Assembly: GCA_026195895.1 (NCBI GenBank) | Contig: JAPHRO010000015.1 | Location: forward strand, 62,001 to 126,000 | Source: Gammaproteobacteria bacterium | Lineage (GTDB): Bacteria > Pseudomonadota > Gammaproteobacteria > SZUA-229 | Reading direction: 5' to 3' | Length of the DNA stretch: 64,000 bases | In this document: piece after piece, positions 1 through 64,000 of the stretch | Numbering within the stretch: the stretch's first letter is position 1 | Layout: each line of letters starts with the position of its first letter | Program-made: the position numbers and the translations under genes | Notes under the pieces: model-generated | Told to the model about the DNA's origin: nothing | Database searches by the model: none | Seen by the model: only the letters and a program-made list of their open reading frames with translations

Positions 1-1
1 C

Positions 2-565
2 GGTGTTGAGATCAAGAAAAACAAAGATGCCAATGGCATTCCTTTAGACGGTATTCCATTCCACCCTTACTACTCTGTTAAAGATATCGTAGGCGTGATT
101 GTGTTCCTGATGTTCTTCAGCGTAATTATCTTTTTCATGCCTGAAGGCGGCGGTTATCTGCTGGAGCACGCGAACTTCATTCCGGCTGATCCATTGAAAA
201 CACCTGAGCATATTGCACCGGTCTGGTACTTCACACCGTTCTACGCAATTTTGCGCGCGGTTCCAGACAAGCTGATGGGTGTTATTGCGATGGGCGCAGC
301 GATTGTTGTGTTGTTCCTGTTGCCATGGATTGATCAGTGTAAAGTGAAATCGATTCGCTATCGTGGCACCAGCTTTAAAATCTTGCTGTCTGCTTTCGTA
401 GTGTCTTTCGTAGCACTGGGTTACCTGGGCATGCTGCCTGCAACACCGGGTAAAACGATTGCGGCGCAGATTTTCAGTCTGATCTATTTTGGTTTCTTCG
501 TGGGCCTGTATTTCACCTCGAAGAATGAGAAAACCAGGCCAGTTCCAGAGAGGGTTACAGGATGA
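2..565 (+). CDS. petB: Cytochrome b of the bc1 complex, C-terminal part (5' end outside window)
   Basis: This is the last 187 residues of cytochrome b, the membrane subunit that oxidises ubiquinol and passes electrons to cytochrome c1. The frame is open from base 2, so the start lies upstream of the window. The fragment shows the PFHPYYSVKD loop, then hydrophobic helices, and the Qo-site motif PVWY at bases 218-229 in place of the PEWY of mitochondria and alphaproteobacteria. That form is known in beta- and gammaproteobacteria. The stop overlaps the petC start by four bases (ATGA), so the two are translationally coupled. The identification is secure; only the start is missing. Confidence 0.95.
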   Translation, partial: GVEIKKNKDANGIPLDGIPFHPYYSVKDIVGVIVFLMFFSVIIFFMPEGGGYLLEHANFIPADPLKTPEHIAPVWYFTPFYAILRAVPDKLMGVIAMGAAIVVLFLLPWIDQCKVKSIRYRGTSFKILLSAFVVSFVALGYLGMLPATPGKTIAAQIFSLIYFGFFVGLYFTSKNEKTRPVPERVTG

Positions 566-1317
566 AGAAATTATTAATTGCATTTTTCATGACCTTTCCG
601 GTTTTGGCTATGGCTGCTGGTGGTGGTTTTCCACTGGATAAAGCACCCATTAACCTGGAAGACAATGAATCACTGAAACGTGGCGCCAGGGCATTTGCCA
701 ATTACTGTCTGAGCTGTCATAGCGCTGAATACATGCGCTATAACCGTATCGGTCGTGACATTGGCATGACTGACGTTGAAGTAGCCCAGGAACTTATTTT
801 CACCCGCGATAAAAAAGGTGAAAAAACCAAAGTGGGTGAGTTAATGAAAGTGGCCATGACGGAAGACTATTCCAAGGAAGCTTTCGGTACCAAGATTCCT
901 GGCTTAACCGTTATTGCTCGTGCCAGGGGTGCTGACTGGTTGTACACCTACCTGCGTACGTTCTATCTGGATGATTCACGTCCTACGGGTATGAACAACA
1001 TGGCTTTCCCGGATGTGGGTATGCCACATGTACTGTGGGAATTACAGGGTCTGCAAAAAGCCAATTTCAAAACTGAAATGGGTGAAGACGGTAACGAAAA
1101 GCACATCTTTGAAAACATGGAAATTGTTAAACCAGGCAAAATGAACGTCGAGGAATATGATGTTTTTGTTGCTGACCTGGTTAATTTCATGGTCTACATG
1201 GGTGAGCCTATGCAGCTGGAACGTAAGAGCCTGGGTATCAAGGTTCTGATCTTCCTGTTCTTCTTTGCGATTATTGCGTATCTGCTGAAGAAGGAATACT
1301 GGAAAGACGTTCACTAA
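562..1317 (+). CDS. petC: Cytochrome c1
   Basis: Haem-bearing subunit of the bc1 complex, passing electrons from the Rieske centre to soluble cytochrome c in the periplasm. The 251-residue product begins with a signal peptide (charged start, hydrophobic stretch, cleavage likely near AMA at 16-18). It has a CLSCH haem-attachment motif at residues 49-53. A Met-Pro (MPH) near residue 154 is the likely axial ligand region. The protein ends in one transmembrane anchor (VLIFLFFFAIIAYLL) followed by basic residues, the usual cytochrome c1 layout. The start overlaps the petB stop. A hairpin follows about 10 bases after the stop, and sspA lies beyond. Confidence 0.95.
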   Translation: MKKLLIAFFMTFPVLAMAAGGGFPLDKAPINLEDNESLKRGARAFANYCLSCHSAEYMRYNRIGRDIGMTDVEVAQELIFTRDKKGEKTKVGELMKVAMTEDYSKEAFGTKIPGLTVIARARGADWLYTYLRTFYLDDSRPTGMNNMAFPDVGMPHVLWELQGLQKANFKTEMGEDGNEKHIFENMEIVKPGKMNVEEYDVFVADLVNFMVYMGEPMQLERKSLGIKVLIFLFFFAIIAYLLKKEYWKDVH

Positions 1318-1325
1318 ATCGTAGC

Positions 1326-1357
1326 AATCAGCTTCTTCCAACAGGGAGAAGCTGATT
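1326..1357 (+). other. Hairpin after petC
   Basis: An 11-bp perfect stem (1326-1336 with 1347-1357, AATCAGCTTCT against AGAAGCTGATT) encloses a 10-base loop in the petC-sspA gap. No T-run follows, so it is not a standard intrinsic terminator. It may protect the 3' end of the petABC message or mark an RNA processing point before sspA. Confidence 0.5.
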
Positions 1358-1435
1358 AGCTGCATTACTGAATCAGTTTGACGCACAGTGATGTGCTGAT
1401 CTGATTCTACCTTATATCCAAACGAGGCAAACCCT

Positions 1436-2068
1436 ATGGCGTCGAGTACTCTCGCCAATCGTAGATCTGTAATGAACCTGTTTTCTTCACCGGAGTGTCC
1501 TTACTGCCATCGTGCACGTATAGTGCTGGCGGAGAAAGATATCACTTTTGAAACCATTGATGTCAATGCAGATAAGTTGCCAGAAGATCTATCTGAGTTG
1601 AATCCATACAACACCGTGCCCACACTGATTGACCGTGACCTGGTGCTGTATGATTCAAGAGTTATTGTTGAATACCTTGATGAGCGATTCCCTCATCCAC
1701 CATTGATGCCTGTTGATCCAGTGTCGCGCGCAAAAACGCGGCTGGCTTTACATCGTGTTGAAGCCGACTGGTATCCGCTCATGCATGACATACTAACGCG
1801 TGGTGAAAAAGCGGTGGCTAAAGCACGTAAAATGTTGCGCGAAAGTATCACTGCTTCATCAGATGTGTTTGCAGCTATGCCCTATTTTCTGAGTCAGGAA
1901 TTCAGTCTGGTCGACGCAACCATTGCCCCTCTGTTATGGCGTTTGCCAAAACTGGGCATTGAATTGCCGAAAGAAGCCAGGCCGGTGCTTGATTACGCGG
2001 AACGCGTGTTTGCCAGAGAGGCTTTCCTGGAAAGCCTGTCTGAAGCAGAGCGTGAAATGCGTCTGTAA
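1436..2068 (+). CDS. sspA: Stringent starvation protein A
   Basis: SspA has a glutathione-transferase fold but binds RNA polymerase and adjusts transcription in stationary phase and under acid stress. The 210-residue protein has an N-terminal thioredoxin-like half (PCPYCHRAR-type region, then NPYNTVPTL with the cis-proline and DSRVIVEYLDE) and a helical C-terminal half, as in the family. It keeps a CPYC pair at residues 21-24, which many SspA proteins have lost. The start at 1436 is preceded by GAGG eight bases upstream. The position after petABC and before sspB is the common arrangement in gamma- and betaproteobacteria. Confidence 0.93.
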   Translation: MASSTLANRRSVMNLFSSPECPYCHRARIVLAEKDITFETIDVNADKLPEDLSELNPYNTVPTLIDRDLVLYDSRVIVEYLDERFPHPPLMPVDPVSRAKTRLALHRVEADWYPLMHDILTRGEKAVAKARKMLRESITASSDVFAAMPYFLSQEFSLVDATIAPLLWRLPKLGIELPKEARPVLDYAERVFAREAFLESLSEAEREMRL

Positions 2069-2134
2069 TTTTCTCTCAACCGCCGGACTTCGTGTTCGGT
2101 GGCCTGATTGAAATAAATGTGATCAAATATCTGC

Positions 2135-2521
2135 ATGACATCCAGTCGCCCATATCTTATTCGAGCACTGTATCAATGGATTGTTGATAATGGTGTAACA
2201 CCGTATATTCTGGTCGATGCCGCATTTCCTGGTGTCGATGTACCACCCCAGTACATCCAGGACAATAAAATCGTGTTGAATATTGCCCCCATGGCTGTGC
2301 AGACTCTAACCCTGGGCGATAATGAAATTAGCTTCAATGCACGTTTCAGTGGCAAACCAACGGATTTATATGTGCCCATCGAAGCGGTGTTAGCCATTTA
2401 TGCCAAGGAAAATGGCCAGGGTATGATGTTCACCGAAGAGCCGCAAAGTCCTGAGCCGCCGGATGGTGGACCGGATGACACCGAACCAAAAGATAAACCG
2501 AAATTACGCGTTGTTAAATAA
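2135..2521 (+). CDS. sspB: ClpXP adaptor, stringent starvation protein B
   Basis: SspB delivers ssrA-tagged peptides from stalled ribosomes to the ClpXP protease. The 128-residue product has the typical opening (SSRPYLIRALYQWI), a compact substrate-binding beta domain to about residue 105, and an acidic, proline-rich flexible linker. It ends in LRVVK, the C-terminal tail that docks on the ClpX zinc domain in E. coli. The gene follows sspA by 66 bases. Its 3' end overlaps the convergent FAD oxidase gene by eight bases, so the last codons of both genes share DNA. Confidence 0.95.
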   Translation: MTSSRPYLIRALYQWIVDNGVTPYILVDAAFPGVDVPPQYIQDNKIVLNIAPMAVQTLTLGDNEISFNARFSGKPTDLYVPIEAVLAIYAKENGQGMMFTEEPQSPEPPDGGPDDTEPKDKPKLRVVK

Positions 2522-3893
2522 GCGGCAAGCTCTTATCCGAATTCAAGATATTATTTGGATCGAACTGCTGTTTAATACCACGCATTAAATCGATTTCGTT
2601 TTTGCCCAGTTCTTTATAAATAAAATCCCGTTTTTCCAGGCCAACACCGTGTTCCCCGGACAGCGTACCGTCGAGTGATAACACCAGATCAAACACCTGA
2701 TCCAGGCATTGTTCGGCTTTTTTCATTTCGTCTGCATCGTCTGGGTTGGTGAGTAGATTGACGTGAATGTTGCCGTTGCCCGCATGACCAAAATTCACAA
2801 TAGGAATGCCATATTCTTTGCTGAGTTTATCGAGTCCGGTTATTAAAGCCGCCATTTTAGACACCGGTACCACCACGTCTTCATTAATTTTTTTCGGGGC
2901 AATTTTACGCAGGCTGGGTGACAGCACTTTACGGGTTTGCCAGAGGGCGGCAATTTCTGCTGCGGTTTTTGCATATTGAGTTTCAATAAACCCCTCGACC
3001 TGGGCGGCTTTTTCAACCGCATGGGCGGCATGCTGGATATGATCTTCGCTGCCATCGACTTCAATCATTAGCATGGCGCCGGCCTGTTCGGGCAAGTCTG
3101 CCGTTGAGTAATCGCGCACCATGTTTAAGGCATTGGCATCCATAAATTCCAGGGCGCAGGGCGTGGTAGGTTGCGCCATGATGTTGGATACGGCTCTGGC
3201 GGCGGCTTCCATGGTGTGGTAAGTGGCTTTCAGGGTGTGTTTGATTTCTGCTTTGGGCAGTAGCTTTAAGGTGGCTTCGGTGATGATGGCGAGTGTGCCT
3301 TCAGAACCGATAATCAGCCGGGTCAGATCATAGCCGACGACGCCCTTGGTGGTGCTCACGCCACATTTAATCAATTTGCCATTGCCGGTGACTGCACGTA
3401 AGCCCAGCGTATTCTCGCGGCAGCTACCGTATTTTACTGCGCGCGGGCCGGCCGAGTTGTAGGCCAGGTTGCCGCCGATGGTGCAGAAGGCGGCACTGGT
3501 GGGGTCCGGTGCCCAGAAAAACCCATGTTCGGCAGCGGCCTGTTGCACTTCCTGGTTGGTGACGCCGGGCTGTACACGAATAAGGCGATCATCTGGATTG
3601 ATTTCAATAATGTTATTCATCTGTTCGAATGACATCACCAGTCCACCCTGCGTAGGTACTGTGGCGCCGGTGGTGCCGGTGCCGCGACCACGGGCTACAA
3701 TGGGAATACGATGTTCATTACATAGCTGTATCAGCTCAATGACCTGCTGTTCGTTTTGTGGAAATACCACGACATCGGGAATAGCCTGTCGGCGGCTGTT
3801 GTCATAGCCATAAGCCAGGCAGTCTGCTGTTTCTGTGAGTATGCTGCTGGCGGGCAAGATTTTTTGAATAGTTTGCAGAAATGATGATTGCAT
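2514..3893 (-). CDS. FAD-linked oxidase, GlcD / D-lactate dehydrogenase type
   Basis: A 459-residue flavoprotein of the family containing glycolate oxidase subunit GlcD and D-2-hydroxyacid dehydrogenases. The FAD-binding PCMH domain covers roughly residues 35-215, with VARGRGTGTTGA, the DPTSAAFCTIGGN region and LIIGSEGTLAIITEATLKLLP. The C-terminal FAD-oxidase domain carries NFGHAGNGNIHVNLL and GEHGVGLEKRDF, whose histidines usually bind metal or substrate. Hydroxyacid oxidation with electrons passed to the quinone pool is likely from the family; the substrate (lactate, glycolate or 2-hydroxyglutarate) cannot be told from sequence. It stands where related genomes often carry the lipoprotein gene dolP beside diaA. 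Likely co-transcribed after diaA, 22 bases away. Confidence 0.85.
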   Translation of the reverse strand: MQSSFLQTIQKILPASSILTETADCLAYGYDNSRRQAIPDVVVFPQNEQQVIELIQLCNEHRIPIVARGRGTGTTGATVPTQGGLVMSFEQMNNIIEINPDDRLIRVQPGVTNQEVQQAAAEHGFFWAPDPTSAAFCTIGGNLAYNSAGPRAVKYGSCRENTLGLRAVTGNGKLIKCGVSTTKGVVGYDLTRLIIGSEGTLAIITEATLKLLPKAEIKHTLKATYHTMEAAARAVSNIMAQPTTPCALEFMDANALNMVRDYSTADLPEQAGAMLMIEVDGSEDHIQHAAHAVEKAAQVEGFIETQYAKTAAEIAALWQTRKVLSPSLRKIAPKKINEDVVVPVSKMAALITGLDKLSKEYGIPIVNFGHAGNGNIHVNLLTNPDDADEMKKAEQCLDQVFDLVLSLDGTLSGEHGVGLEKRDFIYKELGKNEIDLMRGIKQQFDPNNILNSDKSLPLI

Positions 3894-3915
3894 AATGTTT
3901 ATAGCTTTGGGTTTT

Positions 3916-4503
3916 TTACTGGCCGATTAACTGATGATCGATCAGATCGCACAGACAATGTATCACCAGTTGATGTACTTCCTGTGTGCGTGCCGTCGAT
4001 TCGCTAGGTACGCGTATTTCAATATCGTCCGGTTGTAAACGTGCCGCCATTTCGCCGCCTGATTTTCCAGTCAGCGCAACCACATGCAGGCCGCGATCGT
4101 GAGCAGCATCAATTGCATTGACCACATTGCCAGAATTTCCACTGGTACTAATGGCCAGCAAAATATCATCGCTATGCCCCAGCGCCATGATCTGTTTGGC
4201 AAAAACCTGCTCAAAACTGTCGTCATTGGCAATGGAGCTCAGGGTTGAGGTGTCGGTGGTTAAGGCGATCGTCGGCAGACCCGGACGTTCCAGTTCAAAA
4301 CCGTTCATCATTAACGCAGAAAAGTGCTGACTGGTGCTGGCGGAGCCACCGTTGCCGCAACAGAGTACTTTACCGCCGGCAAGCAGGCTATGGGTGATTA
4401 ATTGTGCAGCCAGGGCAACTGGATTCTGTAATTCCGACAGTGCTGCCTGTTTCACCGCGATACTGTCGATAAAGCTGGATTCGATTCGATCAAGTAAATT
4501 CAT
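3916..4503 (-). CDS. diaA: SIS-domain DnaA initiator-associating protein
   Basis: A 195-residue single SIS-domain protein with the sugar-isomerase signatures [13 protein letters not shown] (about residues 48-60) and [11 protein letters not shown]. It is close to GmhA (sedoheptulose-7-phosphate isomerase) in sequence. The gene order with yraN, lpoA and rsmI matches yraO-yraN-yraM-yraL of E. coli, which argues for DiaA, the tetramer that helps DnaA load at oriC. GmhA activity cannot be excluded from sequence alone. It is followed by the FAD oxidase gene on the same strand. Confidence 0.85.
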
Positions 4504-4571
4504 GTTAGTTAAGCTTTAAAGCGTTTATTTTGTCCGCGACCGAGAGCTAAAGCGGCGACTATGGCATAGTT

Positions 4572-4925
4572 TCAAAAAGCATTTTGAATCCATTCGAGCT
4601 GCTGCTGTTTGCCTTCTCCGGTAATCGCAATGACATCAAAACGCGCATTGACGTTTTTATTGTGGCGCTGCATGTAATGCAAAGCGGTTATGTGTATTTT
4701 TTTCTGTTTTGCTCGTGTAATACTTTCTTTAGCGCCACCGTAGTCATTATTTTTTCGGTAGCGAACTTCGATAAATATCAGGCTGTCATTTTGCGTCATA
4801 ATCAGATCAATTTCACCCTGACGACAGTGGTAATTTTTTTCAATCAGCACCAGACCCTGTTGCAACAGGTGATTGCAGGCTAGCTGTTCTGCCCGTTTTC
4901 CTTTGCTTAAATGACTGCTGTCCAT
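4572..4925 (-). CDS. yraN: YraN family (UPF0102) nuclease-like protein
   Basis: A 117-residue member of UPF0102, which has a restriction-endonuclease-like fold. The fold signature is visible: GKRAEQLACNHLLQQGL, then CRQGEIDLIM and LIFIEVRYRKNNDYGG, which supply the acidic residues and the E-x-K-like element. The cellular role is not settled; the neighbours suggest envelope or DNA maintenance work, but that is inference. It lies 25 bases after lpoA on the same strand and 68 bases before diaA, consistent with one operon. Confidence 0.9.
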   Translation of the reverse strand: MDSSHLSKGKRAEQLACNHLLQQGLVLIEKNYHCRQGEIDLIMTQNDSLIFIEVRYRKNNDYGGAKESITRAKQKKIHITALHYMQRHNKNVNARFDVIAITGEGKQQQLEWIQNAF

Positions 4926-4950
4926 GTGTGCAGCACCTTATTAATTGTAT

Positions 4951-6843
4951 TTACTGTTTTGGGGGTTCTGCCTGATCCAGCGTGATGGTTTCTGGCAATT
5001 TGTTCAGGTCGACTAACGTAGGCACGCCACGGATAAACTGTGCCCACAGCAATTCACGATGCAGGCGTTTAAACGGATCGAGATACAGGTTGCCCGTCTG
5101 GCCGGAAAAACGTTCATAGGATTTTGCCTGCAGGCGGCCCATAAACGGAATCAGATTATAGGCATCGGTACCCAGTGCAAAAAACCGCGTATAGCGTTCC
5201 TGTTCAGGCCAGTAATTGATGAGCGATTGTTTCAGGCGATTCGGTGGGCTGAGAATCCAGGGCATGTCGCAGTAATACAGTTCATCTATATCGCGGTCAG
5301 CCTGGCTGTCTAATTTGCCGGTGTAGGCATGGGAAGTGGCAAATACCGGTAGTTCGCCCGCATAGTGGAATTTGAACTGGGGTTTTAGCTGACGTGCATC
5401 TTTGGGTGTAGCGGCAATGAAAATCATGTCCACATCCTGGCGACGATAGGGGGTAAACTTCAGATCTGTTTTTAGCAGGTTTTTCAGTTTGCGGTGCCGA
5501 GCGTGACTCTGGCTAATATTCAGCAGGCTCTGGATAGGGCGTTTGAAATCATTTGTACCCGGGGTGTAGGTTTGCCTGTTGATAACCGTGCCGCCCAGTT
5601 CTTCAAAGCGCTGTTGAAATGCGGTGCTCAGGCGCTGTCCCCAGGTGCCTTCAGGAACCAGCACGGCGGCGTGGATATTACCCTGGCGGTAGGCCATTTC
5701 AGCGGATTGTCGCGCTTCATCTTCCGGCAGCAGGCCAAACTGGAACAGGTTCTGGGTCATGCTGTCCTGTTCGCTGGCATAGTTTAAGGTCAGGGTTGGC
5801 AGCTCCAGCCGGGTGGAGCGTGACAAGCTGTTGACCGCAGATTTCATAAACGGACCCACAATAAAATCGGCGCCATCGTCAACCGCCTGTCGATAATGAT
5901 TCCAGATGGCGGTGGGATTGTTGCTGGTGTCGATAAAGCTGATTTTAGGGCGTAGTGTTTTGTCCGGATGCTGGTAATAGGCCGCCATAAAGCCATCGCG
6001 AATGGCGCTCGCAACCTGGCTATACTGGCCCGAAAATGGCAGCAGTACGGCGATGTGGCCTGGGCGATCCATGAGTTCGATCTGTTTACTGCCCAGTTCC
6101 TGAATAAATATTTTGGCAGCGGGATGTTCCGGGTAGCGTTTGCGCCAGTTGTAAATGCCATCCTGCAGGTGTTGCCAGTCAATCTGCCCCCGTTTGGCAA
6201 CCTTGGCCAGTTCTACCCAGCCCAGAAATTCTACATGCAGGGGTGCCAGACTTAGCTGGTTAAGGGTGGTTTCGGGCAACAGTGACAGGGCTTCCCAGAT
6301 GGCCTGATGATTGCGTTGGGAATCGAATTCATCGCTAATCAGCTTGTCTAGCTGGACGCGGGTTTTGGCGGATTCCAGTGGATAGCCGGCATCCAGAAAA
6401 GCGCGCGCCCGAATTTCGTAAACCTGCATCTGGAGCTGCGGCGGCAGAATGGTGGACAAAGGCAACAGTTTGAGCGCCTGGCGGGGATCACCTTTGCCCA
6501 GGGCGATGTGGGCCGACAGAATCTGCATTTTGCCGAGCACGTCGCTGTCGGTAGTTTCAGCATCTATCCCCTGCAGTTGCATCTGGGCAGCATCAAAGTC
6601 GCCGGTTTCTATATAAAGTTCAGCGGCCCGGATCAGGTGCTGATCTCGCTCGATGCCGAATGTCTGGCTGGCCAGCTCGACAAATTGCCGGGGTGTTTCC
6701 TGGGCAGGCAGGGCATCGGTTGGTGCGGCTGTTACGCCATCATCCGCTGGCGTGGTATCAACGCTTTGGGTAGGAATGCCGGTACAGGCGCTTATGAATA
6801 GTGCAAGGGTAGCGTAGAGCGAAAAGCGATTTATCAGATTCAT
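4951..6843 (-). CDS. lpoA: Outer membrane lipoprotein activator of penicillin-binding protein 1A
   Basis: LpoA reaches from the outer membrane through the peptidoglycan to stimulate the transpeptidase activity of PBP1A. The 630-residue precursor has a lipoprotein signal peptide with lipobox ISAC and Cys20 as the lipidated residue. Residues about 50-270 form a helical TPR-like domain (QHLIRAAELYIETGDFDAAQ and similar). The rest is a periplasmic-binding-protein-like domain starting near GHIAVLLPFSGQYSQVASAI, with VGPFMKSAV and LVPEGTWGQRL. Length and domain order match the family. The gene diverges from rsmI, with about 60 bases between the starts. Confidence 0.93.
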   Translation of the reverse strand: MNLINRFSLYATLALFISACTGIPTQSVDTTPADDGVTAAPTDALPAQETPRQFVELASQTFGIERDQHLIRAAELYIETGDFDAAQMQLQGIDAETTDSDVLGKMQILSAHIALGKGDPRQALKLLPLSTILPPQLQMQVYEIRARAFLDAGYPLESAKTRVQLDKLISDEFDSQRNHQAIWEALSLLPETTLNQLSLAPLHVEFLGWVELAKVAKRGQIDWQHLQDGIYNWRKRYPEHPAAKIFIQELGSKQIELMDRPGHIAVLLPFSGQYSQVASAIRDGFMAAYYQHPDKTLRPKISFIDTSNNPTAIWNHYRQAVDDGADFIVGPFMKSAVNSLSRSTRLELPTLTLNYASEQDSMTQNLFQFGLLPEDEARQSAEMAYRQGNIHAAVLVPEGTWGQRLSTAFQQRFEELGGTVINRQTYTPGTNDFKRPIQSLLNISQSHARHRKLKNLLKTDLKFTPYRRQDVDMIFIAATPKDARQLKPQFKFHYAGELPVFATSHAYTGKLDSQADRDIDELYYCDMPWILSPPNRLKQSLINYWPEQERYTRFFALGTDAYNLIPFMGRLQAKSYERFSGQTGNLYLDPFKRLHRELLWAQFIRGVPTLVDLNKLPETITLDQAEPPKQ

Positions 6844-6905
6844 TATTTAAGGGATGTAAGCTGGTGTTATTATGGCGCCACAAAGTATCTTGTCTGGAGC
6901 TGCGA

Positions 6906-7751
6906 GTGTCAATGAAACATGGCGTACTTTATATTGTTGCGACCCCAATTGGAAATAGATCTGACATGGGGCAGCGGGCCATCGAAATATTATCCGAGGT
7001 TAAGCTAATTGCCGCGGAAGATACACGACATAGTCGACATTTATTACAGCATTTTAATATCGACACCCATATGTGGGCCTACCACGATCACAATGAGCAA
7101 CAGCAAACACCAGTATTGATTGAACGCATGCTGTCCGGCGATGATATTGCGCTGATTTCCGATGCCGGTACGCCACTATTGAGTGACCCGGGGTATCGGC
7201 TGGTAAAGGCGGCCCATGAGGCGGGGATAAAAGTCAGCCCGGTGCCGGGTCCCTGTGCGGCCATCGCAGCGCTATCTGCTTCTGGGCTGGCGACCGATCA
7301 GTTCTGTTTTGCCGGCTTTCCGCCAAATAAGTCCTCGGCGCGCATCGCTTTTTTTGAAGCGCTGACAAAAAGTCGTGCCACCCAGGTATTTTATGAGTCC
7401 AGTCATCGTGTCGCCGCATCCCTAGCGGATATGGTGACTGTGTTTGGCGGAGAGCGCGAAGCGGTGCTGGCGCGTGAAATCAGTAAAACATTTGAAACTA
7501 TTCATAAAGCGACGGTAGCTGAATTGAGTCAATGGGTGCAGGAGGACGAAAATCAGCGCAAGGGCGAGTTTGTTCTGGTGGTGCAGGGCAATACGCAACA
7601 GCAGGCGTCAACTACTGTTGAGCTGGAGCAGATGCTGGCTATTTTAATGGATGAGTTGCCGCTGAAGCAGGCAAGTGGACTGGCGGCAAAGATAACCGGG
7701 CGCAAGAAGAATCAGGTCTATAAGCTGGCGCTTGATTTACAGGCTAAATGA
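6906..7751 (+). CDS. rsmI: 16S rRNA 2'-O-ribose C1402 methyltransferase
   Basis: RsmI methylates the ribose of C1402 in 16S rRNA using S-adenosylmethionine. It has the tetrapyrrole-methylase fold, with LYIVATPIGN near the start, AAEDTRHSRHLL, SDAGTPLLSDPG and FYESSHRV. An ATG in frame exists at 6864, but the GGAG at 6896-6899 sits six bases before GTG 6906, and the resulting N-terminus is close to the conserved core; ATG 6912 is the other choice. The gene diverges from lpoA. In relatives rnpB follows directly, but here about 10 kb of accessory DNA intervenes. Confidence 0.93.
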   Translation: MSMKHGVLYIVATPIGNRSDMGQRAIEILSEVKLIAAEDTRHSRHLLQHFNIDTHMWAYHDHNEQQQTPVLIERMLSGDDIALISDAGTPLLSDPGYRLVKAAHEAGIKVSPVPGPCAAIAALSASGLATDQFCFAGFPPNKSSARIAFFEALTKSRATQVFYESSHRVAASLADMVTVFGGEREAVLAREISKTFETIHKATVAELSQWVQEDENQRKGEFVLVVQGNTQQQASTTVELEQMLAILMDELPLKQASGLAAKITGRKKNQVYKLALDLQAK

Positions 7752-7797
7752 TTGATTTTATAGGGTTAATAAGTTCTGTTGTTGCAAGTTGCATGAT

Positions 7798-7816
7798 TCT
7801 GTCGAAATTTATTACA
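7798..7816 (+). repeat. Direct repeat copy 1, enhancer-like (TCTGTCG-N6-ATTACA)
   Basis: TCTGTCG at 7798-7804 and ATTACA at 7811-7816, separated by six A/T bases. The second copy starts exactly 101 bases downstream with identical spacing. This copy would lie near -210 relative to the start predicted from the sigma-54-like promoter. CTGTC resembles the short core reported for PilR binding. Confidence 0.45.
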
Positions 7817-7898
7817 TAAATATTACCGGGATAAACCTTTGATTCACGATGGAATTTCAAATAGATTTTTAAAAAATAATTTAAACGGGGGATAATCA

Positions 7899-7917
7899 TC
7901 TGTCGGAAAAAATTACA
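7899..7917 (+). repeat. Direct repeat copy 2, enhancer-like (TCTGTCG-N6-ATTACA)
   Basis: TCTGTCG at 7899-7905 and ATTACA at 7912-7917. It lies about 110 bases upstream of the expected start of the sigma-54-like promoter, the typical distance for an activator of the NtrC class. Confidence 0.45.
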
Positions 7918-7991
7918 GATAGCTATTGATATTGTTTGCAACTTTTCCCGGTCTCGAGTTATATCTTTGATTTTATTGCGAAATAAAGTTT

Positions 7992-8007
7992 AGGCACGGG
8001 GCGTGCT
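7992..8007 (+). promoter_or_regulatory. Candidate sigma-54 promoter for the first TPR-like gene
   Basis: The sequence AGGCACG-N4-GTGCT fits the sigma-54 consensus TGGCACG-N4-TTGCW at 10 of 12 positions. The invariant GG (7993-7994) and GC (8005-8006) are at the required 12-base spacing. It lies about 170 bases before the gene at 8187. The call rests on the match and on the enhancer-like repeats upstream; rpoN itself is not in the window. Confidence 0.5.
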
Positions 8008-8186
8008 ATTTATCACACAACACTTGCAGTCATACCACTAGACAGAATTCGAATAAATAAATTTCAGTGGCTGGAAAACTGAACTGTAAGGCACCCAAAT
8101 GTTAAAAGCGTGTTACAGGAAGCCTGATATATCGAATCATCAGATTTGTTTTCAGGGTTGTATCAGTTTTCAGGTGGAGTTTTGAG

Positions 8187-8666
8187 ATGGCACCATTGCA
8201 GGCAGTTTATGAAGATTTCAGCTCATGCTGCGACGATTTCGTGGCAGGCGTAGAGCATCTAAAAGAACGCTCTATACCCAGGGCAGTACAAAGCTTTCAG
8301 CAGGCTTATGATTCTGTAGCGCGTGCTGACATATATCACAATAAGTATGAGTCCTATTGTGGATTAGCCCGGGTACTTTCAGGTGATCATAGCGCGATTG
8401 AATTATGTCGAGATGCCGCCAGAAGTGAAATTCATGATGGTGATGTGTTTCTGAATCTGGCACGTGCCGAATGGTTTCTGGATAATCGAAAGAATACAAT
8501 TATTACGCTGAAAAAAGGACTGCAGATAGATAATCGTCATCCAGGTTTGCGTCAGATGCGAGAACAGTTAGGTATCAGGCAGCGTAGCGCGTTACCCTTT
8601 TTGCCACGTAGTCATCCGCTCAATCATGCATTGGGTAAACTAATGCGGCACTATGACCACAAATAG
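8187..8666 (+). CDS. TPR-like protein of an uncharacterised family, paralogue 1
   Basis: A 159-residue soluble protein with no signal peptide or membrane segment, one of three paralogues in this block. I do not recognise a named function. About residues 16-45 (FVAGVEHL, IPRAVQSFQQAYDS) and 70-115 (ELCRDAARS, HDGDVFLNLARAEWF, TLKKGLQIDNRHPGL) look like TPR helix pairs. A very basic tail follows (GIRQRSALPFLPR, GKLMR). A Cys-Cys pair at 14-15 and a Cys in LCRD are kept in all three copies. The start has GGTGGAG eight bases upstream. A strong terminator follows, so the gene is probably monocistronic under the sigma-54-like promoter at 7992. A scaffold or protein-binding role is inference. Confidence 0.85.
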   Translation: MAPLQAVYEDFSSCCDDFVAGVEHLKERSIPRAVQSFQQAYDSVARADIYHNKYESYCGLARVLSGDHSAIELCRDAARSEIHDGDVFLNLARAEWFLDNRKNTIITLKKGLQIDNRHPGLRQMREQLGIRQRSALPFLPRSHPLNHALGKLMRHYDHK

Positions 8667-8723
8667 TAATACTAATAAAGAAGTGGGAGGATACCTGCAA
8701 TATAATAATCATTAGCGTGGTTG

Positions 8724-8754
8724 GCCACAGAGGTAAACTCTGTGGCTTTTTTTT
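8724..8754 (+). terminator. Intrinsic terminator after TPR-like paralogue 1
   Basis: A perfect 9-bp stem (GCCACAGAG at 8724-8732 with CTCTGTGGC at 8738-8746) around GTAAA is followed by eight T residues (8747-8754). This is a textbook Rho-independent terminator. Confidence 0.92.
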
Positions 8755-8819
8755 CACGCAATTATTATCTGAAAGTTTGTTTCAGTTTTTAACAGGATAG
8801 CAGGAAAGAGGAATTCACG

Positions 8820-9296
8820 GTGTCGTTAAAAGAAGTTACTTATCAGGATTACAGCGCCTGTTGTGCTGATTTTATTAATGGAATTGAGTGCATTCGCTGG
8901 AACCTGATTCCACAGGCAGTCAAGAGCTTTCAGCTCGCTTATGAATCCGTTGGTCAATACGATATATATCATAACAAGTATGCCTCTTTCTGTGGCTATG
9001 CCCGAGTTCTAAACAATGATCGCGGAGGGCTTGAATTATGCCGGGATGTGGCACGCAATGAAATCCATGACGGCGATGTGTTGCTGAATCTGGCACGTGT
9101 GGAATGGCATTACCGAAATCGTAAAAAAGCCGTAATGGCCCTGCAACAGGGTTTGAAAATCGATAACCGGCATCCCGGTCTTGGCAGAATGCGAGAGAAA
9201 ATAGGCTATCGTTCACGCCAGCCGTTGTCTTTTTTGCCCAGGCAGCATTCGTTAAATAACATGATTGGCAAACTGTTTAGAAAAGAAGTCAGTTAA
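8820..9296 (+). CDS. TPR-like protein of an uncharacterised family, paralogue 2
   Basis: A 158-residue protein aligned end to end with paralogue 1, about half of the residues being identical by eye. It starts with GTG, supported by AGAGGA upstream and by alignment of SLKEVTYQDYSACC with the other copies. The same landmarks occur: Cys-Cys at 14-15, YHNKYASFCG, ELCRDVARNEIHDGDV, NLARVEW, IDNRHPGL, LSFLPR and the C-terminal GKLFR. The gene has its own gap after the paralogue 1 terminator, so it needs a separate promoter, which I could not place. Function unknown. The tight conservation of HDGDV and NLAR argues that both copies are functional. Confidence 0.85.
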   Translation: MSLKEVTYQDYSACCADFINGIECIRWNLIPQAVKSFQLAYESVGQYDIYHNKYASFCGYARVLNNDRGGLELCRDVARNEIHDGDVLLNLARVEWHYRNRKKAVMALQQGLKIDNRHPGLGRMREKIGYRSRQPLSFLPRQHSLNNMIGKLFRKEVS

Positions 9297-9423
9297 ACCC
9301 ATTCAAATCATCATAAATCAACTAAAAATGGAATAATTACAGCTTTCTGTGCATCTGGATATAAGGCGGTATCAGGTTCTGTGGAAATTAGTGCTGCTAG
9401 TAAGTGATATCAATCCAGAATAG

Positions 9424-10041
9424 CAACAGGAGATCAATCTGTTTGCCAGTGTAAATATCAATCATCTTAAAAAATTGCATTCAAAAAATATACTGGATAA
9501 GTATATTATTTATACCCATAACAAGCTTGAGCTAATGGTTGCCAAAGGTAATCCTGAAAATATAACCAGCGCTATGGATCTGGCTCGTGACGACCTTGTT
9601 CAGTCTCACCCTAATCCTTTAACCGAAGGGATATTTAAATTTTATGGCAGTGGAATGCTTAAGGATCTGGGTATATATGAGCAGGTAACAGCGGATAAGA
9701 TGTGTAAACAGTGTTGGGCAAAGCCTGGCAAGACATGGTTTACCGCTCGCCATCATCGCGAGACACCCCATCGTATTGAAAATAACCAGGCGGACGTTGG
9801 TATTGTCTGGACCACGGAGGTGGCGTATGCAAAAGCAGAAGGTCGTAAATGTCGCCATCAAGGCGCCGCTTAATAAGCAGGACAAGGTGGCTTATGCAAT
9901 CGGCGAGCTGAATCAAGGCAGGAATAAAATAATGCACGGCTGTTTCTTGAATACCTGGCGACAGCCAAAGCACAAACTATTTATCAGCACTATGGATTCG
10001 TTCCAGCTACTCCCGCTGAATTGGTAATTAAAAGTTTTTAA
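9424..10041 (+). pseudogene. Decayed periplasmic substrate-binding protein gene (ModA-like / SBP_bac_11 type)
   Basis: Pieces of a periplasmic binding protein are spread over two frames. Frame 1 gives LFASVNINHLKKL, NKLELMVAKGNPENI, the ARHHRETPHRI segment and NNQADVGIVWTTEV, then shifts near 9845. Frame 2 continues as VVNVAIKAPLNKQDKVAYAIGELNQG, and near 9930 the reading returns to frame 1 with LFLEYLATAKAQTIYQHYGFVPA to a TAA at 10039. The N-terminal third is missing; faint remains may extend back to about 9340. ModA-like proteins bind molybdate or related anions, but the ligand here cannot be deduced. The two frame shifts and lost start mean it is not expressed as a working protein, unless they are sequencing errors. 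Confidence 0.72.
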
Positions 10042-10061
10042 TAGATATAAGCCTGATATGG

Positions 10062-10094
10062 AAAAAACGATGTCATGGAAGGTGTCGTTTTTTT
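10062..10094 (+). terminator. Intrinsic terminator after the pseudogene
   Basis: AAAAAACGA (10062-10070) pairs with TCGTTTTTT (10085-10093). In RNA the stem extends inward through U-G, G-U, U-G and C-G pairs to a six-base loop, and the 3' arm forms a T-run. It isolates the pseudogene from the third TPR-like gene. Confidence 0.65.
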
Positions 10095-10217
10095 GTCTTG
10101 TTTTCAGGTGTCTAACATGATAAAAAATGGAATTGTAAATTTGTAGCAGGTATAGAAATATCTGAAAAGTGAGCAACCGGATTTGCTCTTGATAATTCGA
10201 AAAGGAGGTCGAAGACT

Positions 10218-10694
10218 ATGTCTTATTTAAAGGCAAGTTATACCGATCACAGTTCATGCTGTGTGGAATTCATTGATGGTATTCAATATCTTGAAAATCG
10301 CCTGATTCACGAAGCGGTTTATAGCTTTAAAAAAGCCTGTGACTCAGCAGGCAAGCATGATCTTAATTTAAATAAATATAAATCCTATTATGGCTTTTCT
10401 CGATTTCTTAAAGGCGATCCAGATGGCCTTAGATTATGTCGAGATGTAACTGTTTCTGCATGTCATGATGGCGATGTGTTTTTTAATCTGGCCAGAGCGG
10501 AATATTTCAATGAAAATAGAAAGCAAATGGTGCTGGCCTTAATTAAAGGTCGTCAGATTGATCGGCAACATGAGGGTTTAAAGCTATTGCAGCAGCAGGT
10601 TGGTGTTAGAAAGCGAAAGCCGCTGCCGTTTTTACCAAGAGAGAATATGTTAAGCGATATGGTTGGTAAATGTTTACGCAATACCAGGCGTTAG
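10218..10694 (+). CDS. TPR-like protein of an uncharacterised family, paralogue 3
   Basis: A 158-residue member of the same family, more diverged than copies 1 and 2. It keeps the Cys-Cys pair at 14-15, AVYSFKKACDS, NKYKSYYG, LRLCRD, the HDGDVFFNLARAE stretch, RKQMVLALIKGRQID, LPFLPR and the terminal GKCLR. The start is well supported by a strong AAGGAGGT ribosome binding site nine bases upstream. A weak hairpin overlapping the stop (10690-10706) with T7 may end transcription. Function is unknown. The family-wide pattern of a TPR core and a basic tail suggests binding to a protein or nucleic acid partner, which is inference. Confidence 0.85.
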   Translation: MSYLKASYTDHSSCCVEFIDGIQYLENRLIHEAVYSFKKACDSAGKHDLNLNKYKSYYGFSRFLKGDPDGLRLCRDVTVSACHDGDVFFNLARAEYFNENRKQMVLALIKGRQIDRQHEGLKLLQQQVGVRKRKPLPFLPRENMLSDMVGKCLRNTRR

Positions 10695-11010
10695 CTATTG
10701 TCTGACTTTTTTTGTTTTGCAGCATTTGTGTTTTTTCTGTTATCGCTGAAAATAAATTTACCCGCAAGTACGCAGCCTTTCATGCCAGGATCGCATGTCT
10801 GGTTTTCGACACGTTGGCATTTACCGCTGGAATCATGGGGGCAGCCCCAGCCGCTACTCATGATGGATCTCCCGATATTAGTGAAATTACAGATGTTAAA
10901 TTATATCAAAATGTAAAAACTAGTCAGCTATTCAGTAATTAGATATTTGTCAGGTAAGTATTTTTAACTTGATGCATGTCAACTGGTCATCAATATAAAG
11001 CGAATACTCT
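10695..11010 (+). other. Intergenic region with possible gene remnant and weak promoter
   Basis: A 316-base gap. Open frames of about 70-75 codons over 10698-10942 in two overlapping registers match nothing I recognise and lack a good ribosome site; they may be remnants. TTGATG at 10969-10974 and TATAAA at 10994-10999 could form a promoter for the dioxygenase gene, but the 19-base spacer is long. Confidence 0.35.
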
Positions 11011-11943
11011 GTGCGTCCTTTCTGGTTGCGGATGTTGCCTGTGTTTGCCCCATTTAATATTGATAGCGATAAAGATTACCTGATCTGGCGAGAACAAAAA
11101 CTGGCGGGATATCCTGAAAAGCTCGAAGATTTAGTGGTGGAAATAAATAATCCAAAAAGGTTAAGCTCGGCAGAACATTTGGCCATGCATGAGCTATGCG
11201 CTAAAACCAATATGGTCATATATGCCGGGCAGTTAACAGGAGCGGATAAGGAAATACCCATTATTATGGGTGAGCAATTTGGCCTGCTGCGTTTAAATAA
11301 TAACTGGCTGGCGGATGAAGATGCAGTAACTTCATTGACAGTGAATAATGAAGGGGATCATGCGCAGTATATTCCCTATACGAATCGTCCAATAAAATGG
11401 CATACCGACGGATATTATAATAGTGCGAATCAGCAAATATGGGGTTTGTTGTTGCATTGTGTTCAGTCGGCGCAGGAAGGTGGTGAGAACCAGTTACTGG
11501 ATCATGAAATAGCCTATATATATCTGCGCGATGAAAATCCTGACTATATCCGCGTTTTTATGGAAGCTGATGTTATGACAATCCCGGAAAGAATGGATGC
11601 GAACGGTGGCGTGGCTCGAACAGCGGAGGCGGGACCAGTATTTTCAATTCATCCTGAAACGGGGAATTTGCATATGCGATATACCGCGCGCTCCCGCAGC
11701 ATTGTCTGGAAAGATACGCCACTGGTCAAACAGGCAGTTAGCTATCTTGTCGAACTGCTGGGGTCTGATCTACCCTATATTTTCAAAGGTATTTTACAGC
11801 CCGGTATGGGGCTGGTGAGCAATAATGTGCTGCATGACCGGTCTGGCTTTAATGATAAGGATGCCAGTCAACGACTGCTGTATAGAGCAAGGTACTTTGA
11901 TCGTATTTTTGGCACCGGGGTTAGAGAGCTCTATCGTAGGTAA
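11011..11943 (+). CDS. TauD/TfdA-like Fe(II)/2-oxoglutarate-dependent dioxygenase
   Basis: A 310-residue protein with the marks of the TauD family, which hydroxylate small molecules using Fe(II), oxygen and 2-oxoglutarate. The iron-binding pair HxD is seen in IKWHTDGYYN, the distal histidine in NNVLHDRSGF, and the 2-oxoglutarate-binding arginine probably in LLYRARYFDRI. The GVARTAEAGPVFSIHPETG region is typical of the double-stranded beta-helix fold. GTG at 11011 is the first start and ATG at 11032 is equally plausible; neither has a clear ribosome site. It stands alone, with gaps of about 300 bases on both sides. The substrate is unknown. Confidence 0.75.
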   Translation: MRPFWLRMLPVFAPFNIDSDKDYLIWREQKLAGYPEKLEDLVVEINNPKRLSSAEHLAMHELCAKTNMVIYAGQLTGADKEIPIIMGEQFGLLRLNNNWLADEDAVTSLTVNNEGDHAQYIPYTNRPIKWHTDGYYNSANQQIWGLLLHCVQSAQEGGENQLLDHEIAYIYLRDENPDYIRVFMEADVMTIPERMDANGGVARTAEAGPVFSIHPETGNLHMRYTARSRSIVWKDTPLVKQAVSYLVELLGSDLPYIFKGILQPGMGLVSNNVLHDRSGFNDKDASQRLLYRARYFDRIFGTGVRELYRR

Positions 11944-12246
11944 TTATTCCGTCCCCCTGCTTTTTCTATCGCCTAAGTCACTGATTTCTGGACAGTGATT
12001 TCTCCCGCCCCTGCTGGCAAGTCCGATTTCTAACAAAATCAAGATAGTTATTTGAATTCTTTAGTCTGTTTCGCTGCAAATGGCATGATGCTGAGCTATC
12101 TTTAAAGGCGGTTCTGCGATTTGAAAAACCATGCTGAATACCCTCTTAATCTACAGGGTAGTGGTTTGTTGCTGGGTATTTGTCGTCGTACAACTGATCT
12201 ATACGTCAATTAAAGATATAAAGTAGGTCGACCAGGATTCTGATAA
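11944..12246 (+). other. Intergenic region with inverted repeats before the giant sensor gene
   Basis: A 303-base stretch with no coding frame. TCACTG (11978-11983) pairs with CAGTGA (11993-11998) just after the dioxygenase, but only a short T-run follows. A nested inverted repeat lies at 12126-12167: AAACCA/TGGTTT outside and ACCCT/AGGGT inside. It lacks a T-run and may be a leader structure or operator for the gene at 12247. Confidence 0.5.
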
Positions 12247-15200
12247 ATGAGCGAAGTGTTTCAAAATAGAAAATCTACATTAACACTGATAATTGTGCTC
12301 AGTTTATTTCTTCTTGTTATCGATGCTTTTGTTTATTTTCACCAGCAGAATTACCTGCATCAGCGCTTGCAGGAACATTTTGAAGATCAGGTTGCGCTCT
12401 TTTTTGAGTTAGGGCATAAATCATTTGTCAATGATGATCACACGGCCATCAAAAATATCCTTGATCTATGGAACAGTGATGAACCGGAAATTTTTGCGGT
12501 TAGAGTTTCTGCAGAGAACGGTGCTGTAATTGCAGAGAATGCAAATGAAAGACCGGTGGATTACTCAAAAGCATATCGTACTAAACGGCAGTATGATGAA
12601 TCTACAGTTATATTCTTTGATCTGGTTGCTGATTATTCTGAAATAAATAGTGAGATGTTAAAGCTTTTAATAAGGCTTTTGGGTTTTTCTATTCTGCTGG
12701 TCGGCATTATGTCGTATCTACTTCACCGGCTGGCAATTATCCCTATTGTCAGTGAAAGCAAAGGTCGTTTCGCTTCATTCGTGGACAACCTCCCTGTCGT
12801 TATTTATATGAAAAATTTGCAGGGCCAGTACATTTTATCGAATAAATATCTTAATCAACAACTTGATCTTGCGAATAGTCAGGTGCTTGGTAAAACAGAT
12901 AAAGATATCTTCAAGGAAGATTTCGCTCAAAAAATAATGCAGGATGACAAACTTGTCCTGGCTGAGAAAAGAGCTATGGAGTTTGAAGATTATTTGTTAG
13001 ACGAAACAAATGACTTAATATTTTATACAACAAAATTCCCTATTGTCTCAAAGCATGGCGACATTGAGGCTATTGGCGGAATATCAGTTGATATTACAGC
13101 TTATAAAAAAGCTTCAGAAAAACTGGTAAAAATTAGCCGGGCATTAAAAGTTCTTTCCGAAGTAGATGCTTCGATGATTCACACATGTAATGAGCGGCAG
13201 TGGCTCAATGATGTGTGTCAGTATCTGGTTGATATTGGCGGCTACAGGTTTGCGTGGATCGGTCTTGCCCAGGAAGGGAATGCGAAAAGTATTTTGCCTG
13301 TTGCTGATGCGGGGTATGAAGATGGTTATTTGTCTACTCTAAATTTGACATGGTCCGATACTGTTCGGGGCCAGGGTCCTGCGGGCACTGCGGTCAGAGA
13401 AAAAATAGCCTGTGTAATTTCGAATACGCAAATAGATCCTCGCTTTGAGCCATGGAGAGATGATGCTTTGAAGAGGGGCTATAACTCTGTGTGCAGCGTA
13501 CCCATTGTTATAGGCGACAGTATGGGTTTATTGTCGCTGTATTCATCTGAGCATGATGCGTTTGATAGTGAAGAAATTAATTTGATTGAAGATATTGCTG
13601 AGGATATAGGCTTCGGTATATTGAATTTTAGAACTCGAGCTGAGAATAAAAAAACACAGGATGCATTGTCATCGGAAAAACAAAAATTTGAACAAATCGT
13701 CGAAGGTATTGATGCCGGTGTTATATTGCTTAATTCCGAGTTAAGAATTATCTGGGCCAATACTACATTTCAGTCATGGTTTGGCTCACTGGACAGTATA
13801 AAAGGTAATCATTGTTATTCTGTTTTTGGCTATGCAGATAAGACTGACAATTGTTCAACCTGTGTGGCGGAAAAAACGCAACAAGTTGAAAAAGTAGTTG
13901 TAGCTATAAAAATGCCTGATGGTATTGAAAAGTATTTTGAGCTGGTCACTGCGCCGCTTTTTGAGAATGATCGCATTATTCAATATGTACAAATGGTTCT
14001 AGATGTAACCGAGCGTAAGGTGCTTGAGAATAAACGTATAGAAATAGAACAAAGATTAAATGAAGCACAGCATATTGCGAAATTAGGTAGTTGGCAGCTA
14101 GATATAAAAAACAACAAATTTAGCTGGTCTGACGAAGTATTTAATATCTTCGAATTAGATCCCAAAGCATCGGAGGCCACTTACGATACATTTTTTAATG
14201 TAGTGCATCCCGATGAAAGAGAGAAGGTGAAAAAAGCATATAGAGAATCTCTGCTTAGTAAGCAGCCCTATGAGATAGTACATAGGGTTCTGCTGGGTGG
14301 AGGAGAAATAAAATTTGTTCATGAGCGATGCGAAACGAGTTTTGATGAGCAAGGTGAGCCTCTAATATCAATTGGTACTATTCAGGATATAACAGATCAG
14401 GTTCAGGTTGAGCAGGCGCTGAATGAGAGTCAGGATCATTATCGCCGTTTAATAGAATCTACTACAGCCATACCCTGGGAAATGGACTTAAAAGCAAACA
14501 GGTTTATTTTTGTCGGTCCGCAGGCAGTTAAAGTGCTTGGATACAAGGTGGCTGACTGGTACCAGGAAAATTTTTGGCAAGATCATATTCATCCCGATGA
14601 TAAAAATGAAACGATTAAAGCATTTGAGGCTGCAACCCAAAGCGGTATAGATCATGAATTCGAATATCGAATAATATCTTCAGATGGTCGTGTAGTGTGG
14701 GTTCATGATAACGTTAAAGTTGTCAAAGAAAATGATGTGCCCATACGTTTGCAGGGTTTTATGTTTGACGTGACAGATCGACGACATGCAGAAGAGGTTT
14801 TGCGTCGCACGCAAAAAATGGATGCTGTTGGAAAGTTGACTGGTGGTATTGCACATGATTTCAATAACCAGTTAGGCGTTGTCCAGGGATACCTGGATTT
14901 TCTTGATGCTTATACTGAGAATTCTGAAAAGCCTCATCGCTGGGTTATGTCTGCTTCTCGAGCGACCCGACGTTGTATCGATTTATCTAAAAGATTACTC
15001 AATTTCTCCCGCCAGCAACAGATTGAAGCGGAGCCAGTAAATATAAATCAGGCACTGGAGAAAATGCATGAACTGATAGCTCGTTCATTAACGCCCAGGA
15101 TAGAGGTTAAATATGATCTCGATCAGAAGTTGTGGCCGGTTAATATAAATCCAGGAGAACTGGAAGATGTTTTTCTAAACCTGGCAATAAATTCTCGTGA

Positions 15201-17655
15201 TGCAATGCCAGCCGGCGGTTGCTTCTCCATCCGAACTAAAAATCATAGTTTGAGGGATGACGAGGGTTTAATAATATCGGGTATGGAGCCCGGTGATTAT
15301 ATTGAAATTCGTATTACAGATACGGGTACTGGTATCAAACAGGAAAATCTTGATCGAGTATTTGAACCATTCTTTACTACTAAAGAAGAAGGTAAGGGAA
15401 CGGGGCTTGGGCTTTCGATGGTTTATAGTTTTGTACAGCGTGCAAATGGCGTTATTCATATGGATTCAGGCGCGGGGGAGGGAACCTCGTTTTATATTTA
15501 TTTGCCAAGATTATTACAGGACTCAGACGCTGTCGAAGTGGTTTCAAAAGATGAAAGTGTTATATCGGTATCGGGCAAAGGTGAAATTATTCTGGTTGTT
15601 GATGACGAAGATGAATTGCGAAATCTCGCTGTGGTTTTCCTTGAAATGTTTGGCTATAAAACCCTGGAGGCTGGAAACGCAGCACAGGCAATGAATATAC
15701 TCACATCGGATGCCCGAGTCGATTTACTGTTCACTGATATTATTATGCCGGGTGGTACCAATGGCTATGAGTTGGCAGAAAAGGCCAGGGGAATACGTCC
15801 AGATATAAAGGTGTTGCTAACATCAGGGTTTACTGGCGATATATCTCAGTATCAAAGATCTACAGATGTTCTGCTTAATAAGCCGTATAGTAAACAGGAA
15901 TTGTTACAGCATATAAATGATGTGCTTGTTTTTAATGATGATGCTGAAAAAGATGAGCAAGTTATAGATGAGCAAGTTAAAGAGCAGGAAACTGCGCAAA
16001 CAGATGTATTTGAATGGGATATAAATCTAAGTACTGGTCATGAAGTTATTGATAAGGATCATCAGTATTTATTTAAATTATTGCAGGATTATTCCGTGGC
16101 TCTTGATAATCATACGATCAATCAAAAAGCGCCAGAAATTTTCGACGAACTAATAAATTATACTGATTATCATTTTGCCAGAGAGGAGGCATTAATGCAG
16201 GCCTGTGATTATCCGCATTATGAAAATCATCGGCAGGTGCATAAAATGCTGGTAACCATGGTTAATGACCTGGTAAAAGTTTATCGTCAGGATGTAGATG
16301 TTTTTGATCATAATTCAACAGTTAGATTTTTAAAGCACTGGTTAACGGGGCATATATTAGGAATGGACAAGGCCTACGTTGAATATATTCAGGGGAATGA
16401 ATTGCAAATAGAGCAGGCAATAGCTGAAGTGAGTGGTGCTGAAAATATAGATAAGCCGCAAACAGAAAAAATAAAACTTGCAGTAGTTGATGATGAAATA
16501 AGTATGGGTGAATTTGTTTGTGATGTGGCAGAAAGCTGTGATTTTAATACTGTGAATTACACCCATGCGGCAGATTTCATTGCGCATCATGATGATGAAT
16601 TTAATGTGATAGTGCTTGATTTGCTAATGCCCGATTTTGACGGTATTGAAATGATTCGATTGCTGGCGGGTATGGATAGTGGCGCAGCGTTGATATTGAT
16701 TTCTGGTGTTGATGAAAGCGTATTGCATTCAGCGCAGGAATTGGCTCATGAGCATGGTTTAAATATAGCCGGCACGTTGCAGAAACCCTTCCATGCCCAT
16801 GAATTGAAAAAACTGCTGGAGGTAGTGAGGGCTAAAGTCAAAAAAGAAAAGCCAGTAGTGGTGACTTCAAGTTCAGTAGAGAATGCAGAGTTTGAAATTG
16901 CCGACTTGCAGGAGGCGCTTCATTTGCATCAGTTCATTGGTTATTTTCAGCCACAAATATCAATTGCTACCCATCAGGTTATTGGTTTTGAAGTGCTCAT
17001 GCGCTGGAATCATCCTGAACAGGGTTTGATTCCACCATTTAGATTTATTCCTCTGGCAGAATCGTCAGGACTGATTGATGAAATGACATGGCAGTTGTTG
17101 GAGCAGGTCACCAGGGAGTGGCAGGCTCGTCAGCTAGAGCAGACGATTTCAGTGAATATGACTGCAGGTATGTTTAAGACACTTGATTTGCCGGAAAAAC
17201 TTCATGCGATCGGAGAAAAAAATGGTTTCACTGATTCATCTCGGTTGATGCTGGAAGTAACAGAATCGGCGTTGATGGAGGAGTTGACCAAATCACTGGA
17301 CAGTCTCACCCGCTTACGAATGAAAGGCTTTAAATTATCTATTGATGATTTCGGTACCGGTTATTCTTCCATGATTCAGCTATATAGAGCGCCATTTTCC
17401 GAGCTTAAAGTAGATCAGTCGTTTGTTATGCGAATGGAGAAAGAATCTGAAGCGCGGGCTATTGTTGAGTCGACGATTGATCTGGGCCACAACTTAAACA
17501 TGAAAGTGGTGGCTGAGGGTGTTGAAAGCGCATCGATTTTGCACAGACTCAGTGAGCTGGGTTGCGATATAGCGCAGGGTTATCATATAGCGAAACCCAT
17601 GCCGATCGAGGCGGTGCCTGGATGGCTGGAAGAGTGGAATGGAAAATACAATTAA
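12247..17655 (+). CDS. Giant hybrid sensor kinase: PAS-GAF-PAS3-HisKA-HATPase-REC-hemerythrin-REC-EAL
   Basis: An 1802-residue inner membrane signalling protein. Two transmembrane helices (about 13-31 and 140-160) flank a small periplasmic part. Then follow a PAS (about 178-290), a GAF (300-455), three more PAS domains (to about 855), a kinase core with H870 in GGIAHDFNN and an ATPase with DTGTGI and GTGLGLS, and REC1 with phospho-acceptor D1164. The hemerythrin domain (about 1254-1385) has all seven di-iron ligands: H1272, H1309, E1313, H1328, H1332, H1369 and D1374. REC2 has D1458. The EAL domain (from about 1560; E1582 in EVLMRW) keeps [22 protein letters not shown] and AEGVES, so it may degrade c-di-GMP. 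There is no GGDEF domain. Gas or redox input controlling a phosphodiesterase is inference. Confidence 0.9.
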
Positions 17656-17703
17656 TCAGAGACGTCTTAAATAATTATCGAGTAATGAAAATCTGGGCGC
17701 TTG

Positions 17704-17712
17704 TGCTATAGT
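17704..17712 (+). promoter_or_regulatory. Extended -10 promoter of rnpB
   Basis: TGC-TATAGT is an extended -10 element, with TATAGT at 17707-17712. It ends seven bases before the inferred 5' end of RNase P RNA. No good -35 box is seen, which is usual with an extended -10. Confidence 0.6.
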
Positions 17713-17718
17713 CGCACT

Positions 17719-18085
17719 CGAAGTCGGCCAGGCAATCGCCTGTTGTTTTTACAACGGGAGGAAAGTCCGGGCTCCACAGGGCAGGGTGCCAGGTAACGCC
17801 TGGGAGGCGTGAGCCTACGGCCAGTGCAACAGAAAGTATACCGCCCGATTATCTTCGGATGATCAGGTAAGGGTGAAATGGTGCGGTAAGAGCGCACCGC
17901 GCAACAGGTAACTGTTGTGGCAGGGTAAACCCCACCCGGAGCAAGACCAAATAGAGGAACAAAGGCTCGGCCCGAGCTGTTCCTGGGTAGGTTGCTAGAG
18001 GTGCGCAGCGATGTGCATCCCAGATGAATGATTGCCCCAGTTTCGACTGGACAGAACCCGGCTTATCGGCCGACTTCATTTTTTT
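17719..18085 (+). ncRNA. rnpB: RNase P RNA, bacterial class A
   Basis: The catalytic RNA that trims the 5' leader of tRNA precursors. The conserved core is present: GAGGAAAGTCCGGGCTCC-like sequence at about 17757-17776, the AGGGTGCCAGGTAACGCCTGGG hairpin region, ACAGAAAGTATACCGCC, GGTAAGGGTGAAA, and GCAAGACCAAATAGAGGAACA near 17940-17960. The closing helix P1 is seen as GAAGTCGGCC (17720-17729) with GGCCGACTTC (18068-18077), followed by seven T residues to 18085. The ends are inferred from P1 and may be off by a few bases. The gene normally lies between rsmI and mraZ in relatives. Confidence 0.96.
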
Positions 18086-18273
18086 ATTCTCTCTTTATTC
18101 TCCTTTATATTCTCAATAGAAATCCAACAAACTTAAAGTAAATTATTAAGTTTCATTTGCAACTGATTGAGTTGTTTGTTTTTCTCCCGTTCGTCTCCAT
18201 GCAATGTCCAGGGTTTTTCCTCTAAGTTACTGTCATATAAGGTTTTTTTTCCCTGTTTCTGGGAGGTTTTTGC

Positions 18274-18303
18274 TTGACAGTGGCGGGTAGTGGTACCTAT
18301 AGT
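18274..18303 (+). promoter_or_regulatory. mraZ (dcw cluster) promoter
   Basis: A perfect -35 box TTGACA (18274-18279) and -10 box TATAGT (18298-18303) with an 18-base spacer. Transcription would start near 18310, right at the MraZ boxes, and leave a leader of about 135 bases. The rest of 18086-18444 holds nothing else I can name. Confidence 0.75.
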
Positions 18304-18312
18304 TCAACAAAG

Positions 18313-18337
18313 TGGGGAAAAGTGGGTGAGTGTGGGT
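18313..18337 (+). promoter_or_regulatory. MraZ operator: three TGGG boxes at 10-base spacing
   Basis: TGGG occurs at 18313, 18323 and 18333, exactly one helical turn apart. MraZ is known to bind direct TGGGN repeats of this spacing in front of its own gene and to repress the dcw cluster. The boxes lie just downstream of the predicted promoter. Confidence 0.85.
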
Positions 18338-18444
18338 ATAGTTTGGTTCGAGCTTTCTTTTTCTGGCATGGTTCGGTGCGGGATTTAAGGATCAAAAAAA
18401 CGGCCTTAGGGCAAAAAATAAAAACTGGCAGGTAAAAATAAACA

Positions 18445-18903
18445 ATGGTATTCCGCGGTATTAACAATCTGGCTCTGGATGCAAAAGGTCGTATGGCCGT
18501 GCCTGCTCGCTATCGCGAAAAGCTGGCGGACTCCTGTGGTGGCCGATTAATTGTTACCGTGGATCGTGATCGTTGCCTGCTGCTTTACCCGCAACATGAA
18601 TGGGAAATTATTGAGGCTCAACTGGCGGCGTTGCCCAGTTTTAATAAACAGGCCAGGCATTTGCAGCGTTTATTGATTGGTCATGCGACCGAAGTGGATC
18701 TGGATTCCCAGGGTCGAATTTTGCTGCCGACTATTTTGCGCGAATATGCCAGTCTGGAGAAAAAATGTGTACTGATTGGCCAGGGTAAAAAATTTGAAAT
18801 CTGGGATGAGCAAAGCTGGAACGAAAATCAGAGTGCCTGGCTTGAAGATGCTAATGCTGAAGAAGGTGAAATGCCGTCAGCGCTGGAAAGTCTCTCTCTG
18901 TAA
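18445..18903 (+). CDS. mraZ: Transcriptional regulator MraZ
   Basis: A 152-residue protein with two AbrB-like halves: [23 protein letters not shown] (about 3-25) and [22 protein letters not shown] (about 75-96), each ending in the DxKGR/DxQGR-type signature. MraZ forms a ring and binds the TGGG repeats upstream of its own gene, acting mainly as a repressor of the division and cell wall cluster. It is the first gene of the cluster, and its stop overlaps the rsmH start (TAATG). Confidence 0.96.
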
Positions 18904-19865
18904 TGGAGACGGGAGAGCAGCCACCAGCAAAACAGAATAAATACGCGCACCAACCTGTTTTGTTGCAGGAAGTGCTGGAGGGGTTGGCGATAAAGCCAGA
19001 TGGAGTCTATCTGGATGGCACCTTTGGACGCGGTGGTCATGCAGAAAAGATACTGGAGCAGTTGGGTGAAGGCGGCCGTTTGTTGGCAATTGATCAGGAC
19101 CCGCAGGCGGTTGCAGTAGCTGAACAACGATTTGGACAGGAGCCACGATTTGAAATTGTCCGTGCGAACTTTGAGTCACTGGCAGATGTGGTAGCAGAGC
19201 GTGGACTTAAGCAGAAAATTGATGGTGTATTGCTGGATATCGGAGTGTCATCACCGCAACTGGATGATGCCTCTCGAGGATTCAGTTTTCTTAAGCCGGG
19301 GCCATTGGATATGCGCATGAATCCAGAAGTCGGTCAGTCAGCAGCAGAGTGGTTGGCTGAAGTTGAGGAAAATGATTTGACCATGGTTTTGAAGCGTTAC
19401 GGTGAAGAACGCTTTGCTCGCCGAATTGCTCGTGCTGTTATCACAACGCGCCAGGAAAAAGAAATTACAGATACCGTTCAGTTTGCAGAACTGATCAGCG
19501 CTGCGGTGCCAATAAAAGAAAAACATAAACATCCTGCCACCAGGAGTTTTCAGGCAATTCGAATTTATATTAATCGTGAACTCGAAGTGCTGGAGCAGGC
19601 ATTGAAAGATGCGGTTGATGTGCTGGCAGTAGGCGGGCGTCTGGTGGTGATTAGTTTTCATTCACTGGAGGATCGTATTGTAAAGCGTTTCATGCGTGAT
19701 CTGGCGCGCGGTCCTCAATTGCCAAAAGATTTACCGATTATGAATAGTGATATTGAAATTCCGTTTAAATTGGTTGGTAAAGCAATTAAACCAGATGCAG
19801 AAGAAATTGAACAAAATCCCCGTTCACGCAGTTCGGTTTTGCGAATTTTGGAGCGAGTGCATTGA
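18903..19865 (+). CDS. rsmH: 16S rRNA (cytosine-1402-N4)-methyltransferase
   Basis: RsmH (formerly MraW) methylates N4 of C1402 in 16S rRNA, the same nucleotide whose ribose is methylated by RsmI encoded nearby. The 320-residue product shows [13 protein letters not shown], the SAM site [12 protein letters not shown] (about residues 38-49), [23 protein letters not shown] and [12 protein letters not shown] near the C-terminus. The start overlaps the mraZ stop and its stop overlaps the ftsL start, so translation is coupled along the cluster. Confidence 0.96.
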
Positions 19866-20131
19866 AAATATTAGTCGGTATAGCAACGCTGTTGTTAGTG
19901 CTGGTTATGAGTTCTGCGTTTGGAATGATTTATAGCAAACATCAAAGTCGAAAGCTGTTTGTTGAATTGCAGCAGTTACACAAACAGATAGATGAATTGA
20001 ATATTGAGTGGGGGCGTTTACAGCTTGAGCAAAGCGCCTGGTCGGCGCATGGTCGAGTTGAGCGTATCGCACGTAAAAAACTGAATATGAAATTACCCGA
20101 TGCAAATGAGATTGTTTACATACAGCAATGA
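19862..20131 (+). CDS. ftsL: Cell division protein FtsL
   Basis: An 89-residue bitopic membrane protein of the FtsQLB complex, which controls septal peptidoglycan synthesis. A transmembrane helix (about residues 3-21) is followed by a leucine-rich coiled coil ([26 protein letters not shown]). The start is TTG at 19862, overlapping the rsmH TGA; any later ATG would cut off the membrane helix. The stop overlaps the ftsI start (ATGA). Confidence 0.92.
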
Positions 20132-21831
20132 GTAAAACTAACCGCAAGCCACATTATCAGGTACGTCGCTTCATCGTATTGTCGGTGTTCTCGCTGGCGA
20201 TTGTGGGTTTGTTGTGGCGCGCGCTGGATATGCAGGTGTTAAATCAGGAGTTTTTCAAGCAGCAGGGTGATGCGCGTCACTTGCGAGTTGTTGCTATTCC
20301 TGCGCATCGTGGTGATATTTATGATCGGAATGGTGAGCCGCTCGCAATTAGTACGCCCGTGGATACGGTGTGGGCGAATCCGGGTGAATTAATCGAATCA
20401 ATAGCGCGCGTACCTGAGTTGGCAAAAACTCTGTCAATGGATGCTGCGGCGCTAAAGAAAAAAATAAAACAAAATGCGCATCGTGAATTTTTATATGTGC
20501 GCCGACATGTCGAGCCAGGTATTGGCAGGCAGGTGCGTCAACTTGGTTTGCCTGGTATTTATTTACGCCGCGAGTATAAGCGTTATTATCCTGCCGGCGA
20601 AGTAACCTCCCATGTGCTGGGTTTTTCTAATGTTGATGATCGAGGACAGGAAGGTCTGGAGCTGGCATACGATGACTGGTTAACCGGCAAGGAAGGCGCT
20701 AAACGGATCATTCGTGATCGGCTTGGCAGAGCCATTGATGATGTCGAGCGCTTAAGCGCAGAGGAGCCCGGGCAATCAGTTTATTTAAGTATTGATCGTC
20801 GCTTACAGTATCTCGCCTATCGAGAGTTAAAGTCGGCGGTCAAGGAGCATCGAGCAATTGCGGGGTCTGCAGTTGTGATGGACGCACAAAATGGTGAAGT
20901 GCTGGCCATGGTGAATCAGCCTTCATTCAATGCCAATGATCGTAGTCAGTTGCGTCCGGGGGTATATCGGAATCGTGGGTTAACCGATGTGTTCGAGCCG
21001 GGCTCAACGATGAAGCCATTCACCATTGCGGCGGCACTGGAAACGGGGCGCTGGCATCCCCGGGACAATGTTCATACTGAGCCGGGTTATTACCAGGTGC
21101 AGGGTAGTACGATTAAAGATGTACGCAATTATGGAAAAATAAACCTGGAAGAAATAATTCTTAAGTCCAGCAATGTGGGTGTGAGTAAAGTTGCTCTGTC
21201 CCTGGAGCAGGAGCAGCAGTTGGACATGTATACCAAACTGGGTTTTGGTATTGACACGGGGAGTGGCTTCCCGGGTGAACGTGCCGGTAGTTTGCGTACC
21301 GGCAACCTGAGTGAATTTGAACGCGCCACCATGGCGTTTGGTTACAGTATTTCGGTGACGCCATTGCAGCTTGCGCGTGCCTATGCTGTGCTGGCCGCCG
21401 GTGGCGTGATTTATCCAGCCAGTTTTTTGCGTCGCGATGAACCGACTCAGGGCGAGCGGGTGATGAGTAAAAAAACAGCGCAGCAGGTTGTTCGAATGAT
21501 GGAGCGCGTTGTGAGTCCTGAGGGTACGGCTAATAAAGCCAGTATTGCAAATTATCGGGTGGCTGGAAAAACTGGCACGGTGCACAAATTTATTTCCGGT
21601 GGTTATGCGGATGACCGTTATCTTTCTGTGTTTGCCGGGATGGCACCGGCATCGAATCCACGACTGGTTATGGTAGTCATGTTAAATGAACCACGAAATG
21701 GAGAGCATTTTGGCGGCAAGGTTGCAGGGCCGGTGTTCTCGAATGTTATGTCGGGTGCCTTGCGTTTACTTGATATTCCGCCTGATGATTTGAAGATTGC
21801 GTCAAAGAAATCTGCGAGGGAAAACGTATGA
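20128..21831 (+). CDS. ftsI: Peptidoglycan D,D-transpeptidase FtsI (PBP3)
   Basis: Class B penicillin-binding protein that cross-links septal peptidoglycan with FtsW. The 567-residue protein has a short cytoplasmic tail, one membrane helix (about 15-33) and a periplasmic dimerisation domain beginning at RGDIYDRNGEPLA. The transpeptidase domain has all three motifs: STMK with Ser293 and Lys296, SSN at 347-349 and KTG at 481-483. Length and layout are usual for the family. It overlaps ftsL and murE by four bases on each side. Confidence 0.97.
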   Translation: MSKTNRKPHYQVRRFIVLSVFSLAIVGLLWRALDMQVLNQEFFKQQGDARHLRVVAIPAHRGDIYDRNGEPLAISTPVDTVWANPGELIESIARVPELAKTLSMDAAALKKKIKQNAHREFLYVRRHVEPGIGRQVRQLGLPGIYLRREYKRYYPAGEVTSHVLGFSNVDDRGQEGLELAYDDWLTGKEGAKRIIRDRLGRAIDDVERLSAEEPGQSVYLSIDRRLQYLAYRELKSAVKEHRAIAGSAVVMDAQNGEVLAMVNQPSFNANDRSQLRPGVYRNRGLTDVFEPGSTMKPFTIAAALETGRWHPRDNVHTEPGYYQVQGSTIKDVRNYGKINLEEIILKSSNVGVSKVALSLEQEQQLDMYTKLGFGIDTGSGFPGERAGSLRTGNLSEFERATMAFGYSISVTPLQLARAYAVLAAGGVIYPASFLRRDEPTQGERVMSKKTAQQVVRMMERVVSPEGTANKASIANYRVAGKTGTVHKFISGGYADDRYLSVFAGMAPASNPRLVMVVMLNEPRNGEHFGGKVAGPVFSNVMSGALRLLDIPPDDLKIASKKSARENV

Positions 21832-23357
21832 TGGCGGCGATGAAATTCGAAGATCAACAGATGACGCTGAAACAATTATTGAGTGACTTTGTCAGTATTA
21901 ATTGCCTGCCGGATATTCCAGTTACTGGCTTATCTCTTGATAGCAGGCAAATTAAACCGGGCAATATTTTTGTGGCCCTTGAAGGACAAATTGAGCATGG
22001 CCTGGCATTTGCGGAAGCGGCACTTAATAAAGGTGCGGTTGCCGTCTTATGTGATCGTAAATTTGATCAATACTGCCAGCAGATACTGTCTTCTCTGATG
22101 ACACGCATCGTCTGTGTGCCGATCAATAAACTGGAGCAGCATCTGGGTGAAATTGCCAGTCGTTATTATGCGCATCCATCACACAATATGTTTGCGGTTG
22201 GTGTTACCGGCACCGATGGTAAAACTTCGGTCAGTCATTTCATCGCGCAGGCGCTTGATGATGCATCTGAACGCTGTGCGGTACTCGGCACTATCGGTAA
22301 TGGATTGATCGGGCAGCTCGAACCAGCAAGTCACACAACACCGGATGTTGTCAGGGTGCATCAGCTATTTAGTGAGTATCAGCAGCAGGGTGCGTCACAG
22401 TTAGTAATGGAAGTTTCCTCGCATGGTCTTGATCAGGGCAGGGTAGATGCGGTTGATTTCGATGTTGCAGTACTGACTAATCTTGGTCGTGATCACCTGG
22501 ATTATCATGGTGATCTGGATGCCTATCGGAATGCCAAGCGGCGCTTATTTGAACAGCCGCAATTAAAAGCCATTGTATTAAATATTGATGATGAATTCGG
22601 TCGCCAGTTGGCGACCGAGTTGCACAAGCGTATACAGGTATGGACTTATCGTACCCAGGGTGATGCTTTGCCAGGAATTGCAAACCAGCTGAGTGCCAGT
22701 GTTATCGGTGCGGATGAAAGTGGTTTAAAAATTGAAATAAAATCACCCTTTGGTGCAGCACCTGCACACCTGTCGTTATTGGGTGAGTTTAATGTGTCAA
22801 ATGCACTGGCGACTTTATCTGTATTGCTGATCAGGGGAATACAGTTTGATGAAGCAATACAGCGACTGGAAAAACTTAAAACAGTTTCCGGTCGGATGGA
22901 ATCGTTTCATCGTCAGGGAAAACCACTGGTGGTTGTTGATTATGCACATACACCGCAAGCGCTGGCGTCGGCCCTGTTTTCCCTGCGCAAGCATTGTACG
23001 GGTGAGCTGTATTGTGTGTTTGGTTGCGGCGGTGACCGGGATCAGGGTAAGCGACCATTAATGGCGCAAGCGGCCGAAAAATATGCCGATAAAATTTTTA
23101 TTACTGATGATAATCCGCGCACAGAAAATGCGGACGATATTGTTCAGGCAATTTTAAGCGGATTCAAAAAAACAACAGCATGCAATGTTGTCCATGATCG
23201 CAAACAGGCCATAGCTGATGTAATTAGTCAGGCGGGTGAGCATGATGTTGTACTGGTTGCCGGTAAAGGTCACGAAGACTATCAGATTATCGGTTCACAG
23301 AAATATGCGTTTAGTGATGTGGCAGTCGTCCAGGAATTTTTAGGAGTTGCTGAATGA
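21828..23357 (+). CDS. murE: UDP-MurNAc-L-Ala-D-Glu:meso-diaminopimelate ligase
   Basis: Adds the third residue of the peptidoglycan stem peptide in the cytoplasm. The 509-residue protein has the Mur ligase three-domain layout: the nucleotide-sugar domain with SLDSRQIKPGNIFVAL, the ATPase domain with GVTGTDGKTS, and the C-terminal domain with the DDNPRTEN motif. The DNPR form indicates meso-diaminopimelate as substrate. ATG codons at 21828, 21831 and 21840 are all possible starts; 21828 overlaps the ftsI stop. Confidence 0.96.
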   Translation: MMAAMKFEDQQMTLKQLLSDFVSINCLPDIPVTGLSLDSRQIKPGNIFVALEGQIEHGLAFAEAALNKGAVAVLCDRKFDQYCQQILSSLMTRIVCVPINKLEQHLGEIASRYYAHPSHNMFAVGVTGTDGKTSVSHFIAQALDDASERCAVLGTIGNGLIGQLEPASHTTPDVVRVHQLFSEYQQQGASQLVMEVSSHGLDQGRVDAVDFDVAVLTNLGRDHLDYHGDLDAYRNAKRRLFEQPQLKAIVLNIDDEFGRQLATELHKRIQVWTYRTQGDALPGIANQLSASVIGADESGLKIEIKSPFGAAPAHLSLLGEFNVSNALATLSVLLIRGIQFDEAIQRLEKLKTVSGRMESFHRQGKPLVVVDYAHTPQALASALFSLRKHCTGELYCVFGCGGDRDQGKRPLMAQAAEKYADKIFITDDNPRTENADDIVQAILSGFKKTTACNVVHDRKQAIADVISQAGEHDVVLVAGKGHEDYQIIGSQKYAFSDVAVVQEFLGVAE

Positions 23358-24724
23358 TGAGTTTGCAACAGACCTCACAAATACTGGACGGTGCCTTGCA
23401 CGGCAATGATGTCATGTTTGATAGCGTGTCTACAGACACCCGCAGTTTGCAAAAAGGCGCATTATATTTTGCATTAAAGGGCGATCGATTTGATGGTCAT
23501 GATTATCTACAGCAGGCGCAACAGTCAGGTGCGGTAGCAGCGGTAGTAAGTGAATACAAAGAACTGGATTTGCCACAGATACAGGTGGTGGATACACGTA
23601 AGGCTTTAGGGAGGCTGGCGGCGGCTTGGCGGCAAAAATTTCAGGGGACTGTAATAGGAGTTACCGGTAGTAATGGTAAAACAACAGTAAAAGAAATGAT
23701 TGCTGCCATATTAGCGGAGCGGGGTGAGGTGTTGGCAACACTGGGAAATTTTAATAATGATATTGGGCTGCCACTCACCCTGTTACGCATGGAATCTGCA
23801 TTAATGGCAAATAAAAATAATTATGCCGTAATTGAAATGGGGGCAAATCATCAGGGGGAAATTTTTGAGTTGACGCAAATCACGCGGCCAGATGTGGCAG
23901 TGATAACTAATGCGGGACCGGCACATCTGGAAGGTTTTGGATCAGTCAAAAAAGTAGCTAAAGCCAAAGGCGAAATTTATTCTGGATTAACAGATGCAGG
24001 CGTGGCGATTATCAATGCAGATGATAAATATTTTGATTACTGGCAGTCATTATGTGACAGCAGAAAGATATCAAGTTTCGGCTTAAATAATGAACAGGCA
24101 GATGTTAAAGGCAAATGGCAGCCAACGACCACAGGTGGCAAATTAAGTATTCATACTGCACAGGGTGAGTGTAAAATAAATCTTTCGGTGCCGGGGCGGC
24201 ATAATGCAATGAATGCGCTGGCAGCATGCGCGGCGAGTCTGGCTGCTGGTGCAAGCATTGAAAATATTCAAACAGCACTGGCAAACTTCAGTGCTGTAAA
24301 AGGTCGCTTGAATATTTGTAAAGCAGCCTGTGATGCAGAAATTATTGATGATACTTATAACGCTAATCCTGCTTCACTAAAGGCAGGGCTTGAAGTATTG
24401 AGTGACATGCCGGGAGAACGCTGGCTGATATTAGGTGATATGGGCGAGCTTGGTGAAAACTCTGAAAGATTGCATTTTGATGTGGGTGTAAAAGCCAGCG
24501 AATCAGGAGTGAATCGTTTATTGGCTACCGGGCCAAATAGTAAATCAGCAGTAAAAGCGTTTGGTGAATATGGACAGCATTTTGAGACACAAGACGAATT
24601 AATTACTTTTCTACAACAGCATTTGCATGCTGATATGAGTGTGTTGGTCAAGGGATCGCGATTCATGCAGATGGATAAAGTGGTTGCTGCTATCGTAGAA
24701 AATAAACAGAAGGGGTCTGCCTGA
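23354..24724 (+). CDS. murF: UDP-MurNAc-tripeptide D-alanyl-D-alanine ligase
   Basis: Adds D-Ala-D-Ala to the muropeptide precursor, completing the pentapeptide. The 456-residue protein contains [18 protein letters not shown] in the first domain, the P-loop [14 protein letters not shown] in the second, [11 protein letters not shown], and the [10 protein letters not shown] motif at the start of the third domain, all typical of MurF. It overlaps murE by four bases, and its stop shares a base with the mraY start. The D-Ala-D-Ala donor is made by Ddl, encoded further along. Confidence 0.96.
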
Positions 24725-25806
24725 TGTTGTTACTACTGGCTGATTATCTACAGCAATATCACAGCGGATTTAACGTTTTTCGTTACCTGACTTTTCGCGC
24801 GATTATGGGGACCTTAACGGCGCTGATGATTTCTTTGTGGATAGGCCCAACCATGATTCGTCGTTTGACCAGTTATAAAATTGGTCAGAATGTACGTGAT
24901 GACGGCCCCGAGTCTCATTTGTCAAAAGCTGGTACGCCGACTATGGGTGGCGCTTTGATTCTGGTCGCTGTTGCTATCAGTACCCTGTTATGGAGTGATT
25001 TGCAAAATAAACAGATGCTGATTGCATTGTCGGTAACCATGCTGTTTGGCGCCATCGGTTTTATTGATGATTTTAAAAAGTTAACGGCGGGTAACAGCAA
25101 AGGCCTGTCTGCAAAAGCCAAATATTTCTGGCAGACCGTGTTTGGTCTGGGAGCTGCCGTCGTTATGTATCGCTACGCGGTGCAGCCAATAGAAACAGCA
25201 TTGATTATACCTTTTGTAAAAGACGTCATGATCCCGCTTGGTTGGGGTTTCATTGTATTAGCTTATCTGGTCATAGTTGGCAGCAGTAATTCGGTAAATC
25301 TCACTGATGGTCTGGATGGACTGGCTATTTTGCCAACGGTCATGGTAGCCGGTGCGCTTGGCGTGTTTGCCTATGTCACCGGTCATGTAAATTTCGCGAC
25401 CTATCTGGCTATCCCTTATGTATCGGGTGTTGGCGAACTGGCCATTTTCTGTGGCACGCTGGTAGGTGCCGGGCTTGGCTTTTTATGGTTCAACACTTAT
25501 CCGGCGCAGGTATTTATGGGTGATGTGGGTGCACTTGCCCTGGGTGCGGCATTAGGTGTGGTCGCGGTGCTGGTTCGTCAGGAACTGGTTTTGTTAATAA
25601 TGGGTGGTGTATTCGTTATGGAAACTGTGTCCGTTATTTTACAGGTTGCATCTTTCAAATTAACCGGTAGACGTATATTTCGGATGGCGCCATTACACCA
25701 CCATTTTGAATTAAAGGGCTGGCCAGAGCCTCGAGTAATTGTTCGATTCTGGATTATCACCGTGGTGCTGGTGTTAATTGGTTTAGCTTCATTGAAGATT
25801 AGATAG
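24724..25806 (+). CDS. mraY: Phospho-MurNAc-pentapeptide transferase
   Basis: Integral inner membrane enzyme that moves phospho-MurNAc-pentapeptide onto undecaprenyl phosphate, forming lipid I. The 360-residue sequence has about ten hydrophobic helices and the diagnostic motifs: [15 protein letters not shown] with the catalytic aspartates, [25 protein letters not shown] and the MAPLHHHFE histidine cluster. It follows murF directly; murD begins 18 bases after its stop. Confidence 0.97.
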
Positions 25807-25823
25807 CAAAGGTTTTTATACAA

Positions 25824-27227
25824 ATGACGGCGACTGCAGAAACATTGGCAAGTGTATCAGTAGCAGCTTTGGTAACAGCAATGGTTTCAACTGAAAACAA
25901 TAAGCAGGAATACACGCTGGTAGTCGGACTCGGCATTACCGGCTTGTCTGTCGTGCGTCATTTGAAAAATCAAAATCAGGAAGTGGTGGTCGTTGATAGT
26001 CGAGAGCAGCCACCAGGACTTGATGAATTGCATAAGCTTTATCCTGAGATAAGTGTTTATGCCGGTGAATTTGATCAGGCGCTGTTTATGGGAGCGAGCA
26101 AGTTAATTGTCAGCCCTGGTGTTTCTATTGCCGAGCCAGTTATTCAGCATGCAGTAGCTCAGGGTGTGGAGGTGGTTGGTGATGTGGAGCTGTTTGCGCA
26201 ACAGGTAACAGCGCCTGTCATTGCGATTACCGGTTCAAATGGTAAAAGCACGGTCACTACTCTGGTTGGCGAGATGGCAAAAGCGGCTGGATTAAATGTG
26301 GCCGTAGGCGGGAATATTGGTGTACCCGTTCTGGATTTGTTAAATAGCCAGGCAGATTTGTACGTGCTTGAATTGTCCAGTTTTCAGCTAGAAACTCTGC
26401 ATAGCTTGCAACCGGTTTCCGCTACTGTATTGAATATCAGTCCTGATCACATGGATCGTTATGAAAATTTTGAACACTATACAAAAGTAAAACAGAGTAT
26501 TTATCAGAATTGCAAAGTAGCGGTTATCAATCGAGATGATCCATGTGTAAAGGATATGACTAGTGGCCAGAAATTTATCAGTGGATTTACCCTGGGTGAA
26601 CCTGCTGTCGGTGATTTTGGGTTGCGAGAATTTGATGGCGAGACATGGTTATGTAAAGGCGGAAAAAAACTCATTGCTGAAAATGCGCTGAATCTTGGCG
26701 GGCGACATAATACAGCAAATGTGCTGGCGGCACTGGCTTTAGGCGAAGCGGCAAATTTATCAATAGATGACATGTCGAAAGCATTAGTAAGCTTTACCGG
26801 ATTGCCACATAGGACACAGTGGGTTGCGGAAATAGATGGTGTTGCCTGGTATAACGATTCCAAAGGTACCAATGTAGGGGCGACGCTGGCGGCGATTGAT
26901 GGTTTACGAGTAGAAAATAAACTGATTTTAATTGCGGGTGGTCTGGCCAAAGATGCAGATTTTTCAGCACTGCGAAATGCGGTTGAAGATAGAGTGCGAC
27001 TGGTTGTTCTGCTTGGTCAGGATGCACCAAAAATCGAACAGTCACTGGAAAATATTGTGCCTGTTTTCTATGCAAAAAATATGGATGATGCTGTTCATAT
27101 CGCAGCTGATCTGGCTCATGTTGGAGATAGTGTTCTGTTATCGCCGGCATGTGCAAGTTTTGACATGTTTCAGGGGTTTGCACATAGAGGCGAAGTATTT
27201 ATGAAGGCAGTGGAGGATTTGAAATGA
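25824..27227 (+). CDS. murD: UDP-MurNAc-L-alanine:D-glutamate ligase
   Basis: Adds D-glutamate as the second stem peptide residue. The 467-residue protein has the domain 1 glycine-rich GLGITGLSV, the P-loop ITGSNGKSTVTTL, LNISPDHMDRY, the GLPHRTQWV segment and YNDSKGTNVGAT. The first 30 or so residues before YTLVVGLGIT are rich in Ala, Thr and Val and exceed the usual MurD start. ATG at 25884 would give a more typical length; neither start has a convincing ribosome site. It overlaps ftsW by four bases. Confidence 0.95.
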   Translation: MTATAETLASVSVAALVTAMVSTENNKQEYTLVVGLGITGLSVVRHLKNQNQEVVVVDSREQPPGLDELHKLYPEISVYAGEFDQALFMGASKLIVSPGVSIAEPVIQHAVAQGVEVVGDVELFAQQVTAPVIAITGSNGKSTVTTLVGEMAKAAGLNVAVGGNIGVPVLDLLNSQADLYVLELSSFQLETLHSLQPVSATVLNISPDHMDRYENFEHYTKVKQSIYQNCKVAVINRDDPCVKDMTSGQKFISGFTLGEPAVGDFGLREFDGETWLCKGGKKLIAENALNLGGRHNTANVLAALALGEAANLSIDDMSKALVSFTGLPHRTQWVAEIDGVAWYNDSKGTNVGATLAAIDGLRVENKLILIAGGLAKDADFSALRNAVEDRVRLVVLLGQDAPKIEQSLENIVPVFYAKNMDDAVHIAADLAHVGDSVLLSPACASFDMFQGFAHRGEVFMKAVEDLK

Positions 27228-28513
27228 ATCTAACCATGCCGCTATATAATTTCAGAGCAAAAATTTCAGGTGAAAAAATATCTGCAAAAAACATTTTTGC
27301 GGAAGGCCTGGATCCCGTGTTAATTGGAATTGTTCTGGCTCTGTTATGTCTTGGTCTGGTGATGATGGCATCGGCTTCAATTACTGTAGCTGATCGACAG
27401 ATTGCTTCTCCATTTTATTATTTGCAGCGCCAGGCGATAGCCGTTGGGCTGGGATTTTTGGCTATTTTATTTATGCTCAAAATCAGACTGGTTTACTGGG
27501 AAAAATCTGGAATGATTTTATTAGGCGTGGCATTTGCTCTGGTTGTTCTGGTGCTGATACCCGGTATTGGTAAAACGGTTAATGGCTCAACCCGCTGGAT
27601 ACCCATTGGTGTTTTAAATTTACAGGTTTCAGAAGTTGTAAAATTATTTTTAATGATTTATGTCGCCGGCTATCTAGTACGACATGGTGAACAGGTGCGG
27701 TCTACCCTATGGGGCTTTTTAAAGCCCATGATTATGGTTGGACTGGTCTGTATGTTTTTGCTACTTGAGCCCGATTTTGGTGCGTCGGTGGTAATAATGG
27801 CGACAGTGCTGGGCATGACATTTTTAGGCGGTGCACGCTTTATTCAGTTTTTAAGTATGCTGGCATTGTTTGGTAGTGCAGCGACCTTGCTAATAATATC
27901 TTCGCCTTATCGTTTACAGCGGCTGACAACATTTGTTAATCCGTGGGCAGATCCATTTGATAGTGGTTTCCAGTTAACGCAATCCCTGATAGCCATCGGC
28001 TCGGGTGGATGGACGGGTACCGGTCTGGGTGGCAGTGTACAGAAATTATTTTATCTGCCTGAAGCGCATACCGATTTTGTGTTTGCTGTGTTAGCCGAAG
28101 AACTGGGTTTGCTAGGCGTGGTCACTGTAATTGGATTATTTGCTGCACTGGTATTCCGCAGCTTTATGATTGCGCGCAAAGCAGAACAGCACGGTAATCA
28201 ATTTTCATCCTATCTCGCTTATGGCATTGGTATCTGGTTAGGCCTGCAGGCTTTTATAAATATGGGTGTCAACATGGGGGTATTGCCCACCAAGGGTCTG
28301 ACCTTGCCATTGATGAGTTATGGGGGCAGTAGTTTAATTGTGGTTTGTGCCGCTATTGGTCTGCTGCTGCGCATTCATTATGAATGCAGCACGGGTCAGG
28401 CCATGCCCCGTTCATCACGAAATAATTCTGCCGGCAGACAGAAAAAAACCAGTCGATCTTCCAGAGAATACAGTGCAAAAACATTGCGCGAAACTTTCGA
28501 GGAGGCGGCATGA
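27224..28513 (+). CDS. ftsW: Septal peptidoglycan glycosyltransferase FtsW
   Basis: SEDS-family polymerase that builds septal glycan strands in partnership with FtsI. The 429-residue sequence has about ten membrane helices, the NGSTRWI segment, LLEPDFGASVV with the catalytic aspartate, LLIISSPYRLQRL, the AHTDFVFAVLAEELG loop, and GLTLPLMSYGGSSL near the end. The C-terminal tail is basic and serine-rich, as in related gammaproteobacteria. It overlaps both murD and murG by four bases. Confidence 0.96.
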   Translation: MNLTMPLYNFRAKISGEKISAKNIFAEGLDPVLIGIVLALLCLGLVMMASASITVADRQIASPFYYLQRQAIAVGLGFLAILFMLKIRLVYWEKSGMILLGVAFALVVLVLIPGIGKTVNGSTRWIPIGVLNLQVSEVVKLFLMIYVAGYLVRHGEQVRSTLWGFLKPMIMVGLVCMFLLLEPDFGASVVIMATVLGMTFLGGARFIQFLSMLALFGSAATLLIISSPYRLQRLTTFVNPWADPFDSGFQLTQSLIAIGSGGWTGTGLGGSVQKLFYLPEAHTDFVFAVLAEELGLLGVVTVIGLFAALVFRSFMIARKAEQHGNQFSSYLAYGIGIWLGLQAFINMGVNMGVLPTKGLTLPLMSYGGSSLIVVCAAIGLLLRIHYECSTGQAMPRSSRNNSAGRQKKTSRSSREYSAKTLRETFEEAA

Positions 28514-29601
28514 GTCAGTCAATGGACAGGCACCCAGTTATGATTATGGCGGGCGGTACCGGTGGACATGTGTATCCAGCGCTCGCGGTTGCTGATGAAC
28601 TGCGTTCGCGTGGTGTGCCTGTCGTCTGGTTGGGAACGCGTAAAGGCATCGAGGCGCGACTGGTGCCTGATGCCGGGATTGAAGTTGACTGGCTGGGTGT
28701 TAGTGGACTGCGTGGTAAAGGTGTTTTTGCCTTATTAATGGCACCACTGAATTTGACCATCGCCTGTGTCCAGGCAATGCGAATTTTAATGCGGCGTAAG
28801 CCTGGGGTCGTTCTGGGAATGGGCGGTTTTGTATCGGGGCCGGGCGGCTTAATGGCCTGGGTATTGAGACGGCCGTTATTAATTCATGAACAAAATGCTG
28901 TGCCCGGTCTGACTAATCGATTGTTATCAAAACTGGCTAATAAAGTGATGGAGGCGTTTCCACATAGTTTTAAGACAGAATCAATGCATGTCGGTAATCC
29001 TGTGCGTCGTGCAATAGCATCATTGCCATCACCAGAACAGCGTCTGAAAAATCGCGAAGGGCCGTTGCGATTGCTGGTGTTTGGCGGAAGTCTGGGTGCC
29101 GCACGTTTGAATGAAATTGTGCCACAGGCAATTGCCAGGCTGGAGCTTGATCAAAGACCAGAAGTGCACCATCAGGCGGGGCCAAATAATCTTGAACAGG
29201 CAAGAGTTAACTATAGCGATTTGAATGTTGAGGCAAAAATAGAGGCTTATATCGATGACATGGCTGCTGCCTATGCATGGGCGGATCTGGTTTTATGTCG
29301 CGCAGGTGCGATGACCATAGCAGAACTGGCGGCAGCGGGTGTCGCTTCAATTCTTGTGCCATATCCTTATGCTGTGGATGACCATCAAACGGCCAATGCG
29401 CATTATCTTGTAGACTCAGGCGCTGCTGAATTATTGCCGCAACAGGATCTGGATGCTGAGAATTTATTGAAAATATTGTCAGCTATGACACGCGAAAAAG
29501 TGCTTGATATGGCGAACAAGGCTCGGCGTTTAGGTATGCCGGAATCCACCAGTTTAGTCGCTGAACAATGCTTATTAGCAGGAGGGTTATATGTTAATTG
29601 A
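28510..29601 (+). CDS. murG: Lipid II synthase (N-acetylglucosaminyltransferase)
   Basis: Peripheral membrane glycosyltransferase that adds GlcNAc to lipid I to give lipid II. The 363-residue protein shows the N-terminal [16 protein letters not shown] loop, [37 protein letters not shown] and the C-terminal donor site [15 protein letters not shown] with [11 protein letters not shown]. All are family signatures. It overlaps ftsW by four bases and murC by 11. Confidence 0.97.
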
Positions 29602-31015
29602 AACCCATCCAATGCGACGCATTCGGCGAGTGCATTTTGTTGGTATCGGCGGTGCCGGTATGAGTGGTATTGCAGAAGTGTTGCTTAATCTTGGCTATGA
29701 CGTCAGTGGTTCTGATCTGGGTTCAAATGCTGCAACACAAAGACTGGCGGCGCAGGGCGCGCAGATTTTTAAAGGCCATAGCGCTGAAAATGTTGCAACG
29801 GCAGAAGTTGTGGTGACATCAACGGCAGTTCCCCAGGATAATGCAGAAGTGCTGGCTGCACGGGAGCATCGAATTCCTGTCGTTCGTCGTGCTGAAATGC
29901 TGGCTGAAATCATGCGGTTTAGATATGGCATTGCGATTGCTGGAACCCATGGCAAAACAACCACTACCAGTTTGACGGCAAGTTTGCTGACCGAAGGAAA
30001 TCTCGATCCAACCTATGTGATTGGTGGCAAATTAAATAGTGCGGCGACTAATGCCAAGCTGGGTGACAGTCGTTACCTGGTTGCCGAGGCCGATGAAAGC
30101 GATGCTTCGTTTTTATCGCTGCAGCCGATGATATCCGTGGTAACAAATGTAGATGCTGATCATCTGGAAACACATGACGGTGATTTTGAAAAATATAAAA
30201 TGGCGTTTGTCGAGTTTCTTCATCATCTGCCTTTTTATGGCCATGCCATCTTATGTCTTGATGATGCCGAGATTAGAAATTTGTTACCCGAAATTTCTCG
30301 TCCAACACTCACTTACGGCATAGAACAGAATGCCGATATCCAGGCCAGTAATATTATTTGCAACGGTATGCAATGCTCGTTTGATGTCCGTCTGCCTGGT
30401 AGATCATCTTTGTTAAGTGTCACACTTAATTTGCCGGGCAGGCACAACGTGTTGAATGCACTGGCAGCGATAGCTGTCGCACATCTGCTTGGAGTGGATG
30501 AGAAAGCAATTCAAAAAGGTTTGTCGGGATTTCAGGGTATTGGTCGACGCATGCAGCAATACGGTGAAATAAAAACCAGTAAAGGAAAAATCCTGCTGGT
30601 AGATGATTATGGTCATCATCCGACAGAAATTGCTGCAACGCTGGAAGCTGCTCGTACTGGCTGGCCGGACCGGCGACTGGTTGTTGCTTTTCAGCCACAC
30701 AGGTTTACCCGCACGCGTGATTTATTCGAGGATTTCAGTCGTGTACTTGCCGATACAGATACATTATTGCTGACGGAAGTATATGCTGCCGGCGAAGAAA
30801 GTATTGCCGGAGCGGATGGCCGAGCTTTGTGTGCAGCGATTCGCGCCCGGGGACGAGTTAATCCAGTATTTGTAGAAAATATTGATGAGTTATCCGCGGC
30901 CATTCTCGATGTTATTGAAGAGGGTGATGTGTTGTTGACATTAGGTGCGGGAAGCATCGGTGGCATTGCTGCGAAATTACCAGAGAAATTACAGGCTCAG
31001 GTGGTGTCTCAATGA
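29591..31015 (+). CDS. murC: UDP-MurNAc:L-alanine ligase
   Basis: Adds the first amino acid, L-alanine, to UDP-MurNAc. The 474-residue protein starts near the conserved [22 protein letters not shown]. It has the P-loop [10 protein letters not shown], the ADESDASFL motif, [14 protein letters not shown], the [12 protein letters not shown] catalytic region and [10 protein letters not shown]. The start overlaps murG by 11 bases; M11, just before RRIRR, is a possible alternative start. It overlaps murB by four bases. Confidence 0.96.
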
Positions 31016-31911
31016 TGACAGCAATAAAAGACATGAGTATACGTGGTGACGTGAAAATTAACGAACCCATGTCAAAGCACACTAGCTGGCGAGTCGGTGG
31101 TGTGGCCGATCAGTTTTATACACCTGCAGATATGGATGACCTGGCATATTTTATGTCTGTACTGCCAGAAAATGAAAAGGTTTTCTGGCTGGGTCTGGGT
31201 AGTAATTTACTGGTTAGAGATGCCGGTATTCGCGGCACGGTGATTGCCTTAAAAGGAAGTTTGTCGGATATACGTGTTTTAAGCGGTAATCGTATAGAGG
31301 TGGGTGCTGGCGCTAGTTGTGCAAGACTGGCGCGTTTTTGTAGTAAAAATAATTTGCTCGGCGGCGAGTTTTTTGCAGGCATACCCGGATTACTTGGGGG
31401 TGCATTGGCGATGAATGCCGGTGCGTTTGGTAGTGAGACCTGGGCATATGTAGAGTCGGTTACAACGATGGATCGATATGGCAATGTTTTCAAGCACTCA
31501 CCCGATGTTTATACAGTTGGTTATCGCTCGGTAACGGGGCCGGAAAACGAATGGTTTATTTCTGCCATTTTAAAGTTTGAGCAGGGTGATGGTGAAAAAG
31601 CGGCTGCAAATATTCGTAGCTTGCTGGATAAACGGGCACAGACACAGCCTACTGGGCTGCCGAGTTGCGGTTCTGTTTTTACCAATCCAGAAGGTGATTA
31701 TGCGGCACGTCTGATTGAAGCGACAGGTTTAAAAGCTTATCGAATTGGCGGTGCGATTGTTTCAGAAAAACATGCCAATTTTATTATTAATACCGGTGAT
31801 GCAACAGCGAGTGATATTGAAAATCTTATTGAATATGTTCAGCAACAGGTTAAGCAAAAGCAGGGTGTTGATTTGCATACAGAAGTAAAAATTGTTGGAG
31901 AAGCGGGCTAA
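31012..31911 (+). CDS. murB: UDP-N-acetylenolpyruvoylglucosamine reductase, short type
   Basis: FAD enzyme that reduces the enolpyruvyl group to form UDP-MurNAc. The 299-residue protein has the FAD-binding part with HTSWRVGG and [31 protein letters not shown], and the C-terminal [13 protein letters not shown] with the catalytic serine, then EKHANFIIN. The length and the lack of the extra loops of E. coli MurB place it in the shorter type II group, which also occurs in several gammaproteobacterial dcw clusters. Its stop shares a base with the ddl start. Confidence 0.95.
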
Positions 31912-32825
31912 TGGAAGCCTTGGGTAAAGTTGCGGTGCTTATGGGCGGTTGGTCTGCCGAACGCGCTGTGTCGTTAAATAGCGGTCAGGCTGTTTTGGCT
32001 GCGCTGCAATCAAAAGGTGTAGATGCACATGGTATCGACGTTGACAGGAGTATTCATCAGCGTTTAGAGGCTGAGAAATATGATCGTGTATTTAATATAT
32101 TGCATGGCCGTGGTGGAGAGGATGGTGTAATTCAGGGCATGCTGGATGTTATGCAGATACCTTATACTGGATCAGGTGTGCTTGGTTCGGCACTAACAAT
32201 GGATAAGCAGTTAACCAAACAATTATGGCATGGTATCGGGCTGCCATCACCAGCCTATAAAGTTTTACAAACTGAAAGTGACTGCACGCAGGCCATAGCA
32301 GAGCTGGGTTTGCCACTAATGATAAAACCGGTGCTCGAAGGTTCCAGCATTGGCATGAGTAAAGTCTCCCGGGCAGGCGATATGATTGCTGCATGGCAGC
32401 AAGCAACAACATGCGGTGGAACTGTAATTGCCGAGGCGTTTGTTACGGGTAAGGAATATACAGCGGCAATATTGAACGGACGTGTACTGCCAATGATTCG
32501 TTTAGAAACGCCACGGGACTTTTATGATTACAAAGCCAAATATGACGATGAAGATACCCAATATCATTGTCCATGTGGTTTGACGGTAGAAACGGAAAAA
32601 AAATTATCAGAACTGGTATTGCAGGCATTTAATGCAGTACATGCTAAAGGCTGGGGGCGAGTTGATTTTATGCTTGATGAACAATCAAATCCCTGGTTAA
32701 TAGAAGTTAATACAGTGCCCGGAATGACTGATCATAGCCTGGTACCAATGGCAGCGAAAGAAGCTGGGCTGAGTTTTGAAGAGCTGGTAATAGAAATTTT
32801 ACAGGGAACGATTACAGCATGTTGA
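31911..32825 (+). CDS. ddl: D-alanine--D-alanine ligase
   Basis: ATP-grasp enzyme making D-Ala-D-Ala for MurF. The 304-residue protein contains VLMGGWSAERAVSLNSG, FNILHGRGGEDGVIQG, PYTGSGVLGSALTMDK, KPVLEGSSIGMSKV, and the metal-binding end VDFMLDEQSNPWLIEVNTVPGMTDHSLVP. It corresponds to the DdlB type found in dcw clusters. Its end overlaps the ftsQ start by seven bases. Confidence 0.96.
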   Translation: MEALGKVAVLMGGWSAERAVSLNSGQAVLAALQSKGVDAHGIDVDRSIHQRLEAEKYDRVFNILHGRGGEDGVIQGMLDVMQIPYTGSGVLGSALTMDKQLTKQLWHGIGLPSPAYKVLQTESDCTQAIAELGLPLMIKPVLEGSSIGMSKVSRAGDMIAAWQQATTCGGTVIAEAFVTGKEYTAAILNGRVLPMIRLETPRDFYDYKAKYDDEDTQYHCPCGLTVETEKKLSELVLQAFNAVHAKGWGRVDFMLDEQSNPWLIEVNTVPGMTDHSLVPMAAKEAGLSFEELVIEILQGTITAC

Positions 32826-33616
32826 ATAAAGCTAAAAAAAGAGGGCAGGCGGTCAGAGGCGTTAGAAAACAACAAGAAGCTGTGTTGTGGAAAGAACGAG
32901 TAATCCCTGTTTTAGCTAGCAAATGGGTTGCTAAAAGTGTATTTGTTTTAATGTTGATTGTATTCACCGGATGGGGATATCAACAGATGAGTAGTTTTAA
33001 TATGTTGCCAATTGAATCTGTGCAAATTGAAGGCGAGTTTAATTATTTATCACAGACAGATTTACAACAGCGCGCACTGCCGCATGTGCGAGGCGGTTTT
33101 TTCTCAGTGGATCTGTTGCAGGTTAGAAAGGCTTTAATCAAGCTGCCCTGGGTGGAAGATGTGTCAATTCGGCGACATTGGCCAAATGCTTTACGAATCA
33201 GGGTTATTGAAAAGCAGCCAGTGGCTTATTGGGGAGAAAATGAGTTGTTAAGTTCAAGAGCGCAATTGTTTAAACCCGGTAAAGTGAATAAAACGATGGG
33301 CTTACCAAAAATTCTGGGGCCAGAAGGCCAGCATAAACAGATGTTGAAAGAGTTGGGGCAAATGCAGGCCTGGTTAATGGACACGGGATTAATTATTCAG
33401 CAAGTAAAGCAGGATGCCAGACGATCATGGACATTATATATGTCGTCAGGTTTAGAGCTGCGCCTGGGGCGCGAGAAAACACATGAACGTTTGCATCGTT
33501 TTGTTGATGTGTTTACGCAAACGCTGCGACAAAAGAAAGATCAAATTCGACATTTAGATATGCGTTACACAAATGGCTTTGCTATAGCCTGGCAACACAA
33601 TGGTCAGGGGGCATAA
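32819..33616 (+). CDS. ftsQ: Cell division protein FtsQ
   Basis: Bitopic divisome protein that bridges cytoplasmic and periplasmic division proteins with FtsL and FtsB. The 265-residue protein has a basic cytoplasmic segment, one membrane helix (about 36-54), a POTRA domain starting at IESVQIEGEFNYLSQTDLQ (about 65-135, with LPWVEDVSIRRHWPNALRIRVIEKQPVAYW) and the FtsQ beta domain beyond it. The identification is clear from the POTRA signature and its position between ddl and ftsA. Confidence 0.94.
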   Translation: MLNKAKKRGQAVRGVRKQQEAVLWKERVIPVLASKWVAKSVFVLMLIVFTGWGYQQMSSFNMLPIESVQIEGEFNYLSQTDLQQRALPHVRGGFFSVDLLQVRKALIKLPWVEDVSIRRHWPNALRIRVIEKQPVAYWGENELLSSRAQLFKPGKVNKTMGLPKILGPEGQHKQMLKELGQMQAWLMDTGLIIQQVKQDARRSWTLYMSSGLELRLGREKTHERLHRFVDVFTQTLRQKKDQIRHLDMRYTNGFAIAWQHNGQGA

Positions 33617-33620
33617 CAAT

Positions 33621-34856
33621 ATGACTAAAAAAACAGACAAAAATTTAATTGTGGGTTTGGATATCGGTACCTCCAAAATCGTGGCCATCGTAGGGGAAAT
33701 TACAACCACGGGTGAAATAGAAATTGTCGGTCTGGGGTCACATCCATCACGCGGTATAAAGAAAGGGGTCGTGGTCAATATTGAATCAACGGTTCAATCA
33801 ATTCAACGAGCGGTTGAAGAAGCCGAACTTATGGCGGGATGTCAGATTAACTCGGTATATGCAGGTATCGCCGGTAACCACATTAAGAGTATTAACTCGC
33901 ACGGCATAGTTGCGATAAAAGATCGTGAGGTCAGCGACTCGGATCTTGATCGCGTTATTGATGCTGCTCGCGCGGTTGCCATTCCAGCGGATCAACGTAT
34001 TTTACATATTTTGCCGCAGGAATTCGTCGTCGATGATCAGGAAGGTATCCGAGAGCCTATTGGTATGTCAGGGGTGCGACTGGAAGCAAAAGTGCATCTG
34101 GTGACAGGTGCAGTGGGTGCGGCACAAAATATTATTAAGTGTGTTCGTCGCTGTGGTCTGGAAGTAGATGACATCATTCTTGAACAGCTTGCTTCCAGCT
34201 ATTCGATATTAACCGATGACGAAAAAGAGCTGGGTGTTTGTCTGGTTGATATCGGCGGTGGTACTACAGATATCGCAGTATTCACTGACGGTGCAATTCG
34301 ACACACTGCAGTTATTCCCATTGCGGGAGATCAGGTGACCAATGACATTGCTGTTGCTTTAAGAACACCGACCCAATATGCGGATGAAATAAAAATTAAA
34401 TATGCCTGTGCCTTAAGGCAATTAGCGAATCCGGAAGAAACCATTGAAGTGCCCAGTGTGGGTGATCGTCCGCCACGTAAATTATCGCGCCAAACGCTGG
34501 CTGAAGTAGTCGAGCCCCGGTATGACGAATTGTTGTCCCTGGTTCAGGCAGAGCTACGTAAAAGTGGTTTTGAAGATATTGTCGCTGCCGGCATTGTACT
34601 GACCGGTGGTAGCTCAAAAATGGAAGGCGTGGTTGATCTGGCCGAAGAAATCTTCCACATGCCCGTTAGATTAGGGATACCTCAGTACGTCAGTGGCTTG
34701 TCTGATGTGGTGAGTAATCCGATTTACGCTACTGGAGTAGGGTTGCTGTTATTTGGAGAGCAGCATCAAAGCTCCGGTACTCATTATTTCTCTGCTGAAG
34801 GGGGGGTTAAAGGTATATGGGAACGGATGAAAAACTGGTTCCAGGGGAATTTTTAA
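33621..34856 (+). CDS. ftsA: Cell division protein FtsA
   Basis: Actin-like ATPase that tethers FtsZ filaments to the inner membrane. I chose ATG 33621 because it gives the usual NLIVGLDIGTSK start and has CAGGGGG upstream; an in-frame ATG at 33600 would overlap ftsQ. The protein of 411 residues has the phosphate-binding loops GLDIGTSKI and DIGGGTTDIAVF, the 1C domain between them, GIVLTGGSSKMEGV, and a C-terminal amphipathic membrane-targeting helix (GIWERMKNWFQGNF). ftsZ follows after 134 bases. Confidence 0.96.
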   Translation: MTKKTDKNLIVGLDIGTSKIVAIVGEITTTGEIEIVGLGSHPSRGIKKGVVVNIESTVQSIQRAVEEAELMAGCQINSVYAGIAGNHIKSINSHGIVAIKDREVSDSDLDRVIDAARAVAIPADQRILHILPQEFVVDDQEGIREPIGMSGVRLEAKVHLVTGAVGAAQNIIKCVRRCGLEVDDIILEQLASSYSILTDDEKELGVCLVDIGGGTTDIAVFTDGAIRHTAVIPIAGDQVTNDIAVALRTPTQYADEIKIKYACALRQLANPEETIEVPSVGDRPPRKLSRQTLAEVVEPRYDELLSLVQAELRKSGFEDIVAAGIVLTGGSSKMEGVVDLAEEIFHMPVRLGIPQYVSGLSDVVSNPIYATGVGLLLFGEQHQSSGTHYFSAEGGVKGIWERMKNWFQGNF

Positions 34857-34990
34857 TGCCTGGATTTAATATTGAGCCCGGCGGGAAACGTGAATCTGGG
34901 TATAAGAATTTTCAACAAATAAATAAATGCCGTTTGTTAACTCGAGTTGCAAACGACATTACACACAAAATATAAATGAGGAGATAAGCT
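34857..34990 (+). promoter_or_regulatory. ftsZ leader with hairpin
   Basis: The ftsA-ftsZ gap contains CGTTTG (34931-34936) and CAAACG (34950-34955) around a CTCGAG-containing core that is itself partly self-complementary. It ends with a strong GAGGAG ribosome site. It may be an RNA control element or operator for ftsZ. No clear promoter boxes were seen. Confidence 0.45.
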
Positions 34991-36124
34991 ATGTTTGAAC
35001 TGATGGACTCTGTCGCACAAGATGCTGTCATCAAAGTAATCGGTGTTGGTGGCGGTGGCGGTAATGCCGTAACTCACATGGTTGCCAGTGGCATAGATGG
35101 TGTTGATTTTATTTGTGCCAATACTGATGCTCAGGCGCTGACCAAGATCGATGGCGCCATGTCTTTGCAAATCGGTGGCAACATTACCAAAGGTTTGGGT
35201 GCCGGTGCCAATCCCGAAATTGGTCGTCAGGCGGCACTTGAAGATCGCGAACGTATTCAGGAAGCAGTTATGGGTGCTGACATGGTATTTGTGACTGCGG
35301 GTATGGGTGGTGGAACCGGTACCGGTGCTGCTCCCATTGTGGCTCAAATTGCACGCGACATGGGGATTCTGGCTGTTGGTGTGGTGACCAAGCCGTTTGT
35401 CTTCGAAGGTGCTAATCGCATGAAAATCGCCATGCAGGGGATTAACGATCTCAGTGCCCATGTGGATTCACTGATTACCATTCCAAATGACAAGTTGCTG
35501 AGTGTATATGGTCGCGAATTTGATCTGATGAATGCATTTAAAGGCGCCAACGATGTGTTGCACAATGCGGTGCAGGGAATTACTGAACTGATAACGCATC
35601 CTGGTGTCATAAATGTCGACTTTGCCGATGTGCGCACAGTCATGTCGCAGAATGGCATGGGTATGATGGGATCTGGTCTGTCATGTGGTGATGATCGTGC
35701 CCGCGAAGCAGCAGAGGCCGCGGTTGCCAGTCCATTGCTGGAAGATGTCAATATTGCAGGTGCGCGCGGTATTCTGGTAAATGTAACTGGAACTAACCTG
35801 ACACTGGGTGAATTTGAAGATATCGGCGCCATAATTAGTTCCTTTGCTTCAGAAGAAGCAGTTGTCGTTATGGGAACTGCTATCGATGAAGAGTTGCAGG
35901 ATGAGCTGCGGGTTACAGTGGTTGCTACGGGGCTTGGTTCTCAAGCGGCGCCCGCAACGAATAAACCAAAAGTTGTCAGGAATACCAGCGGTGAAGTTGA
36001 TTTTGATGAGCTGAATAAACCAACTGTACTAAGAAAAAAAGCTGCCGGAGATGATTTTGGCTCAGGAGCATTTGATGATGATATGTTGGATATACCGGCA
36101 TTTTTACGTCGCCAGGCTGACTAG
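34991..36124 (+). CDS. ftsZ: Cell division protein FtsZ
   Basis: Tubulin-like GTPase that forms the division ring. The 377-residue protein has VIGVGGGGGNAVTHM near the start, the tubulin signature GGGTGTG at residues 106-112, and NVDFADVRTVM with the T7-type catalytic loop. A variable linker leads to the C-terminal peptide LDIPAFLRRQAD, which binds FtsA, ZipA and others. A GAGGAG site precedes the ATG. It closes the dcw cluster; lpxC follows after 236 bases. Confidence 0.98.
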   Translation: MFELMDSVAQDAVIKVIGVGGGGGNAVTHMVASGIDGVDFICANTDAQALTKIDGAMSLQIGGNITKGLGAGANPEIGRQAALEDRERIQEAVMGADMVFVTAGMGGGTGTGAAPIVAQIARDMGILAVGVVTKPFVFEGANRMKIAMQGINDLSAHVDSLITIPNDKLLSVYGREFDLMNAFKGANDVLHNAVQGITELITHPGVINVDFADVRTVMSQNGMGMMGSGLSCGDDRAREAAEAAVASPLLEDVNIAGARGILVNVTGTNLTLGEFEDIGAIISSFASEEAVVVMGTAIDEELQDELRVTVVATGLGSQAAPATNKPKVVRNTSGEVDFDELNKPTVLRKKAAGDDFGSGAFDDDMLDIPAFLRRQAD

Positions 36125-36223
36125 TTGATTTAGCTGTTAGTGAGGATTTGTAGGAATATGTCCTGATCATTGGGCTAACTGTCCGCATTTAAAGTGGATT
36201 CTAGCTTTTGTGGGCTAAATCAA
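36125..36223 (+). other. Long-range inverted repeat in the ftsZ-lpxC gap
   Basis: TTGATTTAGC (36125-36134) is perfectly complementary to GCTAAATCAA (36214-36223), 79 bases apart. Inside it GTTAG (36136-36140) matches CTAAC (36175-36179). The transcript after ftsZ could fold into a large structured element. No T-run follows, so a simple terminator is unlikely. Confidence 0.45.
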
Positions 36224-36277
36224 ATAATAATCGGTATTGTCGTCTATACTTGCTTGCAATCGATTAAATGCATTTAA

Positions 36278-36300
36278 ATGACACAAAAACCATGTATAAT
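36278..36300 (+). promoter_or_regulatory. lpxC promoter candidate
   Basis: A consensus -10 box TATAAT lies at 36295-36300. The upstream -35 region is weak (an ATTTAA-like hexamer at suitable distance). The predicted leader is about 55 bases. Confidence 0.5.
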
Positions 36301-36321
36301 TTGCGCCGCATTTTCGACATA

Positions 36322-36339
36322 ACCCAGGCGCAACTGGGT
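36322..36339 (+). other. Hairpin in the lpxC leader
   Basis: ACCCAG (36322-36327) pairs with CTGGGT (36334-36339) around a six-base loop, about 20 bases before the TTG start and just upstream of the AGGAAG ribosome site. It could influence translation of lpxC; there is no T-run. Confidence 0.45.
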
Positions 36340-36360
36340 ATTTAAAACAGGAAGTAGAAC

Positions 36361-37272
36361 TTGATTCGTCAACGAACATTGAAAAACGTTATTCGCGCCA
36401 CAGGCGTCGGGCTTCATACAGGTAACAAGGTCTACCTGACATTGCGGCCGGCCGCTCCTGATACAGGCGTTGTCTTTCGCCGAGTTGATCTGGATGCGCC
36501 TGTCGATATTCGAGCAACGGCCGAAAATGTCTGTGATACCAACCTGTCAACGACACTTGGTGAAAATGGTGCAACAGTCGCCACGGTTGAGCATTTGCTG
36601 TCTGCCATGGCGGGACTGGGTATTGATAATGCCTATATTGATTTGAGTACAGCCGAAGTCCCTATAATGGATGGCAGTTCTGGTCCGTTCGTATTTTTAC
36701 TGCAGTCGGCGGGCATTGTCGAGCAGGATGCGCCCAAGCGTTTTATTCGTATCAAACGCCCAATTATTGTCGAAGAGCAGGACAAATGGGCGAAATTCGA
36801 GCCATTTGATGGCTTTAAAGTTAGCTTCACCATTGATTTTAATCATCCTGTTTTCAACGGCGCGCCGCGTAATGCAGAAATCGATTTTTCTTCAACATCA
36901 TTTGTAAAAGAAGTCAGCCGAGCACGAACCTTTGGTTTCATGAGTGATTTTGAGAAGCTGAGAGCCAATAACCTGGCGCTTGGAGCAAGCCTGGATAACG
37001 CTATTGGTGTCGATGAGTTCAGAGTATTGAATGAAGATGGCCTGCGCTACGAGGATGAGTTTGTAAAACATAAAATTCTTGATGCAATAGGCGATTTGTA
37101 CCTGTTAGGCCATAGTTTGATTGGTGCTTACTCGGGATTCCGTTCTGGTCATGGTTTGAACAACAAGTTGTTGAAAGCATTGATTTCTCAGGCCGATGCC
37201 TGGGAAGAAGTGACTTTTGAGGATGATGAAGCCACTTCCCCAATATCTTATGCGCAGCCTGTACAGGCGTAG
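36361..37272 (+). CDS. lpxC: UDP-3-O-acyl-N-acetylglucosamine deacetylase
   Basis: Zinc enzyme for the first committed step of lipid A synthesis. The 303-residue protein begins [21 protein letters not shown], which matches the family start and therefore fixes the TTG at 36361 as initiation codon. Zinc ligands are in VEHLLSAM (first histidine) and [11 protein letters not shown] (histidine and aspartate), and [16 protein letters not shown] holds the catalytic histidine. Steady-state LpxC is normally set by proteolysis. The rare start codon and leader hairpin suggest a further translational limit, which is inference. dciA converges seven bases downstream. Confidence 0.96.
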
Positions 37273-37279
37273 CAAATAA

Positions 37280-37705
37280 TCAGTTATTTTTTTTATCAGA
37301 CTGGTTCTGGGCCAGGTGATATAGCGCCTGTTGCAAACCTGTGTCTGAGATTGAGTCCGCCGATTGCTTAATCATATTGGCGGTTTCTTTATCCAGATGC
37401 CTGGATTTTTTAACAGGCTCGTCCGGCTCGACTCTGGGCTGCATTTGCCTGATTTGAATATTATGAACCTTGATACCGGCATGTTCTTCAAGCATAGCCA
37501 GCATGTTTTGTGTATAAAGCCGCAGCCGAGAAGCCCATACGGGTGAATCTGTGATCAGTATCAACCGATTTTCTCTTATTCCAGCTACACTTATATGATC
37601 TCTGCAGTTTTCGGGCACGGTTGCCTTGATGATTTGATTCAGGGCTTTAAGTTGACCGGCCTTATTCTGGATGTTTTTACTAATCAGCTGTGATATGGAT
37701 TTCAT
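37280..37705 (-). CDS. dciA: DciA/DUF721 family replicative helicase loader-like protein
   Basis: A 141-residue DUF721 protein. Members act as loaders or operators of the DnaB helicase in bacteria lacking DnaC. The N-terminal domain (about 1-95) shows the family pattern LKALNQIIKATVPENCRDHISVAGIRENRLILITDSPVWASRLR, and the charged C-terminal part is probably flexible. The place between lpxC and the M23 peptidase gene, on the opposite strand, is usual in non-enteric gammaproteobacteria. It is divergent from the M23 gene. Confidence 0.82.
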   Translation of the reverse strand: MKSISQLISKNIQNKAGQLKALNQIIKATVPENCRDHISVAGIRENRLILITDSPVWASRLRLYTQNMLAMLEEHAGIKVHNIQIRQMQPRVEPDEPVKKSRHLDKETANMIKQSADSISDTGLQQALYHLAQNQSDKKNN

Positions 37706-37838
37706 ATTGGGTCATGGGGCAATAGATAATTTTGTTAATTTGCTATTTTATGTCACAATTTGCCGCTGCTCGCAGGTTTTTTCTATAATTTAGATTATGA
37801 TCTATTCTTAGGTTGTTAAAAAAGCTAATAATTTACCC

Positions 37839-38744
37839 ATGAATATTATTTTACTAAGCAAATTTCGGGGCCGCCCCTATCGCATACAGATAGGTAGCCC
37901 AGTACAGCTAAGTTTACTGGCGGTGTTCGCTGTTATTATTGCATCCAGTGTTGGTGTCATGGGCTATTGGTGGGGGCAATCCAGCAAATCTTCTGATCGT
38001 CTTTCCTCCATCCAGCAGGAAATCAAACTACAGCGGGAACTGATTTCTCAGACCCGATTCAATGCCAATGCTGACCTGGATGCTCTGGCCGCACGGCTCG
38101 GTCAAATTCAGGCGCATGCGACTCGCCTAAATGCTCTCGGCCAGAAACTGGTTAAAATTGCCAAGTTAGATCCGGGAGAATTCAATTTTGAGGAATCCCC
38201 GGGCCTGGGTGGACCCGATGAGGCTGATGCACCCGTCAATCTTGATTTTGGCAGTGAAATCGATGATGTAATTACCGAGCTAGAGGATCGCGAACAGCAG
38301 CTAGGCGTGCTGGAAAATATTCTCATGAGCAGCCATATGAAAGAAGAATTGTTCCCAGAAGGTCGCCCTATTGGTCGTGGCTGGATTTCTTCCTATTATG
38401 GTATGCGTACCAATCCATTTACCGGCAAGCTTCAGTTTCACAAGGGAATGGATTTTGCGGCTAAATCGGGTAGTGATGTGCTAGCAGTAGCCGGTGGAGT
38501 GATTACCTGGTCTGGTAAACGCTATGGTTACGGAAATCTGGTTGAAATCAATCATGGTAATGGCTATGTCACACGCTATGGTCACAATGAAACCAATCTG
38601 GTCAAGGTTGGGGATACCGTGAAGAAAGGCCAGACCATATCATTGATGGGATCAACGGGTCGATCTACCGGTCCACACGTGCATTTTGAAGTTCTCAAGA
38701 ATGGTCGCCAGATCAATCCACAGAAATTCGTACAAAGACGTTAA
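37839..38744 (+). CDS. Membrane-anchored M23 family metallopeptidase
   Basis: A 301-residue protein with a short cytoplasmic start, one membrane helix (about 25-48) and a coiled-coil region (about 50-140). The LytM/M23 domain at about 175-300 has the zinc motif HKGMDFA, then GYVTRYGH and the catalytic GPHVHFEV, all intact, so hydrolysis of peptidoglycan cross-links is expected. Members next to secA in gammaproteobacteria resemble the MepM/NlpD groups in domain layout. Which cross-link is cut, and whether it helps daughter cell separation, cannot be told from sequence. Confidence 0.88.
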   Translation: MNIILLSKFRGRPYRIQIGSPVQLSLLAVFAVIIASSVGVMGYWWGQSSKSSDRLSSIQQEIKLQRELISQTRFNANADLDALAARLGQIQAHATRLNALGQKLVKIAKLDPGEFNFEESPGLGGPDEADAPVNLDFGSEIDDVITELEDREQQLGVLENILMSSHMKEELFPEGRPIGRGWISSYYGMRTNPFTGKLQFHKGMDFAAKSGSDVLAVAGGVITWSGKRYGYGNLVEINHGNGYVTRYGHNETNLVKVGDTVKKGQTISLMGSTGRSTGPHVHFEVLKNGRQINPQKFVQRR

Positions 38745-38853
38745 TACCTCCAAAAATACCTCAGTTTTTTTGCTCCTTACGCTTAAGCCAATAGCGTTTC
38801 TAGGGCATAATACACGCCTATTTTATTACTTATTTTAGCCAAAGGATTCACCC

Positions 38854-41568
38854 ATGGTAGCCAGGTTGCTGCGCAAAGTATTTGGTAGTCGAAATGATCG
38901 CCAGGTCAAAAAATATCGCAAGATAGTTAACAAAATTAATAATCTTGAAGCTGATTTTGAGGCCCTGAGCGACCAGCAGCTAGGTGCAAAAACTGTCGAG
39001 TTCCGTGAGCGTCTGCAACAGGGAGCGAGCCTGGACGAATTATTACCTGAAGCATTTGCCGTTGTCCGTGAAGCCGGTAAACGAGCCTTAAACATGCGTC
39101 ATTTTGATGTACAGATGATCGGGGGCATTGTTCTGCATAAAGGTAATATCGCAGAAATGCGCACCGGTGAGGGTAAAACACTGGTGGCAACTTTAGCGGC
39201 TTATCTGAACGCTTTACCTGGAAAAGGTGTGCATGTTATTACCGTCAATGATTATCTGGCCCAACGTGATTCGCACTGGATGGGAAAACTCTATGCGTTT
39301 TTAGGGATGAGCGTAGGTGTCGCGATTTCAGGGATGGACCCGCTATCTAAAAAACAGGCCTATGCGGCTGATATTACCTACGGCACAAACAATGAATTCG
39401 GCTTTGATTATCTGCGCGATAACATGGCTTTCAGTGCTGAAGAAAAAGTCCAGCGAGATTTGAATTTCGCAGTTGTCGATGAAGTGGACTCAATATTGAT
39501 AGACGAAGCACGTACGCCGCTGATTATTTCTGGGCCCACCAATGACAGTTCAGAACTCTATATTAAATTCAATCAACTTATAAAAGAACTGGAGCAGGGT
39601 GAAGAAGCGGCCAGCAAAGAAGAAGAGCCAACCGGTGATTACACGGTAGACGAAAAAAACAAACAGGTGCATATGACCGAACAGGGTCATGAAAAGTTTG
39701 AAGCGATACTGGTGCGTGAAGGTATTCTGGAAGAAAATGATAGTTTATACAGCGCCACTAACATCAGTCTGATCCATTATTTGAATGCCGCGATAAGAGC
39801 GAATGTCCTGTTTCAGAAAGATGTTAGCTATATTGTGCAGAACGGCAAGGTTGTTATTGTGGATGAGTTTACCGGTCGTACCATGGAAGGGCGGCGCTGG
39901 TCAGATGGTCTGCATCAGGCGATTGAAGCCAAAGAAGGCGTCAATATCGAAAATGAAAACCAGACGCTGGCATCTATTACCTTCCAGAACTATTTCCGAC
40001 TGTATGACAAATTAGCTGGCATGACCGGCACAGCCGATACCGAAGCTTTTGAATTCCAGTCCATCTATGGCCTCGAAGTCATGGTTATACCCACTAATTT
40101 GCCGATTGCCAGAAAAGATCTGGGTGATCTGATTTATTTAACAGTTGAAGAAAAATTTGAAGCCATTGTTGAAGACATAAAAGATTGTATACAGCGGCAG
40201 CAACCAGTACTGGTCGGTACGGCTTCCATCGAAGCGTCAGAGCATTTATCTGCGCTACTGGAAAAAGCGAATATAAAACATAACGTATTGAATGCCAAGC
40301 AGCATGAACGTGAGGCGAATATTATTGCAGAAGCCGGTAGTCCACAAGCGGTAACTATTGCAACCAATATGGCGGGCCGTGGTACGGATATTGTTTTGGG
40401 CGGTAATCTGGAAGTTGAAATGAGCGATAAGCCAGAGCTGTCTGAAATTGAAAAAGCGCAGTTAACCAAGGACTGGGAAAAGCGTCATCAGATCGTTTTA
40501 GATGCAGGCGGCCTGCACGTTATTGGTAGCGAACGTCACGAATCTCGCCGTATTGATAATCAGCTGCGTGGTCGTTCTGGTCGTCAGGGCGATGCAGGTT
40601 CCACCCGTTTCTACCTGTCTCTGCAGGATGATCTGATGCGTATTTTTGCTTCGGATCGGGTAGCCGGGTTAATGAAAAAACTGGGTATGGAACGCGGCGA
40701 AGCCATTGAGCACCCGTGGGTGTCGCGTGCGATCGAAAATGCGCAACGTAAAGTTGAAGGTCATAACTTTGATATTCGTAAACAGTTGCTGGAATATGAC
40801 GATGTCGCGAATGATCAGCGTAAAGTGATTTATTCGCAACGCAATGAAATGATGCAAGAAGACGATATGTCTGATGTTGTTGAATCCATGCGCGAAGACG
40901 TCGTGGCAAAAATTTTCAATAATTTTATTCCGGCAGGCAGTCTGGAAGAACAATGGGATGTTGCCGGTCTTGAAGTTGCATTAGAAGAAGAGTTCGGTAT
41001 AAAAATGGCTGTCCAGCAATGGCTCGATGAAGATGATGATCTTCATGAAGAAACCTTGTTGCAGCGAGTGAATGCTGAATTGATCAAAGCATATAAAGAA
41101 AAAGAGGCGCTGGTTGGTGAAGAAGATATGCGTCGCTTTGAAAAATATGTTCTGCTTCAGGTACTGGATTCACTATGGAAAGAGCATCTGGCGGCGATGG
41201 ATTACCTGCGCCAGAGTATTCATCTGCGTGGTTATGCACAAAAAAATCCCAAGCAGGAGTATAAGCGCGAATCATTTGAAATGTTCAGTGAGATGCTGGA
41301 TAAAATAAAGCAGGAAGTAATTTCTACGCTGACTAAAGTTCAAATACGATCTGAAGATGAAATGGCGGCACTGGAACAGCAGCAACATGCGCCGGTAGAG
41401 ATGAATTATGAACATGCAGATATCAATGCAATGCATGAAGATGAGCCACAGGAGGCGGATAAAGAACACAAACCTTTTGTTCGCCAGGATAAAAAAATTG
41501 GTCGTAATGATCCCTGTTATTGCGGCTCGGGTAAAAAATATAAACAATGTCATGGCAAACTGACATAA
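38854..41568 (+). CDS. secA: Preprotein translocase ATPase SecA
   Basis: Motor of the Sec pathway, driving unfolded preproteins through SecYEG. The 904-residue protein has the Walker [14 protein letters not shown], the DEVD-type Walker B ([17 protein letters not shown]), the preprotein cross-linking domain, [15 protein letters not shown] and [14 protein letters not shown] in the second nucleotide-binding domain. The C-terminal zinc-binding tail contains [15 protein letters not shown], which binds SecB. No secM-like leader peptide precedes it; a CATAAT box near 38808 may be its promoter. Confidence 0.97.
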
Positions 41569-41587
41569 ACATTTAAGAGTAGCAACC

Positions 41588-42802
41588 ATGGCTGTTGGTT
41601 TGAATGAACCTGAGAAACTATTACCTGTTACAGGTGTTAGGTCAGCAGCGATAGCTGCTGGTATTAAATCGTCAGGCGCACCGGATCTGGTTCTTTTTGA
41701 AATGGCAGAATCAAGCCGATGTGCTGCTGTATTTACCCAAAATATTTTTTGTGCAGCTCCTGTTGTTGTCGCTAAACAACACTTATCCAGTAATACCCCT
41801 CGCTATTTGTTAATTAATTCGGGCAATGCCAATGCAGGAACCGGACAACAGGGTATTGATGCTGCATTGGAAACATGTAGTCTGCTTGCCGCCAGTACCT
41901 CCTGTGAAACAAATCAGGTATTGCCTTTTTCAACGGGTGTCATTGGTGAAAATCTTGATTTATCAAAATTCAGAAAAGCGATACCAGAGCTTGTCTCCCA
42001 ACTGGCAGAAGATGCCTGGATCGATGCCGGTCGCGGCATAATGACAACGGATACCTTGTTAAAAGGTCGATCAAAACAGATTGTCATCGATGGCCAGCAG
42101 ATTACCCTTACCGGCGTGTCCAAGGGATCAGGCATGATTCGTCCAGACATGGCTACTATGCTGGCTTTTATCGCCACCGATGCCAGTATTTCACAGCAGC
42201 TACTCGATCAATGTTTGCAGACTGCAGTTAATCGTTCGTTCAATGCAATAACCGTTGATGGTGATACCTCAACCAATGACGCCTGTGTGCTTATCGCAAC
42301 AGGACAGGCGACTCATAATGAAATTACCGAAGCCGGTGAACAATTTCATTTGCTGCAAAATGCAGTTAATGAAATATGTGAGTTTCTGGCGCAGGCAATC
42401 ATTCGCGATGGCGAAGGCGCAAGCAAATTTATAACACTGAAAGTTTGCCATGCTGCCAGTGAACAAACAGCGCGCCAGGTAGCCTACACTATTGCTCACT
42501 CGCCACTGGTAAAAACAGCTTTATTTGCCAGTGATCCGAACTGGGGACGAATACTCGCAGCAGTGGGCCGTTCAGGGGTAGATATGGATATCGATAAAAT
42601 TCGGCTTTATCTTGATGATGTTTGCATTGTAAAAGAGGGTGGGCGTTCAGCCGATTACACTGAGGAGCAGGGACAGAAGGTTATGAGTCAGGACGAAATC
42701 ACCATTAAGGTCGACCTGCAACAGGGTGATGCTGCAGCGACTATCTGGACAAGTGATTTGTCATACGAATATGTCAAAATAAATGCTGAATACAGAAGCT
42801 GA
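41588..42802 (+). CDS. argJ: Glutamate N-acetyltransferase / N-acetylglutamate synthase
   Basis: ArgJ recycles the acetyl group in arginine biosynthesis by moving it from N-acetylornithine to glutamate. The 404-residue precursor self-cleaves at the conserved RPDMATMLAF motif, where the threonine becomes the nucleophile of the beta chain. LINSGNANAGTG, STGVIGE and the SDPNWGRILAAVGRSG segment are also present. Whether it also uses acetyl-CoA (bifunctional form) cannot be decided from sequence. It follows secA by 19 bases and its end overlaps the Nudix gene by 20 bases. Confidence 0.95.
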   Translation: MAVGLNEPEKLLPVTGVRSAAIAAGIKSSGAPDLVLFEMAESSRCAAVFTQNIFCAAPVVVAKQHLSSNTPRYLLINSGNANAGTGQQGIDAALETCSLLAASTSCETNQVLPFSTGVIGENLDLSKFRKAIPELVSQLAEDAWIDAGRGIMTTDTLLKGRSKQIVIDGQQITLTGVSKGSGMIRPDMATMLAFIATDASISQQLLDQCLQTAVNRSFNAITVDGDTSTNDACVLIATGQATHNEITEAGEQFHLLQNAVNEICEFLAQAIIRDGEGASKFITLKVCHAASEQTARQVAYTIAHSPLVKTALFASDPNWGRILAAVGRSGVDMDIDKIRLYLDDVCIVKEGGRSADYTEEQGQKVMSQDEITIKVDLQQGDAAATIWTSDLSYEYVKINAEYRS

Positions 42803-43751
42803 TTCAATATTTATTCATGTTGCCGTTGCTGCAATTGTTAATTCAAAAAATGAAGTGCTGGTTGCACTGCGTCCGGATCATGTTCATCAGGGTGGTTTGT
42901 GGGAATTTCCGGGTGGCAAGGTAGAGCCGGGCGAAACTGTTTTACAGGCGCTGGGCCGAGAAATTAAAGAAGAATTAGATATCCGAATCGACAACAAGTC
43001 GCCATTGATTCAGATTCGACATCATTATGTAGATAAATCTGTTCTGCTCGATGTTTGGCTGGTGCATTCCTACTCAGGGCAAGCCAGAGGAATGGAGGGC
43101 CAGCCCGTGTCATGGCTCAGCATTGCCGAGCTGGATGCCAGTAAATTTCCCGAGGCAAATATGGCTATTATTTCCGCACTGAAACTACCCGATCATTACA
43201 TGATTAGTGGAAAATTTGATAATTATGATGACTTTAAAAATAAGCTTGTAGCTGCCTTAAATAAAGGTAACAAAATCGTTCAGCTAAGATGTAAGCAAAT
43301 TAGCGATGCTGAAGAGTATTTGAAAGTAGCTAAAATTGCGGAAAAAATCTGTAAACAATACGATACAATATTATTATTGAATACTACTGTCGATGTTTTT
43401 AATGGATCAGATGCCGATGGTTTGCATCTTAATAGTCAGGCCTTATTTGAGTTTAATAAAAGACCTGTAGGCGATAATAAGTTGCTCTCTGTTTCATGCC
43501 ACAATATTGAAGAAATACAGCATGCTGAAAAGCTGGGAGCTGATATTTTATTGCTATCGCCAGTCAGGGAAACATCCAGTCACCCTGGCGTTCCGGGTAT
43601 TGGCTGGGAAAAATTCAGTCAGTTGGTTGCTCAGGTTAATATGCCTGTTTATGCATTGGGTGGAATGAAGGCTGCTGATCTGGCAGATGCAAAAGAGTCT
43701 GGTGCACAGGGTGTAGCTGCTATCTCATCATTCTGGCTAGATGAAAAATAA
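42783..43751 (+). CDS. Nudix hydrolase (MutT-like) fused to ThiE-like domain
   Basis: A 322-residue two-domain protein. Residues about 9-135 form a Nudix domain with the full box GGKVEPGETVLQALGREIKEELDI, as in MutT, which removes 8-oxo-dGTP. Residues about 140-322 resemble thiamine phosphate synthase: KIVQLRCKQ, DGLHLNSQALFEF, VSCHNIEEIQHAEKLGADILLLSPV, and ALGGM. The ThiE part seems shortened, so thiamine synthesis is uncertain. This fusion next to secA and argJ is known in gammaproteobacteria. It overlaps argJ by 20 bases and converges on zapD. Confidence 0.88.
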   Translation: MLNTEADSIFIHVAVAAIVNSKNEVLVALRPDHVHQGGLWEFPGGKVEPGETVLQALGREIKEELDIRIDNKSPLIQIRHHYVDKSVLLDVWLVHSYSGQARGMEGQPVSWLSIAELDASKFPEANMAIISALKLPDHYMISGKFDNYDDFKNKLVAALNKGNKIVQLRCKQISDAEEYLKVAKIAEKICKQYDTILLLNTTVDVFNGSDADGLHLNSQALFEFNKRPVGDNKLLSVSCHNIEEIQHAEKLGADILLLSPVRETSSHPGVPGIGWEKFSQLVAQVNMPVYALGGMKAADLADAKESGAQGVAAISSFWLDEK

Positions 43752-43851
43752 TTTATCAGAGTTGTCTTAAATTAGTCAGTTGAAAACTAATTATAGAAGA
43801 CGGGTTTTATCTGTTGCTTTTCTTTTTTCGCTGGTGTGGCCAGGAATTGAT

Positions 43852-44622
43852 TTAAAGAACACAACAGGCTAACTGGAAGGGTACATCCTGTTTTTCCTGT
43901 TCAGATCTATGGGCAGGATTCTGAGTTTTTAGAAATCGAATAGAAAAACGATGCTTACCGGCACTGATTTCTGGAAAGATATTTGAATTTACAGGAAGCA
44001 TTACTCTAATTAGCAGGCAGCTTTGATTTGATTCGAGTGTTTTCTGATAAAAGCCACTCTCGGCTACCTCGTCTATTGAGTCTGTGCTCTCGCGAATAAC
44101 TTTTAAAATCAGGTTGATGGCCAGTTCAAGTGTCTGGAATGGTTTAAACCATTCTTTTAATATAGCCTGGCGATTTTCAAATGATTGTCTCAGCCAATGT
44201 GAATAAACAGGGAGGTCGAAGTCACATAAGCCCCCTGGTACCGTTAAACGTTGACGAATTGCATTTAACAGCTCATTTTGTTGTAGCGGCTGCCCAATAT
44301 TGCCTGAAATTGCATGCAGGCCCTGCAGGCAATTATTCTGTTCGTCGATCAATACGCTTAAGCGGCCGTGATTAATATCAGGTATTTCAATAAAAGCCTG
44401 CAAATTAGAATTCTGTCTTTCCAGTTCTTTAATGGTTTCGCGTTTTATATCACCGCGTCCTACCATACTTAGAATATCGAGTATGGCTTTGATGGCGCTA
44501 TGAGTATCCCATTCTGAATCGTGCTTTAAGTGCTGATTATACTGGCTGAACAAATGTTCGAGGCGCAAAAACATACGAATGCGCTCGTTCAATGGTTGTT
44601 CAAAAATAAGTTGTTCAGACAC
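43852..44622 (-). CDS. zapD: Cell division protein ZapD
   Basis: ZapD cross-links FtsZ filaments and stabilises the Z ring. The 256-residue soluble protein shows the family sequence IFEQPLNERIRMFLRLEHLF at the N-terminus, then LLDILSM-type region, RGDIKRETIKELERQ and a C-terminal beta part with RFSIRFL. It follows coaE on the same strand. The zinc protein gene yacG that normally comes next in this operon is absent; the opposite-strand Nudix-ThiE gene ends 100 bases away. A weak ATTAGT/ACTAAT repeat lies in that gap. Confidence 0.92.
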   Translation of the reverse strand: MSEQLIFEQPLNERIRMFLRLEHLFSQYNQHLKHDSEWDTHSAIKAILDILSMVGRGDIKRETIKELERQNSNLQAFIEIPDINHGRLSVLIDEQNNCLQGLHAISGNIGQPLQQNELLNAIRQRLTVPGGLCDFDLPVYSHWLRQSFENRQAILKEWFKPFQTLELAINLILKVIRESTDSIDEVAESGFYQKTLESNQSCLLIRVMLPVNSNIFPEISAGKHRFSIRFLKTQNPAHRSEQEKQDVPFQLACCVL

Positions 44623-44687
44623 TATTAAATCCAGAATATGATTCGTTTATGTTTAATATTGTTACATAAATTGGCTAAAAAACAATG

Positions 44688-45290
44688 TCAGCCAAAATTT
44701 TGCGATAGCTTTAAGTATTTTTTGTGCAATTCTTCAACCTGATCACTGAGGCTGCCTGTGTTTTCTCTATTATTAATAACATCATCAGCAACAGATAGTC
44801 TTTCTTCTGCACTGGCCTGAGATTTTATGATGGCTTCAATTTGTTCCTGGCTACGCTCATCTCGATTTAACACGCGTTGTATTTGCTGTTGTTGAGAACA
44901 ATCAACAAGCAATACACGATCAACCAGTTTATTTTGCTCTGTTTCCACTAGCAACGGAATGACCACGATTGCATAAGCGCTATCCAGTTGACCAAGTTGG
45001 TGTTGCATTAATCGTGTTATTTCTGGATGCAGTATTGATTCAAGTTTTTTTCGTTTTGATTCATCATTAAAAATGAGTTCAGCCAGTTTTTTTCTATTGA
45101 GGCAACCCTGTTGATCGATTATGGAGTTACCGAAGAAATTTTTGAGCTTTTGTAGCGCAATTTGTCCGGGTTCAACAATTTTTCTGGCAAGAATATCTGT
45201 ATCTATTATCGGCACGCCGAGTTTTGAAAATAAATCTGCAACTGTCGATTTGCCGCTACCGATGCCACCTGTCAGACCAATAACCAGCAT
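44688..45290 (-). CDS. coaE: Dephospho-CoA kinase
   Basis: Last enzyme of coenzyme A synthesis, phosphorylating dephospho-CoA at the 3'-hydroxyl. The 200-residue protein has the P-loop VIGLTGGIGSGKSTVADLF at the N-terminus, DTDILARKIVEPGQ, LHPEITRLM and VVIPLLVET, typical of CoaE. Its start codon abuts the pilD stop, placing it in the pilBCD-coaE-zapD operon seen in many gammaproteobacteria. Confidence 0.96.
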   Translation of the reverse strand: MLVIGLTGGIGSGKSTVADLFSKLGVPIIDTDILARKIVEPGQIALQKLKNFFGNSIIDQQGCLNRKKLAELIFNDESKRKKLESILHPEITRLMQHQLGQLDSAYAIVVIPLLVETEQNKLVDRVLLVDCSQQQQIQRVLNRDERSQEQIEAIIKSQASAEERLSVADDVINNRENTGSLSDQVEELHKKYLKLSQNFG

Positions 45291-46187
45291 TTAAAAGCTT
45301 CCAAGCCAGGCCTTATTAATGCTGTCTCCCCAGATAAATGCCAGCCAGCCAGCAATGGCGAGATAAGGGCCGAAAGGTATGGGTATGTTTTTATCATGGC
45401 GCACAAATATAATCATTGCTATCCCAATTGCTGCGCCGACGAAAGACGAGAGCACAATTATCAGTGGCAGCATTTTCCATCCCATCCATGCTCCTAAGGC
45501 GGCTAATAATTTGAAATCGCCATAGCCCATACCTTCTTTGCCAGTCAGTAATCTGAACAAATGATAAATCGACCAGAGCACCAGATAACCAGCAATAGCG
45601 CCCACTACTGAGGATTCAAGGTCAACAAATAGCCCGGACATATTAGCGATAATACCGGCCCAGAGTAATGGTAGCGTGATGTTGTCCGGTAAAAGCTGTT
45701 TCTGCGCATCGATCAGTGTTAAGGCGACTAGTGCCCAGGTGAATCCAAGAGCGAATAAGGTTTGCACGCTAACGCCAAAATGGACTGCGATAATGACCGA
45801 TAAAGTTGCGGTAACAGCTTCAACAAGGGGGTATTGTAATGAAATTTTAATACCGCAGTTGGAACATTTTCCTCTTAGAAATAGATAACTTAAAACGGGA
45901 ATATTTTCCCAGAAACGTATTTTATGACCACATTTGGGGCAGGTGGATGCAGGATAGGATAAATTAAATTTCTTTTCGGTAGTTTCTTCGGTTGGGGTAA
46001 TCTCAAGCAATTCATTACATTGCTGGCGCCATTCTGTTTCCAGCATGAGCGGCAGTCTATAGACCACCACATTCAGAAAGCTGCCGATAGCTAAGCCAAC
46101 CAGACCAATGCTTATTATAAATAGCCAGCTATTTTCAGTGAATATCTGAGAGATTAACTGAATATTGTTAAGCTCCAACAACTTCAC
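45291..46187 (-). CDS. pilD: Type IV prepilin peptidase / N-methyltransferase
   Basis: Inner membrane aspartic peptidase that cleaves prepilin leaders and methylates the new N-terminus. It has about eight membrane helices, the two CxxC pairs CPKCGHKIRFW and GKCSNCG that bind zinc, and the catalytic aspartates in TLIDAQKQLLPD and MGYGDFKLLAALG. The open frame runs to 46217 inside pilC, but the best start is uncertain: GTG 46187, TTG 46181 or TTG 46178, all giving a short tail before the first membrane helix. It overlaps the end of pilC in every case. Confidence 0.93.
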   Translation of the reverse strand: MKLLELNNIQLISQIFTENSWLFIISIGLVGLAIGSFLNVVVYRLPLMLETEWRQQCNELLEITPTEETTEKKFNLSYPASTCPKCGHKIRFWENIPVLSYLFLRGKCSNCGIKISLQYPLVEAVTATLSVIIAVHFGVSVQTLFALGFTWALVALTLIDAQKQLLPDNITLPLLWAGIIANMSGLFVDLESSVVGAIAGYLVLWSIYHLFRLLTGKEGMGYGDFKLLAALGAWMGWKMLPLIIVLSSFVGAAIGIAMIIFVRHDKNIPIPFGPYLAIAGWLAFIWGDSINKAWLGSF

Positions 46188-47400
46188 CCATTTTGAAGAT
46201 TGGTAAGTACATGGCAATTACCAGACCACCGATGACAATGGCCAGGAATACCATGATTGCCGGCTCCATCAGGCTGGTTAAAGCATCGACAGAATTATCA
46301 ACTTCGGCTTCGTAATAATCAGCAACTTTGCCCAGCATATCATCAAGGGCACCCGATTCTTCACCGATAGAAACCATCTGTACCACCATGTTGGGGAACA
46401 AATGGGGGAAATTCTGCAAGCTACTTTGTAACTGTAAGCCGCTGGACAGGTCGTCACGAATTGATCGAATGGCTTTAACATATTCATTATTTCCGGCGGC
46501 CCCGCCAACGGAATCCATGGCTTCAACCAGCGGCACACCTGCTGCGAACATGGTGGCCAGGGTTCTGGAAAATCTTGCCAGCGATGAGTTTTTTACCAGG
46601 TCTCCAATAACGGGTAATTTTAAATATGTTTTATCCAGTCCGTCACGAAATGCTTTTGAGCGTTTGAATGTTTGTGAAATGGACACAATAATTGCGAACA
46701 AGCCACCAAATATGGCCCACCACCAGGCAACCATGAAGTCAGACATTTGTACTACCATCATGGTAAAAGCAGGCAGGTCGGACCCAAAACTGGCAAACAT
46801 GGTTGAAAATGTTGGCACAACCCAGATTAACAAAATAACGGTAACAATAAATGCAACCACCATAACCGAGACAGGATAGGTTAATGCTTTTTTGATTTTG
46901 GCTTTAAGTGCCTCGGTTTTTTCTTTATAAGTCGCAATTTTTTCTAACAGGGTTTCTAATGCACCGGATTGTTCGCCGGCTTCTACCAGGTTGCAGAACA
47001 GGTCATCAAAGTGCATCGGATGTTTTTTCAGCGCGTCGGCAAAAGTGCCACCGGCTTCGACATCGGCCTTAACTTCCAGAATCAAGGCCGACATGTTTTT
47101 GTTGGACAGGCCATCGGCGGTAATTTCAAAAGCCTGCACCAAAGGCACACCCGCTTTCATCATCGTAGCCATTTGTCGGCTGAAGATGGAGATATCAGCA
47201 GAGGTAATCGGTTTCCCTTTTCCCCCGCCTAACATTCCCTGAGATTTTTTACGTACCTTTTTCGGCACAATTCCCTGTTTACGCAATTCAGCTTTAACCA
47301 GATCGATACTCACCGCATCAATTGCACCTTTCATGGCGCGGCCTTCTTTGTTGGTGCCCTCCCAGGTGAAAGAGCTTTTCTGTAATTTTTTCTGAGCCAT
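46168..47400 (-). CDS. pilC: Type IV pilus inner membrane platform protein
   Basis: PilC sits in the inner membrane and couples the ATPases PilB and PilT to pilin assembly. The 410-residue protein has two T2SF domains, about 73-196 (ISIFSRQMATMMKAGVPLVQAFE) and 276-398 (LARFSRTLATMFAAGVPLVEAM), each followed by hydrophobic helices, plus FPHLFPNMVVQMVSIGEESGALDDML. Length and layout are usual. It starts three bases after pilB and overlaps pilD, so the three are translationally linked. Confidence 0.96.
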   Translation of the reverse strand: MAQKKLQKSSFTWEGTNKEGRAMKGAIDAVSIDLVKAELRKQGIVPKKVRKKSQGMLGGGKGKPITSADISIFSRQMATMMKAGVPLVQAFEITADGLSNKNMSALILEVKADVEAGGTFADALKKHPMHFDDLFCNLVEAGEQSGALETLLEKIATYKEKTEALKAKIKKALTYPVSVMVVAFIVTVILLIWVVPTFSTMFASFGSDLPAFTMMVVQMSDFMVAWWWAIFGGLFAIIVSISQTFKRSKAFRDGLDKTYLKLPVIGDLVKNSSLARFSRTLATMFAAGVPLVEAMDSVGGAAGNNEYVKAIRSIRDDLSSGLQLQSSLQNFPHLFPNMVVQMVSIGEESGALDDMLGKVADYYEAEVDNSVDALTSLMEPAIMVFLAIVIGGLVIAMYLPIFKMGEVVGA

Positions 47401-47402
47401 TA

Positions 47403-49109
47403 CTAATCCTTGGTCACACGATTAATTTCTTCTAAGCTGGTAACGCCGTCTTTGGCTTTTTTCAGTCCCGACTGGCGCAGATCCGCGATGCCTTCTTTTT
47501 GTGCCTGGTCCGCCAGTTCCATAGCATTGCCTTCACGCATAATGATTCGGCCCATGTCTTCGGAAAGTTTCATGACCTGATAAATGCCGACACGTCCTTT
47601 ATAACCTTTATCACACTGGTCGCAGCCGACGGCTTTATACAGTTTTAATCCACCGTCGATATCTTGCTGCGTAAAACCTTCTTCCAGTAAGGCTTCGCTG
47701 GGGATATTGTCTTCGGTTTTGCAGTGCTCACAAAGTCGGCGAGCCAGACGTTGGGCAATGATCAGGTTAACCGCCGATGCAATATTAAATGGCGGCACAC
47801 CCATGTTGATCAGGCGCGAGAGTGTTTGCGGCGCATCATTGGTATGCAATGTCGACATGACCATGTGTCCGGTTTGTGCGGCTTTCACGGCGATGCTGGC
47901 GGTTTCCAGATCGCGAATTTCGCCGACCATGATGATGTCAGGGTCCTGACGCAAAAAGGCGCGTAGGGTAGAGTTGAAATCCAGGCCAACTTTGGGATTC
48001 ATGTTGACCTGATTAATACCTTCCAGATTGATTTCAACCGGATCTTCCGCCGTGGAGATGTTCCTGTCTTCGGTATTCAGTATGTTCAGGCCGGTATAGA
48101 GGGATACGGTTTTTCCACTGCCTGTTGGACCGGTCACCAGAATCATGCCATAGGGATTTGCCAGAGCGTCCATGTAGAGCTGTTTTTGTTCGGGTTCATA
48201 ACCGAGCATGTCTATGCCTAATTTAGCGGCCGATGCATCCAGAATACGTAGCACTATTTTTTCACCGAACAGGGTGGGGCAGGTATTGACACGAAAATCG
48301 ATGGCTTTGTTCTTTGAAATGCGCATTTTAATACGGCCATCCTGTGGGATGCGTCGTTCTGCCGTATCCATGCGTGACATGACTTTGATACGTGCTGATA
48401 ATCGACCGCCCATGGCATTGGGCGGTGAGGCTATTTCACGTAACACGCCATCTATTCTGAACCGAACCCGGTAACGTTTTTCATAGGGTTCAAAATGAAT
48501 ATCCGATGCGCCTTTTTTGATGGCATCCAGCAATACTTTATTTACGAAACGTACAACCGGCGTGTCGTCGGCATCGGATTCTGGTTCGCCGCCTTTATCA
48601 TCAGCTTCGGTGTCTTCAAAATCCAGATCATCCAGATCTTCGTCGAGCATATCCGACATGGCTTCGTCTTTGGATTCGAGAAATTTCTCGATCAGAACGC
48701 TTAATTTGTCGGCTTCTACCAGCACCGCTTCGGTATTGATGCCGGTCTGGAATTTAATTTCGTCGATAGCGACCAGGTTAGTGGGTTCAGCAATGCCGAT
48801 GTGCAAACGATTGCCGCGTTTGTAGAGTGGCAGGGCCTGGTGTTTCTTGATCAGATCTTCTTTTACCAGATCGCGGGGCAGGCTCTCTGGTTCTATGGCG
48901 TCAAGATCGAATAGCGGCAGACCAAACTCGTTAGCGGCGATGGTTGCCAGTTTTTTAGCAGGAAGTATTTTCTTAGCTACCAGATATTGACTGAATGTCT
49001 GCTTTCCTTTTTTTGATGCAATTTGTGCATCGAGGGCGGCCTGTTCTTCAAGCAGGCCGTCTAAAACCAGTCTTCGGGCCAGGCCACTGAGTTTTGGATC
49101 TGGGGGCAT
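47403..49109 (-). CDS. pilB: Type IV pilus extension ATPase
   Basis: Hexameric ATPase that powers pilus growth. The 568-residue protein has an N-terminal MshEN-type domain (about 1-140), which in related ATPases can bind c-di-GMP. The core has the Walker [16 protein letters not shown], the Asp box [11 protein letters not shown], the Walker B region [13 protein letters not shown], and the His box [11 protein letters not shown]. The tetracysteine zinc motif CEHCKTED...CDQCDKG is complete. A promoter is predicted upstream at 49166-49195. Confidence 0.96.
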
Positions 49110-49165
49110 AAAATAACAGCTCGGGTTGGTTCAAATAGTTAGGAAACAAATAGTTACAAGATGTA

Positions 49166-49195
49166 GTTATACAGAGATATGATAGTCGAAATCAA
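49166..49195 (-). promoter_or_regulatory. pilB promoter candidate
   Basis: On the minus strand TTGATT (49195-49190) and TATAAC (49171-49166) are separated by 18 bases, about 55 bases before the pilB ATG. This would let pilBCD be transcribed separately from the pilin genes upstream. Confidence 0.45.
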
Positions 49196-49283
49196 CTATT
49201 TAGCCAGAATTTTTGTGATTTCATCGAAACAAAACGGAAAAATAAAGCGGGTTTTTGTTGTTATAAAAGAATTAACGCATGCA

Positions 49284-49337
49284 TGCTTCAGGATAAGAGC
49301 TTTGATTTGAATAGCTGTGTCTCTTATGCCTGAAGCA
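49284..49337 (-). terminator. Long stem-loop between the second pilin and pilB
   Basis: TGCTTCAGG-ATAAGAG (49284-49299) pairs with CTCTTAT-G-CCTGAAGCA (49321-49337): 16 base pairs with a single bulged base and a 21-base loop. It begins about ten bases after the pilin stop on the minus strand. Only a loose T-rich stretch follows, so it may be a terminator or a 3'-end stabiliser of the pilin message. Confidence 0.55.
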
Positions 49338-49346
49338 ATGTAGCTA

Positions 49347-49769
49347 TTATTGTGGGCCAAAACCTTTTTGCAAAGGACCAAAGCTGGCATTGGCGTTGGC
49401 GCAGCCGCCCATACCGGTGACGGTGATAACATAATTATAAGTGGTGCCATCTAGAACAGAATTGAGCGCGACATTGTAGGTGAAGGTGCCCTTGTCAGCA
49501 GGATCCCATTTTAATGGTCTCATGAGTGCGCTGGAGTTGATATCATCACCGGCGTTGTGGGTGCCGGCAAGGTAGTTACCCATCTCAAGATTATAATTTT
49601 CTTCAAAATTCGCCAGGGTATTTAAATTCTGATCGGCGGTGGACAGGCAGCTAGTGTCAACATAGCCGTTATAAGTAGGGATAGCGATCATGGCCAGGAT
49701 GCCGACTATGGCAACGACTATCATTAACTCAACCAGCGTGTATCCGCGGATATTCTTATAGCTATTCAT
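49347..49769 (-). CDS. Type IV pilin-like protein with disulfide cysteines
   Basis: A prepilin of 140 residues. I chose ATG 49769 since it follows GAGAGGAACTGGT and leaves a short leader MNSYKNIRG before the cleavage site G|YTLVE; an upstream ATG at 49793 would add eight residues. The hydrophobic helix ([18 protein letters not shown]) has Glu at +5. One cysteine just after the helix (TSCLSTA) and one near the C-terminus (GGCANA) could form a disulfide. It lies downstream of pilA behind a terminator. It could be a second major pilin or a minor pilin. Confidence 0.9.
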   Translation of the reverse strand: MNSYKNIRGYTLVELMIVVAIVGILAMIAIPTYNGYVDTSCLSTADQNLNTLANFEENYNLEMGNYLAGTHNAGDDINSSALMRPLKWDPADKGTFTYNVALNSVLDGTTYNYVITVTGMGGCANANASFGPLQKGFGPQ

Positions 49770-49871
49770 ACCAGTTCCTCTCACAGGTGTCATACATCAA
49801 GGCTACATCATTTTTCTATAGTATGGTTCATAAAACCGGGTAAACGGTTGTAAATTCAGGATAAAAAACGT

Positions 49872-49905
49872 AAAAAAAAACCAGAGAGAAGTGATTTCTC
49901 TCTGG
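49872..49905 (-). terminator. Intrinsic terminator after pilA
   Basis: CCAGAGAGAA (49881-49890) and TTCTCTCTGG (49896-49905) form a 10-bp stem with a five-base loop. On the minus strand the stem is followed by a run of nine T residues (A residues at 49872-49880 on the plus strand). A strong stop for a highly expressed pilin message. Confidence 0.92.
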
Positions 49906-49934
49906 TTCAGGTATGTCTATATGGTCAGCAAAGT

Positions 49935-50387
49935 TTACAGATCAAATGTTACCGTATCGCCTGGTAGATCTTCATATGCTGGTGTGGTTACAGTGATTTG
50001 TGCTGGAGGACCGGCAGCATATGTGATAACTACAACCCCAGTAGCAGCAGTGTTTGCAAATGCAGCAGAACCATCGGGGGCTTTCGCAGGAGTTGTCGCG
50101 TTTAAATGTGCGATGAAATCATCATTGTCAGCAACCATGGCTTCTGTGCCATTTGATAACGTGTCACGGCTACCAGCAGGAATATTCAGCGCGCGCTGAG
50201 TTTTGTTCTTGGAAATTTCATTTTTGATAATACGCACAGCTTCAGCCGCATTACCGGTGACCTGGGTCATGTTGGTAGTTTTAATGTAGTTGTTATAGGA
50301 AGGAATGGCGATAGCAGCCAGAATACCGATGATGGCTACCACGATCATCAATTCAATCAGGGTAAAACCTTGTTGGACTTTTTTCAT
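49935..50387 (-). CDS. pilA: Type IV pilin, likely major subunit
   Basis: A 150-residue prepilin with a six-residue basic leader (MKKVQQ) and cleavage site G7|FTLIE, Glu at +5, then the typical helix [26 protein letters not shown]. It contains no cysteine at all, so the usual C-terminal disulfide loop of type IVa pilins is missing. The C-terminal half is rich in Ala, Thr and Pro, suggesting a beta-sheet head. A sigma-54 promoter, TGTCA-containing sites and a strong terminator surround it, which points to high regulated expression and the major subunit role. Confidence 0.93.
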
Positions 50388-50483
50388 GAGCTTAATCTCC
50401 TAAGCGTCAGTGGTTTGGTTATGAAAACCTGCTTTTGTTGGCAGGCTTCGAAAAACTGCCTCGTTTGAGGTTGTAAGTGAATA

Positions 50484-50499
50484 TGCAGAGCCCGTGCCA
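50484..50499 (-). promoter_or_regulatory. Sigma-54 promoter of pilA
   Basis: Minus strand TGGCACG-GGCT-CTGCA (50499-50484) matches the sigma-54 consensus at all but one position, with GG and GC 12 bases apart. Transcription would start near 50473, giving a leader of about 85 bases before the pilA ATG. Pilin genes under PilR are known to use sigma-54. Confidence 0.88.
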
Positions 50500-50567
50500 G
50501 GTGCTAAAAATAATTTATTTTTATAATTAATACAACTAGTTAGCTGTATGCTGTGGGAAGAAATGCA

Positions 50568-50616
50568 ATTGACAAAAGTGACAAATAGGTTAGTCGCCTG
50601 TGTCACAAAGTGACAA
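50568..50616 (-). promoter_or_regulatory. Candidate PilR enhancer sites upstream of pilA
   Basis: Several TGTCA elements cluster here: TTGACAAA at 50569, GTGACAAA at 50578, and the perfect inverted repeat TGTCAC-AAA-GTGACA at 50601-50615. They lie about 95-140 bases before the predicted start. PilR of Pseudomonas is known to bind clustered (C/G)TGTC motifs upstream of pilA. Confidence 0.65.
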
Positions 50617-50693
50617 AATTGTAAGTAGTTAACCATTACCATATTAGCAAATACCAATGACTGGTCATGCTGGCGATTATTTTTAGCCGGTTT

Positions 50694-52055
50694 TTAGTCG
50701 ATTTTCAGTTTGCTCAGGCGGTAGCGCAACTGGCGTAAAGTCAGGCCTAATAATTTCGCGGCTGCGGTTTTATTCCAGCGAGTCTGTTCCAGTGCCTGCA
50801 GAATGGATTCTTTTTCCTGTTCAACCAGCGTGCCGGTGGCGGCTTCTGGCGCGGTATCGGGTTTTGTCTGTGGTGCAGATAGCGAGGTTTCCATATCGGG
50901 CAGTTGCAGGTCATCGAGTTCGATGCGCTTGTCTTCCGACAGCGCCAGCGCCCGTTCCAGAATATTTTCCAGTTCACGTACATTGCCTGGGAAAGTATGC
51001 TGACACAGAGCCTCGATTGCCTGCCGGCTGAAGGCGGGTGTCGGCATCGCTGATTTTTCACACAGACGATGTAGTAGATAGTCTGCCAGTACAGGAATGT
51101 CGTCGGGTCTTTCCCGTAAGGTGGGTATGGCCAGCTCAATAACATTAATCCGATAATAGAGGTCTTCGCGAAATTTTCCCTGCTGTACCAGGTCGGCGAG
51201 ATTTTTATGGCTGGCGCTGATAATCCTGACATCGACCGCCTGTTCATGGTGGTCGCCCACCGGACGAATGGCTTTTTCCTGAATGGCGCGTAGTAGTTTG
51301 ACCTGCATCTGTAACGGCAGGTCAGCAACTTCATCAAGGAACAGGGTGCCGCCATCCGCCGCTTTGAACAGCCCCTGTTTATCCGTGGTGGCGCCCGTGA
51401 AACTGCCTTTTTTATGACCAAAAAACTCACTTTCCATGAGCTCGCCGGGTATGGCGCCACAGTTTACCGGTATGAATGGGTGACTGCTTCTTGCGCCCTG
51501 CTCATGGATTAAATGTGCAGCAAGTTCTTTACCGCAACCTGATTCCCCGTGGACAAATACAGGCGCCTGACTGCGGGCTAATTTGGTTATTTTATTTCGC
51601 AGCTCCTGCATAGCCTGCGAGTTCCCCAGCAGTTTGTATTTGCTCTGGGTTTTTTGCGATGAGCCATTGCCTGTTTTAGGCAGGTTGATGGCTGAAGTCA
51701 CCAGGTTGCGCAGCACCTGCAAATCGACCGGTTTTGATACGAAGTCAAAAGCACCGGCTTTTAGTGCTTTAATGGCCAGCTCCATATTGCCATACGCGGT
51801 AATCACCGCAACCGGGATGCTGGGGTGATTTGTCTGTATGTATTCAACCAGATCAATACCATTGCCATCTGGCAAATTCATGTCGGTGATGCAAAGGTCA
51901 AAGGGTTCGGAATTTAGCAGATTAAGCGCGGTTTCTATATCGTTGGCTGATTGTGTATCCAGACCCATGCGACTCAAAGTGATTTCTGCCAGTTCGCATA
52001 GATCCGGTTCATCATCGACAATGAGTGCTTTATTGATATGTGTATTTGAAGTCAC
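50694..52055 (-). CDS. pilR: Sigma-54-dependent response regulator PilR
   Basis: A 453-residue NtrC-class activator of pilin transcription. The receiver domain (about 5-125) has ALIVDDEPDL and phospho-acceptor Asp in CITDMNLPDG. The AAA+ domain (about 145-370) has the Walker A GESGCGKE, the sigma-54 contact loop GSFTGAT, and GGTLFLDEVADLPL. A Fis-type helix-turn-helix (TRWNKTAAAKLLGLTLRQLRYRLSK) closes the protein. The start is GTG at 52055 with no clear ribosome site. Unusually, the partner kinase gene pilS is separated from it by an opposite-strand pseudogene. Confidence 0.94.
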   Translation of the reverse strand: MTSNTHINKALIVDDEPDLCELAEITLSRMGLDTQSANDIETALNLLNSEPFDLCITDMNLPDGNGIDLVEYIQTNHPSIPVAVITAYGNMELAIKALKAGAFDFVSKPVDLQVLRNLVTSAINLPKTGNGSSQKTQSKYKLLGNSQAMQELRNKITKLARSQAPVFVHGESGCGKELAAHLIHEQGARSSHPFIPVNCGAIPGELMESEFFGHKKGSFTGATTDKQGLFKAADGGTLFLDEVADLPLQMQVKLLRAIQEKAIRPVGDHHEQAVDVRIISASHKNLADLVQQGKFREDLYYRINVIELAIPTLRERPDDIPVLADYLLHRLCEKSAMPTPAFSRQAIEALCQHTFPGNVRELENILERALALSEDKRIELDDLQLPDMETSLSAPQTKPDTAPEAATGTLVEQEKESILQALEQTRWNKTAAAKLLGLTLRQLRYRLSKLKID

Positions 52056-52070
52056 GGTTTTCAGAGGTCG

Positions 52071-52099
52071 TTTACAATGCCAACGAGTATATCAGACAA
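52071..52099 (-). promoter_or_regulatory. Possible separate promoter for pilR
   Basis: Minus strand TTGTCT (52099-52094) and TGTAAA (52076-52071) with a 17-base spacer would start transcription about nine bases before the GTG codon, giving a nearly leaderless message. Needed if pilR is not read from pilS. Confidence 0.35.
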
Positions 52100-52199
52100 A
52101 ACACAGACTTGATTAGTCAGTTTTTATGATTACTATAACTTTGCGATATATTATCTAAAATACAAACTATCCGAAAAAAATACTGGAAGGTGAAGTGTA

Positions 52200-52950
52200 A
52201 TGTTGGCCAGAGTCAGGGCTTCTGAAATTCACTTTGGTATCAGTGCATGTTTAATTGCGCCGTATCTATGTGTCGTGTTTCTTATATGATATCCCCATCC
52301 ATATTATGAAATTTATTCAACCTGGAACGTGATTAAAATAGTTGCAGGTGTTGATGTAATTCTGGGGCCATTATTAACTTTCGTGGTTTTTAATACGGTA
52401 AAAAACGTGCAGAATTAAAACGAGATTTATTGCTGATTGTTTTTGTGCAATTAGTTGCGCTGAGCTGGGGAATCCATGTGACCTATTCAGTGAGACCCCT
52501 GTATATGGTTTTTCCAATGGCACGTTTTATACATTTACCGCAAAAGACGTTGATGTGTCATTGTTGACGCGTAAAGAGCTTGAGCCAGAGGTGTTCGATA
52601 AACCCAGACTTGTTTATGTAAAACCACCACAGAATGCAGAAGAATATCGCAAGATTTATAAAGATATGATGCATCAGGATAAAAAAGACATCATGTTTAG
52701 AACGAGTCGCTATTTGCCAGTCGAAGATTATCTGGATCGTATTTATCTCTTTGCGATTAATGTTAATGACATAAGTCATAGTGATATGAAACAGATTAAT
52801 AATTTTATAGAACAGTAGGGTGGTCAGTTAGATGATTACGCTTTTTACCCGTTAAAAGGCGGGCAAACCTATGCCACATTAGTGTTGAATAAAAAAACCG
52901 ATAGTATAGCGGGCATTATCAATAAGGTGTTGGGTGCGGGTGGGGATTAA
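52200..52950 (+). pseudogene. Broken TfpX/TfpZ-type type IV pilin accessory protein gene
   Basis: The translated pieces match a type IV pilin accessory membrane protein: ASEIHFGISACLI, YPHPYYEIYSTWNVIKIVAGVDVILGPLLTFVVFN, then after a one-base shift near 52397 RAELKRDLLLIVFVQLVALSWGIHVTYSVRPLYMVF, and after another shift near 52512 the C-terminal part to a TAA at 52948. A TGA (52287-52289) stands where the family usually has Trp (WYP), and a TAG interrupts the frame at 52816. With two stops and two shifts the gene is dead, though its ribosome site (GGAAGGTGAAG) is intact. Such proteins help assembly of a matching pilin and usually lie beside it. Confidence 0.85.
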
Positions 52951-52959
52951 TTTTTCGTT

Positions 52960-54585
52960 CTATTTACCTGACGACAGGAAATGAATTCTAAAACAACTGC
53001 CACCCTGTTCTGTTTCTAGATAACGTATTTTTGCCCGATTCGATTCAAGTATTTCCCTGGAAATATACAGGCCGAGGCCAGTGCCTTTTGAACTGGTAGT
53101 AAAAAACGGATCGAATATTTGCTGTACCAGATCCAGATCAATGCCAGGGCCATTATCAATAATATCCAGATAAGGTTGTTGCTGCTCGTTGTCGAAACCC
53201 GCTATTAGTTTTATTTTTACCTCGGTGCGTGGTTTATCACTGTGATTGATAGCGTTCGTAGAAAGGTTGCTAATTACCTGATACAGGTGACTGGAATCAA
53301 ATAAAATCTGTATATTTTTATCAGTCATATCCACTTCAAGTTGTTCATTGTCCAGTTCATGTGAAGCACAGAACTCCTGTTTAAAATTAGTTAGCCATTC
53401 AAACAGATTAATTGTTGCAGGTGTGCTTTTTTCCTGGCGAGACAACTGTAATACGTTTTGAATAACTTTATCCAGTCTCTGCACCTGGGTAGTAATGATG
53501 CCGGTTAATTTGCTGTCCGCATCGTCTAGCTGAGATTCACTGAGTAACTGGGCCGCATGGTTTATTGCGCTTAATGGATTGCGTATCTCATGCGCTATGC
53601 TGGCTGTTAATCGACCCAGCGAGGCCAGTTTGATTTGTTGAAAGCGTTGATTGAGCTGGGTAGCGTCTTCCAGGAATATCAGCGTGTCGCCGGAGTGGTA
53701 GGTTGAGCTTTCTAATTGTCTGAAACCCGGTTGTATATCGGGTAGACCCTGTTGTTGACGTATGGCTTTATGGTGCATCTGGGGCTGTTCCTGCCATTCC
53801 AGAAAACGCGCATCCAGGGCCGGTAGAATATTTTCAAGCAGGGGATTGTTTTGCAGCGGCACGTTTCCAAGTAAAGCTTCGGCAGAACTGTTGGCCAGAC
53901 GAATGTGTCCATCATTATCGACTACCAGAATACCGGTGCGCATATTTTGAATAATATGCTCGTTAAGTTTTTCCAGACTAATCAAATCGGCTGTGCGTTG
54001 ATGAGCCAGTGCTTCGGATTCCTTTACTCGCTGGCTGAGCGTCGATGCCAGCATACTGGTGGCAAAAAATACAATACCCAGAACACCGGCAAAAGAATAG
54101 GCGTTAGCCGTTGTAATATTATGTAGCAGGCTATAAGTCTGTTCAGACAGAATGGCAATTGATGCAAGTGCGGCAAATAAATAGGATTCACGACTTTGCA
54201 GAAAGGTGCCGGTGGCTGCGATATTGATAGCCAGCAAAATACCCAGGGGGCTGGTCAGGCCACCACTAAAGTGCATCATCAGGGAAATGAGCAGGATGTC
54301 GGTGCTGTTGGCAATAATGACCTGCGATGTGAAAGCAGGTGTCTGTTTTTGACCCAGAAAAATATACAGGCCACTGGAAATTAGAAATACGAGGGCTGTG
54401 GCAAGATATGCTTCCGGATCATAGCGACCAAGAAAGCCGCCCAGTGAAGCGTTGTAAAATAATAATAGAAGTGCCAGCGACAGGGTTAAGCGGTAGTAGT
54501 TAAAAAGACGTAACGGGCGCCAGGTTTGTTCATCACTAACCGTGAGTGAAATTTTATTTTCAGTTGATTCCTGTTGTGAGTTCAA
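52960..54585 (-). CDS. pilS: Type IV pilus sensor histidine kinase PilS
   Basis: A 541-residue inner membrane kinase that phosphorylates PilR and in Pseudomonas responds to pilin in the membrane. Six membrane helices occupy about residues 25-190. A PAS domain follows (about 210-310, with MRTGILVVDNDGHIRLANSSAEALLG), then the H-box SIAHEIRNPLSAINHAAQL, the N-box TNAINHSD and the ATP lid region DNGPGID and KGTGLGLYISREI. Its start overlaps the small PP0621-like gene by four bases. pilR lies about 900 bases further along the same strand beyond a pseudogene. Confidence 0.94.
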   Translation of the reverse strand: MNSQQESTENKISLTVSDEQTWRPLRLFNYYRLTLSLALLLLFYNASLGGFLGRYDPEAYLATALVFLISSGLYIFLGQKQTPAFTSQVIIANSTDILLISLMMHFSGGLTSPLGILLAINIAATGTFLQSRESYLFAALASIAILSEQTYSLLHNITTANAYSFAGVLGIVFFATSMLASTLSQRVKESEALAHQRTADLISLEKLNEHIIQNMRTGILVVDNDGHIRLANSSAEALLGNVPLQNNPLLENILPALDARFLEWQEQPQMHHKAIRQQQGLPDIQPGFRQLESSTYHSGDTLIFLEDATQLNQRFQQIKLASLGRLTASIAHEIRNPLSAINHAAQLLSESQLDDADSKLTGIITTQVQRLDKVIQNVLQLSRQEKSTPATINLFEWLTNFKQEFCASHELDNEQLEVDMTDKNIQILFDSSHLYQVISNLSTNAINHSDKPRTEVKIKLIAGFDNEQQQPYLDIIDNGPGIDLDLVQQIFDPFFTTSSKGTGLGLYISREILESNRAKIRYLETEQGGSCFRIHFLSSGK

Positions 54586-54812
54586 GCCTTGTGATTCCAG
54601 TCATTCAGATGCTGTTGACTACAAAAGGTTTTGTCATTATTAACAATAGCATCATCTTTGGGTAAATAAGTTTTGCATTGTTCACATTGCACCATGTCTT
54701 TATTCTTGCGGGGTTTGTTAGCTGCTCCAGTTAATTGTGAGCGGCGAATAAAGCCTCTGATGATCCAGACCACAAGCAGGATAGCGGCTATTAAAAAAAG
54801 ATTTCTGAACAT
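54582..54812 (-). CDS. Small PP0621-like membrane protein with cysteine motif
   Basis: A 76-residue protein with one N-terminal membrane helix (about 3-20), a short basic linker, and a C-terminal CEQCKTYLPKDDA...FCSQQH segment. The cysteines suggest a small metal-binding knuckle. Proteins of this kind (PP0621 family) are found next to pilS in Pseudomonas-like genomes. No function is established. Overlap of its stop with the pilS start (ATGA) indicates coupling, and it diverges from nadE. Confidence 0.8.
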   Translation of the reverse strand: MFRNLFLIAAILLVVWIIRGFIRRSQLTGAANKPRKNKDMVQCEQCKTYLPKDDAIVNNDKTFCSQQHLNDWNHKA

Positions 54813-54904
54813 ATTGTTTCTGTTGTCCTCATTCCTGATAAAATTCTCGGCCTGTTAGCCTGACCCAGATTTCATCACGAAATTGAGCAAACGATGAGCA
54901 TACC

Positions 54905-56527
54905 ATGACCGAATCTGTACAAATTAGCCTGATCCAGGATAGTTTCCTGGTTGGAGATATTCAGGCAAATACTCTCAAAATCATAACCCTGGTAGAGCAG
55001 GCACGCCAGTCTGGCGCAGAGCTGGTTGTTTTTCCAGAGTTAGCTGTTTGCGGTTATCCTCCCGAGGATCTATTGCTGCGCCAGGGTTTTATCGAGCAGG
55101 CAGATGCGGCCATCGAGCAGATTATAGCGGCTGCAACCGGTATTGACGTGGTATTTGGCGGGCCACGCCATGACGGTGAATGTCTTTATAATTCAGCATT
55201 CTGGGCGCGTGAAGGTCAGTTAGTTGCTGTTTACGATAAATATACCTTGCCCAATTATGCCGTATTTGATGAGAAACGCTATTTCTCTGCTGGCGATCAT
55301 GCCGCGGTGGTCGAGATTAAGGGCATTAAAATCGGCCTCAGTATTTGTGAAGATATCTGGGTTCAACAGCCCGCCCAGGATGCCAGACAGAAGGGTGCCG
55401 CTGCTTTACTTATTTTAAATGCTTCGCCCTACCATCGGGGAAAAAACCAGCAGCGTATTGATGAATTAAAGCGGCGTAATAAAGAAACCGGTCTGGCGCT
55501 ATTTTATCTGAATCTGGTGGGTGGCCAGGACGAGCTGGTATTTGATGGTGAGTCACTGGTCATTGATAGCCATGGCGAACTGGTGGGTCGCGGCCCTGAT
55601 TTTGAATCGGCTCGATTGCAATACCGGCTTGCTAGCAATGGTGATATCCGTTCTGTTGCTACGGATTTTTATCCGGCCCAGGATGAACTGGCCAATGTAT
55701 ACCGGGCGCTGGTTACTGCGGTGCGCGATTATGTGATCAACAATGGTTTTGAGGGTGTTGTTATTGGCCTGTCCGGTGGTGTTGATTCGGCACTCACGCT
55801 GGCGATTGCGGTCGATGCGCTGGGCGCCAGTCAGGTGCATGCCGTGATGATGCCGTCGCGCTATACCGCCCAGATGAGTCTCGATGATGCCAGAGAAGAA
55901 GCCGAAATTCTGGGCGTGGATTATCAGATTATTTCCATCGAGCCGACGTTCAATGCATTTCTGGAAACCCTGCAGGCATCGTTTGCCGGTACCGAACCCG
56001 ATACCACCGAAGAAAATATCCAGGCTCGTTGTCGCGGGGTAATCCTTATGGCGCTGTCGAACAAAATGCGTCGCATGGTGTTAACCACTGGCAACAAGAG
56101 TGAAATGGCGGTGGGTTACAGCACGCTTTATGGTGACATGGCTGGCGGTTTTGCGCCGTTGAAAGATGTCTGGAAATTGCTGGTGTATCAGTTGTGTGAT
56201 TATCGCAACAGTCTGTCGCGGGTGATACCGCAGCGAGTTCTGGATCGGCCGCCCTCGGCGGAATTACGCCCCGATCAGCAGGATCAGGACAGTCTGCCGC
56301 CTTACGAAATACTCGACGCTATTCTGGAGCTATCGGTTGAGCAGGATAAAACGCGCGCCGAGATTGTCGCTGCGGGATATGATCCAGCGACGGTTGATCG
56401 AGTGATTCAGATGGTTCAGTTTAATGAATATAAACGTCGTCAGGCACCGCCGGGTGTGCGTATTACCCGGCGTGCTTTTGGTCGTGACCGGCGTTATCCA
56501 ATCACCTCAGGGTATCGCAGAAAGTAA
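54905..56527 (+). CDS. nadE: Glutamine-dependent NAD+ synthetase
   Basis: Makes NAD from deamido-NAD, ATP and glutamine. The 540-residue protein has an N-terminal nitrilase-like glutaminase domain (about 1-250) with catalytic residues in FPELAVCGYPPEDLL (Glu), KYTLPNYAVFDE (Lys) and SICEDIW (Cys). The C-terminal synthetase domain has the ATP pyrophosphatase loop GLSGGVDSALTLA, TTGNKSEMAVGYSTLYGDMAGGF and PPSAELRPDQQDQDSLPPY. This is the long glutamine-using form. The gene diverges from the pilS operon and precedes glnB by 41 bases. Confidence 0.96.
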   Translation: MTESVQISLIQDSFLVGDIQANTLKIITLVEQARQSGAELVVFPELAVCGYPPEDLLLRQGFIEQADAAIEQIIAAATGIDVVFGGPRHDGECLYNSAFWAREGQLVAVYDKYTLPNYAVFDEKRYFSAGDHAAVVEIKGIKIGLSICEDIWVQQPAQDARQKGAAALLILNASPYHRGKNQQRIDELKRRNKETGLALFYLNLVGGQDELVFDGESLVIDSHGELVGRGPDFESARLQYRLASNGDIRSVATDFYPAQDELANVYRALVTAVRDYVINNGFEGVVIGLSGGVDSALTLAIAVDALGASQVHAVMMPSRYTAQMSLDDAREEAEILGVDYQIISIEPTFNAFLETLQASFAGTEPDTTEENIQARCRGVILMALSNKMRRMVLTTGNKSEMAVGYSTLYGDMAGGFAPLKDVWKLLVYQLCDYRNSLSRVIPQRVLDRPPSAELRPDQQDQDSLPPYEILDAILELSVEQDKTRAEIVAAGYDPATVDRVIQMVQFNEYKRRQAPPGVRITRRAFGRDRRYPITSGYRRK

Positions 56528-56559
56528 TTTTTGCGCTATCATTGGGCCTGGATATTTAG

Positions 56560-56907
<348 letters not shown>

Positions 56908-56930
56908 TTTGGCATTGAATGCTGAACAGT

Positions 56931-56957
56931 AAAAAAGGCGCTGCAAGCGCCTTTTTT
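56931..56957. terminator. Bidirectional terminator between glnB and bamD
   Basis: AAAAAAGGCGCT (56931-56942) and AGCGCCTTTTTT (56946-56957) form a perfect 12-bp stem with a three-base loop. The A and T runs make it work in both directions for the convergent genes glnB and bamD. Confidence 0.95.
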
Positions 56958-56980
56958 ACTGCTTGTGTTGAAAACTGCAA

Positions 56981-57766
56981 CTAGTTCATGCGCGGTGCTT
57001 CGAGCGTGTCTTCCATGATATCAGCCGTCTTGACTTCTTCCAGTCGGTTGGCATCGAGTACCAGCTGGGCACCCGCCATCAGCTCGGTTAGCCCCAGTTC
57101 TTTATAAGCCTGCACCATGATTTCCAGTGCGCGTCTTGCCGCCGGTGTTTTCTGGTAGTGTTCAATGGTGTATTGAGCGCGTTTCGCCGCAGCGAGCCAG
57201 GCTTTGCGCTTAATGTAATATTCGGCCACATGGATTTCATGTTCTGCCAGCTTGTTGCGCAGGTACAGTAAACGCTGGTAAGCATCACCGGCATATTTGC
57301 TATCCGGGTAGCGACGCACCAGAGTAGAAAAGTCTCGAATCGCATCGTTCAGTGTTTTGGTGTCATGCTGCGACAGGTCGCGGGGGAACCAGGAATCAAG
57401 AAACCCCTGGCCGCGGGAAAAATTGGCCAATCCTTTCAAATACCATGCGTAGTCCACATTGGGGTCGCGTGGATTGAGTCGTAAAAAACGGTCGGCGGCA
57501 GAAATAGCTGAATCGGGTTCTTCAAATTTGTAATAGGCATAGGCCACATCCAGTTGCGACTGCCGGGCGTACGGGCTGAAGGGGAAGCGAGCTTCCAGTG
57601 ATTCGAGATTACTAATCGCTTCCTGGAATTCACCGGCAGACAGTGAGTGGGATGCGGCGTCGTAAAAGTCCTTGGCGCTCCAGAAGGAGTAGGGATCTTC
57701 TTTGGTTGCGTCATCGCTACAGGCGGAAATAAACAGGCTAAACAGTAAAATAAATGTAAGACGCAT
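56981..57766 (-). CDS. bamD: Outer membrane assembly lipoprotein BamD
   Basis: Essential lipoprotein of the BAM complex, which inserts beta-barrel proteins into the outer membrane. The 261-residue precursor has a signal peptide ending in the lipobox ISAC, then five TPR-like repeats, beginning with LSAGEFQEAISNLESLEARFPFSPYARQSQLDVAYAYYK. The RRYPDSKYAGDAYQRLLYLRNKLAEHE segment is highly typical. It is transcribed towards glnB and diverges from rluD. Confidence 0.95.
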   Translation of the reverse strand: MRLTFILLFSLFISACSDDATKEDPYSFWSAKDFYDAASHSLSAGEFQEAISNLESLEARFPFSPYARQSQLDVAYAYYKFEEPDSAISAADRFLRLNPRDPNVDYAWYLKGLANFSRGQGFLDSWFPRDLSQHDTKTLNDAIRDFSTLVRRYPDSKYAGDAYQRLLYLRNKLAEHEIHVAEYYIKRKAWLAAAKRAQYTIEHYQKTPAARRALEIMVQAYKELGLTELMAGAQLVLDANRLEEVKTADIMEDTLEAPRMN

Positions 57767-57846
57767 GGGTCAGGCTATCCAAAAAATTGCAATGCGTTAG
57801 AATGCGGCATTATACCTGAAGTTCAAAAAATATATTCAACCACTTT

Positions 57847-58812
57847 ATGCCTATGCCGAACGAGATTTTAACCACAACAATTACTGATCAATTTGCCCGT
57901 CAACGACTGGATGCGGTGCTGGTTGAGCTGTATCCCGAATATTCCCGCAGTCGCCTGCAGAGCTGGATTAAAAGTGGCAACGTGCTGGTGAATGGCCAGC
58001 AGCCAAAGGCCAAAGACAAGATGGTGGGTGATGAAACCATCGAAATCCACCTGGAACATGAGGCGCTGGATGAGTGTGTGGCGCAGGATATCCCGCTCGA
58101 CATTGTTTATGAGGACGATGACCTGATTGTGGTTAACAAGCCGATTGGGCTGGTGGTGCATCCGGCAGCCGGGCACGCGGACGGCACCTTACAGAATGCC
58201 CTGCTGCACCATGACGCAGCGCTCGCCGAAGTGCCCCGGGCAGGAATTGTGCATCGGCTGGACAAGGACACCTCTGGACTGCTGGTGGTGGCGCGTAACC
58301 TGAAGGCGCACAAGGCGCTGGTCGATCAATTGCAGGCACGCACCGTACACCGTGAATACCAGGCCATTGTGCTGGGGGTGGTGATTGCCGGTGGCACTGT
58401 GGATGCGCCGATTGGACGGCATCCGCGGGATCGTAAGCGCATGGCGGTGCGAGAAGACGGTAAACAGGCGATTAGCCATTATCGGGTGAGCGAGCGTTAT
58501 CGCGAACATACCCGTATCAAGGTCAATCTGGAAACCGGTCGGACGCACCAGATTCGGGTGCACATGTCGCATATTCATTTTCCACTGGTGGGTGATGTTG
58601 TTTATGGTGGTCGGCTCAAATTGCCACGGGGTGGCAGCGAAGAACTCAAACAGGCATTGCGCGATTTTAATCGACAGGCCCTGCATGCCGCCAAACTGGG
58701 TTTACAGCATCCGGTTAGCAGGCGGGCGATGGAATGGGAAACGGATTTACCCGATGATATGAAGCAGCTTATTCAGATACTCAGAGAAGATGCCGGGTTT
58801 GACGATGAATAA
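57847..58812 (+). CDS. rluD: 23S rRNA pseudouridine(1911/1915/1917) synthase
   Basis: Makes three pseudouridines in helix 69 of 23S rRNA, important for ribosome assembly. The 321-residue protein has an N-terminal S4 RNA-binding domain (about 20-80) and a catalytic domain with GIVHRLDKDTSGLLVVAR, which contains the catalytic aspartate, then HYRV and TGRTHQIRVHM. ATG 57847 and ATG 57853 are both possible starts. It is divergent from bamD, as in Pseudomonas, and its end overlaps pgeF. Confidence 0.95.
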   Translation: MPMPNEILTTTITDQFARQRLDAVLVELYPEYSRSRLQSWIKSGNVLVNGQQPKAKDKMVGDETIEIHLEHEALDECVAQDIPLDIVYEDDDLIVVNKPIGLVVHPAAGHADGTLQNALLHHDAALAEVPRAGIVHRLDKDTSGLLVVARNLKAHKALVDQLQARTVHREYQAIVLGVVIAGGTVDAPIGRHPRDRKRMAVREDGKQAISHYRVSERYREHTRIKVNLETGRTHQIRVHMSHIHFPLVGDVVYGGRLKLPRGGSEELKQALRDFNRQALHAAKLGLQHPVSRRAMEWETDLPDDMKQLIQILREDAGFDDE

Positions 58813-59542
58813 CCCGGTGTTTATTCGGCCTGACTGGTCGGCACCTGACAACATCAGGGCCTGTGTGACGACCCGTGCAGGGGGTGTCAGTTGCGATGAA
58901 TTCAGTAGTTTTAATCTGGCGATGCATGTAGAAGACCAGCCGCAGCATGTGCAGCGCAATCGCCAAATTTTAGCTGAACAGCTGCATTTACCCGCCGAGC
59001 CGCTCTGGCTGGAACAGGTGCATGGTACCCAGGTGGTCGATGCGTCCCGCGCGCAATCACCGGTGCAGGCCGATGCATCATTCACCGTTGAGAACAACGT
59101 CGTCTGTAGTGTGATGACTGCCGACTGTTTGCCGCTATTAATCTGTAATCGGCAGGGCACTAAAATCGCTGCTGCCCATGCTGGCTGGCGGGGTTTGCAA
59201 GCGGGTATTATTGAAGCGACGGTGGATGCATTGCAGGTTTCCGCTAAAGACCTGCTGGTCTGGCTGGGACCGGCTATCGGGCCGGCGGCATTTGAAGTAG
59301 GCGATGAAGTTCGCGCAGCCTTTGTCGCCGACATGGCTGATGCCAGCGGCGCCTTTACAGCCAGTAAGCCGGGTCACTGGCTGGCCGATATCTATCAGTT
59401 GGCGCGGTTACGATTGCGGCGTAAAGACATAACGGCCGTTTTTGGCGGTGACTTCTGTACCTATAATGACCCACAATTTTATTCCTATCGCCGGCAAGCT
59501 AAAACCGGGCGTATGGCAAGTTTGATCTGGAGAGAAACATGA
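58805..59542 (+). CDS. pgeF: Purine nucleoside phosphorylase / polyphenol oxidase-fold protein
   Basis: Member of the YfiH/LACC1 family. Homologues have purine nucleoside phosphorylase and adenosine deaminase activity and have been linked to peptidoglycan editing in E. coli. The protein of 245 residues has the metal site in MTADCLPLL and AAHAGWRGLQAG, with the earlier TTRAGGVS and LEQVHGTQVV. The start at 58805 overlaps the rluD stop and gives the usual short N-terminus; an in-frame ATG at 58790 is less likely. It overlaps the next gene by four bases. Confidence 0.93.
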   Translation: MNNPVFIRPDWSAPDNIRACVTTRAGGVSCDEFSSFNLAMHVEDQPQHVQRNRQILAEQLHLPAEPLWLEQVHGTQVVDASRAQSPVQADASFTVENNVVCSVMTADCLPLLICNRQGTKIAAAHAGWRGLQAGIIEATVDALQVSAKDLLVWLGPAIGPAAFEVGDEVRAAFVADMADASGAFTASKPGHWLADIYQLARLRLRRKDITAVFGGDFCTYNDPQFYSYRRQAKTGRMASLIWRET

Positions 59543-60051
59543 AATGGTCAGTGTTAACCCTGGTCGGTGCAGACCAGCAGGGCATAGTCGCCGCAGTGTC
59601 CAATATTCTATTCGAGGCAGGCTGCCAGCTAGCCGAAGCGTCAATGATGCGACTGGGTGGTAACTTCGCCATTATGTTGCGTGTCAGGCATGGAACAGAC
59701 CAGGATATAGCAGCATTGCTTGCACCTGTGACAAGGTCCATGAACCTGCATTTGCATCTGGATGAGGATGTAGCCGCCGCCGTGCATCATATTGAACCGG
59801 ATGTGCATATTACAGTGTATGGCGCGGATCGCGCCGGTATCGTTGCACAGGTCACCGGCGTTCTGGCCGAGGCAGGGTTGAATATTATTGATCTTGAAAC
59901 GGCGGTGGGCGGCGAGTCGGACAGGCCCATCTATATCATGTCGATCGAAGGCAACGCCAAACTCGGCATAGATAAACTGGCATCCGCCCTGCAATCGCTG
60001 GGTGATGATATCGAAGTGAACCTGACGCCTATCGATACGCTTCGGGGTTAA
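59539..60051 (+). CDS. ACT-domain protein, glycine cleavage regulator (GcvR) type
   Basis: A 170-residue protein with two ACT domains, about 5-80 (LTLVGADQQGIVAAVSNILFEAGCQLAEASM) and 90-168 (ITVYGADRAGIVAQVTGVLAEAGLNIIDLETAVGG). This is the pattern of GcvR, which in E. coli binds glycine and GcvA to control the glycine cleavage system. No gcv gene lies in the window, so the target here is not known. The ATGA overlap with pgeF and the six-base gap to def suggest one operon. Confidence 0.85.
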   Translation: MKWSVLTLVGADQQGIVAAVSNILFEAGCQLAEASMMRLGGNFAIMLRVRHGTDQDIAALLAPVTRSMNLHLHLDEDVAAAVHHIEPDVHITVYGADRAGIVAQVTGVLAEAGLNIIDLETAVGGESDRPIYIMSIEGNAKLGIDKLASALQSLGDDIEVNLTPIDTLRG

Positions 60052-60057
60052 GGATTC

Positions 60058-60552
60058 ATGGATATATTGACCTACCCGGACGATCGCCTGAAGCAGATTT
60101 CTGCTGAAGTTGAAAACCTGGATGATGAAATATTGCATTTTATTCGCGAGCTGGAAGCGACCCGGCAGCAGGGTCCCGGCGCTGTCGGTATCGCAGCGCC
60201 CCAGGTAGGGGTCGAAAAACGCATCGCGATTGTCGATGTATCGAATACCCGCAAGCCCTGTGATAATCATGGTCACATGATTATGATTAATCCTGAAATA
60301 TCCGAATGGGATGGCATGGTGATGGGGCGTGAAGGTTGTTTATCGGTACCTGATTTCACTGGCAATGTGATCCGAGCCGAAAAAATCAAACTCAATTATC
60401 TGGATGAACAGGGTAAAGCCCACGAGATTGAAAGCAGCGGTTTTGAAGCCAGAGCCATACAGCATGAGCTGGATCATCTTGATGGTTTGCTGTTTCTGGA
60501 TCGTCTGGTGAGTCGGCGAACGGATCTGTTCAAGCGCAAAGTTTATAAATAA
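60058..60552 (+). CDS. def: Peptide deformylase
   Basis: Removes the formyl group from the N-terminal methionine of new proteins. The 164-residue protein has the three motifs: AVGIAAPQ (motif 1, where the first Gly of GxGxAAxQ is Ala), EGCLSVPD with the metal-binding Cys, and QHELDHLDG with the HExxH metal site. The metal and catalytic residues are intact, so activity is expected. The family often has several copies per genome; it is not next to fmt here, so it may be an additional deformylase. Confidence 0.92.
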   Translation: MDILTYPDDRLKQISAEVENLDDEILHFIRELEATRQQGPGAVGIAAPQVGVEKRIAIVDVSNTRKPCDNHGHMIMINPEISEWDGMVMGREGCLSVPDFTGNVIRAEKIKLNYLDEQGKAHEIESSGFEARAIQHELDHLDGLLFLDRLVSRRTDLFKRKVYK

Positions 60553-60653
60553 GACGATATCGCTTATTTAATGCGTTGTGCTAAGAATGTACGCTAATAG
60601 GCGGGCATTTATACGTTTTTCCGACTATTATCATAAAGTCACATGCTAATAAT

Positions 60654-63119
60654 ATGTCGCGGCCGGGAATGGATAAAAAAAATCAAAAGTTAGACGTTAA
60701 TCAACAACGCACACTGGCGCTGGAACTGTGTAATGTGGGGATATGTAATTATGAACTGCCGCCAGTTCCCAGTGTGGATGTTAGTCCTGCCTGGGCCAGT
60801 ATTCTGGGTTATAGCATTGCTGAAATTCCCAAAGCTGAAATTTTTCTGAGTTGGTGGGGACAACAAATTCATCCCAATGATCACGCCCGTGTCATCAATA
60901 CTTTTAATCAGTTGTATGCCGGCGATGATGAAAAACTGTTCTGTAGTTTTCGGTTAAAAAATAAAGCGGGTGACTGGTGTGAAGTTGAAGTTTTTGCGAC
61001 GGTACTGGAACGTGATCGAAAAGGCTGGGCCCGTCATGTTCTGTCGGTGATGCGTGATGTAACTAATGTTGATAATCGCTATAAACAGATTGTTGAAAAT
61101 CTCCACGAAGGTATCTGGGTCATCGATAAACAGAATTACATTCGGTTTGTTAATCAGTCGGTTGCCGATATGCTGGGTTACAGCGTCGAGGAAATGCTGG
61201 GTAAATTGATTTTTAATTTTCAGGATGAGGAATCAAAAGCGCAATGTCGTGAACGCATAGTTGAAAGCAAAAAAGGTAACAGCGCCAGTTACGAAATAGA
61301 CATGCTGCATAAGGATGGTCATAAGGTGCTGTTACAGGTGGAGTCGGCTCCCCTGTACGACGCACGTAAGAATTATGACGGCATTGTCGAAGGCATAAAA
61401 AATATTTCCGAAATCAGGCAGCAGCAATTGCAGCTCAAGATGTTGTCCAGTGCGGTCGAGCAAAGCGGCAGCATGGTAATGATTACCAATCGAGATGCCG
61501 ACATTGAATATGTGAATCCCAAGTTTTGCGAGGTAACCGGTTATTGCGAGCCGGAAGTTATTGGTAAAAATGCCAATATTCTGCGTTCTGAAAACATGGA
61601 AGCGGGCGAGCTAACGGATTTGTGGGCAGCCATCACCACCGGCGAAGACTGGCATGGCGAGGTCAGTACGCAGAAGAAAAATGGCGAAATGTTCTGGTCG
61701 TTAATGTCGGTGTCATCGATTACCGATGAGCGGGGACGAATTAGCCATTTTGTAACCGTGAGTGAGGATGTGTCGCAATTAAAAGAAGCGCGCATGAAAA
61801 TGGAAGAGCTGGCTTATGTGGATAGTCTTACCGGCCTGGCCAACCGAGTTTTATTTCGTGACCGCCTGGAGCAGGTACTGAAGTCGGTACAGCGCAGTCA
61901 GTCAAATGCTGCTTTATTGTTTCTCGATCTCGATCAGTTTAAACGTATTAATGACTCATTAGGCCATGATGTTGGTGATGCACTATTAATGAAAATCGCC
62001 GAGCGCCTGCGGCAGTGTGTGCGTCACCAGGATACTGTCGCCCGCATGGGCGGTGACGAGTTTGTTATTTTATTAACGGACATTGATGGTATGGCAGGCG
62101 CCTCGTCGGTGGCGAGAAAAATCCTCGACGCCATGTCGAAGCCCAATAAACTACTCAAGCATGAAATCATTATTACGCCAAGTATTGGAATCACTCTGGC
62201 GCCGGATGACAGTCTCAATGCCGACATCCTGTTAAAAAATGCCGACCTTGCCATGTACAAGGCCAAGTCTCAGGGACGCAACAATTATCAGTTTTTTACT
62301 GAAGAAATGAACGCCCAGATTCTGGATCACCTGCTTATCGAAAATGAATTACGCAAAGCGATTGAAAACGATGAACTGGTGTTGAATTTCCAGCCCCAGC
62401 GATCTATAAAAACCGGGCAACTGATCAGCGTTGAAGCACTGGTGCGCTGGCAGCATCCGGAAAAAGGCCTGCTATCACCGGACAGTTTCATCCCCGTTGC
62501 GGAAGTCGCCGGATTGATGAGTCCACTGGGTGAATGGGTGCTGCGTAATGCCTGTAAAAAATGGCGTCAACTCGAACAGAAAGGCATGCCGACGGTGAAG
62601 CTGGCGGTAAATTTATCGCCGCGACAGTTTCGTGATCCTAACCTGATCAATATGATCCAGAATATTCTCAATGAAACTGGATTCAAACCGATTCAGTTAG
62701 AACTGGAAATTACTGAAACCACCCTGATGGAACATATCGAGCATGCGATTGAAATTCTGGATCATATAAAAGCGCTGGGTATTTCCATTTCAATTGATGA
62801 TTTTGGAACCGGTTATTCATCCCTGAATTATCTGAAGCGCCTGCCGATTGATGCGCTAAAGATTGATCAGGCCTTCATTAGTGATATTCCCAGAGATAAG
62901 GATGACATGGAAATTGCGGCTGCGGTGATTGCCATGGCGCACAAGCTAAAATTGCAGGTCATTGCCGAAGGCGTGGAATCGAAGGCGCAATGGGATTTTC
63001 TGAAGAGAAACCAGTGTGATCTGGGGCAGGGCTATATGATCGGCAAACCCATGTCATCGAAGGAAATACTGAAACTGGTGCTGGATCACGGCGATATCCT
63101 GGATATTTCCGCCCTGTAA
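60654..63119 (+). CDS. PAS-PAS-PAS-GGDEF-EAL cyclic di-GMP signalling protein
   Basis: An 821-residue cytoplasmic protein with no membrane helix. Three PAS domains cover about 12-140, 143-265 and 268-390. The GGDEF domain (about 395-550) has the intact catalytic GGDEF at 466-470 and the inhibitory I-site RHQD at 457-460. The EAL domain (about 565-805) has E594-[28 protein letters not shown] and AEGVES intact. Both synthesis and breakdown of c-di-GMP are possible; the balance probably depends on PAS ligands. ATG 60669 is an alternative start. It stands alone between def and clpB. Confidence 0.92.
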   Translation: MSRPGMDKKNQKLDVNQQRTLALELCNVGICNYELPPVPSVDVSPAWASILGYSIAEIPKAEIFLSWWGQQIHPNDHARVINTFNQLYAGDDEKLFCSFRLKNKAGDWCEVEVFATVLERDRKGWARHVLSVMRDVTNVDNRYKQIVENLHEGIWVIDKQNYIRFVNQSVADMLGYSVEEMLGKLIFNFQDEESKAQCRERIVESKKGNSASYEIDMLHKDGHKVLLQVESAPLYDARKNYDGIVEGIKNISEIRQQQLQLKMLSSAVEQSGSMVMITNRDADIEYVNPKFCEVTGYCEPEVIGKNANILRSENMEAGELTDLWAAITTGEDWHGEVSTQKKNGEMFWSLMSVSSITDERGRISHFVTVSEDVSQLKEARMKMEELAYVDSLTGLANRVLFRDRLEQVLKSVQRSQSNAALLFLDLDQFKRINDSLGHDVGDALLMKIAERLRQCVRHQDTVARMGGDEFVILLTDIDGMAGASSVARKILDAMSKPNKLLKHEIIITPSIGITLAPDDSLNADILLKNADLAMYKAKSQGRNNYQFFTEEMNAQILDHLLIENELRKAIENDELVLNFQPQRSIKTGQLISVEALVRWQHPEKGLLSPDSFIPVAEVAGLMSPLGEWVLRNACKKWRQLEQKGMPTVKLAVNLSPRQFRDPNLINMIQNILNETGFKPIQLELEITETTLMEHIEHAIEILDHIKALGISISIDDFGTGYSSLNYLKRLPIDALKIDQAFISDIPRDKDDMEIAAAVIAMAHKLKLQVIAEGVESKAQWDFLKRNQCDLGQGYMIGKPMSSKEILKLVLDHGDILDISAL

Positions 63120-63151
63120 GTTCAATTAGTACCTGCGGCTGTCTCTGCCGG

Positions 63152-63178
63152 CTTGAAAAAATCTTTAATGCCCACATT
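63152..63178 (+). promoter_or_regulatory. Heat-shock (sigma-32) promoter of clpB
   Basis: CTTGAA (63152-63157) and CCCACATT (63171-63178) with a 13-base spacer resemble the sigma-32 consensus CTTGAA-N13-15-CCCCATNT. The start would lie about 30 bases before the clpB ATG. Heat-shock control of clpB is well known. Confidence 0.7.
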
Positions 63179-63214
63179 TTCTGTACTAATAGAAAATCTT
63201 ATTGAGGATATGCC

Positions 63215-64000
63215 ATGAGAATGGATCGATTAACCAGCAAGTTTCAGATGGCGCTTGCTGAAGCACAGTCGCTGGCCGTTGGCCGGGATCACCAGTTCAT
63301 TGAACCGGTACATATGATGCTGGCGCTGCTGGACCAGGATGGCGGCACGGTTCGCCACTTGCTGACCATGGCCGGGGCTAATGTCAACGGCTTACGATCA
63401 CGTCTGGGTGAAGAACTCGAGCGTTTGCCATCGGTTGAAGGTAATGCCGGTGAGGTACACATTTCCAATGACCTGGGTCGTTTGTTCAATGTCGCTGACA
63501 AGTTTTCCCAGAAACGTAAAGATCAGTACTTATCCAGTGAGATATTTGTGCTTGCCTGCGTCGAGGATAAAAGTCGCGTCGGTGAATTGCTACGCGAATT
63601 TGGCGTAGAAAAAAGCAAACTGGAAGAAGCCATTGATAAGGTGCGCGGCGGGCAGAATGTTGATGATCCCAACGCGGAAGATCAACGGCAGGCGCTGGAA
63701 AAATACACCATTGATTTAACCGAACGCGCCGAGCAGGGCAAGCTTGATCCGGTGATTGGTCGTGATGAGGAAATTCGCCGCACCGTTCAGGTGTTGCAGC
63801 GTCGTACTAAAAACAATCCGGTGCTGATTGGTGAACCCGGGGTGGGTAAAACCGCCATCGTCGAAGGCCTGGCGCAACGCATTGTGAATGGTGAAGTACC
63901 CGAGGGCATAAAAAATAAACGCCTGTTATCACTCGATATGGGTTCATTGATCGCCGGTGCAAAATTCCGTGGTGAGTTCGAAGAGCGATTGAAAGCGGTG
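63215..64000 (+). CDS. clpB: ATP-dependent chaperone ClpB, N-terminal part (3' end outside window)
   Basis: The first 262 residues of the ClpB disaggregase, which threads aggregated proteins through its hexameric ring with the help of DnaK. The Clp N-domain (about 1-145) begins [18 protein letters not shown], and the first AAA+ domain starts at [24 protein letters not shown], with the Walker [14 protein letters not shown] and [13 protein letters not shown]. The reading frame is open to the last base. GAGG lies before ATG 63215, and a sigma-32-like promoter lies upstream. Confidence 0.96.

Follow-up and report, generated by a model that had tools for sequence, protein, structure and literature searches.

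The DNA between rsmI and the gene starting at position 8187 raises two questions. What drives transcription of this gene, which encodes a TPR-like protein, and to which regulon does it belong? Positions refer to the window, meaning the whole 64-kb stretch of DNA analysed. An earlier note described a sigma-54 promoter with two enhancer sites. It also suggested PilR as a candidate activator, with the gene possibly in a pilus or nitrogen/motility regulon. Our data support the promoter and point to a different regulon. With a probability of about 85%, we consider the stretch to be a PEP-CTERM-type sigma-54 promoter, placing the 8187 gene in the exosortase (VPLPA/PEP-CTERM, PrsK-PrsR) regulon. Three things are new. 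The target of such a promoter is a TPR-like protein, without a sorting signal, encoded between rsmI and rnpB; an IHF-like site occupies a fixed position before -24; and the gene is followed by a conserved 3' element whose hairpin shows covariation.

Promoter architecture and motif identity

The relevant features are listed in Table 1. Two copies of TGTCG-N6-ATTACA, at 7800-7816 and 7901-7917, lie within TCTGTCG-N6-ATTACA repeats. These begin at 7798 and 7899, 101 nucleotides (nt) apart, exactly as previously described. A 74-nt spacer separates box 2 from the sigma-54 element AGGCACGGGGCGTGCT, which starts at 7992, as claimed, and has a GG and a GC that are invariant in 11 orthologues. Note that both boxes have ATTACA instead of TTTACA (one mismatch each) and that the T usually found at the start of the -24 element is absent. 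If +1 is placed at the predicted transcript start, near 8018, the box centres fall at -210 and -109. The values proposed earlier, near -210 and -110, agree with this.

Table 1. Positions of the predicted promoter parts, neighbouring genes and contrast locus in the window.
Feature	Position	Strand	Basis or remark
rsmI (16S rRNA methyltransferase), upstream neighbour	6864..7751	+	Pfam TP_methylase and RsmI_C; alignment
Activator box 1 TGTCGAAATTTATTACA, PEP-CTERM motif 1, predicted PrsR site	7800..7816	+	centre ~ -210
Activator box 2 TGTCGGAAAAAATTACA, PEP-CTERM motif 1, predicted	7901..7917	+	centre ~ -109
IHF-like site AATCAAAGATATA, between box 2 and -24	7960..7972	-	-58 to -46
Sigma-54 -24/-12 element AGGCACGGGGCGTGCT	7992..8007	+	GG-N10-GC; orthologue alignment
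Predicted 5' untranslated region, 169 nt	8018..8186	+	inferred from promoter position
159-aa TPR-like protein gene, probable target of box promoter	8187..8666	+	without Pfam or NCBIfam family
Conserved 3' element: unpaired ATTAGCGTGGTTG, hairpin GGCCACAG..CTCTGTGGCT, U run	8711..8754	+	alignment, terminator scan
Tandem paralogue 2, 56% identity	8820..9296	+	without box + sigma-54 pair upstream
Tandem paralogue 3, 48% identity	10218..10694	+	without box upstream
pilA-like pilin gene (contrast)	49935..50387	-	TIGR02532; translation
Sigma-54 site of pilA-like gene TGGCACGGGCTCTGCA	50484..50499	-	TTTGTCAC repeats upstream, about 50617-50570
PilR-like sigma-54 response regulator gene	50694..52055	-	receiver, Sigma54_activat, HTH_8 domains

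The full box resembles a motif described by Haft et al. (2006; PMC1569441). According to the available text of that paper, a 17-nt motif 1, ending TTTACA and sometimes repeated, precedes proteobacterial PEP-CTERM genes. Motif 2, a -24(GG)/-12(GC) element of the sigma-54 type, follows after a spacer of 62.8 +/- 10.6 nt (32-92). The response regulator PrsR was proposed as the reader of motif 1. The window promoter matches this description in motif 1 (two copies), spacer and motif 2. Note that the 5' half of motif 1, TGTCG, was inferred here from sequence. In the same text, a few sites precede genes without a PEP-CTERM signal. Hence, a PEP-CTERM target is usual but not required.

The genome from which the window derives encodes the corresponding machinery in one cluster, on contig C28. 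The cluster comprises PrsR (713 bits, cut-off 502.6), PrsK (750 bits, cut-off 300), PrsT (337 bits, cut-off 312.2), the exosortase XrtD (594 bits, cut-off 400) and a VPLPA-CTERM protein (34.5 bits, cut-off 25.35). The VPLPA-CTERM gene has a double-box promoter of its own, with TGTCAGTATTATTTACA and TGTCGGGAAGATTTACA followed by TGGCACGGGCGTTGCT. Searches with TIGR02595 gave no match in this genome, and none in controls either, and are therefore uninformative. Sorted proteins were sought by a C-terminal DNA pattern, for which the control direction gave 0 in 16/16 genomes. In this and related genomes, a box and sigma-54 site precede 20 of 55 VPxPA-type genes not chosen by box, and 10 of another 13 whose loci had been selected by box or cluster. 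Overall, this is 30/68 (shuffles expect 0.13 of 68); one further gene, with upstream DNA too short, was left out of the count.

Three other observations concern the cluster. The prsR start is preceded, some 30 nt upstream, by one box, TGTCGAAATTTATTACA, which no sigma-54 site follows. Between prsK and prsR is a gene for a receiver-only response regulator, resembling the PrsR receiver (L231:15451-15867). The cluster also has a LanM-type lanthipeptide synthetase-like gene (L231:9141-10859; TIGR03897 346 bits, cut-off 304) encoding only 572 amino acids (aa).

Boxes also occur before genes of other kinds. In three genomes of one genus (G002, G014 and G022; loci L171, L172 and L173), the box promoter stands before two successive genes, the first of DUF503 and the second of the histidine-phosphatase family (families scanned in the G002 copy). 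In G023 and G028 (L179, L180), it precedes the gene for a conserved 98-aa protein, without a sorting signal and with no Pfam match (G028 copy scanned). The window's own genome has double boxes (the upstream one with two mismatches) and a sigma-54 site before the gene for a 537-aa protein. Hence, the regulon appears to extend beyond sorted proteins.

Chance, conservation and the IHF-like register

Logically, the arrangement could be fortuitous, with the gene using another promoter. GG-N10-GC alone occurs at chance level in the window (64 matches against 65.3 expected, at up to three mismatches), and weak sigma-70-like sites are present at 7868-7896. The boxes are a different matter. The two 19-mers are the sole exact matches within the window. 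In 5000 dinucleotide shuffles of 7752-8186, two boxes (up to one mismatch) never arose; at least one box appeared in 30 shuffles, and a box followed by a sigma-54 site in 15. Among 78 window open reading frames of at least 100 aa, only that at 8187 has a box and sigma-54 site within 450 nt upstream.

We also scored the window with a weight matrix built from 29 of 30 PEP-CTERM promoters of this and related genomes, one weak promoter being dropped. The training set held no TPR-gene promoter. Across both strands, the window boxes rank first and second. The box-promoter pair has the best score in the window, 24.7, and the next pair scores 18.5. However, 24.7 barely exceeds 24.1, the best among 40 simulated 64-kb strands. 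The combined score is therefore near the chance limit for the window, and conservation has to carry the argument.

Of 57 other genomes searched, 10 encode a close orthologue of the protein (72-79% identity); a homologue of any kind is present in 28/58 genomes, its own included. We refer to the 10 close orthologues, plus the window gene, as the 11 orthologues. Alignment of their loci, which the earlier note had suggested, reveals two boxes and GG-N10-GC in 11/11, always between the rsmI end and the gene. This supports the earlier description of a sigma-54 promoter preceded by a pair of enhancer sites. Box-to-box distances are 96-102 nt, and box 2 starts 90-93 nt before the promoter, at every locus. 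TGTCG and the GG and GC vary little or not at all. Column conservation averages 0.81 for the boxes and 0.76 for the promoter; the diverged spacers have values of 0.62 and 0.59, and conservation of the 5' leader is only patchy. The rsmI 3' end precedes the promoter in all 11 loci, and rnpB lies downstream of the gene in 5 of 8 loci scanned, as it does in the window. Among 16 more distant homologues with upstream DNA, none has the box and sigma-54 pair. Conservation in 11/11 orthologues is the strongest support for the predicted promoter. Given a geometry that is fixed despite diverged spacers, and two boxes in none of the shuffles, we regard a fortuitous match as exceedingly improbable.

An IHF-type sequence is found between the activator sites and the -24 element. 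Here, AATCAAAGATATA matches 8 of 9 letters of WATCARNNNNTTR. A reverse WATCARNNNNTTR match (at least 7/9 letters) lies exactly at -32 from the promoter 16-mer in 10 of 11 TPR-gene promoters; shifted registers give about one match. For PEP-CTERM promoters, a match in the same register, or forward at -19/-20, occurs in 25/30, and in 16/20 of an unselected set (shifted-register means 1.45 and 0.73, respectively). According to the accessible part of PMC7962754, RpoN-dependent promoters often contain a sequence that IHF binds. Neither "IHF" nor "integration host factor" appears in the available text of PMC1569441. The position-locked IHF-like site before -24 is new here, as a feature of sequence, and IHF would be expected to occupy 7960-7972. 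The register refines the description of PEP-CTERM promoters generally within this bacterial family.

Candidate activators

The PilR core is C/GTGTC. Both window copies contain CTGTC, and the window has a gene for a PilR-like regulator, as previously noted. This gene is recognised as PilR-like by its domains; NCBIfam matches are all below cut-off. Were PilR to bind these cores, the 8187 gene would belong to the pilus regulon. The pilA-like promoter, next to pilR, speaks against this: its repeats are of another sequence, TTTGTCAC, and a TGTCG-N6-TTTACA box is absent even when three mismatches are allowed. Furthermore, in the 11-locus alignment, the TTACA half is conserved and the base before TGTC is not. 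Hence, the CTGTC core holds for both window copies but not across orthologues. The full box, its repetition and the 74-nt spacing instead fit the PEP-CTERM motif, rather than a pilus or nitrogen/motility regulon. We consider control by PilR very unlikely.

The pilA-like promoter may serve as a model for the PilR site of this lineage. At 50484-50620 (minus strand), TTTGTCA occurs three times, and an IHF-like TAACTAGTTG stretch is also present. A PF00114 match did not correspond to the gene for the major pilin; the window itself supplied the pilA-like gene.

PrsR is the activator that the box identity suggests, and the window promoter would then depend on PrsR and RpoN. The main result against PrsR is its distribution. 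An orthologue (at least 66% identity, above cut-off) was found in 4 of 11 promoter-bearing draft genomes (G000, G004, G022 and G033) and not in the other seven. Four of these seven, G002, G003, G015 and G023, are all at least 99% complete; in these, the next-best regulators share about 40% identity. The boxes might therefore be bound by a different activator of the NtrC family, with a similar site. Transcription would then require sigma-54 but, in lineages without PrsR at any rate, not PrsR itself.

Several observations make such an activator improbable. In genomes where PrsR was not found (G003, G014, G015, G002 and G023), the box also precedes PEP-CTERM-type genes. Hence, the regulon looks alike there. 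In the list of regulator C-termini, PrsR orthologues have a distinct type (SRPTLYDL and close variants), which was not seen among the listed regulators of genomes without PrsR. Sorted proteins of VPxPA type occur in 11/11 genomes but an exosortase was found in only 6/11. In G004, G033 and the window's own genome, prsR and the exosortase gene share a strand and are about 8-10 kb apart, with prsR at the lower coordinates. In G015 and G009, the exosortase is 2.7 and 4.7 kb from the contig end where prsR is expected. Since exosortases are missing, or lie near contig ends, pieces were likely lost from the assemblies. We conclude that missing contigs are a likely explanation for the absence of PrsR.

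We envisage that regulation by PrsR would proceed as follows. The kinase PrsK would phosphorylate PrsR, and PrsR oligomers would occupy both boxes, at -210 and -109. Bending of the DNA by IHF, at about -50, would allow PrsR to contact RNA polymerase with sigma-54 at 7992-8007, and opening would be ATP dependent. The transcript would run from about 8018, through the 8187 gene, to a terminator near 8750. The PrsR system is known mainly from sequence. The promoter described here, driving a conserved and probable non-sorted member of the PrsR regulon, is open to immediate testing.

The encoded protein, its 3' element and known systems

Searches of Pfam (its TPR families included), NCBIfam and PHROGs gave no match for the 159-aa protein. 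Even so, its TPR-like label is borne out by fold. AlphaFold predicts eight helices (pLDDT 86), most of the listed Foldseek matches are TPR domains (best E 1.8e-3) and there is a profile match to TPR chains (E 0.0011). No PEP-CTERM-type C-terminus or sorting signal is present, and no signal peptide is evident by eye. PrsT is likewise a TPR protein, but a different and long one. On the basis of co-regulation, the 159-aa protein may be a cytosolic adaptor for exosortase or exopolysaccharide output, and would thus serve delivery of surface proteins or exopolysaccharide. This makes the 8187 gene a candidate for a cytosolic step in either process.

Besides the tandem copies in Table 1, a paralogue occurs at a second site, near a gene that we take, from its sequence, to be rimO. 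A sorted-protein gene is about 3 kb away in G023 and G028, and absent from the stretch in G004 and G015. Two further window genes were noted. Between the tandem TPR-like genes, at 9475-9873, lies what seems to be a partial gene for a periplasmic solute-binding protein; its 132 aa align with the central part of the SBP_bac_11 profile. Just before rnpB, 12247-17655 encodes an 1802-aa protein with GAF, PAS, histidine kinase, receiver, hemerythrin and EAL domains.

A conserved element follows the TPR-like gene, with ATTAGCGTGGTTG beginning about 45 nt past the stop codon. In 11/11 orthologue 3' ends, unpaired TTAGCGTGGT is invariant and the 7-bp stem is 100% paired; two pairs are changed on both sides, in one sequence each. 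The element is a candidate terminator, and perhaps also a small RNA 3' end. A terminator explains the stem and U run but leaves the invariant unpaired stretch unexplained. One doubtful idea is that a PrsR-driven transcript yields both the cytosolic TPR adaptor (for exosortase or exopolysaccharide) and a 3'-end small RNA, with invariant unpaired AUUAGCGUGGU, adjacent to the terminator, as its seed. If true, the surface-protein regulon acts post-transcriptionally too. Rfam, at a permissive threshold, returned only two chance-level matches in 7752-8850. In 186 kb of DNA from the same genome, a small part of it, no seed complement lay just before an evident start codon, as judged by eye. A model of the element (R1), run against 37 sources (262 kb), matched in full only at the 3' ends of TPR genes; one partial, terminator-only match scored 11.9 bits, at window positions 49872-49906.

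How does the promoter compare with known systems? Within the window, the pilA-like promoter (50484-50693, minus strand) is also of the sigma-54 type, with TGTC-containing repeats upstream. Unlike the window boxes, its TTTGTCAC repeats are close together and have neither a TTTACA half nor spacing of about 100 nt. The RpoN1-dependent pepA promoter of Aquincola tertiaricarbonis, as described in the accessible part of PMC9850573, is alike in its -24 GG, -12 GC and predicted upstream enhancer, and has a mapped start. Its target is a PEP-CTERM protein, unlike that of the window promoter, and dependence on PrsR is not demonstrated in that part of the paper either. The closest relatives are the promoters in the available text of PMC1569441. 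Three features set the window promoter and its genome apart from what is described there: a target without a PEP-CTERM signal, an exosortase of XrtD/VPLPA type and an IHF-like site in a fixed register. Otherwise, the two correspond. Both have a repeated 17-nt box ending (T/A)TTACA, some 63-74 nt before a -24/-12 site, a long untranslated leader and a single-gene unit, in a genome that encodes PrsK, PrsR, PrsT and an exosortase.

Follow-up and report, generated by a model that had tools for sequence, protein, structure and literature searches.

What are the three related small proteins encoded side by side in this locus, and why do their relatives so often stand beside the RNase P RNA gene? In the accepted view, bacterial RNase P consists of one RNA and one protein, and its RNA is the enzyme that trims transfer RNAs. 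The window, that is, the whole stretch of 64,000 nucleotides analysed here, carries the three genes and, further downstream, the RNase P RNA gene rnpB (Table 1). If the link between the two is functional, the family would be a previously missed partner of a classic ribozyme; if it is not, these loci would be a clear case of an essential RNA gene with its promoter embedded in the coding end of a neighbour. In either case, a motif, a fold, a taxonomic range and the history of the paralogues are now defined for an anonymous protein family, and the linkage to rnpB provides the first testable clue to its function.

Three genes and the family to which they belong

The three open reading frames that an earlier note on this DNA had described were recovered at the same coordinates and with the same lengths, and their products align end to end with 48–56% identity (copy 1 shares 56% with copy 2 and 48% with copy 3 over the full length). 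Each gene has its own ribosome-binding site, as had been claimed (GGTGGAG, AGAGGA and AAGGAGG for copies 1, 2 and 3, respectively). Nine terminator-like sites were found against 2.5 expected. The claim that terminators separate the copies held for the strong site after copy 1 and for the weaker hairpin before copy 3, but copies 2 and 3 are additionally parted by a decayed gene for an extracellular solute-binding protein. This remnant spans positions 9430–10027, with the PF13531 part in one frame and the remainder apparently in other frames. A search of the genome gave no family copies beyond the three of the array.

Table 1. Features of the array and its surroundings in the window.
Feature	Positions	Strand	Remarks
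lpoA-type gene (LppC)	4951..6843	-	conserved upstream neighbour; PF04348 E=5e-112
rsmI	6864..7751	+	directly upstream of array; PF00590 and RsmI_C; same position in several related genera
TPR family copy 1	8187..8666	+	159 aa; orthologue of most conserved paralogue line
Intrinsic terminator after copy 1	8723..8747	+	10-pair stem, 6 GC, T tract; strong
TPR family copy 2	8820..9296	+	158 aa; GTG start
Solute-binding protein gene remnant, between copies 2 and 3	9475..9873	+	PF13531 SBP_bac_11 E=1e-11, positions 66-172 of 227 only
Terminator-like hairpin before copy 3	10061..10094	+	weaker than the one after copy 1
TPR family copy 3	10218..10694	+	158 aa; most divergent line
Terminator overlapping copy 3 end	10685-10704		
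TauD-type dioxygenase gene	11011..11943	+	inserted between array and rnpB; PF02668 E=1e-20
Multidomain sensor protein gene	12247..17655	+	1802 aa; inserted between array and rnpB
rnpB, RNase P RNA class A	17720..18081	+	RF00010, 352 bits
mraZ	18445..18903	+	downstream of rnpB; PF02381 E=2e-40

A profile built from 60 family members matched solved and designed TPR proteins with a best E value of 2e-22. AlphaFold, given the 60-member alignment, predicted eight helices (mean pLDDT 89.9, pTM 0.80), arranged as TPR hairpins at residues 16–42, 51–80 and 85–114, a capping helix at 119–128, an extended stretch with the FLPR motif, and a C-terminal helix at 144–156. The top Foldseek matches to this model were all TPR proteins with a probability of 1.00 (best E 2e-3, none at 1e-3), and Pfam TPR_2 matched single members at up to E=2e-6. 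The proteins thus contain helix-turn-helix repeats in tandem, each about 34 residues long, and carry the TPR signature positions, which bears out the TPR-like fold of the earlier note and places them in the TPR superfamily.

The family is a new one within that superfamily. The window proteins fell into no specific Pfam or NCBIfam family, in agreement with the earlier description of them as uncharacterised, and they have no PDB family of their own; the matches listed for scans of 46 and of 60 members were all either to general TPR models or, weakly, to other families. Designed CTPR proteins, HOP TPR1, the YbgF TPR domain and MamA have in common with the family the three helix-turn-helix repeats and the usual small and large residues (G21, A33, F37, G59, A92 and G111), but they do not define C74-R75, S56, N90, E95, R101 or the C-terminal region from R131 to G150-[KR]. 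HOP TPR1, which was among the fold matches, represents the Hsp70/Hsp90 carboxylate-clamp adaptors, in which five groove residues bind an EEVD-type tail. MamA itself was rejected as an identity for the family (best NCBIfam E 3e-5, in 6 of 60 members, with a housekeeping neighbourhood). The type III secretion chaperones SycD, LcrH and IpgC are likewise small stand-alone TPR proteins with a matching fold; however, the SycD/LcrH model matched 4 of the 60 members, and these weakly (best E 7e-4), and the annotated neighbourhoods hold rnpB or housekeeping genes and no type III secretion genes. RnpA, the known bacterial RNase P protein, is small and basic and acts on RNase P RNA, as is proposed below for the TPR family. 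RnpA has an alpha-beta fold, whereas the predicted structure of the TPR family is all-helical, and no Pfam or NCBIfam RnpA match was obtained with the window proteins. No RNA-binding domain was recognised in the family proteins.

Most of the motifs that the earlier note had listed (the Cys pair at 14-15, NKYxS, LCRD, HDGDV-x-x-NLAR, FLPR and GKxxR) are present in all three copies. The GLxID motif had to be reworded as G-x-x-I-D, since copy 3 reads GRQID. Comparison with 60 family members indicated that the Cys pair, NKY and HDGDV are features of the window's own subgroup only. Across the whole family, the conserved positions are S56, G59, C74, R75, N90, E95, R101, G111, R131, R141, N146 and G150, with F37 also among the best conserved, and the arginines at 131 and 141 are invariant in 60 of 60 members. 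Several of the best-conserved positions of this alignment, assigned by hand, lie outside the TPR signature, which supports the earlier remark on conservation beyond the TPR consensus. Most members are basic, with a pI mostly of 8–10; some others come out close to neutral or acidic. In the window's own group, the charge of the C-terminal 45 residues is about +3 to +13, and the basic C-terminal region takes the form R131...F-L-x-R141-x-[HN]-x-L-N146...G150-[KR]. One distant member (L129, 2821-3639) has an N-terminal extension with several Cys and His residues (CEVC...HFCGLDC) that looks zinc-ribbon-like by eye.

The gene was found in 39 of the 54 genomes of the window's order-level set, all from one family-level group. 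Of 369 genomes sampled from the class, 39 were positive, including a few with weak, incomplete matches. Members of full length came from 17 family-level groups of Gammaproteobacteria, mostly as a single gene per genome, and the organisms named by one scan were uncultured Gammaproteobacteria. A wider spread was rejected, as 399 genomes of the phylum, outside the window's own genome, gave just generic TPR matches without the C-terminal region. Examination of 29 further loci of the class for hidden members upstream of rnpB gave only two, both already known.

Position of the family beside rnpB

This gammaproteobacterial family usually lies directly upstream of rnpB and in the same orientation, a linkage that the earlier note had missed. 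With rnpB placed by an nhmmer profile for which Rfam matches served as anchors, the last family gene ended -30 to 477 nt upstream of it in 44 loci from 11 family-level groups (25 of them from the window's own group, the other 19 from ten more), always on the same strand. An apparent "ORF" that kept recurring behind the family gene turned out to be rnpB in antisense. A further group has the family gene 2.8 kb from rnpB, and five of the 17 groups carry it away from rnpB among unrelated neighbours (ppx, msbA, a zinc transporter, MFS). No other RNA gene was detected beside the unlinked members by Rfam or ARAGORN.

The rnpB-linked members are spread across the family tree, and the pair is kept while its surroundings change: upstream stands rsmI, prmA, pgi or glgA, and downstream mraZ, rimO or others. 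It is unusual for a protein-coding gene to remain next to rnpB when its flanking genes on either side are exchanged, and this persistent same-strand adjacency suggests that the gene and rnpB belong together. A link to the ribosome or to translation through the neighbours ABC-F Uup, RimO and PrmA was considered and, beyond rnpB itself, rejected, because the "Uup" cluster was a mixture of ABC ATPases, two of them MsbA-like. Among the non-subscription papers searched, none dealt with an rnpB-linked TPR protein.

In the window itself, copy 3 and rnpB are 7.0 kb apart, with the TauD-type and sensor genes in between. Locus L058, with the same neighbour cluster, likewise has a TauD-type gene between the last copy and rnpB. 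The sensor gene directly precedes rnpB in the window; in genome G005, where the TPR family is absent, what stands directly before rnpB is likewise the end of a similar sensor protein (L141, 1-1467). In genus g12, the nearest upstream gene to rnpB is rsmI. Both g12 and G005 have a normal rnpB and no family gene; therefore, RNase P does not need the protein.

Explanations of the linkage

Two readings of the linkage came out about as likely as each other. According to one, it has no functional meaning: a small TPR adaptor of unrelated function would have landed upstream of rnpB in an ancestor and would have been kept there because the 3' end of the gene, or the stretch immediately behind it, contains the rnpB promoter, so that breaks are selected against. 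We regard this as a serious possibility, if still short of probable. A -10 box (no fewer than 5 of 6 positions matched, usually between -12 and -14) precedes rnpB in 41 of 46 loci, compared with 9% expected after shuffling. This box overlaps the family coding sequence in 7 loci (for example TATATTAG, where TAG is the stop codon), and the predicted -35 element starts inside the family gene in 13. In L127 (6732-7259) and L132 (6199-6705), the stop codon even lies 15–30 nt inside the modelled rnpB, with the rnpB promoter wholly within coding sequence. Such overlap could itself hold the pair together, and the five groups with the gene elsewhere, beside non-RNA neighbours, are also in keeping with an unrelated function; this is why the reading ranks level with a functional one. 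On the other hand, many linked loci have a gap of 70–300 nt in which the promoter is free of the gene, and the pair has nevertheless stayed together while both its upstream and its downstream neighbours changed.

In one subgroup, the protein ends in VHSLLY exactly at the promoter site. This tail is retained at gaps of 68–84 nt and is predicted to form an ordered helix; therefore, the embedded promoter was rejected as its sole cause. In L064, L077, L071 and L078, the intergenic rnpB promoter (CTGTTATATT) is similar to the end of the gene in a sister genus (AGTCTGTTATATTAG), a pattern that looks like the outcome of a small duplication separating promoter and coding sequence.

According to the other reading, which is the best-rated functional explanation and which we put forward tentatively, the protein works in RNase P biology or tRNA maturation as a basic-tailed TPR adaptor of the cytoplasm. 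The linkage to rnpB in 44 loci, maintained across changed neighbours, argues for this role, as do the TPR fold, the purifying selection, the basic C-terminal region and the invariant arginines 131 and 141. The protein would be soluble, with a partner bound in its groove of three TPRs, and the basic region at its C-terminus, with the conserved R131, R141, N146, G150 and K151, may contact RNA or another partner. As a dispensable factor of certain lineages, it would act in the process of its neighbour, be it the assembly or stability of RNase P or the maturation of pre-tRNA. We counted against this role the five of 17 groups with the gene away from rnpB, the relatives (g12, G005) that have a normal rnpB but lack the gene, the distance of 7 kb in the window (and synteny is not function), the lack of a recognised RNA-binding domain, and the near-neutral or acidic members. 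A further-reaching form of the proposal is rather doubtful: in many Gammaproteobacteria, the family would be an accessory protein of bacterial RNase P, specific to certain lineages, or would serve the synthesis and turnover of RNase P RNA; its gene would stand next to that of the ribozyme it assists, and in the lineage of the window it would have given rise to three specialised paralogues.

The gene might instead act in cis, with transcription or translation through the overlapping or abutting rnpB promoter tuning the synthesis of RNase P RNA and with the protein being secondary. The constant strand is consistent with this, and in five loci of the window's own group the gap is 6 nt, the stop codon overlaps the -10 box (TATATTAG), and there is no room for a terminator. 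However, it is copy 1, the farthest from rnpB, whose protein is under the strongest purifying selection, and copy 3 under the weakest, so a role in cis is less likely. Moreover, the same motifs are kept in unlinked members, and copy 1 of the window has a strong terminator behind it. Taken together, we consider this explanation unlikely.

History of the three copies

The earlier note had read the repeated duplication in one locus as a sign of adaptive use. The three copies are instead old paralogue lines under strong purifying selection, and not a recent adaptive expansion. In a maximum-likelihood tree, copies 1, 2 and 3 fell into separate clades (support 99/94, 95/82 and 99/94, respectively), each with members from sister genera, and the order rsmI-1-2-3-rnpB is the same in sister genera wherever three copies are present. 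Copy 1 is about 71–77% identical to its sister-genus orthologues. Among close orthologues, dN/dS was 0.02–0.06 for line 1, 0.07–0.09 for line 2 and 0.06–0.15 for line 3, with dS near saturation for some pairs, and most members elsewhere are single copies. Recent, adaptive duplication is therefore very improbable, its "recent" part being already refuted: the three copies do share one locus and differ by 44–52%, but their old clades, shared order and low dN/dS (0.02–0.15) speak against it. The window lineage would rather have undergone an early split into three paralogues, with copy 1 probably keeping the most constrained role. Genus g5 (L047, L049, L052 and L054) has a fourth paralogue line, which lies away from rnpB as a neighbour of rimO; in L049, its opposite flank is occupied by slyX.
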